Of a stretch of DNA of 34,088 nucleotides, positions 1 to 34,088 are shown in pieces. How positions within the stretch are numbered: position 1 is the stretch's first letter; every line of letters starts with the position of its first letter. The notes under the pieces are model-generated. The model made no database searches and was not told the origin of the DNA. It saw only the letters and a program-made list of their open reading frames with translations. The position numbers and the translations under genes are program-made. Source of the DNA: Rhodopila sp. GTDB taxonomy: Bacteria; Pseudomonadota; Alphaproteobacteria; Acetobacterales; Acetobacteraceae. The DNA is taken from positions 1 to 34,088 of the forward strand of contig JARLIN010000012.1 of NCBI GenBank assembly GCA_031291715.1, in the 5' to 3' direction.

Positions 1-49
1 CGGCCGGCCCGCGCATGTTGTCCTTGCCCGGCGAAAGTCATGTGGTCAT

Positions 50-70
50 GGCCCGGCGACCGTCCGGGCC
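50..70. repeat. REP-like palindrome GGCCCGG-CGACCGT-CCGGGCC
   Basis: Perfect 7-bp arms; related copies at 7579-7599, 9736-9754, 11119-11152 and 21728-21748. Confidence 0.7.
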
Positions 71-118
71 GTGACGGATGGGCAATGGCGTTGGGTTAGT
101 CTTTCCGCCGCTTGGTAT
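69..118 (+). repeat. Interspersed ~50-bp repeat, copy 1
   Basis: ccgtgacggatgggcaatggcgttgggttagtctttccgccgcttggtat; 42/50 identity by hand alignment to the reverse complement of 21631-21680. Confidence 0.75.
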
Positions 119-188
119 TGCCCCCCCCGACAAGCCGTAAAGCGTGTGGCGTCCGTGCCGGCAACGAACGCCACGCCAGGCTCCGGTA

Positions 189-1055
189 TCAGGATCCGTG
201 ATGGCCGGAGATCTGGACCAGCATACCGTCGGTGTTGCCGGCGGCATCGAGGTAGAAGCCGACAAGCTGCCCCTTGTCGTTCAGGCCGTTCACCACCGTC
301 ATGCCATGCGCATTGGGATCATCGATGGTCGTGTAGCTCTTGGATTGCGCATCGTAGAGGAAACCATGCGTGTTTCCCGCGGCGTCGGTGAACGACCCGA
401 CAACCTCGTCTTCGTTGTTCACGCCTAAAGCCTGCACCGAAACCGCGCCCTTCGGCCCGGCCAGCAGTTGAACCTTGCCGTCGTCATCGAGGAATCCTTC
501 GGTGTTCGCACCGTTCTGCACGAACCCGGCGATGTCGCCCTTGTTGTTGATCGCCGTGGCGGTGACGCTGGCGAATCCTTTGATATTCACCGCGTCGAAG
601 CTTCCTTTCCCGATGTCGTACGTAAAGCCATGAGAGTTGCCCTGGGCGTCAACATAGAAACCAACCGCCACGTCGTGGTCGTTCACGCCAAGAAGCTGTT
701 CCACCGTCGGCACGCCGGGAGCCGCCTTCGGTGCGTTCGGATCGACAACGTTCGTGAACGTCCCGTCATGGTCCACGAAGCCGAAGTTGTCTCCGTTGGC
801 GTCAGCCCAGAAACCCACCGTGCGGTCGTTGTTGTTGATGCCGGTGACCTGGGTTTGCTGCGAACCAGGGAAGTTCTCGTTCTGGTAGGATCCCTGGGTG
901 TAAGGCGGCGAAAGCGTGTAGCCCTTGTTCGGATGCACGGTCGGCGGCGTGCCGCTGCCGAAATAACCAGCAATCTTCCCCTCGTCGTTGATGCCGAGGA
1001 GCTGATTGAAGGTCGGATCGGCGTTGTCATTCAGTATTGTGAACTTGAGCGTCAT
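189..1055 (-). CDS. HAF-repeat protein (six ~40-45 aa G(I/V)N(D/N)...VGF...D(A)xGNxxGF units); candidate type I secretion substrate
   Basis: 288 aa ORF; repeated motifs LLGINDEGKIAGYF, VTGINNNDRTVGFWADANGDNFGF, LLGVNDHDVAVGFYVDAQGNSHGF, ATAINNKGDIAGFVQNGANTEGF, ALGVNNEDEVVGSFTDAAGNTHGF, VNGLNDKGQLVGFYLDAAGNTDGM; upstream ggag RBS; no N-terminal hydrophobic signal. Confidence 0.85.
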   Translation of the reverse strand: MTLKFTILNDNADPTFNQLLGINDEGKIAGYFGSGTPPTVHPNKGYTLSPPYTQGSYQNENFPGSQQTQVTGINNNDRTVGFWADANGDNFGFVDHDGTFTNVVDPNAPKAAPGVPTVEQLLGVNDHDVAVGFYVDAQGNSHGFTYDIGKGSFDAVNIKGFASVTATAINNKGDIAGFVQNGANTEGFLDDDGKVQLLAGPKGAVSVQALGVNNEDEVVGSFTDAAGNTHGFLYDAQSKSYTTIDDPNAHGMTVVNGLNDKGQLVGFYLDAAGNTDGMLVQISGHHGS

Positions 1056-1343
1056 GTGTCTTCTCCAGTTGTCTCGCGTTATTTCCCGATGTCGAAAGAG
1101 TCTCGGTTCGGGTCATCGCCTCTGACTGAACCGGGTGGTTCCGATCCAGTTGGCGACACGGAAAATGCATCGGCAGCACATGTCTCTCGGTGACCTCAGT
1201 CACGTTTCATGTCGATTGCTCAAAATCTTTGTCCGAAACGGATTTCCACCAGGCCTTGTGTCCACGGTCACTTCCGCCTCCCCCATCAATTGGCACTGAC
1301 GCGTTCGACAGCGATCCTGCTGCGACGACCAGGGAGCGTGACG

Positions 1344-3578
1344 ATGGATGCAGTTTCACATGAGGGCCAACAGGCCGGAATAAGGCCGGTTGATCCCAGC
1401 CAGGTGTCGACCCCAGGCGGCGCGGTGGCGATCCAGATCCGCCTGATGGCAATCGCGGCCGCCGCCCGTTTCCACGGCGTCGAACTCGAACGCAACGATC
1501 TGCGTTGTCCCACGGACGAGATACCGTCGCCGGCAGCCCTGACAGACTGGCTGCGTTCGAGCGGCCTTTGGGCCAAAGCCGTGAACCTCCCGTGGAAGCC
1601 ACTGACCGGTCTCGACCTCACCGCGCCCGTCGTTCTGCTGCTGACGGATGGCAGCGCCGTTCTCCTGGTCGCCAACGACAAGAAACGCGGCCTGGTCTGG
1701 ATCCGGCACTCCCGCCTCGCTCCGGCCGATCCGCCCGTGGCCCTGGACGAAACCCAGATGTCCAGGATCTGGAGCGGACAAGCCATCCTGATGCGCGCGA
1801 AGCGCACCGCCGCAAGCGAAGACGCCCCCTTTTCCCTGGCCTGGGTCGCCGAACTTGTGTGGATGGAACGGCACGCGATGCGCGACGTCGGCCTGGCCTC
1901 GATCGTGCTGAGCATCCTGACCGTCCTGCCCGCGCTGATGGTCATGACCGTCATCGATCAGGTCGTAACCCACCAGAGCCTGTCCACCCTCGTGCTGATC
2001 TCGCTGCTGATCGGCACTGCGATGCTGTCCGAAACACTGCTCGGCTATGCCCGCCGCCAATTGATCCTCGTGGTCGGCGCTCGGGTGGATGCAAAGTTGA
2101 ACCTGCACGTATTTCAACGGCTGCTTCGGCTGCCGCTGGATTATTTCGAACACAACCAGGCTGGCTACATCTGGTCGATGACCGGCCTGCAGATCACGAA
2201 GATCCGGGAGTTCCTGACCGGCAAGCTGCTGACCACGATGCTGGACCTGGTCACGTTGATCGTACTGCTACCGATCCTGTTTTTCCTCCAGCCCGTGCTT
2301 TCGTGGATGGTGCTGCTCTGCGCCGGCCTGATCGCCGGCATCATCGTGGCATTCATGAAGCCCATGAGCCGGCGCGTGAAGCGCTTCATCGATGCTGAAA
2401 CGGCGAAGTCCAGCGTCATGGTCGAAACGCTGCACGGTATCCGCACCGTGAAATCCCTCGCACTGGAGCCCCAACAAAAGGATCGCTGGGACGCACGCGC
2501 TGCCGAAGCCACACAGGCGAAAGTCGCCGCCGGCCGGCTGGCCAACCTGCCGCAAATGATCATCAATCCGATCGAAGGCTTCATGCAGCGCGGCGTGCTG
2601 CTGGTCGGCGCCTACATCGCGCTCACCGATCCCGGAACGGTCGCCGTCGGCGGCCTGGTCGCGTTCATGATGCTGAGTGCCCGTGTCGCCCAGCCTCTGG
2701 CAAGTCTGGCCAAGCTGATGGAAGACATCGGTGAAGTCCGCACCGCGACCGCCCTGGCCGCGTCGGTGCTGAACCAGCGTCCTGAATCGGCGGATCCGGC
2801 CGCAGGCATCCGTCCTCGCTTCCAGGGCGCGATTTCGTTCCGTAAAGTCGCCTACAGCTACCCCAACGCCACCGCACCCGCACTCGATCAGATCAGCTTC
2901 GGGATCGCGCCCGGAACGGTACTGGGTGTGGTTGGCCGCAGCGGTTCTGGCAAGTCCACAGTCACGCGCCTGCTGCAGGGTATCAGCCGTGACTACAAAG
3001 GTATCGTCAGTATCGATGGGATCGATTTGCGGGACATCAACCTGGCGCATCTGCGGCGCAACCTGGGTGTCGTGCTGCAAGAGAACTTCCTGTTCCGCGG
3101 CACGATCTCGGACAACATTCTCGCCGGCCGTCCGGGCCTGACCCTGTCAGACGCGGTGCGCGCCGCGCGTCTTGCCGGCGCGGCGGAGTTCATCGAGCGC
3201 CTGCCGAACGGCTACGAAACGATGATCGAAGAAGGCTCGCCGAACTTGTCAGGGGGTCAGCGGCAGCGGCTGGCGATCGCCCGCGCCTTGGTTCACGACC
3301 CGCGCATCCTGATCCTGGATGAAGCCACCAGCGCGCTCGACCCCGAAAGCGAGGCTTTGGTGAATGCCAACCTGGCGCAGATGGCCCGCGGCCGCACCAT
3401 GGTCATCGTCTCCCACCGGCTGTCTTCCCTCACCGATTGCGACGCGATCCTCGTGCTCGATCAAGGGCGCGTCCTGGATGTCGGGCCCCACAGCGAACTC
3501 ATCACCCGCTGCCCGACCTATCAGCAGCTCTGGCACCAGCAGAACCGCCACATGCTCACCGCTCAACAGGGAGTTTGA
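1344..3578 (+). CDS. Type I secretion system permease/ATPase with N-terminal C39-like (non-catalytic) domain
   Basis: ABC exporter fold; Walker A GRSGSGKST, signature LSGGQRQRLAIARAL, Walker B ILILDEATSALD; N-terminal ~130 aa resembles HlyB-type C39-like domain without an evident catalytic Cys; ATG at 1344 preceded by agggag (the ORF track start at 1209 is likely too long). Confidence 0.93.
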   Translation: MDAVSHEGQQAGIRPVDPSQVSTPGGAVAIQIRLMAIAAAARFHGVELERNDLRCPTDEIPSPAALTDWLRSSGLWAKAVNLPWKPLTGLDLTAPVVLLLTDGSAVLLVANDKKRGLVWIRHSRLAPADPPVALDETQMSRIWSGQAILMRAKRTAASEDAPFSLAWVAELVWMERHAMRDVGLASIVLSILTVLPALMVMTVIDQVVTHQSLSTLVLISLLIGTAMLSETLLGYARRQLILVVGARVDAKLNLHVFQRLLRLPLDYFEHNQAGYIWSMTGLQITKIREFLTGKLLTTMLDLVTLIVLLPILFFLQPVLSWMVLLCAGLIAGIIVAFMKPMSRRVKRFIDAETAKSSVMVETLHGIRTVKSLALEPQQKDRWDARAAEATQAKVAAGRLANLPQMIINPIEGFMQRGVLLVGAYIALTDPGTVAVGGLVAFMMLSARVAQPLASLAKLMEDIGEVRTATALAASVLNQRPESADPAAGIRPRFQGAISFRKVAYSYPNATAPALDQISFGIAPGTVLGVVGRSGSGKSTVTRLLQGISRDYKGIVSIDGIDLRDINLAHLRRNLGVVLQENFLFRGTISDNILAGRPGLTLSDAVRAARLAGAAEFIERLPNGYETMIEEGSPNLSGGQRQRLAIARALVHDPRILILDEATSALDPESEALVNANLAQMARGRTMVIVSHRLSSLTDCDAILVLDQGRVLDVGPHSELITRCPTYQQLWHQQNRHMLTAQQGV

Positions 3579-3581
3579 ACC

Positions 3582-4964
3582 ATGTCCGTCACCACACTCG
3601 CCGCGCCCCCCGACAACACACGGGCTTTGCTGGAATTCCAGTCACCGACCGCGGCGGTCATCGCGGATCGAATCCCGGTTAGCGGACGCGTAACGATCTG
3701 GGTCATCGCCGCGGCGATCCTGTCGTCCATCGGGATCATGGGGTGCTACCCGGTTGATCGTGTCGTCGCCGCCCCCGGCAAGGTCGTCGCAAAGATACCG
3801 AACATGGTCGTGCAGCCGCTGGATACCTCGATCATCCGTCAGATCGATGTCCACGAGGGCGAAGTGGTGCACGCCGGCGACCGGCTGGCGATGCTCGACC
3901 CGACATTCGCTGCGGCGGATGCCGGTTCGCTCGATACGCAGGTGGCCAGCCTGCAAGCCGAAGTCGATCGGCTGGACGCCGAAGCGGAAGGCCGATCCTA
4001 CCTTGGGAACGGCAGTCCCCCGAGCCAGTTGCAGGCGATGATCTTCGCCCAGAGGCACGCCGAAAGGACGGCGAAACTCGAAACCTACCGCCAGCGTATC
4101 GACAGCGCGAAGGCCAAGGTTGCCCAGACCGAGACCGACATCGCGAGCTACGCCGAGGAATTCAGGGTCGCCCAGACGAAAGAGGGCATGCGCAAGCAGC
4201 TCGAGCAGATGCAGGTCGGCAGCAGACTGAACACGCTGGATGCCGGCGCACAGCGGGCCGAGATCAACCGGTCCCTGCAGGCAGCCTTCGCCAATAACGC
4301 GGCGGCGAAAAGCGACCTGGACGGGCTGATCGCCGAACGCGACGCCTATGTGCAGCAAATCAAGGGCGAGACGGCGCAGCAACTGACGGAACAGGGACGC
4401 AAGCTGTCCGACGCCCTTGAGCAGCAGAACAAGGCACGTCTCCGTCGAAATCTGGTTGACCTTCGCGCCGACCGGGACGCGGTCGTCCTGAGCGTGGCGA
4501 AGGTCTCGGTAGGTTCGGTTGTCCAGTCCGGCGACGAGCTGATCACGCTGGTCCCGACCGACGCGCCGTTGGAGATCGAGGCCAGCATCCCTGCCCGCGA
4601 CGCGGGCTTCGTTCAGGCCGGCAACCCGGCGGTGATCAAGTTCGACACGTTCCCCTATACGACCTATGGCTATGCGACCGGCACGCTGAACACCGTCAGC
4701 GCCGACAGCTTCTCTGATGCGCGGAACGGCCGCGAGCGTCCGAGCCGGCCGCCCATATCCCAGCCGGAGGCGAACGGCGGAGCGACATTCTTCCGTGCCG
4801 GCCTGTCGCTGGATGAGATGAAGCTGCACAACCTGCCGGCCGGGTTCCACATGACCCCAGGCATGCCGGTGACGGCGGACATCAAGGTTGGGCGGCGGAC
4901 GGTGCTGGCCTATCTGATGTCGCGCGTGGTCCCCACCCTGACGGAAGGGATGCGCGAACCATGA
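3582..4964 (+). CDS. HlyD family type I secretion membrane fusion protein
   Basis: Starts 3 nt after the ABC transporter stop; one N-terminal TM, lipoyl/barrel motif (VVAAPGKVVAK...VQPLDTSIIRQIDVHEGEVVHAGDRLAMLDPT), coiled coil, C-terminal PGMPVTADIKVGRRTVLAYLMSRV. Confidence 0.93.
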   Translation: MSVTTLAAPPDNTRALLEFQSPTAAVIADRIPVSGRVTIWVIAAAILSSIGIMGCYPVDRVVAAPGKVVAKIPNMVVQPLDTSIIRQIDVHEGEVVHAGDRLAMLDPTFAAADAGSLDTQVASLQAEVDRLDAEAEGRSYLGNGSPPSQLQAMIFAQRHAERTAKLETYRQRIDSAKAKVAQTETDIASYAEEFRVAQTKEGMRKQLEQMQVGSRLNTLDAGAQRAEINRSLQAAFANNAAAKSDLDGLIAERDAYVQQIKGETAQQLTEQGRKLSDALEQQNKARLRRNLVDLRADRDAVVLSVAKVSVGSVVQSGDELITLVPTDAPLEIEASIPARDAGFVQAGNPAVIKFDTFPYTTYGYATGTLNTVSADSFSDARNGRERPSRPPISQPEANGGATFFRAGLSLDEMKLHNLPAGFHMTPGMPVTADIKVGRRTVLAYLMSRVVPTLTEGMREP

Positions 4965-4971
4965 GCCGACG

Positions 4972-5014
4972 ATGCGGGACGGGATCGCGGTTACACGCTG
5001 GCCCCGTCCCGCAT
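4972..5014. terminator. Perfect 12-bp inverted repeat between convergent hlyD-like and cyclase genes; possible bidirectional terminator
   Basis: ATGCGGGACGGG (4972-4983) / CCCGTCCCGCAT (5003-5014), spanning the cyclase stop codon at 4991-4993; no T tract, so terminator function is uncertain. Confidence 0.4.
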
Positions 5015-6712
5015 AGCTACAAATTCCTTCAACTGCCTTACCATCTCGATCGGATGCACCAGCAGCGGTTCACTGCGCCCCCGCAACGTGGTTTCTCGTC
5101 CCGGCAGTGCGTCCGGCGACAGACCGGCGATCCTCCAGACATCGTGTGATATCACGGCCTCGCAGCCAAAATGTTTGCACGATCCTTCGAGGCGGGCGGC
5201 GACGTTCGCGGCGTCACCCAGGGTGGTAAAGGTCCGCATCGCGCCGTATCCGATTTCTCCCACAACCGCCGAACCGCAATGCACGCCGACGCCGAACCTG
5301 ATCTCTTCCCCGGTTTCGGCAAGCAGCACGCGATTGAGGTTTTCGACGTTGTGCCCAATCGCGATCAGCGCCGAGAGCGCCTGACGGCAGGCCTCCGTCG
5401 ATCCGCATCCAAGCCCGAATGTCGCCATCAGCCCATCGCCCAGGAAGTGGCTGACACGTCCGCCGTTTGCGTCCACCGCCGCGCCGGCCGCGGTGACGAA
5501 GCGATCCACGATGAAAACCGCGTCGAACGGCAGCCGCGTTTCGATCAGGCGAGTTGAATCCCGCATATCCACCATCAGGACGACGATAAACCGCTCCTCA
5601 CCCGGCATCGGCCATTCCCGGCGGCGCAGGGCCGCCAGCGGCCAGTCCGCCGGCAACAGCGGCACCACACTGATGTCGCCCATCGGCCGCAACTGGCAGG
5701 CCAGCCGCACCACGGGCTCCGCTGCGATCCGACGCAGTACGGCCTGCTCGCCAGGTAACGGGGGCGGAATGCGGCCCGTACCGGCGATGACACGGATGCG
5801 GCAGGTGGAGCAGCGACCACGGCCGCCGCAGATGCTGGCGTGCGGGATACGCGCGCTCCGGCTCGCCTCCAGCACGCTGAAGCCGATCGGCACACGGACC
5901 GAACGGCCGTTCGGGTAGGTCACGCGGATCGCCGTGCCCCGCCATTCCCGCCATGCGCGAACAAGGCGGGCCAGCAGCACGAAGGCAAGAAGGGCCGCTG
6001 CCGTCCACAGGCTCCGATCGCGCCAAAGCACCAGTTGTTGGTTGTGCGGCGGTGTGCCGATCTGCCAGGGATTGAGGTTCGCCGCCCGCCAGGCCGGGTC
6101 CTGTGCCAGGCTCAGCATCGTCCGACCGCCCTGGAAGAAGCCCAGCAAAGCCAGGACCGGCAGCAGGATCGCCGAGCAGAACAGATACGGCATCCATCGG
6201 GTGAACATCGGCTTCAGCCGCAGCCACTGGTAAAGGCCGATGCAGCCATGGATCCAGGCGACGATCAGCACCGACACCTGAAGCACCCCGAGGTGCGGCG
6301 CGCTGACCCAGAAGGAGTATAATTCCTGCGCATAGCCTTTCTCGGTGGCGTACACAGCCAATGAGATTCGCGTGACGAACAGATGGTTCATCAGCAGAAA
6401 CGGGATGCTCAGTCCGAGCACAAGTTGTACCACTTCGGTCACGGTCCAACCAAAGTGCCGTCGCTCATAGAAGGCCCACAGTCCCAGCAGATAATGCGTC
6501 GTAAGCGCGCTGTAGAGGACAGCGGTCCCTATAACGCCCTGCCAGACCCACTTCTGCACGACCATGCCGGCTTCCATCGCTGGGATGGAGATGTTGCCAA
6601 GCGAATGATTCAGAAGGTGACTCGTAACATAGTAAAACAGCGTCAGGCCGGTGACGAGCCGCAGCTTTCGCAGCCATAGCGGTTTCGCCCGGACGTGAGC
6701 CGAACCCGTCAT
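4991..6712 (-). CDS. Membrane class III adenylate/guanylate cyclase with His-rich multi-TM (SDH/heme-b-like) anchor and internal [2Fe-2S] ferredoxin domain
   Basis: N-terminal six or so TM helices with His in TSHLLNHS, TTHYLLGLW, LLMNHLF, AWIHGCIGLYQW; ferredoxin motif CGGRGRCSTCRIRV...LACQL; cyclase domain VVLMVDMRDST, FLGDGLMATFG, FTTLGDAANVAARLEG. Confidence 0.9.
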   Translation of the reverse strand: MTGSAHVRAKPLWLRKLRLVTGLTLFYYVTSHLLNHSLGNISIPAMEAGMVVQKWVWQGVIGTAVLYSALTTHYLLGLWAFYERRHFGWTVTEVVQLVLGLSIPFLLMNHLFVTRISLAVYATEKGYAQELYSFWVSAPHLGVLQVSVLIVAWIHGCIGLYQWLRLKPMFTRWMPYLFCSAILLPVLALLGFFQGGRTMLSLAQDPAWRAANLNPWQIGTPPHNQQLVLWRDRSLWTAAALLAFVLLARLVRAWREWRGTAIRVTYPNGRSVRVPIGFSVLEASRSARIPHASICGGRGRCSTCRIRVIAGTGRIPPPLPGEQAVLRRIAAEPVVRLACQLRPMGDISVVPLLPADWPLAALRRREWPMPGEERFIVVLMVDMRDSTRLIETRLPFDAVFIVDRFVTAAGAAVDANGGRVSHFLGDGLMATFGLGCGSTEACRQALSALIAIGHNVENLNRVLLAETGEEIRFGVGVHCGSAVVGEIGYGAMRTFTTLGDAANVAARLEGSCKHFGCEAVISHDVWRIAGLSPDALPGRETTLRGRSEPLLVHPIEMVRQLKEFVAMRDGASV

Positions 6713-6736
6713 GCGATCAACGGCCGGTCATCGGCG

Positions 6737-7432
6737 TCAGTTCAGCGACGGCAGCGCCTGGGCGTTCACAATGACCATGCGGCCGTTGTCCTTGCCCAGT
6801 ACACCATCCTCCTCCCATTGGCGTATCTGCCGGTTCACCTTTTCCCGAGATGCGCCAACGAGGGTGCTGATATCCTTCTGGGACAGCCTGACCTCGATGC
6901 GCGTGCCGCTCCGAACCGGAACGCCGTAGTCGTTTCCTAACCGGACCAGAAGCCGACCCAGCCGGGTTGGCAGGTCGAGTAGCGCCATATCCTCCAGCAT
7001 TCCGTTCGCCCGTCGCAGACGGCGGCTCAGAAGCGCCATCAGGTGCAGGCAAAGCTCGCTGTTAGACCGTAACATATGCAGGAACTGACCGCGTTCGATA
7101 AGCAGAAGGACACAGTCCTCTTGCGCGGTCACATCAGCGCTGCACGGTTCCCCATCCAACAGCGACAGCTCGCCAAGCACCTCGCCGGTGCCGAGAACGG
7201 TGAGCGTGACCTCCTTTCCGTCCTCCGAGATGACGCTGATCCGCACCCGGCCGGACATGATCACCATCATGCCGCCATTGGGATCGCCGCGCCGAAGGAT
7301 GATCGCACCACGCGAAATCCACCGCACGACCGTCCGGGCCACAATGGCATCGAGATCGTCCGGCCTCAGCGCCTGAAAAAGCTGTGTCTGGGCAAGCGCC
7401 ACACGCCGCGTGGCAGCATCTATCGTTTTCAT
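6737..7432 (-). CDS. Crp/Fnr family transcriptional regulator
   Basis: Cyclic-nucleotide-binding fold (GEVLGELSLLDGEPCSADVTA) plus HTH (LSQKDISTLVGASREKVNRQIRQWEEDGVL); likely start MKTIDAATRR at 7432; ends 24 bp before the cyclase ORF on the same strand. Confidence 0.92.
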   Translation of the reverse strand: MKTIDAATRRVALAQTQLFQALRPDDLDAIVARTVVRWISRGAIILRRGDPNGGMMVIMSGRVRISVISEDGKEVTLTVLGTGEVLGELSLLDGEPCSADVTAQEDCVLLLIERGQFLHMLRSNSELCLHLMALLSRRLRRANGMLEDMALLDLPTRLGRLLVRLGNDYGVPVRSGTRIEVRLSQKDISTLVGASREKVNRQIRQWEEDGVLGKDNGRMVIVNAQALPSLN

Positions 7433-7716
7433 GGAACAACAGTCCCCGTCGAAGATCCCGTTCGGATCATTGATGGGCCAAGCGGCCGGCCATGGGAAGC
7501 GTTGCAAGCGGTTACTATCGCAAGTGTGTCGTACCTATCGGCGATGAGCTTGGTACGTGGCTGCCCCGCCACTCTCGTGACCCGGCGACAGTCCGGGGGC
7601 TTTCGGCTCCCAATCGCACCGGCCGGCCGGCGCGGAGGCAATCCGCCGCTGGGTGTCGGGATGGACTTTCCTCACGCTTCCGGACAAAGTCTTTGCAAGA
7701 ACCAGGGAGAACGACC

Positions 7717-8751
7717 ATGCGTTTCGGACTTTTCGGAGCCGCGCAGGCACAACGGGGCGGCGCGCCGGACGTCGATAGCGCAGCCGGATTTAACGACTAC
7801 ATCGAATACCTTATTGAAGCCGAAGCGCTCGGCTACCACAGTTCCTTCATTGTCGAGCATCATTTCACCGGGTTCGGCCAGGTCTCCGCCACGCTGAACC
7901 TGCTGAGCTGGATTGGCGCCAAGACCACCACGTTGCGCCTTGGGACAGCGGTCATCGTGCTGCCCTGGCACAACCCGGTCCTGCTGGCCGAACAAGCCGC
8001 GACCGTGGACCTGCTTTCCGGCGGCCGCCTGGATTTTGGCATCGGCAAGGGTTACCGGCACAACGAATTCGTCGGTTTCCGCATCCCGATGGAAGATGCC
8101 GGCGCCCGCTTCGAGGAATCGATCGACATCATCACCAGGTCCTGGACTTCGAACGAGCGATTTTCGTTCCATGGCAAGTTCTGGCAGTTCGAGGACATCA
8201 TCGTCGAGCCGCCGACCAGCCAGAAGCCGCACCCGCCGTTCTGGCAAGGTGCTGGCCATGCGGACAGTATCCGCAAGGTGGCGGGGCACGGGCATAACCT
8301 GTTGCTGGATCAGTTCGCTTCGATCGACGAAACGATCAATCGCTTCAATACCTACAAGGCGGCGATGCTGGCCAACGGCTTCGGCTTCGACCCGTCTCAG
8401 GTCGGCGTGGCCCGCGCCTTCTTCGTCGCCGATACGGAAGAAGAGAAGGCCGCGGCGGTGGAGCGGCGGATGACGGCGCAGCGTCGGTTGCACGCCATCA
8501 GCCAACGACCGGATGGCAATAACACCGCCAGCATCATGGCTTTCTCCGACACGCGCGAAGCCAGCGAGGAGAGCGCATTGTACGGCACGCCGGATGAGAT
8601 CTGCCGCAAGATCGAGCGGCTCCAGGCCCAGGGCGTCGAGTATATACTGCTGAACGGCGGCGGAACCTCGCGTCAGAACCTGCGACGCTTCGCGAAGGAG
8701 GTGATGCCGCATTTCCGGACGGAAGGCTCGTCCCGGACGGCGGCGGCTTAG
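7717..8751 (+). CDS. LLM class flavin-dependent oxidoreductase (bacterial luciferase-like monooxygenase)
   Basis: MRFGLFGAAQAQRGG...YHSSFIVEHHFTGFGQVS...LRLGTAVIVLPWHNPVLLAEQAATVDLLSGGRLDFGIGKGY; RBS agggaga before ATG at 7717. Confidence 0.92.
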   Translation: MRFGLFGAAQAQRGGAPDVDSAAGFNDYIEYLIEAEALGYHSSFIVEHHFTGFGQVSATLNLLSWIGAKTTTLRLGTAVIVLPWHNPVLLAEQAATVDLLSGGRLDFGIGKGYRHNEFVGFRIPMEDAGARFEESIDIITRSWTSNERFSFHGKFWQFEDIIVEPPTSQKPHPPFWQGAGHADSIRKVAGHGHNLLLDQFASIDETINRFNTYKAAMLANGFGFDPSQVGVARAFFVADTEEEKAAAVERRMTAQRRLHAISQRPDGNNTASIMAFSDTREASEESALYGTPDEICRKIERLQAQGVEYILLNGGGTSRQNLRRFAKEVMPHFRTEGSSRTAAA

Positions 8752-8758
8752 GTGCCTC

Positions 8759-9592
8759 ATGCCTGACCGCGTCGCGATCGTTACCGGCGGGCTGCGGGGC
8801 CTGGGACGCGGGATGACCCTGGGCCTGGCCGCCAACGGGGTGCGCGTGCTCGCCGTCGGGCATATCCCGGAGGATGCCGCGGCGCTAGAAGGCGCCCCGG
8901 GTGTGCGCGCCATGGTCGCCGATTTGCGCTCACCGGCCGAATGTGACCGCGTCGTGGCCGAGGCCCTTTCGGCGTTCGGGCGCGTGGATATCCTGGTCAA
9001 TAATGCCGGGCTGACCTTCACCTATATCGACCCGGACCGGTTCCGCCGGAAGCAGCCCCGGAAGTTCTGGGAGGTCAGCGATGAGGTGGTCCAGACCGTG
9101 ATGGACACCAACTATGTCGCGGCTGACCAGATGGGGCGTCGTGTGGCTCCGATCCTGGTGGGTCAAGGCTGGGGACGCATCGTCAACGTCACGACCAAGC
9201 TGGATACGATGAACCGCGCGGGGTGCTTGCCGTATGGGTCATCGAAGGCGGCGTTGGAGATGGCGACCGAGATCTGGGCCAAGGAGGTGGCTGGCACTGG
9301 CGTCACCGTGAACATCGTCAATCCCGGTGCCGGGGCCAATACGCCCGGCATGGCACAGGAAATGCGGGACTGGAGCCGCGAGGGACGCGCGCCTAGGCTG
9401 GTGGAACCGGATGAGATGGTGCCGCCGCTGCTCTATGTCGTTTCGAGGGCGGCCGATGCGGTGAATGGGTATCGCTTCGACGCGCTGACCTGGGAGGTTT
9501 CCCTGCCGCCGACGGAAGCTGCCCGTCGTAACGGCCGTCCGGCGGGGTTTGTGCTGCATCCGCGGGATGAGGCCGCGTTTCCGGCGGGGTGA
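8759..9592 (+). CDS. SDR family NAD(P)-dependent oxidoreductase
   Basis: TGGLRGLGRG nucleotide motif, NNAG, YGSSK active site; starts 7 bp after the LLM gene. Confidence 0.92.
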   Translation: MPDRVAIVTGGLRGLGRGMTLGLAANGVRVLAVGHIPEDAAALEGAPGVRAMVADLRSPAECDRVVAEALSAFGRVDILVNNAGLTFTYIDPDRFRRKQPRKFWEVSDEVVQTVMDTNYVAADQMGRRVAPILVGQGWGRIVNVTTKLDTMNRAGCLPYGSSKAALEMATEIWAKEVAGTGVTVNIVNPGAGANTPGMAQEMRDWSREGRAPRLVEPDEMVPPLLYVVSRAADAVNGYRFDALTWEVSLPPTEAARRNGRPAGFVLHPRDEAAFPAG

Positions 9593-9647
9593 GCGGTATC
9601 GTCCTGGTTATGTTGCCGTCCGTTGCGGTCCTGCCCATCACGGCCCT

Positions 9648-9747
9648 CCCGGCGATGGCCCCTCCCCACACATCGTGGCCCTCCCCATACGTCATTATTC
9701 TTCCGCTTACGTCATTATCGCTCCCCATACGTCTTGGCCCGGCTTGT
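9648..9747. repeat. Degenerate tandem array with 20-bp period (4-5 units)
   Basis: Units acacatcgtggccctcccca (9668), tacgtcattattcttccgct (9688), tacgtcattatcgctcccca (9708), tacgtcttggcccggcttgt (9728); a weaker unit before 9668. Confidence 0.75.
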
Positions 9748-9754
9748 CCGGGCC
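9736..9754. repeat. REP-like palindrome GGCCCGG-CTTGT-CCGGGCC
   Basis: Perfect 7-bp arms with 5-nt loop. Confidence 0.7.
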
Positions 9755-9863
9755 ATCTGAACCGGCACCTTGCCGCGACGGGCGGCTCGGACTGCGTCCT
9801 ATGGGATTCCGACATCGTCGCGCGGTTGTGCCGGGCATGATGGGATCCGGGCGTTCGACCTTC

Positions 9864-10120
9864 GGCAAGCAAGGCAGTTTTTAACACGGAGGAAGAACGA
9901 GGACCACGGAGGGCCACGGAGGTAGAAAGCATGGCGCTTCGCGCGACGCGCTTGCGGGTGACGCTGCCCCAAAAATAACGGCCGGACCTGGATGGTTACG
10001 CCATAGCCTCTACGTTCGGCGGTGATTGCTGGGGCACCATGCGACTGATCCCCGTGCGTTTCTCCGTGGCCCTCCCGTGGTCCTCGTTCTTCCTCCGTGT
10101 TAAAAACTGTCTTTCTTGCC
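9864..10120. repeat. MITE-like element: ~58 bp near-perfect terminal inverted arms around ~140 bp
   Basis: Left ggcaagcaaggcagtttttaacacggaggaagaacgaggaccacggagggccacggag (9864-~9921) is the reverse complement of right ctccgtggccctcccgtggtcctcgttcttcctccgtgttaaaaactgtctttcttgcc (~10062-10120) with 2 mismatches and 1 indel. Confidence 0.85.
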
Positions 10121-10300
10121 GGCCCAGCGCTGGCCAGGACAGTTGGTCTCAGACATCCGGACCTTGGCCACACACTTGACCCGAGATGCGCGAATCCGGT
10201 CGGGACGTCGCCTCTTCATGACGAATGGCGAGCGGCCGCAATCCTTCCTGAATCAAGCCGAACCAGATAGAGTCATTCAACAACAAGAGGACAAGCGTCC

Positions 10301-11086
10301 ATGGAAAACTGGCACCCGAAACCGCTCGATCCGGGTCTGATCAAACTGCACCGGCGCGGCGCCGGGAAGCCGGTGGTGCTGATCCATTGTCTCGGCCAGT
10401 CGTGGCGCTTCTGGGACGTGCTCGATCCGCTGATGGATCGGAACGAACTGGTCGCCTACAGCCTTCCCGGCCACCCCGGCACCCCATTGCCCGGTCACCA
10501 ATACGGCGTGCCGGAATTGACCGAACAACTGCGCGAGGTCGCGTTGCGCGAGGGTCTGACCAAATTCCACCTCATGGGTATCTCCCTGGGCGGCAGCGTG
10601 GCGCAGCATTTCGCCGGCACCTATCCGGAGATGGTAGACAAACTCGTGCTGGCCGACTGCTCACCGCGCTACGACGATGAAGCGCGCGCCAACTGGCCCG
10701 TGCGCGCCGCCGCCGCCAGGAAGGATGGTGTGAAAAGCCTGATTCCATTTCTGTTACAGGTATTTTTCACCGCGGAGTCGATCGCCGGGAATGGTCCGAA
10801 TGTCCGTCACGTGCGCGAGACGTTCGAGGCTTGCGACGGTGAAGGCTACGCCCTGGCCTGCGAGGCGCTCGCCACCTTGGACGCCCGCGAGCAAACCAGG
10901 AAAGTCACCGCCCCGACGCTGATCATGCTCGGCTCCAGCGAACGCCAGGCATTCAAGGACGCGGCGAAATGGATGAACGACACGATCAAGGGGAGCCAGG
11001 TGCTGGAAGTGCCGGCCGCCGGCCATGCCTCGGTGCGGGAACGCCCGGAATTCGTTACCAGGGCGCTGCGTTCGTTCCTGGATTAA
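10301..11086 (+). CDS. Alpha/beta fold hydrolase (3-oxoadipate enol-lactonase-like family)
   Basis: VVLIHCLGQSWRFWD, nucleophile elbow GISLGGSVAQ, C-terminal catalytic His in PAAGHASVRERPE. Confidence 0.9.
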   Translation: MENWHPKPLDPGLIKLHRRGAGKPVVLIHCLGQSWRFWDVLDPLMDRNELVAYSLPGHPGTPLPGHQYGVPELTEQLREVALREGLTKFHLMGISLGGSVAQHFAGTYPEMVDKLVLADCSPRYDDEARANWPVRAAAARKDGVKSLIPFLLQVFFTAESIAGNGPNVRHVRETFEACDGEGYALACEALATLDAREQTRKVTAPTLIMLGSSERQAFKDAAKWMNDTIKGSQVLEVPAAGHASVRERPEFVTRALRSFLD

Positions 11087-11197
11087 ACCAGTCAGCGAAA
11101 GGAGCGACGTTCCGCGCGCATCGTGGTCCGGCGACAGTTCGGGCCATGACGGCGGTTTTCCGTGTCGCTTCCTTCCTCCCAATGGCAGGTGAATCCC

Positions 11198-12565
11198 TCA
11201 GGCCGGCTTCGCCACCGATTCCAGGCTCCGCCCACTGGTTTCATGTGCCAGCAGCAACGTCACGCCGGCCGAGGTGAACTGGAACGCCGCCATCGGGCCC
11301 CAGACCATGTCTAGGTTCTCGGCACTGATCAGGAACCCGGCCACGATGGGTGAGACCATGCCCCCAAACCGCCCCCACCCCATGGCGATCGCAGCCCCCT
11401 TGCCGCGGATGCGCACCGGATAGACTTCGGGCGTATAGACGGTCATCGCCAGCGATCCGATATCCGCGAAGAAACCGTAAAGCATCGCCGTCGTCAGCAG
11501 CGCCGTTTCCGTCGTTGCCTGGGTGAACCACAGGGCCGCGCATCCGGCAACGCCATAGCCGATGCAGATCAGCGCCTTGCGGCCGAACAGATCGATCAGG
11601 CTGAACGCGACCACGCGTCCCACGACCGAAGTGCCGGCGACGATGAACGTATAGACCAGCGTCCGGGTCAGATTGATGTGGTAATAGGTCGCGTAAATCG
11701 ACGGCAGCCACACGCTGAATGCCGAGGCCGCGAAACCCGAACAAAACCACATCATCCAAGTATGCACGACCCGCCGGACATATTGAACGGAGAACAAACC
11801 CGCGAACGTCGCCTCCCGCTCCACCTGGGATGTGGATGCGGGCGCGGCGGCGAGTTCACGCCGCGCTTGCTCGATCACCGCGTCGTCCACCCCGACGTAA
11901 GCCAATGATCGGCGCGCTTCGTCGTGCCGCTGCTGATTGGCGAGCCAGCGTGGCGATTCGGGGACACCGCGGCGGATAAAGAAAACCAGCACTGCGGGCA
12001 GCGCGCCGATCGCGAACAGCCAGCGCCAACCGAAATGCGGCACGATGAGGAGACCGTCGCCAGCCGCGGCGAAGATGCCGATCGGCCAGCACAGCGGCAG
12101 CGTGGCGCTGATCCGGCCGCGGATGCGCGCAGGCGCATATTCCGCGACCAGGGCCTGATCGATCGGCACCATGCCGCCCAGACCAAGGCCGGTCAGGAAA
12201 CGGGCACCGACGAGAAACCCCAGCGACATCGACAGGCCGGCGATCCCCGTGAAAAACGAGAACATCAGCACCGTCGCCGCGAACACCACACGCCTTCCCC
12301 AGCGATCGGCCACCCAGCCCCACATCCAGGACCCAAGCCCCATTCCGGCGAGTGCGGCCGAACCGATCAGGCCGATCTGTTTCGGGTCGAGATTGAACTC
12401 CACTTTTATCAATGGAAGCGCATAGGAGACGACAACGATATCAAACGAATCGAAGAAAAATCCAGCAGCGGCGACGCCAACGATGAAAATCAGGGCTTTG
12501 TTCAACGTCATCTTGTCGATCGCGCGCCCGATCAGTTCGGGAGTCAGTTTCTGCGTCTGATCCAC
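11198..12565 (-). CDS. MFS transporter (aromatic acid/organic anion type likely)
   Basis: 12-TM-type sequence, WVADRWGRRVVF and LTGLGLGGMVPIDQALVAEYAPARIRGR motifs; likely GTG start at 12565 with ggggagaaaacgaa RBS (the ORF track extends to 12667). Confidence 0.88.
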   Translation of the reverse strand: MDQTQKLTPELIGRAIDKMTLNKALIFIVGVAAAGFFFDSFDIVVVSYALPLIKVEFNLDPKQIGLIGSAALAGMGLGSWMWGWVADRWGRRVVFAATVLMFSFFTGIAGLSMSLGFLVGARFLTGLGLGGMVPIDQALVAEYAPARIRGRISATLPLCWPIGIFAAAGDGLLIVPHFGWRWLFAIGALPAVLVFFIRRGVPESPRWLANQQRHDEARRSLAYVGVDDAVIEQARRELAAAPASTSQVEREATFAGLFSVQYVRRVVHTWMMWFCSGFAASAFSVWLPSIYATYYHINLTRTLVYTFIVAGTSVVGRVVAFSLIDLFGRKALICIGYGVAGCAALWFTQATTETALLTTAMLYGFFADIGSLAMTVYTPEVYPVRIRGKGAAIAMGWGRFGGMVSPIVAGFLISAENLDMVWGPMAAFQFTSAGVTLLLAHETSGRSLESVAKPA

Positions 12566-12945
12566 TTCGTTTTCTCCCCGGTCATATGCCTTTTTATCGG
12601 ACCATGCATCGGTCTGAGAGGCCGCGTGCGTACGCTGCCCCAAGTAAGGTCTTGTGAGTTCTACCACCTTCGAAAAGCCGGCTCATGGGCGATTGCCGGG
12701 ACAGCCCCACGGCTGATGATTGGCGATGTGAGACGGAGTGGCTGCTCCCCCAAATCCAGTTCCTCCCCAAAGCCTTAGCGTCTGAGCGCTGATTGGGGAT
12801 CAGGTTGACCCAGGCCCATCGCGAACGCAAGGTTCGCGCACCTGCGACCCAGCCGGTTTTACGTCCCGCGCGCCGCGCGCTATCCATCCCGCCACCACAT
12901 ACCCAGCTCAGGTGGGCCGGACATTGTATTCACGGGAGAACGCCA

Positions 12946-14268
12946 ATGATCGACGAGACACACGCTTCCGGCCGCACCAGTTGGGTCACGTCAGCCAATG
13001 GCCATGCGACGTTTCCCATTCAGAATCTTCCGCTAGGCGTCTTCAGCCCTGACGGCGGGACCAGACGCGGCGGCACCGCGATCGGCGACCGGATTTTCGA
13101 CATCGGCGCGGCGCTGGAAGCGGGTTTGTTCTCCGGCGCGGCGCGAGATGCGGCCGAGGCGGCAAGCGGGCGCACGCTCAATCCGCTGCTGGAAGCCGGG
13201 CCGGCGGCGCGTCAGGCGCTCCGGCGCCGGATCGGCGAGATCCTGGATGCGAAGAGCGCGGGCTCCACGAAAATCCAGACGATCGCCAACCGGCTGCTGC
13301 ACGCCGCCGAGCACTGCACGGTGCATCTGCCGGCGCGGGTCGGCGACTTCACGGATTTCTTCGCGGGCATTCATCACGCCCACACGGCAGGCACCATTAG
13401 CCGGCCGGAGAATCCGCTGATGCCAAACTACAAATACGTGCCGGTCGCCTATCATAGCCGCGCCTCATCGGTGCGGCCGTCGGGCGGGTCGGTCCGCCGC
13501 CCAAACGGGCAACGCAAGCCGCCGGAACAAGCCGCCCCGGATTTCGGGCCATGCCGCAACCTGGACTACGAACTGGAACTGGGCGTTTGGATCGGCCCCG
13601 GCAACGAGATCGGCAATCCGATCCCGATCGCCGAGGCATCCCGGCACATCGCCGGTTTCTGCCTGCTGAACGACTGGTCCGCGCGCGACATCCAGGCCTG
13701 GGAATCGCAGCCTTTGGGTCCGTTTCTCTCCAAGAGCCTTTCGACCTTCGTCTCGCCCTGGATCGTCACCACCGAGGCTCTGGCTCCGTTCCGCCTCGCA
13801 CAGCCACCGCGTCCCGCGGGTGACCCGGCGCCACTGCCGCATCTGAACGATCCGGCGGATCAGGCGCATGGATGCTTCGACATCGACTTCGAGGTGCTGT
13901 TGCTGACGCCGAAGATGCGCGCCACGAGCGCGACGCCGCATGTGCTGTCACGCTCCAACGCCCAGATGCTGTACTGGACCGTCGCGCAGATGGTTGCTCA
14001 CCACACGTCGAACGGGTGCAACCTCCAGCCCGGCGATATGTTCGGTAGCGGCACGGTTTCCGGCACCACCCCCGGTTCGGAGGGTTGCCTCTTGGAAATG
14101 ACCCGTGGTGGCCGCAATCCGGTGTCGCTGCCCAATGGCGAGACGCGCACGTACCTGGTCGATGGTGACGAGGTGATCTTCCGCGGCACCGCGCGCCGGA
14201 ACGGTTACGTGTCGATCGGGTTTGGGGAGTGCCGCGGGACGGTCACCGAGGCGCTACCGCTGGTCTGA
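12946..14268 (+). CDS. fahA: Fumarylacetoacetase
   Basis: Full-length two-domain FAH: DFTDFFAGIHHAHTAG, YHSRASSVRPSG, RNLDYELELGVWIG, NDWSARDIQAWE, PLGPFLSKS, GTVSGTTPGSEGCLLEMT; ATG at 12946 with cgggaga RBS. Confidence 0.92.
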   Translation: MIDETHASGRTSWVTSANGHATFPIQNLPLGVFSPDGGTRRGGTAIGDRIFDIGAALEAGLFSGAARDAAEAASGRTLNPLLEAGPAARQALRRRIGEILDAKSAGSTKIQTIANRLLHAAEHCTVHLPARVGDFTDFFAGIHHAHTAGTISRPENPLMPNYKYVPVAYHSRASSVRPSGGSVRRPNGQRKPPEQAAPDFGPCRNLDYELELGVWIGPGNEIGNPIPIAEASRHIAGFCLLNDWSARDIQAWESQPLGPFLSKSLSTFVSPWIVTTEALAPFRLAQPPRPAGDPAPLPHLNDPADQAHGCFDIDFEVLLLTPKMRATSATPHVLSRSNAQMLYWTVAQMVAHHTSNGCNLQPGDMFGSGTVSGTTPGSEGCLLEMTRGGRNPVSLPNGETRTYLVDGDEVIFRGTARRNGYVSIGFGECRGTVTEALPLV

Positions 14269-14452
14269 CGGTCCATACGTTTCTCCGGTGTGCGCCGGCA
14301 CCATGCATCACACCCGTTGCGACCCCGGTATTTCAAGTCCATTATTCCGGCGTAGGGGCGGAATACAACCAAGTTGGCGATGAGATGGCGACGGAATGCC
14401 GGCCTCAACGCCAAGGTTACACAGACCTTATGAATTTCCGGGAGAAACCTCG

Positions 14453-15646
14453 ATGAACGGTTTGAAATTCCTACTGGCGGCGGCCATCGCCACTGGCCTC
14501 ACCGCAACGCTCCCGGCGCGGGCCGCCGAGCCCGTCAAGGTCGCGTTGATCGCCGATTCAACCGGCCCGCTGGAAGCCTATGCCAAGCAAACCATCGTGG
14601 GCTTCAAACTCGGCCTGGAGTATTCCACCAAAGGCACGATGAGCGTCGCCGGACGCAGGATCGACGTGATCGAGAAGGACAGCCAGACCAAGCCGGATGT
14701 CGGCCGTAACGTGCTGTCCGAGGCGTTCGGCGATCAGAACGTGGATATCGCCGTGGGCGGCACCTCCTCGGCCGTCGCCCTGGCGATGCTGCCTGTGGCA
14801 GAGGAGTTCAAGAAGGTGCTGATCGTGGAGCCGGCGGTGGCGGACGCGATCACCGGCGACAAATGGAACCGTTACATCTTCCGCACCGGCCGCAACTCCT
14901 CGCAGGACGCGATCGCCAACGCGGTGGCGATCGGCAAGCCCGGCACCGTGGTCGCCACCCTGGCGCAGGACTATGCCTTCGGCCGCGACGGCGTGGCGGC
15001 GTTTCGCACCGCGCTGGCCGACACCGGCGCCAAACTGGTACACGAGGAATACGCGCCGCCGACGACGACCGATTTCACCGCCCCTGCTCAGCGCATATTC
15101 GACGCCCTGGCCAAGGAGCAGGGCCGCAAGGTGCTGTTCCTGATCTGGGCCGGCGGCAACCCGATGGCGGCACTGAAATCGCTGGCACCCGAGCGTTTCG
15201 GCGTCGAGGTCGCATCGGGGGGCAACATCCTCCCCGCCATGGCTGCCTATAAGGACTTCCCGGGCATGGAAGGGGCGACCTATTATTACTATGAAATCCC
15301 GAAGAACCCGGCGAATGACTGGCTGGTCGCCGAACACCTGAAACGCTTCAACGCGCCACCCGATTTCTTCACCGCCGGCGGTTTCGCTGCCGCCGCCTCC
15401 GTCGTCGCCGCCCTGACCAAGACCAACGGCGTCAACGACACCGAAACGCTGATCGCCGCCATGGAAGGCATGTCGTTCGACACGCCCAAAGGAAAGATGA
15501 TCTTCCGCAAGGAAGACCATCAGGCGCTCCAGTCGATGTATGGCTTCAAGATCAAGGTTGACCCGAAATCCCCTTGGGCAATCCCCGAGCTTACGCGGGA
15601 GATCGGCATCAACGACATGCAGGTGCCCATTCTCACGAAACACTGA
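14453..15646 (+). CDS. ABC transporter substrate-binding protein (LivK-like, branched-chain amino acid/aromatic type)
   Basis: Signal peptide MNGLKFLLAAAIATGLTATLPARA; periplasmic binding protein fold; first gene of a complete liv-type operon. Confidence 0.92.
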   Translation: MNGLKFLLAAAIATGLTATLPARAAEPVKVALIADSTGPLEAYAKQTIVGFKLGLEYSTKGTMSVAGRRIDVIEKDSQTKPDVGRNVLSEAFGDQNVDIAVGGTSSAVALAMLPVAEEFKKVLIVEPAVADAITGDKWNRYIFRTGRNSSQDAIANAVAIGKPGTVVATLAQDYAFGRDGVAAFRTALADTGAKLVHEEYAPPTTTDFTAPAQRIFDALAKEQGRKVLFLIWAGGNPMAALKSLAPERFGVEVASGGNILPAMAAYKDFPGMEGATYYYYEIPKNPANDWLVAEHLKRFNAPPDFFTAGGFAAAASVVAALTKTNGVNDTETLIAAMEGMSFDTPKGKMIFRKEDHQALQSMYGFKIKVDPKSPWAIPELTREIGINDMQVPILTKH

Positions 15647-15651
15647 CGCAA

Positions 15652-16419
15652 GTGCCCATCCTTGAAACGCGCGAGTTGACGGTGCGCTTTGGCGGCCATA
15701 TCGCCGTCAACGCCGTCACCTGCGCCTTCGAGCCTGGGACGCTGACAGCCATCGTCGGCCCCAACGGCGCAGGCAAGACGACCTACTTCAATCTTATTTC
15801 CGGCCAGTTGCCGGCGACCGCCGGTTCCGTGCTGTTCAAGGGCGAGGACGTAACCGCTCTTGGCCCGGACAGGCGCACCCGGCGCGGCATCGGACGCGCT
15901 TTCCAACTGACGAACCTGTTTCCGAACCTGACGGTGCTCGAAAACGTCCGCCTCGCGGTGCAGGCGCGGGCGCGCAATGGGGTCGATCTGTTCTCCATGG
16001 CGTCGCGGCATCACGACCTGATCGAGAAGGCGCGACACTACCTCGACCGCGTCGCACTCACCGCGCGGGCGCGCACCCACGCCGCCGCCCTGTCGCATGG
16101 CGATCAGCGCAAGCTGGAAGTGGCGCTGATGCTGGCATTGGAGCCGGACATCTTCATGTTCGACGAACCGACCGCCGGCATGAGCGTGGATGAAGTGCCG
16201 GTCATCCTCGACCTGATCGAGGACATCAAGCAGGCCGGCGACAAAACCATCCTGCTGGTCGAGCACAAGATGGACGTGGTGCGCCGCCTCGCCGACCGTA
16301 TCATCGTGCTGACCAACGGAACGCTGGTGGCGGACGGCGAGCCCGCGGCGGTGGTGGCGCTGCCGGTCGTGCAGGAAGCCTATCTTGGCATCCGCCAGAG
16401 GGAGGCGGGAAATGGCTGA
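15652..16419 (+). CDS. ABC transporter ATP-binding protein (LivG-like)
   Basis: Walker A GPNGAGKTT, LSHGDQRKLEVALML, FDEPTAGMS; likely GTG start at 15652 just after the SBP stop. Confidence 0.92.
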   Translation: MPILETRELTVRFGGHIAVNAVTCAFEPGTLTAIVGPNGAGKTTYFNLISGQLPATAGSVLFKGEDVTALGPDRRTRRGIGRAFQLTNLFPNLTVLENVRLAVQARARNGVDLFSMASRHHDLIEKARHYLDRVALTARARTHAAALSHGDQRKLEVALMLALEPDIFMFDEPTAGMSVDEVPVILDLIEDIKQAGDKTILLVEHKMDVVRRLADRIIVLTNGTLVADGEPAAVVALPVVQEAYLGIRQREAGNG

Positions 16420-17140
16420 CCGCGACCTCCTCCAGCTCGACCGCGTGGTGACGCATATCGGGGCGTATCACATCCTGCACGGCGTCGATCTGAGCGTGCG
16501 GCGCGGACGGGTGACGATGCTTCTCGGCCGCAACGGTGCCGGCAAGACCACGACATTGCGAAGCATCATGGGATTATGGAAGCCGCGCGCCGGGGCGATC
16601 CATTTCGACAATGCGCGGATAGACGCGCTCGATACGCCGGATATCGCTCGGCTCGGCATTGCCTATGTGCCGGAAACGATGGGCATCTTCTCGCAGCTCA
16701 CGGTGCAGGAGAACATGAAGCTCGCCGCCACCGGCGGGCGCTTCGACCCGGCGCGGTTGGATGACGTCTTCCGTTTCTTCCCGATCCTGAAAACCAAGTG
16801 GAACGACCGGGCCGGGCTGATGTCCGGCGGCCAGAAGCAGATGCTGGCGGTGGCCCGTGCTATCGTCGAAGAACGACGGCTGATGATCATCGACGAACCG
16901 ACCAAAGGCCTCGCCCCCGCGGTGATCGACCAGCTTATCGCCTGCCTGCTCGAACTGAAGGCGCGCGATACCACGATCCTGCTGGTGGAGCAGAATTTCC
17001 ACATGGCGCGTTCGGTCGGCGACGACGTGGCGGTGATGGACAACGGCGTCGTCGTCCACAACGGCCTGATGGCCGACCTCGCCGCGGACGAGGCGCTGCA
17101 AACCCGGCTTCTCGGCCTTAATCTGGGGAGCCACCAATGA
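16412..17140 (+). CDS. ABC transporter ATP-binding protein (LivF-like)
   Basis: Walker A GRNGAGKTTT, LMSGGQKQMLAVARA, IDEPTKGLAP; ATG at 16412 overlaps livG end. Confidence 0.93.
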   Translation: MADRDLLQLDRVVTHIGAYHILHGVDLSVRRGRVTMLLGRNGAGKTTTLRSIMGLWKPRAGAIHFDNARIDALDTPDIARLGIAYVPETMGIFSQLTVQENMKLAATGGRFDPARLDDVFRFFPILKTKWNDRAGLMSGGQKQMLAVARAIVEERRLMIIDEPTKGLAPAVIDQLIACLLELKARDTTILLVEQNFHMARSVGDDVAVMDNGVVVHNGLMADLAADEALQTRLLGLNLGSHQ

Positions 17141-18141
17141 GCGCGGGGCGGATCGCTTCGACGCGCCTGAGCGGGATCGACTGGCCGGCCAACCTGCTGC
17201 TGCCGATCCTTGCGCTGGCCGCGCTGCCGTTCATGAGTTTTTCCACCTGGCTGACATTGACCGTTGCCGGCGCCGCGATGGGAATGATGCTGTTCCTGAT
17301 GGCTTCGGGCCTGACGCTGATCTTCGGCCTGATGGACGTGATCACCTTCGCCCATGGCGCCTTCATCAGCCTGGGCGCCTACGTGGCGACCGAGGTGGTG
17401 GGAGCGCTTCCGGGCATGGCGGCCAGCCATTCCTGGGTCGCTTCCCTGGCCGTGCTCGCGGCGGCGCTGACGGCGGCGATCCTGGTGACCGGCGTTGCTG
17501 GCCTGATCTTCGAGATCGTCATCATCCGGCGGGTCTATGGCTCGCATCTGCGGCAGATCCTGATCACCGTCGGCGGATTGATCGTGATGCAGGAACTGCT
17601 GGTGACGGTCTGGGGCGCCAACCCGATCCCGGTGCAGAAGCCGGCGGCGCTGCAAGGCAGCGTGGAGATCGCCGGGGCCGCGATCGAGATTTACCGCCTG
17701 GTCGCGGTCGGTCTGGGACTGGCGGTGTATGCCGGCCTGTGGTTGCTGCTGTCGCGGACCCGGCTAGGCCTGACCGTGCGGGCCGGTGTCGAGAATCTTG
17801 AAATGGTCGAAGCGCTGGGCTTCCGGGTGAAGCGCCTGTTCGTGGGCGTGTTCGTCGCCGGCACGGCCCTCGCGGGCGTGGGCGGCGTGATGTGGGGCGT
17901 CTATCAGGGCCTGGTCACCCCCGCGATCGGGCCGGAGATGATGATCCTGGTGTTCATCATCCTCATCATGGGCGGCATGGGTTCGGTCGGGGGCGCGTTC
18001 GTGGCCGCCATCCTGGTCGGGCTGATCACGAATTATTCCGGTTTCCTGGTACCGAAGCTGGCGCTGGGATCCAACATCCTGCTCATGGTCGCGGTCCTGC
18101 TTTGGCGGCCGCGTGGCCTGTTTCCCTTGGTGAAGTCATGA
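17137..18141 (+). CDS. Branched-chain amino acid-type ABC transporter permease (LivH-like)
   Basis: Hydrophobic permease; ASGLTLIFGLMDVITFAHGAF, GGMGSVGGAFVAA. Confidence 0.93.
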   Translation: MSAGRIASTRLSGIDWPANLLLPILALAALPFMSFSTWLTLTVAGAAMGMMLFLMASGLTLIFGLMDVITFAHGAFISLGAYVATEVVGALPGMAASHSWVASLAVLAAALTAAILVTGVAGLIFEIVIIRRVYGSHLRQILITVGGLIVMQELLVTVWGANPIPVQKPAALQGSVEIAGAAIEIYRLVAVGLGLAVYAGLWLLLSRTRLGLTVRAGVENLEMVEALGFRVKRLFVGVFVAGTALAGVGGVMWGVYQGLVTPAIGPEMMILVFIILIMGGMGSVGGAFVAAILVGLITNYSGFLVPKLALGSNILLMVAVLLWRPRGLFPLVKS

Positions 18142-19214
18142 CCCTCGATGGCATCCTGTCCGGCGACCGGCCGCGCAGCCGCGTTCTGTCGGTGCTGCTG
18201 GTGGCTGGGTTCCTGGCTCTTTTGGGGGCGCCGTTCCTGTTTCCCGGGACCAAGGCACTGGGCGTGGCGGAGCGCATCTGCATCTTCATCGTGCTAGCGG
18301 CGAGCTATGACATCGTGCTGGGCTACACCGGCATCGTTTCCTTCGCCCATGCGATGTTCTTCGGCATCGGCGCCTATGGCGAGGCGATCGCGCTGACCAC
18401 GCTGCCGGTGGGATGGGGCGCGATCCTGTTTGGGGTGGTGGCGGCACTGGCCGTCTCCGCGGTGCTGGCGACCGCGATCGGCTTCGTCAGCCTGCGCCTG
18501 CGCGCGCTGTATTTTTCGATGATGACGCTGGCTCTGGCCAGCTTCGCCCTGATCATGGCGACGCAATTGCGCGACCTGACCGGCGGCGAGGACGGGCTGA
18601 CCTTTTCCTTGCCGCGCGTGCTAACACCAGCCTTTAGGCTTCTCGACGGGCCGCTTCTCGGCGTGCGTATGGATGGGCGGATCGTCACCTACTATCTGGT
18701 GTTCCTGGCCACGACGCTGCTGTTCCTTCTGATGCTGCGCATCGTGAATTCCCCCTTCGGCCGGGTGCTGCAGGCGATCCGTGAGAACGAATTCCGCGCC
18801 CAGGCGCTGGGTTTCTCCATTGTGCTGCATCGCACGCTGGCCGGCGTGATCGGCGCACTGATGGCGACGCTGGCCGGCGCGATGCTGGCGCTGGTGCTGC
18901 GCTACAATGGTCCGTCGGCGTCGATGTCGTTCGAAATCATGGTCGATTCGATCCTGCTGATGACCGTGATCGGCGGCATGGGGACTTTGTACGGGCCCAT
19001 GCTGGGCGCCATCATCATCGTGCTGGCGCAGTATTACTTGCAGCCGGGTATGGCAGTGCTGTCGGGGATGTTCGCCGGGTTGCCGGTGCTGCCGCGTCTG
19101 TTCGATCCGGATCGCTGGCTGCTTTGGATGGGCGGTCTGTTCGTGGTGATCGTCTATTTCTTCCCCACCGGCATCGTCGGGCGGCTGCGCGAACGGCCGG
19201 CGAATGACGGATAA
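18138..19214 (+). CDS. Branched-chain amino acid-type ABC transporter permease (LivM-like)
   Basis: ATG at 18138 overlaps livH stop; YDIVLGYTGIVSFAHAMFFGIGAY, GGMGTLYGPMLGA. Confidence 0.92.
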   Translation: MTLDGILSGDRPRSRVLSVLLVAGFLALLGAPFLFPGTKALGVAERICIFIVLAASYDIVLGYTGIVSFAHAMFFGIGAYGEAIALTTLPVGWGAILFGVVAALAVSAVLATAIGFVSLRLRALYFSMMTLALASFALIMATQLRDLTGGEDGLTFSLPRVLTPAFRLLDGPLLGVRMDGRIVTYYLVFLATTLLFLLMLRIVNSPFGRVLQAIRENEFRAQALGFSIVLHRTLAGVIGALMATLAGAMLALVLRYNGPSASMSFEIMVDSILLMTVIGGMGTLYGPMLGAIIIVLAQYYLQPGMAVLSGMFAGLPVLPRLFDPDRWLLWMGGLFVVIVYFFPTGIVGRLRERPANDG

Positions 19215-19336
19215 GACGCTTGCCTTACGGCTGGCCAGACACCGAAAGATCCGCCAACTTTCAGACGACGCTGACCATGTCCGGGCCAAGCCGTGGCGGA
19301 GCGTCCCAGTTTGGAGTGGTATGCTGAGGAACCGAT

Positions 19337-19864
19337 CTATTTCGGCGGCACCTTGGGTTTCTCCGTGCGCGCCGGAAGTGTTGGTTTGGCGGGCGGCGGG
19401 GCGGCAGGATCGAAGATGGGCGTGATGACCGCCGTGCCATCGGGTCCTGAAACGGTGACGCCCGCACTGGTGATTTCCCTCACCTCGTAAGCGCCGACAT
19501 GCGCCCCCTCTTCCGCGGCGATGGAGCGGCCACCGGACGGCGCTGCGAAGATGGCGATCTTTTGTGATCCGGTGACGACGATGCCGGTCAGCCGCGACAG
19601 GCCGCTTGCCCCACGGGCACTGGACGCGACCGGCCTGCGGTCTGGACTGAAAACGGGACGGGCGAGGATTTCACCCAGGAGGCCGTCGATTTGGTTGGCG
19701 GGCTCGATCGGACCCGGCTGTTGCTTCGCGCGTATGGGCGCCGTGGGGCTCGACATGCGATCCGGTGCGGACTGTCCGGCCATGATCTCCACCGCGATGG
19801 CGCCGCTCAGAGCCAGGAAAGCCAGGCCCAGGCCGGCCAGTTTGCCGATCCCCGTCCGGATCAC
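19337..19864 (-). CDS. gspC: Type II secretion system GspC-like inner-membrane protein (HR domain only, no PDZ)
   Basis: One TM, ILARPVFSPDRRPV, LTGIVVTGSQKIAIFAAPSGGRSIAAEEGAHVGAYEVREITSAGVTVSG; Pro-rich C-tail; 4-nt overlap with gspM-like gene. Confidence 0.75.
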   Translation of the reverse strand: MIRTGIGKLAGLGLAFLALSGAIAVEIMAGQSAPDRMSSPTAPIRAKQQPGPIEPANQIDGLLGEILARPVFSPDRRPVASSARGASGLSRLTGIVVTGSQKIAIFAAPSGGRSIAAEEGAHVGAYEVREITSAGVTVSGPDGTAVITPIFDPAAPPPAKPTLPARTEKPKVPPK

Positions 19865-20448
19865 GTCCCGGTACCTCCGTCGACAGGCCTGAAACCATAC
19901 AGCACCATGGATGCCTGGATCGGCAAGGCCGCCGGATGGGAGACGACGACCGGGCTGTGAAAATGAACGTCATCGACGAATATGCGCGTCGGCGACCGCT
20001 CGATCGCACGGACCAGTTCCATCAGAACCTGCCAGGAAGCATTCAGGCTTATCCGCAGGGAGACTTTGTGCCAGCCGCCCGCCGCGCTCGCAGGGAGCGT
20101 TTCCACCGCGGTCAGGTTGACCCCGGCGGCCGCTGCCATCGCTTGCACCCGCTCCTGCAAATCGGCCGCAGCGACCGCGTCTGTCGTGCCCGGGAGCGTG
20201 ATCGTGTCCGTCGCGGCGCCATCATCGCGCTTGTCAGCCGAGGCCACCCGCAACGCAGGAAGGGAAGCCGCCAGATCCTGCATGTGACGCAGCAGATCCC
20301 GCCGTTGCTCCAGCAGAACCTGCCGGTCCTCAAACCCGGCACGAATGGGACCGAGCACCCCGAACCAAAGGATGAAGATGGCGGCAAAGCCGACGGCGAC
20401 GGCAAGTGCCTGTCCCCGCCGGCCGCTCAGCCAGGCGTCGGCCGTCAT
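19861..20448 (-). CDS. gspM: Type II secretion system GspM-like protein
   Basis: Single N-terminal TM, coiled region, ferredoxin-like C-terminal half; 4-nt overlaps with gspL and gspC. Confidence 0.78.
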   Translation of the reverse strand: MTADAWLSGRRGQALAVAVGFAAIFILWFGVLGPIRAGFEDRQVLLEQRRDLLRHMQDLAASLPALRVASADKRDDGAATDTITLPGTTDAVAAADLQERVQAMAAAAGVNLTAVETLPASAAGGWHKVSLRISLNASWQVLMELVRAIERSPTRIFVDDVHFHSPVVVSHPAALPIQASMVLYGFRPVDGGTGT

Positions 20449-21437
20449 CGGGTGATCTCCGCCTTGATCGAGAACACGTCAGACGTCGCCCCCTCTATTC
20501 GGGTGACGGGAGCGACGAAGGCTGGATCGCGGATGGCGGGGTCGGCGGACAGACCTGTGATCAGGCGCGGTGCCGATGTGGTCCGGCCGCTGATCGTCAT
20601 CTGCCGCTCCCGCAATGAAAAATCAGTCAGGAAGCTATCATCCGGGAGAATCCGCGTGATGGCCGCCAGGACCTGGAGCACATCGCCCGTTCGTTCCGAT
20701 TCCCTTGTAATTACCTCGCGTGCGGCGCCGTTGGCCGTGAGGCCGCGGCGAAGCACATCCACCTGCCTGATGGCGGGCTGAAGTTCGGTGATGGCGTCGT
20801 CGGTTGCGCGCAGGGCGACTATCTGGAGAACAAGCGGCAGAACCATCGCGACAATGGCCAGGCCGCCGCAACTCCAAGCCAATCCGCGCGCCAGGGCCGA
20901 TCCGTTGGTCAGTTCCGTGTCATCCGCGACCGGGAGCAACAGCGGTCGCTCCACCGGACCGACCTCGACGAAGTCCGGCTTGAGATCCACGCTGTCGAGC
21001 GCCGCCAAAGTGGGCGCCAACAACATTTTCGGGACCATCGTCAGGGTGATCTCGGTGCGGGCTCTGTCGCCAGGTTTGACATGGGCGTCCCAGCGCCAGA
21101 ACAACGCCTCCACCGGGAAAGGCGTTATGCGCGCAAGCTCGTACCGCAACAATTGATCCAATTCCCGCCGTGGGGCGGTTGGAACGATGTGGTGCTTTAC
21201 AAGCACGGACTCCTGTGGCGGCCGCAGCAGCACGGGGTTCCTGCCGGCCACGCGCGCGGCGGCGCCAAGGCCGACGGCCTCTTGAATTCCCTTACGGCGT
21301 ATCGAGGCGGTGATCTCATGGCCCTGGCTCAAATCGATAACGACACCGTCCCGCGGGCGGGCGGCGGCATTGGTCCAGGTGCTTGGCAGAAGCTCTGTGA
21401 TCCGAGCGATCCACCAGGAAAAGAAGCTGGCCAACAT
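20445..21437 (-). CDS. gspL: Type II secretion system GspL/PilN-domain protein
   Basis: PTAPRRELDQLLRYELARITPFPVEALFWRWD (GspL/PilM-like), central TM, ILPDDSFLTDFSLRERQMTISGRT (PilN-like); likely start MLASFFSWW at 21437. Confidence 0.8.
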   Translation of the reverse strand: MLASFFSWWIARITELLPSTWTNAAARPRDGVVIDLSQGHEITASIRRKGIQEAVGLGAAARVAGRNPVLLRPPQESVLVKHHIVPTAPRRELDQLLRYELARITPFPVEALFWRWDAHVKPGDRARTEITLTMVPKMLLAPTLAALDSVDLKPDFVEVGPVERPLLLPVADDTELTNGSALARGLAWSCGGLAIVAMVLPLVLQIVALRATDDAITELQPAIRQVDVLRRGLTANGAAREVITRESERTGDVLQVLAAITRILPDDSFLTDFSLRERQMTISGRTTSAPRLITGLSADPAIRDPAFVAPVTRIEGATSDVFSIKAEITR

Positions 21438-21630
21438 CTGTCGGAACCTCGCCCGGTGACCATCCCCCGAGCAGCCCGGGAACACCAATCGCGAATGCGA
21501 GAGGCGCGCATCAACCCGGAAACGAGGCGAGCCAGGGCCTGGATTACAGCGCAGGCGAATGCGCCCGGTCACGCGGCTTTATAGGCTGGATTTATGTTGT
21601 GAATTGTTAATATATCGGCAAAACAGTTCT

Positions 21631-21680
21631 ATACCAGGCGGCGGAAAGATTAGCCCCCGGCCATTCCCCATCCGTCATGG
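21631..21680 (-). repeat. Interspersed ~50-bp repeat, copy 2 (inverted relative to copy 1)
   Basis: Reverse complement ccatgacggatggggaatggccgggggctaatctttccgccgcctggtat. Confidence 0.75.
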
Positions 21681-21727
21681 CCGGCGACAGCGAGGGCAGT
21701 CTGATCAAGCACCGTGCCGTAGCGGAT

Positions 21728-21748
21728 GGCCCGGACTTTCGCCGGGCC
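21728..21748. repeat. REP-like palindrome GGCCCGG-ACTTTCG-CCGGGCC
   Basis: Perfect 7-bp arms; flanked by gat/atgacggg as in other copies. Confidence 0.7.
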
Positions 21749-21836
21749 ATGACGGGACGCAGGCCATGGCCGGAAACGGGCCAACTCAGGAAACGAGCCA
21801 TGACAGGGGTAGAGAGTTCAGTGTCAATGCGGGTTG

Positions 21837-22313
21837 CTATTGCTGGGTGTCGAGTTCCCTCGCGCGTACCCGTCCGGTCAACCAGTTCACATCCACCGCG
21901 ATACGCCTCGGGCCGGCGGCGAGCAAGATCGTCGCGCCGGACGATCCTCCGTCCGGTGTGAAGATCACGCGCGTCAGGCTCAGGGCTTCCCCTGACGGCA
22001 GCAGCCAAGCCGCGCCTCCATCGACCGAAAAGCCGCTGGCGGCGGTGACGACCACGATCTCGCGGTCCTGGGCGATGGCGCGCGACCGGGCCAGGCGCAG
22101 GGCGTTGGACAACGCCCGGACTGTCGCGTCAGTGTCGAGGCCGGCGCTGTGCCAAGGCTGTCTGACAAGGACCAGTCCGGCGACCAGGGCCAGGATCACG
22201 ATCACTATGATCATCTCGATCAAGGTGAACCCGACCTGGCCTGGCTTGGAACGCTCGTTAGCGGAGGTCGCGTACGACGAAGCCGCTGGAAAGGATTTGT
22301 ACTTCGAAGCCAT
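21837..22313 (-). CDS. gspH: Type II secretion pseudopilin GspH-like
   Basis: Class III prepilin signal VG|FTLIEMIIVIVILALVAG; start ATG at 22313 (or 22343); C-terminal region rich in beta-strand pattern. Confidence 0.8.
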   Translation of the reverse strand: MASKYKSFPAASSYATSANERSKPGQVGFTLIEMIIVIVILALVAGLVLVRQPWHSAGLDTDATVRALSNALRLARSRAIAQDREIVVVTAASGFSVDGGAAWLLPSGEALSLTRVIFTPDGGSSGATILLAAGPRRIAVDVNWLTGRVRARELDTQQ

Positions 22314-22596
22314 GTGCCACGCATCGCTTGATCGGGTAGTCACCGAAGCGGGTCATATCATACGGGGCTAACTGGACGCACACCTGACAACGGACCATGC
22401 GCGGATCGGCGGTGGGCTGCTCGGTCACGAGTTGGGGATCGACAATGCTGTAATAGTCCCGGTCACGAATTTGGCGGGTCATCTCATCGACTACTGACGG
22501 CTCGCGGCAGACCGGGCCGCGTTCCCAGGCGAGCGCCGGCACGCCCGAGCCGGCCGACACCAGTATTGCCGTCGTTACGGCCGCCAATCGTCCCAT
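22258..22596 (-). CDS. Small secreted protein of unknown function with four Cys (incl. CxxC), embedded between gspO and gspH
   Basis: 112 aa; signal peptide MGRLAAVTTAILVSAGSGVPALA; TGATG stop/start overlap with gspO at 22594-22598; mature WERGPVCREPSVVDEMTRQIRDRDYYSIVDPQLV...VRCQVCVQ...IKRC. Confidence 0.75.
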   Translation of the reverse strand: MGRLAAVTTAILVSAGSGVPALAWERGPVCREPSVVDEMTRQIRDRDYYSIVDPQLVTEQPTADPRMVRCQVCVQLAPYDMTRFGDYPIKRCVAHGFEVQILSSGFVVRDLR

Positions 22597-23381
22597 CACA
22601 GCCTCCCGAGCACCTGCGCCAGATCCGCCGCCAGCCCGCCGTGCAGCCAGGCAAGCCAAAACGCGAGAGCAATGCACGGGCCGAAGGGGATCGGTGTCCT
22701 GGATGTCATGTCCCGGCCGGCAAGCGCCAATCCCAAGGCTGCGAGCAAACCTAGCACCGCGCTGGCCAGCACCACGAACGGCAGCGCCGCCAACCCGCAC
22801 CAGGCGCCCGCGGCGGCGATGAGCTTGGCGTCACCGCCGCCCAGACCATCCCGGCCGCGCAATCGGCGATAGACAACTGCAACGCCCTGGAATGACGAAT
22901 AGGCCAGGACGGCGGCGAGGCAGCGATCGGTCAAAGCCTCGGGTTCCCACACCGATGTCAGCGCCAGACCGGCCAGGAGAAGCGGCAGGGTCAGCACATC
23001 GGGCAGCAGAAAACGGGTCCAATCGATCCAGGCCAGTGTCAGCAAGGTCCATCCCAGGCCGCAGCCGGCCCAGATCCGGCCGGGATCGGGAACGGCCAAT
23101 GCGGTCCAGAGCGCGACCGCGACGGCGGCGAGTTCAACCATCGGGTGAAACAATCCAATCGGATGGCGGCAATGACGGCAGCGACCACGCAGCAGCAGGA
23201 AGCTGGCGAGCGGGATAAGGTCGATGGCGCTCAGCCGGGTGCCGCAATGGGGGCATGCCGAACGGGCCAGGACGATGGGGGTCCGGTCGGGGAGGCGAAC
23301 GATGAGGACGCCCAGAAAACTGCCAACGAACGGCGCGGCCAGGATCGGCAAAAGCCACGCTGCGTCGAATGAACCAGCCAC
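22596..23381 (-). CDS. gspO: Prepilin peptidase (A24 family), GspO/PilD-like
   Basis: CPHCGTRLSAIDLIPLASFLLLRGRCRHC zinc motifs, LAWIDWTRFLLPDVLTLP and GLGGGDAKLIAAAGAW aspartyl motifs. Confidence 0.93.
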   Translation of the reverse strand: MAGSFDAAWLLPILAAPFVGSFLGVLIVRLPDRTPIVLARSACPHCGTRLSAIDLIPLASFLLLRGRCRHCRHPIGLFHPMVELAAVAVALWTALAVPDPGRIWAGCGLGWTLLTLAWIDWTRFLLPDVLTLPLLLAGLALTSVWEPEALTDRCLAAVLAYSSFQGVAVVYRRLRGRDGLGGGDAKLIAAAGAWCGLAALPFVVLASAVLGLLAALGLALAGRDMTSRTPIPFGPCIALAFWLAWLHGGLAADLAQVLGRL

Positions 23382-23446
23382 AAAGCATCCTTCACGCGTT
23401 GACGGATCGCTGACCTGTCATTTGCCCGCGGTCTCCGCGCGGACCT

Positions 23447-23483
23447 AGAGCGTGACTGCTTCGACTTGAAGCGATCACACTGT
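23447..23483. repeat. Imperfect palindrome (AGAGCGTGA...TCACACT type)
   Basis: agagcgtgactgcttcgacttgaagcgatcacactgt; stem includes GCTTC/GAAGC. Confidence 0.55.
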
Positions 23484-23627
23484 AGTGTCCTGCGTCCGAA
23501 GTTCGTCGCATCTTACGGCGAACATCCGGGATAAGCGGGCCACTGAAAATAAAAAGCCAGTGTCCCGAACCTGAAGTTCGCCATCGTGGGCGCACCTCGG
23601 AATCGGGACATCAGGTCATTTGCTTAA

Positions 23628-23677
23628 GAGGGCGATTCACGTCTGATGTTGATGCAACCTCAGACGATCGCGCTCTA
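23628..23677. repeat. Imperfect palindrome upstream of gspE
   Basis: gagggcgattcacgtctga ... tcagacgatcgcgctct; arms pair with a few mismatches. Confidence 0.55.
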
Positions 23678-23707
23678 ATCGGGAGACACGGCAGGGAGGC
23701 GGCCGGG

Positions 23708-25405
23708 ATGGCGACCACCGTCACCGATCAGCAGCTTGACGCACTCGGCGACATATTGCTGCGCCAGGGACATTGCGACCAGAGGACATTGGAGCGGGCG
23801 CGCCGGGTTGCCGCGGAATCCGATCAACGCATGGATGCGATCCTGATCCAGCTGGGCCTGGTGTCGGAGCGTGGGCTGGCTGACGCGTACGCCAGCCTGT
23901 TGTCCGTGCCTGTCACAGCCACCGACCGGTATCCGTCCGCGGCGCCGGTGTTGCCGGACCGGCTGAGCGCCGGATTCCTGCGTCATGCCCGCGCCGTCCC
24001 GCTCGCGGCCGATGAGGAGACGCTGGTGCTCGCCGCCGCGGACCCGCTGGACCCGTTCACGCAAGCTGCCGTCGCGATGGCCACCGGACGGCGGGTGCGA
24101 CTGGAGATCGCGGTGCCGATCGAACTGGAAACCGCGCTCAACCGGCTGTACCCGGAATCCGACGGTGCGCCTGCGGACACTGAAGGCGAGGCGCCTCTCG
24201 AAGAGGACGCGGAACGGCTGAAGGACCTGGCAAGCGAGGCGCCGGTGATCCGGCTGGTGAACCTGCTGATCACGCGGGCGGTGGAGACACAAGCATCCGA
24301 CATTCACATCGAGCCGTTCGAGGACCGGCTGCGCGTTCGTTACCGCTATGACGGCGTATTGCATGAGGCGGAACCGCCGCCGCGTCATCTCGCCGCCGCC
24401 ATTACGTCGCGCATCAAGATCATGGCGCGTCTCGACATCGCGGAGCGGCGGATGCCGCAGGACGGACGTATCAAGATGGCGGTGCGCGGACAGGATGTGG
24501 ATTTCCGGGTTTCCACCATCCCGTCACTGCATGGCGAGACCGTTGTGTTGCGCGTCCTCGACCGGTCGGCGGTGACGTTCGACTATGCGCGCCTTGGACT
24601 GTCGCCGCCGGTGATCCGCAAGTTTGGGACCGCCCTGGACCTGCCCAACGGCATCGTTCTGGTCACCGGGCCGACGGGCAGCGGCAAGACCACCACGCTC
24701 TATACGGGGCTGCTGGCGCTGAACGCGGTCACCCGCAAGATCGTTACGGTGGAAGACCCGATTGAGTATCAGCTTCAAGGCATCAACCAGATCCAGGTTC
24801 GGTCGCAAATCGGCCTGACCTTCGCCAGTTTGCTGCGGTCCATCCTCCGGCAGGACCCGGACGTGATCATGGTCGGGGAAATCCGCGACAGCGAGACGGC
24901 CCAGATCGCTGTCCAGGCGGCTTTGACTGGGCACCTGGTGCTTTCGACCTTGCATACCAACTCCGCCGCCGCGGCGGTCACCCGGCTGCGGGATATGGGG
25001 GTCGAGGATTATCTGCTCACCGCCGTGCTGCGCGGGATCATGGCACAGCGGCTGGTCCGCCGCCTGTGTCCGGAATGCCGGCGCGCCGAACCGGCGGCAC
25101 CTGCCCTGGTCGAGCGATTCGGCCTGGACCGGAGGACAAACGCAAGACCGATCATGCTTTCCCATGCCGTCGGATGTCAGGCCTGCCGCCAGACCGGCTA
25201 TCGCGGCCGCGCCGCCATCGCGGAGTTTCTCGAACTCGGGCCGGACATCGAACGCCTGATCTTTTCCCGCGCCGACCACACCATGATCGAGCGCGCCGCG
25301 GTCGCGGGCGGGATGGATCCGATGTTCGATGCCGGCCTCTCCTCTGTCCTGGCGGGCGAGACGACCCTTGAGGAGGTGACCCGCAGCATACGGGCCGACC
25401 CATGA
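23708..25405 (+). CDS. gspE: Type II secretion ATPase GspE
   Basis: Walker A GPTGSGKTTTLY, VEDPIEYQLQGINQIQV, LRSILRQDPDVIMVGEIRDSETA, zinc motif CPECRR...CQACRQTGYRGR. Confidence 0.96.
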   Translation: MATTVTDQQLDALGDILLRQGHCDQRTLERARRVAAESDQRMDAILIQLGLVSERGLADAYASLLSVPVTATDRYPSAAPVLPDRLSAGFLRHARAVPLAADEETLVLAAADPLDPFTQAAVAMATGRRVRLEIAVPIELETALNRLYPESDGAPADTEGEAPLEEDAERLKDLASEAPVIRLVNLLITRAVETQASDIHIEPFEDRLRVRYRYDGVLHEAEPPPRHLAAAITSRIKIMARLDIAERRMPQDGRIKMAVRGQDVDFRVSTIPSLHGETVVLRVLDRSAVTFDYARLGLSPPVIRKFGTALDLPNGIVLVTGPTGSGKTTTLYTGLLALNAVTRKIVTVEDPIEYQLQGINQIQVRSQIGLTFASLLRSILRQDPDVIMVGEIRDSETAQIAVQAALTGHLVLSTLHTNSAAAAVTRLRDMGVEDYLLTAVLRGIMAQRLVRRLCPECRRAEPAAPALVERFGLDRRTNARPIMLSHAVGCQACRQTGYRGRAAIAEFLELGPDIERLIFSRADHTMIERAAVAGGMDPMFDAGLSSVLAGETTLEEVTRSIRADP

Positions 25406-26625
25406 CGATGTTCCGCTACATCGCTATCGGCACGGGCGGGGAGCGCCTGGCCGGCCTGATGGACGCCGCGACAGAGGCGGAGGTGATCGCTCGTCTGCAA
25501 CGGCAGGGCACCATGCCGGTTCGCGCCGAGCCCGCAGACAAGGCCTCGCGCTGGGCGGGCCTGTTGCACATGGACGTCGGCGGCCGGCGGGGACTGCGTA
25601 AGCAGGACGTCGCGGACCTGATCCGGGAGCTGGCGACGATGCTATCGGCCGGGCAGGATCTGGATCGGGCGCTGCGTTACATGCAGGAAACGGCTGCGCC
25701 GCGGGTCAGGCCGACAGTCACGGGTCTTCGCGATGCGGTGCGGGACGGTAGTCCGTTGTCCACCTCCATGGCCCGCTATCCCGGTAGCTTTCCGCCGATG
25801 CATATCGGCCTGGTGCGCGCGGGCGAGGCGGGCGGCAACCTGGGACCGACGTTGGCGCGCCTCGCCGATCTGCTGGACCGGCAACGGGCGCTTCATGCCA
25901 CGGTGACCTCCGCGCTGATCTATCCGGCCGTGCTGCTGGTCGCGATGATCGGGGCGGTCACGTTACTGCTGACCGAGGTGTTGCCGCAGTTCGTGCCGAT
26001 GTTCGAGCAAAGCGGCGCTGCGTTGCCGGCGTCCACGCGGTTTCTGATCGCGGCAGGCAACTTCGTGCGAGCCGACGGGCTGATCATGCTGGTAGCGGTT
26101 CTGGCACTCGTGTTGCTCGCACGGGGGGCATTGCGCCGGGATTCGATCCGGCTGGTGGTGGATCGCTTACTTCTGAATGCGCCGCTCACCGGTGGACTGA
26201 CAAAGGAGGTCCTGGCGGCACGGTTCACGCGGGTGCTTGGCACGCTTCTGCAGAATGGTGTCGCGCTGATCCCTGCTCTGGCGATCGTATGCGACGCGAT
26301 GGGCAACCGAGCGGCACGGATCGCGGTGGAGCGGGCAAGCCTGACCGCGCGCGGCGGCGGATCGCTGACACCGGCGCTCGAAGCCGCGAAGATTTTCCCG
26401 TCGCGCACCATCCACCTCCTGCGCCTCGGCGAGGAAACCGCGCAACTGGCTGCCATGGCGTTGCGGGCCGCTGACATCCACGAGGAGAAGACGCGCCTCG
26501 CGACACAGCGCCTGACGTCGCTGCTGGTGCCGGCGATGACGATCCTGATGGGTGTCGCGGTGGGCGGGATCGTGGCATCGCTGATGACTGCCATGCTCAG
26601 TTTGAACGAACTGGCTTCCGGATGA
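25402..26625 (+). CDS. gspF: Type II secretion inner-membrane protein GspF
   Basis: Two GspF repeats (DLIRELATMLSAGQDLDRAL...; FTRVLGTLLQNGVALIPALAIV), ATGA overlap with gspE. Confidence 0.95.
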   Translation: MTMFRYIAIGTGGERLAGLMDAATEAEVIARLQRQGTMPVRAEPADKASRWAGLLHMDVGGRRGLRKQDVADLIRELATMLSAGQDLDRALRYMQETAAPRVRPTVTGLRDAVRDGSPLSTSMARYPGSFPPMHIGLVRAGEAGGNLGPTLARLADLLDRQRALHATVTSALIYPAVLLVAMIGAVTLLLTEVLPQFVPMFEQSGAALPASTRFLIAAGNFVRADGLIMLVAVLALVLLARGALRRDSIRLVVDRLLLNAPLTGGLTKEVLAARFTRVLGTLLQNGVALIPALAIVCDAMGNRAARIAVERASLTARGGGSLTPALEAAKIFPSRTIHLLRLGEETAQLAAMALRAADIHEEKTRLATQRLTSLLVPAMTILMGVAVGGIVASLMTAMLSLNELASG

Positions 26626-27038
26626 AACGACAGCGGGGCTTTACCTTGCTGGAGGTGATGATCGCCCTGATCATCACCGGCCTGGCCGCGGCAGCGCTGC
26701 TGGCGGCCGTGGGGACGGCCCTGCACGCGACCCAGACCGCGTCGATGTATGATCAGGCCATTGTCCGGGCGAAATCGCGATTGGCCGCCGCGACTCATGG
26801 CACGAAGCTGACACCGGGAGACTGGCGCGGCGATGACGGGGGCGGCTTTCGCTGGCACCTGCACGTAGCGCCCGTCGCCACGGCATCGGTTCGCCGCATC
26901 GGCGTGGCCGGACCGCGGGCTGCCGCCTCCGTCTCGGTGGTTCTGTACGGGGTCAGCGTCTGGATGTCGTGGAACGACGGCGGCGTCGAGCGGAACGTGC
27001 GCCTGGACACCGAGCAGGTCGGGGGCGCCGCGGGATGA
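26622..27038 (+). CDS. gspI: Type II secretion pseudopilin GspI
   Basis: MKRQRGFTLLEVMIALIITGLAAAALLAAV; ATGA overlaps on both sides. Confidence 0.9.
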   Translation: MKRQRGFTLLEVMIALIITGLAAAALLAAVGTALHATQTASMYDQAIVRAKSRLAAATHGTKLTPGDWRGDDGGGFRWHLHVAPVATASVRRIGVAGPRAAASVSVVLYGVSVWMSWNDGGVERNVRLDTEQVGGAAG

Positions 27039-27619
27039 AAGCGCGGACGTCTGCCGGCTTCACTTTGCTGGAGATGCTGGTCGCGCTGACGATCTTCGGC
27101 TTCCTGCTTGTCGGCCTTAGCCAGACCGTCCGGTTCGGCCTGACCGCCTGGCAGCAGGACGCCCGTTTGTCCGACCGCAAGACCGACCTCGAAGCCGTGG
27201 ACCGCAGCCTTCGCGCCATTGTGGAGAACCTTGCCCCGGGCGACGAGGCGGCGCGGCCCGCTATGGATGGTTCGGCAGACCGCCTGACCGGCGTCACCCG
27301 GCTGCGCGTCCCGGGTTCAGGGTTGATGCCCGTTCGCATCGAAGCCGGTTTGGCAATCTCCGGTACATGGCTCGTGCTGCGGTGGCGTCCGCATCACCAC
27401 GGCCAGTCCCTGGGGCCGCCACCGCCGCCGCGGGAGACGGAATTGATGAACGGCGTTTCCCGGCTTGGGATCGCCTACTGGCTGCCGTCCGGCGTTTGGG
27501 CTTCTACTTGGCATGAACCGGACCTTCCCTTGCTGATCCGGTTTCGTGTGACCCTTGCCGGAGAGGGTGCGCCGCGATGGCCCGATATCGTCGTCGCCCC
27601 GCTCTTGTCAGGACCATGA
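27035..27619 (+). CDS. gspJ: Type II secretion pseudopilin GspJ
   Basis: MKARTSAGFTLLEMLVALTIFGFLLVGLSQTVRFGLTAWQQD; ATG at 27035. Confidence 0.9.
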   Translation: MKARTSAGFTLLEMLVALTIFGFLLVGLSQTVRFGLTAWQQDARLSDRKTDLEAVDRSLRAIVENLAPGDEAARPAMDGSADRLTGVTRLRVPGSGLMPVRIEAGLAISGTWLVLRWRPHHHGQSLGPPPPPRETELMNGVSRLGIAYWLPSGVWASTWHEPDLPLLIRFRVTLAGEGAPRWPDIVVAPLLSGP

Positions 27620-28461
27620 GCAATCGTCAGAGGGGATTTGCCTTATTGATCGTCCTATGGACGGTCGGCTTTCTCGCGCTGCTGGGGACCCAAATCGTCG
27701 CGGCCGGCCGGTCGGACACGCAACTGGCCGGCAATCTGAAGCAGGAGGCCGTCCTGCAGGCGGCGGCCGATGGCGCGGTCGCGAACGTCATGTTCCTGAT
27801 GCTGGCGGCCCGGGACCCGCAGTTTCAGGCCGATGGTGCGGTGCGAAAGCTACGGGTCGGCCAGACGCCGGTTCTGGTCCAAGTCGAGAATGAAAACGAT
27901 CGGGTCAATCTGAACACGGCATCCGCGCCCCTGCTGCGTGCTTTGATCCTCCAACTAGGTGGGACGCCGGCCATGGCTGACAGGCTCGCCGCTACCATCC
28001 TTGACTGGCGCACGTCGGGCACAAGCCCGCGGCGGGGTGGGGCCAAGGCACCGGACTATCGGGCGGCGGGGCTTGCCTATGGACCGCCAGGACTGCCGTT
28101 CCAGAGCGTTGGCGAACTCGCGGACGTGCTTGGCATGACCCCGGATCTGTTCGACCGTATCGCACCGCATCTTACGGTGCTGACCGACGGTGACCCCGAT
28201 ATGTCAACCCGCGATCCGGTGGTTGCCCGGGCGCTGACCGATGCCGCCGGCGTCGCCGACGATACCGGCGGATCGCAGCAGAGCGCCGATCTGGTGTTGC
28301 GGATTACCGTCACCGCCATTGGAATCGGGGCAGCCCGGCATTCATCCGTGGTCGTTGCATCAGCCGATTTTCAGAGCCCCTCCCCGCGCGTGAACATTCT
28401 GTTGCATGAGCGCGGCAGTCCGATGAAAAGCAACATGGCCGTAGCGTCCGGCGGTCGATAA
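27616..28461 (+). CDS. gspK: Type II secretion pseudopilin GspK
   Basis: MSNRQRGFALLIVLWTVGFLALLGTQIVAAGRSD; VNLNTASAPLLRALI helix-hairpin-like region; ATG at 27616 overlaps gspJ stop. Confidence 0.93.
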   Translation: MSNRQRGFALLIVLWTVGFLALLGTQIVAAGRSDTQLAGNLKQEAVLQAAADGAVANVMFLMLAARDPQFQADGAVRKLRVGQTPVLVQVENENDRVNLNTASAPLLRALILQLGGTPAMADRLAATILDWRTSGTSPRRGGAKAPDYRAAGLAYGPPGLPFQSVGELADVLGMTPDLFDRIAPHLTVLTDGDPDMSTRDPVVARALTDAAGVADDTGGSQQSADLVLRITVTAIGIGAARHSSVVVASADFQSPSPRVNILLHERGSPMKSNMAVASGGR

Positions 28462-28715
28462 TAGAGCGCAATTTGCGGTTTTGTTCTGCGCTTGTTCGGG
28501 GTCGCTCTGTCGGGAATCGGGCGGAGTACCCACAGAATTATTTGCCCGTTACGGATTTGGTCCCGCGCGTGCTCCTTGTAGTTTTTCTTGGATAACCGTT
28601 TCAGGAAGATTAACTATCCTTAATTTGATTTGCGGCGGCTATCGATCAGCAGAGCAGTTAGGCCGGAGTGCCGCCAACACTTGTGCTCCATTACGAAATA
28701 ACAGGGAGTTCCAAG

Positions 28716-29945
28716 ATGTACAAAATAAGGCATGCTGCCGGATGGGCGATTCCTATGATGGTATTGGCCGGATATGCCGGGCACGCGCGCGCCGACGAGC
28801 ATATGGTGCTCGTCGATATGATCGATGTCGGCGGCAATGGTCTCGGTACATTCGACATCAGCTTCGTCGATCCGAAAATCGACCTCTACGTCCTGTCCGA
28901 CCGCACGAATGCATCGGTCGACTTCTTCGATGCCAGCGACGACACCTTCATCGGTCGCGTTGCCGGCTTTGCAGGCCAGAAATTCGCAGCCGACGGTGTC
29001 ACCGCGAATAACACGATTTCGGGCCCCGACGGCGTGACTATCATAAATGGCAAGGAGGTCTGGGCCGGCGATGGCGATAGCACCGTGAAGGTTATCGATA
29101 TCGCCAGCTTCCAGATCGTTGATACGATCTCTACCGGCGGCAAGTTCCGCTGCGATGAAATGGCCTGGGATTCAGCCGACCATATCCTCGCTGTCGCGAA
29201 CAATGCCGACGCCCCGCCTTTCGTAACGCTGATCAACACCGATACGCGCAAGGTCGTGGGAAAGATCGTGTTCGATGGCACGAACGGCACACCTGACGCG
29301 ACGTTGACCGGCATCGAGCAGCCTCAGTGGTCGCCAAAGACCGGTCTGTTCTACGTTTCCGTCCCGCAGATCTTCCCGACCGACCCGACGCAGGGGGGGA
29401 TTTCAGTGATCGACCCCAGCACCATGACCGTCATCGCCACCTATCCGGTGTCGAACTGCTCGCCCGCCGGCCTCACGCTCGGCCCACGCCATGAGGCGAT
29501 GATCGGCTGCAGTGGTGCTTTCGTCGTCCCACCGAACACGGTTGCCACCACCCAGTCCATCATCATCAATCTCGATAACGGCGACGTCGTGGCAAACATC
29601 ACCCAGGCGGGCGGAAACGACGAAGTCTGGTTCGACAACGGGACACAGCACTACTACCTTGCCGCCCGAAGCACCCTGACGGCCGGCAAGGTGACGCCGA
29701 TTCTCGGCACTGTCGACGCCAGGACGTACGCGTATGATAGTGGCGTATCGACATCGACCACCGCGCATTCAGTCGCCGCTGACAGGGTTTCACATCACGT
29801 CTTCGTGCCGATCGGATTCGTGCCTCCGGGTAGCCCAGCCGGCACGGACCCGACCAACCCTTGCCCGACGCACGGCTGCATAGCGGTCTATTTGCCGTCG
29901 TCGATCGACGACGATGACCTCGGCACACTGATGGCCAAGCGCTAG
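28716..29945 (+). CDS. Signal-peptide-bearing YncE/NHL-like beta-propeller protein
   Basis: Signal MYKIRHAAGWAIPMMVLAGYAGHARA; repeated blade-like segments (PKIDLYVLSDRTNASVDFFDASDDTFIGRV; GKEVWAGDGDSTVKVIDIASFQIVDTI; GGISVIDPSTMTVIATYPV); RBS aggga; own terminator. Confidence 0.82.
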   Translation: MYKIRHAAGWAIPMMVLAGYAGHARADEHMVLVDMIDVGGNGLGTFDISFVDPKIDLYVLSDRTNASVDFFDASDDTFIGRVAGFAGQKFAADGVTANNTISGPDGVTIINGKEVWAGDGDSTVKVIDIASFQIVDTISTGGKFRCDEMAWDSADHILAVANNADAPPFVTLINTDTRKVVGKIVFDGTNGTPDATLTGIEQPQWSPKTGLFYVSVPQIFPTDPTQGGISVIDPSTMTVIATYPVSNCSPAGLTLGPRHEAMIGCSGAFVVPPNTVATTQSIIINLDNGDVVANITQAGGNDEVWFDNGTQHYYLAARSTLTAGKVTPILGTVDARTYAYDSGVSTSTTAHSVAADRVSHHVFVPIGFVPPGSPAGTDPTNPCPTHGCIAVYLPSSIDDDDLGTLMAKR

Positions 29946-29982
29946 ACGACGGCAGCCGGGTTACCCGAAGATAGCTGATTCC

Positions 29983-30023
29983 GGCCCGTGGTGTGCGTCT
30001 CAGCCACCACGGGCCTCTTTTTT
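29983..30023 (+). terminator. Rho-independent terminator after the beta-propeller gene
   Basis: GGCCCGTGGTG-loop-CACCACGGGCC perfect 11-bp stem followed by TCTTTTTTG. Confidence 0.92.
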
Positions 30024-30169
30024 GTTCCCTTATCAGACCAGAAAGGTTGAAAATAGCAGTCGCACGACGCTGTGAGTCTTCAGCGTGTAATGTAAGTGTC
30101 AGCCGACCGACTTGCATCGGGTTCATCCTTGCATTGGCCGATCCTCAGTGGCCGGAAAGGGGATGCACA

Positions 30170-32095
30170 ATGCAATTAGGAACGCTCAGAGCCAGACTTC
30201 TCTTTTGCTCGTCGCTCTTCACTATGGCGAGCCAGGTCATTGCGCCATCGGTGTTAGCGGCGACGCCGCTCGGGACGAATGACCTGAACACGAAAACCTC
30301 GATCAAGCATGTGATCGTCATCTACGGTGAGAACCGCAGTTTCGACCATTTGTTCGGGACGTATCGTTCGCCATCCGGCGACCATGTGGAGAACATGCTT
30401 TCGGAAGGCATCGTTAACGAAGATGGAACACCTGGCTCGAAATTCGGCCAGGCTGCGCAGTATCAGGCCAACGCGACCGACAGCTACAGCGTAAGCCCGA
30501 CGAAGACATCGGTCTATCAGGCGTTATCGCCGCCATTGGCCGGCGGGGCGCAATTCGCGAGCGATGAGACGCCGCCGCCTTTCGCGACGCTCCAGGCGGC
30601 CGAGAACGCGGATTACGGCCTTCTGCCGCGCGATTTACGTCTGCTGACAACGGGTGCGACCGGACTGGTGCCGCACTCGATCGACACGCGGATCACCGAC
30701 GTGAACACGTTGCCCAGCGGTCCCTTCCAATTGACGCCGGGTGTGCCGTATGACGCCTACGCAGCCAGCCCGGTTCATCGTTATTACCAGGCGCGCCAGC
30801 AAGCTGATTGCGACGCGTCGAAGGCGACGGACATGAATCCGAGCGGGTGCCAAAACGATCTGTATCCCTGGGTCGAAGTGACGATCGGCGCGGGCAGCAA
30901 CGGCAAGCCCCAACCCAGCCCGTTCAACGACCAGACGACAGGTGAGGGCTCCACGTCGATGGGGTTCTACAACGTCGCCCAGGGCGATATGCCATACTTC
31001 AAGCAACTGGCTGACGAATACATGATCAGCGATAACTACCATCAGCCGGGCATGGGTGGCACCGGGCTGGACAGCATTCTCGCCGGCTTCGCTGATGGCA
31101 TCTGGTACACCGACGGTAAGGGCAACGCCGCCACGCCGCCGACCAACCAGATCGAGAACCCGAACCCGCAGCCTGGCACAAACAACTATTATATCCAGGA
31201 TGGCTATGGAGCGGTTGGCTATGGGGGTGGGTCATACAGCGCCTGCGCGGACACCACTCAGCCAGGGGTCGGCTCGGTTGTCAGTTACCTGCAATCCCTG
31301 CCGACAGCAATTGCAGCGAACTGCGAGGACGGCCACTACTACCTGCTGAACAACTACAATCCCGGCTACTTCGGCGATGGCTCGGTGGATACGACCGATA
31401 CCTTTGCGATCCCGCCCGTACCCACCAACAGCATCGGCAATGTGTTGCTGGCCGCGGAGGTCTCGTTCCGCTGGTACGGTGAGGGTTACAGCCAATACGT
31501 CCAGGATCCCAGCGCCGCGACGAACGTCTATTGCAACATCTGCAACCCGTTCCAGTATCAGACCTCGATCATGGCGAACGAGACCGTGCGGGAGCAGGTG
31601 TTGAAGGACACGAGCGACTTCTACACAGATCTCCAGGCGGGCGTCCTTCCGGCCGTGTCGTTCGTGAAGCCCGGCGGGCTGAACGACGGCCATCCGGCGT
31701 CCTCGAAGTTCAGCATCTACGAGGCCTTCGTCCGAAAGATCATCACGGAGCTGCGGAAACGGCCCGAGCTTTGGGAGTCGACAGCAGTGTTCATCACCGT
31801 GGATGAGGCCGGGGGATACTGGGACTCGGGCTATATCCAGCCGCTCGACTTCTTCGGCGATGGTCCGCGGATTCCGCTGATCGTCGTGTCACCGCTTACC
31901 CGCGGTGGGCATGTGTCGCATGAATACGGCGACCACGTCTCGATCCTGAAGTTTATCGAGGCGAACTGGGGACTGCCGACGATCTCAGGCCGCAGCCGCG
32001 ATAACCGGCCGAATCCAGTCCAGTCCGGCCCTAACCCGTATGTTCCGACGAACAGACCGGCATTGAGCGACCTGATGTCGATGTTCCACCATTAG
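30170..32095 (+). CDS. Secreted phosphoesterase family protein (phospholipase C / acid phosphatase-like, PF04185 type)
   Basis: Signal peptide ...MASQVIAPSVLA; IKHVIVIYGENRSFDHLFGTYR; MISDNYHQPGMGGTGLDSILAGFAD; FITVDEAGGYWDSG; DGPRIPLIVVSPLTRGGHVSHEYGDHVSILKFIEANWGL; ATG at 30170. Confidence 0.88.
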   Translation: MQLGTLRARLLFCSSLFTMASQVIAPSVLAATPLGTNDLNTKTSIKHVIVIYGENRSFDHLFGTYRSPSGDHVENMLSEGIVNEDGTPGSKFGQAAQYQANATDSYSVSPTKTSVYQALSPPLAGGAQFASDETPPPFATLQAAENADYGLLPRDLRLLTTGATGLVPHSIDTRITDVNTLPSGPFQLTPGVPYDAYAASPVHRYYQARQQADCDASKATDMNPSGCQNDLYPWVEVTIGAGSNGKPQPSPFNDQTTGEGSTSMGFYNVAQGDMPYFKQLADEYMISDNYHQPGMGGTGLDSILAGFADGIWYTDGKGNAATPPTNQIENPNPQPGTNNYYIQDGYGAVGYGGGSYSACADTTQPGVGSVVSYLQSLPTAIAANCEDGHYYLLNNYNPGYFGDGSVDTTDTFAIPPVPTNSIGNVLLAAEVSFRWYGEGYSQYVQDPSAATNVYCNICNPFQYQTSIMANETVREQVLKDTSDFYTDLQAGVLPAVSFVKPGGLNDGHPASSKFSIYEAFVRKIITELRKRPELWESTAVFITVDEAGGYWDSGYIQPLDFFGDGPRIPLIVVSPLTRGGHVSHEYGDHVSILKFIEANWGLPTISGRSRDNRPNPVQSGPNPYVPTNRPALSDLMSMFHH

Positions 32096-32121
32096 CTGAC
32101 ATCGCGACCTGGGCCGGGCAA

Positions 32122-32148
32122 AAGGGCGTCCTCGTGGCGCCCTTCTTG
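32122..32148 (+). terminator. Possible weak terminator hairpin downstream of the phosphoesterase
   Basis: AAGGGCG (32122-32128) / CGCCCTT (32138-32144) followed by ctt; short T run. Confidence 0.45.
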
Positions 32149-32267
32149 CCAATGCCCAACGGACATCACGCGAACGCGCCCTGGGATCACAAGGGATTGC
32201 GTCGCCTCCAATTGCCGGTCGGGTCCATCAGTGGCGTCCAGGCAGGGCGGCGGAGTTCAACGAAAGG

Positions 32268-34088
32268 ATGCGTCAAGCCATCGTTCGCAAGCAATATTCG
32301 CGCCGAGCGCTGGCCCTTCTGCTTGGCCTCGTCCAGATGTCTGCGTGCAACCACCCGTCGCCGCCGGCTATCCCGGCCCTGTCGCCGCTGCCGAACGGCG
32401 GCAACGCCGCGCCACCCCGCGTCAACGGCTCGGTCGGCGCGCCGGACGCCCTGCCGCCGGCCGAGGTTTCCTATGGCCGGGCCGGAGAGCCGGCGTCTGC
32501 ACAGAATCCGGCGGTTGAACAGAGGGAAGGCGATATCAGCCTCGATTTCGCCGATACCGACATCAGAGAGGTCGTGGCACAGATCCTTGGAACGATCCTG
32601 AAGGTCAACTACACGATCGATCCGGCTGTGCGTGGCACGGCCACGCTGCACACCGTCCGGCCGCTGAATCGCTCCGAGCTCGTGCCGACACTCGAATCGC
32701 TTCTTGCGCAGAATGGCGCGGCACTCATCGTGAATGGCGCGCTGTATCGTGTGGTCCCGGTCGCGCAGGCCGTCGCGGCGGTTGCCAGCGGCGCGGGGAC
32801 GGCGGGGACAGTGGTGGTCCCGCTGCGATACGCATCCGCGGAAGAACTGGCCAAGGTGATGCAGCCCTATGTCGGCGAGGGCGGCAAGATCGCCGCCGAT
32901 CCGGGCCGTAATGCCTTGCTAATCGCCGGCGAACCGCAGGCGCGGGAGGGGCTGATCGGGCTGGCCAAGGCGTTCGACGTCGATATCCTCGCCCGGCAGT
33001 CCTACGCGTTGCTGCCGGTCAGCAGCGGCGACGTCAAGGACTTCGCCTCCGCCTTGCAGGACGCGTTCAGGGGCCAGAATGGCGGTGCCCTTGCCGGACT
33101 GGTTCGGGTCATTCCCTTATCGCGCATCAACGCCGTCCTCGTTGTCTCCCCCCAGCAGCGCTACATCGAGGAAGCCCGGCGCGTCTATGCATTGATCGAT
33201 CGTGCGCGGCGGCAAACCCTGCGTAGCTGGCATGTCTATTACCTGCAGAACAGCCACTCCGAAGACGTCGCCTACGTGCTTCAGCAGGCGTTCACGCCCA
33301 ACAATGTCACGGCACAGCCCTCCGCGCGCAGGCAATCGCAGTCATCGCAGCAGACGACCGGAAACGGCGGTACCGGCATGGGCAGTTCGCTGGGCGGTGG
33401 AGGCCTGGGAGGCGGATCAGCCGGGGCCCTCGGACGGTCCAGCCTGTCCAGCGGCATCGGTGCTCCGATCCCCGGTCAGTCCGGCCTTCAACCGCCCGGC
33501 GTAAACACAACGCAGGGACAGCAGCCGGCCGCCGGGGCTAACCCGCTGCTTGGCGGGCTCGAGCCGGGAGGCGGAGAAATGGGCAACACCGATACGTTGC
33601 GTGTGATCCCCGACGACCAGAACAATGCCGTCCTGGTGTACGGCACCGCACGCGAGCTGGCCACGATGGAGGCGATGCTACGCAAGATCGACATCCTGCC
33701 GTTACAGGTTCGGATCGACGCGGTGATCGCCGAAGTGACGCTGAACGACAATCTGCAATACGGCACACAGTTCTTCTTCAGGTCCGGCGGAATCAACGGC
33801 ATCCTGAGCACGGCCACGGCGACGCCACCCAATCCCTCGGCTGCCAGCCTCAATCTCAGCTTCCCTGGTTTTTTCGTTGGCGGGAACGGCGCCGGCGGCG
33901 CACCATTCGCGATCCAGGCGTTGCAACAGGTCACCACAGTGCATGTCCTTTCCTCGCCGGAGCTGCTTGTGCTGGACAATCAGCCTGCCCGGCTTCAGGT
34001 CGGCAGCGTGGTGCCCTATCTTAGTCAGACGTCGCAAAGCACCATTACGACCAACGCCCCGGTGGTCAGTTCGATCAACTATCAACAG
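32268..34088 (+). CDS. gspD: Type II secretion outer-membrane secretin GspD, truncated by the window end (607 codons visible)
   Basis: Frame open from ATG 32268 to the last base: MRQAIVRKQYSRRALALLLGLVQMSAC (possible lipobox), ISLDFADTDIREVVAQILGTILKVNYTIDPAVRGTATLHT (N0/N1), repeated N domains, DTLRVIPDDQNNAVLVYGTARELATMEAMLRKIDILPLQVRIDAVIAEVTLNDNLQYG, VLSSPELLVLDNQPARLQVGSVVPY. Confidence 0.93.
   Translation, partial: MRQAIVRKQYSRRALALLLGLVQMSACNHPSPPAIPALSPLPNGGNAAPPRVNGSVGAPDALPPAEVSYGRAGEPASAQNPAVEQREGDISLDFADTDIREVVAQILGTILKVNYTIDPAVRGTATLHTVRPLNRSELVPTLESLLAQNGAALIVNGALYRVVPVAQAVAAVASGAGTAGTVVVPLRYASAEELAKVMQPYVGEGGKIAADPGRNALLIAGEPQAREGLIGLAKAFDVDILARQSYALLPVSSGDVKDFASALQDAFRGQNGGALAGLVRVIPLSRINAVLVVSPQQRYIEEARRVYALIDRARRQTLRSWHVYYLQNSHSEDVAYVLQQAFTPNNVTAQPSARRQSQSSQQTTGNGGTGMGSSLGGGGLGGGSAGALGRSSLSSGIGAPIPGQSGLQPPGVNTTQGQQPAAGANPLLGGLEPGGGEMGNTDTLRVIPDDQNNAVLVYGTARELATMEAMLRKIDILPLQVRIDAVIAEVTLNDNLQYGTQFFFRSGGINGILSTATATPPNPSAASLNLSFPGFFVGGNGAGGAPFAIQALQQVTTVHVLSSPELLVLDNQPARLQVGSVVPYLSQTSQSTITTNAPVVSSINYQQ

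Follow-up and report, generated by a model that had tools for sequence, protein, structure and literature searches.

The locus described here raises the question of whether a redox-sensing cyclase and the Crp-family regulator encoded beside it form one signalling unit and, if so, whether the regulator reads the product of the cyclase in the standard way. The closest reference, CyaC of Sinorhizobium meliloti, is a model for quinone-controlled cAMP synthesis. How its signal stays apart from those of the dozens of cyclases present in the same cell is a matter for which physical complexes of CyaC, Clr and CycR are one proposal. Results of our analysis make it probable, at roughly 0.7, that the two genes of the Rhodopila locus form a redox-signalling module with a CyaC-type protein at its core and an output that acts on a dedicated Crp.

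Architecture of the locus and of its cyclase

Both genes are on the reverse strand of the window (the whole stretch of 34,088 nucleotides that was analysed). The regulator gene, crp (6737-7432, 231 aa, ATG at 7432), is located 5' of the gene of the CyaC-type cyclase (4991-6712, 573 aa, ATG start) with 24 bp between them, and a check of the open reading frames bore out both the gene positions and the gap given in the initial annotation. In most Rhodopila genomes examined the gap between the two genes is about -1 to 24 nt. Such short distances make the proposed co-transcription of the cyclase gene and crp likely in Rhodopila, but the proposal does not extend to those members of the family in which the gene pair is divergent or convergent. 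No sigma-70 consensus promoter was found between the cyclase gene and crp or upstream. Alignment of six Rhodopila upstream regions revealed a conserved block 5' of crp (7470-7525, reverse strand; CTTCCCAT...GCTTGNCCCATCAAT and GATAGT), which is a candidate promoter/operator. In several of the six genomes this block contains a TTGA-N4-TCAA palindrome. The CRP box TGTGA-N6-TCACA has six matches across the window at two mismatches, which is below chance. Directly downstream of the cyclase gene, on the opposite strand, there is a pair of ABC transporter (ABC_membrane/ABC_tran) and HlyD-type genes (1209-4964) of type I secretion-like character.

The N-terminal part of the cyclase (residues 12-258; 5939-6679, reverse strand) is predicted to be a six-helix membrane anchor. 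Its AlphaFold model, obtained with a 59-row alignment from which four plasmid-record rows were left out, comprises six long helices (mean pLDDT 93.9), with H32 and H36 embedded in TM1, H73 in TM2, H110 in TM3 and H155 in TM4. Among 205 full-length homologs, H73, H110 and H155 are present in all, H32 in 204 (one gap) and H36 in 200. The helix-embedded His residues pointed out earlier in the anchor are real, and four of them (H32, H73, H110 and H155) are the sole invariant His residues of the 63-row anchor alignment. The top PDB structure matches of the model are 2bs4_C and 1qlb_C, i.e., subunit C of Wolinella succinogenes quinol:fumarate reductase (QFR), with a Foldseek probability of 1.00 and TM values of 0.58-0.60, but with weak E-values of 0.1-0.2; the dihaem anchor of Desulfovibrio gigas QFR is the structure match of rank 10 (probability 0.96). 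Independently of the Foldseek match, the sequence profile of the anchor matches one PDB chain, SdhC 6lum_C (E 0.011), in an alignment that covers helices I-II and superimposes their His residues. Taken alone, the first 260 residues of the window protein gave no curated family match, and Sdh_cyt was matched weakly by two of the 63 anchor homologs. The fold of a dihaem fumarate reductase anchor, predicted together with the four invariant His residues, supports the assignment of this part of the protein as a putative CyaC-like redox-sensing anchor of the two-haem type.

The anchor is followed by a predicted [2Fe-2S] ferredoxin-like domain (residues 261-351; 5660-5932, reverse strand), in which residues 268-343 match Pfam Fer2 (E 1e-8) and for which the best NCBIfam match is NqrF. 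The predicted cluster ligands are C295, C301, C304 and C339; three of them are found in all 205 full-length homologs, and C304 in 204, with a single Ser in its place. In these alignments the conservation of the cluster Cys and of the anchor His residues is far beyond chance. While the initial annotation was right in recognising a [2Fe-2S] motif, its plant-type label was rejected: the spacing C-X5-C-X2-C-X34-C fits the adrenodoxin/NqrF type better than the classical plant type, which is C-X4-C-X2-C. A limited literature search returned no paper on cyclases with ferredoxin domains.

The C-terminal part of the protein was identified with the use of Pfam, PDB homologs and residue tables as a class III cyclase domain (residues 371-558; 5039-5602, reverse strand), in agreement with the earlier reading; the Guanylate_cyc match covers residues 376-511 (E 8e-8). 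Its catalytic set is kept, namely, the metal-binding D382 and D426, the transition-state residues N503 and R507, and the base-site T496. Where CyaC of S. meliloti has its adenine-binding Lys, K410, the window protein has His422 (codon at 5447-5449, reverse strand). In the 205 homologs this position is occupied by Lys (87), Gln (96), His (10), Asn (2), Ser, Ala, Gly or Val (9) or a gap (1), the number for Gln being inflated because 80 loci were picked for similarity to the window protein. The clade of the window protein, referred to here as the T497 clade, has 13 members and is distinguished by Thr497, as opposed to Ala elsewhere, and by Asp403, as opposed to Asn elsewhere; in this clade, His or Asn at position 422 occurs together with Thr at 497. 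Between Rhodopila species, dN/dS is about 0.1-0.3 in the anchor, ferredoxin and cyclase domains alike, which indicates that the protein is under constraint (purifying selection).

Of 387 alphaproteobacterial genomes sampled, 122 (~30%) contain relatives of the cyclase at E <= 1e-75, nearly all of full length; at E <= 1e-60, relatives were found in 28 of 398 genomes of Acetobacteraceae. An ortholog is present in Rhodopila globiformis DSM 161, and relatives are also encoded by plasmids of Rhizobium, Azospirillum, Cupriavidus and Burkholderia. Such a spread across the class genomes and plasmids indicates that the architecture is ordinary for Alphaproteobacteria. The union of receptor, putative Fe-S relay domain and generator in one chain, on which the initial annotation had laid weight, is the known architecture of CyaC and not a new one. 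CyaC is a six-helix, dihaem-b, quinone-responsive adenylate cyclase, in which Lys410 and Thr484 belong to the ATP site, and Asn491 and Arg495 stabilise the transition state (PMC10463352). Its layout was compared with that of the Rhodopila protein via published residue numbers: in the window protein and most homologs the distances from the Lys position to T, N and R (74/81/85) are equal to those of the published K410/T484/N491/R495. For relatives with a start shortly ahead of TM1, counting gives position 410 for the Lys only when the ferredoxin domain is present, and, as judged from this numbering, CyaC almost certainly has the same Fer2 domain. CyaC is reportedly described in the 2019 work of Wissig et al. 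as having a binuclear Fe-S cluster and a tetra-His signature.

Linkage of the cyclase to one clade of Crp proteins

The regulator encoded upstream of the cyclase gene contains a cNMP_binding domain (E 6e-25) and an HTH_Crp_2 domain (E 2e-14) of Pfam, and its closest relatives of solved structure are Mycobacterium tuberculosis CRP and S. meliloti Clr. Of its previous Crp/Fnr label, the Crp half is upheld by these domains. An Fnr-type identity was rejected, since family matches point to Crp and none of the Fnr assignments reaches its cut-off.

Besides the cyclase gene, crp is the only widely recurring gene of the neighbourhoods compared, being found in at least 16 of 21 from Acetobacteraceae. 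Its position with respect to the cyclase gene takes four forms. In Rhodopila and in relatives belonging to groups g68 and g133, crp precedes the cyclase gene on one strand with it; in G002 it shares the strand but follows the cyclase gene; in G156 the two genes converge, and in the group with Gln-type cyclases they diverge. The three T497-clade genomes that do not have the two genes adjacent retain a Crp ortholog, which in two of them is encoded by the same contig. In the Crp tree, all partners of the cyclase but one (L156) are in one clade of moderate support (SH-aLRT 92). The conservation of this neighbour extends well beyond the Rhodopila genome, and the finding of the same Crp clade in several genera and in four arrangements supports a functional link between the cyclase and Crp; co-occurrence across genomes had been put forward as a check in the initial annotation. 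The new part is this pairing: a cyclase lineage of Acetobacteraceae stays with one Crp clade.

The presence of crp nearby differs between the types of the cyclase. A Crp-like gene is located within 1.5 kb of none of the 87 Lys-type cyclases, as compared to 10 of the 12 His/Asn-type ones. The Lys is likewise missing from the Q-type cyclases found in Bradyrhizobium and Methylobacterium, yet these almost never have a Crp gene nearby. In a phylogeny-controlled comparison of Lys loss and Crp linkage, two pairs only were informative, both of which agreed with the expectation, and the test, underpowered because of too few independent contrasts, did not reach significance; the association appears to go back to few independent origins.

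An independent pairing of a CyaC-type cyclase with a divergent Crp of another subfamily was found in Azospirillum sp. TSH58 (L125) and at loci L021, L026, L256 and L257. The cyclases of this group have Ser, Ala or Gly at the Lys position and Met or Gln at the Thr position. At loci L262, L263 and L165, the CyaC-like gene adjoins a gene encoding a cNMP-domain protein in which no HTH can be recognised by alignment, and in these cyclases the transition-state Asn is replaced by Ser in two cases and the Arg by Leu in one. The Crp-linked Gln-type cyclases of L175 and L177 have His in place of the transition-state Asn and are perhaps catalytically altered. At L167, L168 and L169 (G222, G125 and G299), where crp is not adjacent, the genes of a Tll0287-like/HAMP protein and a Ser/Thr kinase flank the CyaC-like gene in divergent orientation. 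Rhodopila genomes also contain a second cyclase-Crp pair, composed of a class III cyclase frame of 637-737 aa and a convergent crp gene (G029:C215:404-1722, G010:C41:28089-29391, G008:C86:13748-15041, G024:C109:103190-104501 and G006:C155:87448-88759). The Crp of the second pair is 38-39% identical to the window Crp.

Nucleotide-binding residues and the proposed step from cyclase to Crp

Nucleotide contacts of Clr are made by R95 and S96 to the sugar-phosphate and by T140 and T141 to the adenine amine (PMC10127613). The alignment of the window Crp to Clr places Cys97 (codon at 7142-7144, reverse strand) at the position of this phosphate-binding Arg (R82 of Escherichia coli CRP), and Ala142-Asn143 (7004-7009, reverse strand) at the positions of Thr140-Thr141. 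While the Gly-Glu of the pocket and Ser98 are kept, the Arg-Ser phosphate pair is absent from the window Crp, which has Cys97-Ser98 instead, and so are the Thr/Ser base contacts of helix C of cyclic nucleotide receptors. At position 97, the 13 partners of T497-clade cyclases have Cys, Val, Ser or Ile without exception, and each of the 16 other family Crps compared, which are not partners of the cyclase, has Arg. At the positions of Clr Thr140/Thr141 the partner Crps have Ala, Ser or Thr followed by Asn. The Crps linked to Gln-type cyclases have kept the Arg, and the Asn is already present in them.

We propose that the quinone/haem redox state of the membrane would be sensed by the dihaem-b, fumarate-reductase-like six-helix anchor and passed, through or alongside the [2Fe-2S] domain placed between anchor and cyclase, to the cyclase dimer, the output of which would control the paired Crp encoded alongside. 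The sensing and relay steps are proposed on the precedent of CyaC, and the Crp step on the linkage and co-divergence of the two proteins. Homology with S. meliloti CyaC suggests that the protein binds haem and the cluster, is controlled by quinone and has cyclase activity. The functional coupling of this redox-sensing cyclase to Crp is well supported. As regards the last step, we tentatively favour local signalling by a cyclase-Crp complex over a freely diffusing pool of cAMP with the standard read-out, because the adenine Lys is gone from the cyclase and the cyclic-phosphate Arg from Crp, and because CyaC and Clr of S. meliloti bind each other in an ATP-dependent manner (PMC10463352). What counts against such a complex is the retained Asp/Asp/Asn/Arg set, which argues for a working cyclase and hence for some diffusible product. 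It may be that the signal stays local or depends on contact, or that another nucleotide carries it. That the cyclase controls its own Crp without the standard cAMP read-out, either through a direct contact gated by redox state or through an unusual nucleotide, the two proteins having drifted from cAMP together, is a possibility to which we give somewhat less than even odds.

In the canonical cascade, the redox state would govern cAMP synthesis, and the co-transcribed Crp would hold cAMP in the ordinary pocket and act on its genes; this reading appears unlikely for the pair. It would agree with the retention of D382, D426, T496, N503 and R507 in the cyclase and of the Gly-Glu and Ser98 in Crp, as well as with the closeness of the latter to two cAMP-binding proteins, M. 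tuberculosis CRP and Clr; moreover, the helix C base contacts of M. tuberculosis CRP are Thr-Asn, so Asn at the second of these positions is found there too. However, the counterpart of Clr Arg95 is replaced in 13 of 13 partner Crps, in which Thr140/Thr141 have also given way to A/S/T-N, and the counterpart of K410 is missing in 13 of 13 T497-clade cyclases, while CyaC K410A/T484A is inactive (PMC10463352). The loss of the phosphate Arg makes the standard capture of cAMP by the window Crp doubtful, and the initial notion that the Crp-like protein reads the product of the cyclase is weakened by the changes in both partners.

Still less likely is a change of the nucleotide itself, i.e., that the cyclase, being without the Lys, produces cGMP or a different cyclic nucleotide, which is read by the diverged Crp. 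The joint change of base-site residues (His/Asn at 422, Thr at 497) may point in this direction, and a cyclase-Crp cluster for cGMP, gcyB-gcyC-cgrA, is described for Rhodospirillum centenum (PMC4681086). Guanylyl cyclases have Glu, however, and not His, Asn or Gln, at the Lys position, and alteration of these base-site residues often merely lowers activity (PMC4215837). Furthermore, a change of base alone fails to explain the loss of Arg from Crp, as this residue contacts the phosphate, which is common to all 3',5'-cyclic nucleotides. An accidental neighbourhood of the cyclase and Crp genes without any functional link is very improbable: although a Crp neighbour is missing from K-type CyaCs and from most of the Q-type ones, and a TetR gene is at that place in S. 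meliloti, the cyclase is accompanied by one and the same Crp clade across several genera and in four arrangements, the other neighbours all changing, and the two partners diverge together.

In the favoured reading, that of a redox-signalling module with a dedicated Crp, this lineage has a private Crp fixed beside the cyclase, and the canonical cAMP residues are lost from both partners. If the pair still signals, it would lend itself naturally to testing whether signalling between a class III cyclase and a Crp protein can be local, insulated or cAMP-free.

Comparison with known systems

With Wolinella FrdC and SdhC, the Rhodopila protein has in common the predicted anchor fold and the helix-embedded His residues. 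Unlike them, its anchor is fused to ferredoxin and cyclase domains and is without dehydrogenase subunits. The gcyB-gcyC-cgrA genes of R. centenum resemble the Rhodopila locus in the clustering of cyclase genes with that of a Crp-family reader; CgrA, however, uses cGMP, and the available part of the source reports no haem/FeS anchor.

The nearest counterpart of the cyclase is CyaC (SMc01818), which shares with it the six-helix anchor of dihaem-b type, the class III domain and the catalytic spacing. The Rhodopila cyclase differs from CyaC in having His422 where the latter has Lys410, while the counterpart of Thr484 is kept as T496. The upstream neighbour differs as well, being crp in Rhodopila and the TetR gene cycR in S. 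meliloti; in ten loci of class homologs that were scanned, no TetR gene was seen upstream. The window Crp, in turn, has the cNMP-binding domain and the Crp HTH in common with Clr and M. tuberculosis CRP, but differs from Clr in having Cys97 in place of the phosphate Arg and Ala-Asn in place of the base-contact Thr-Thr. Finally, whereas Clr is encoded elsewhere from its cyclase, the window crp adjoins the cyclase gene.
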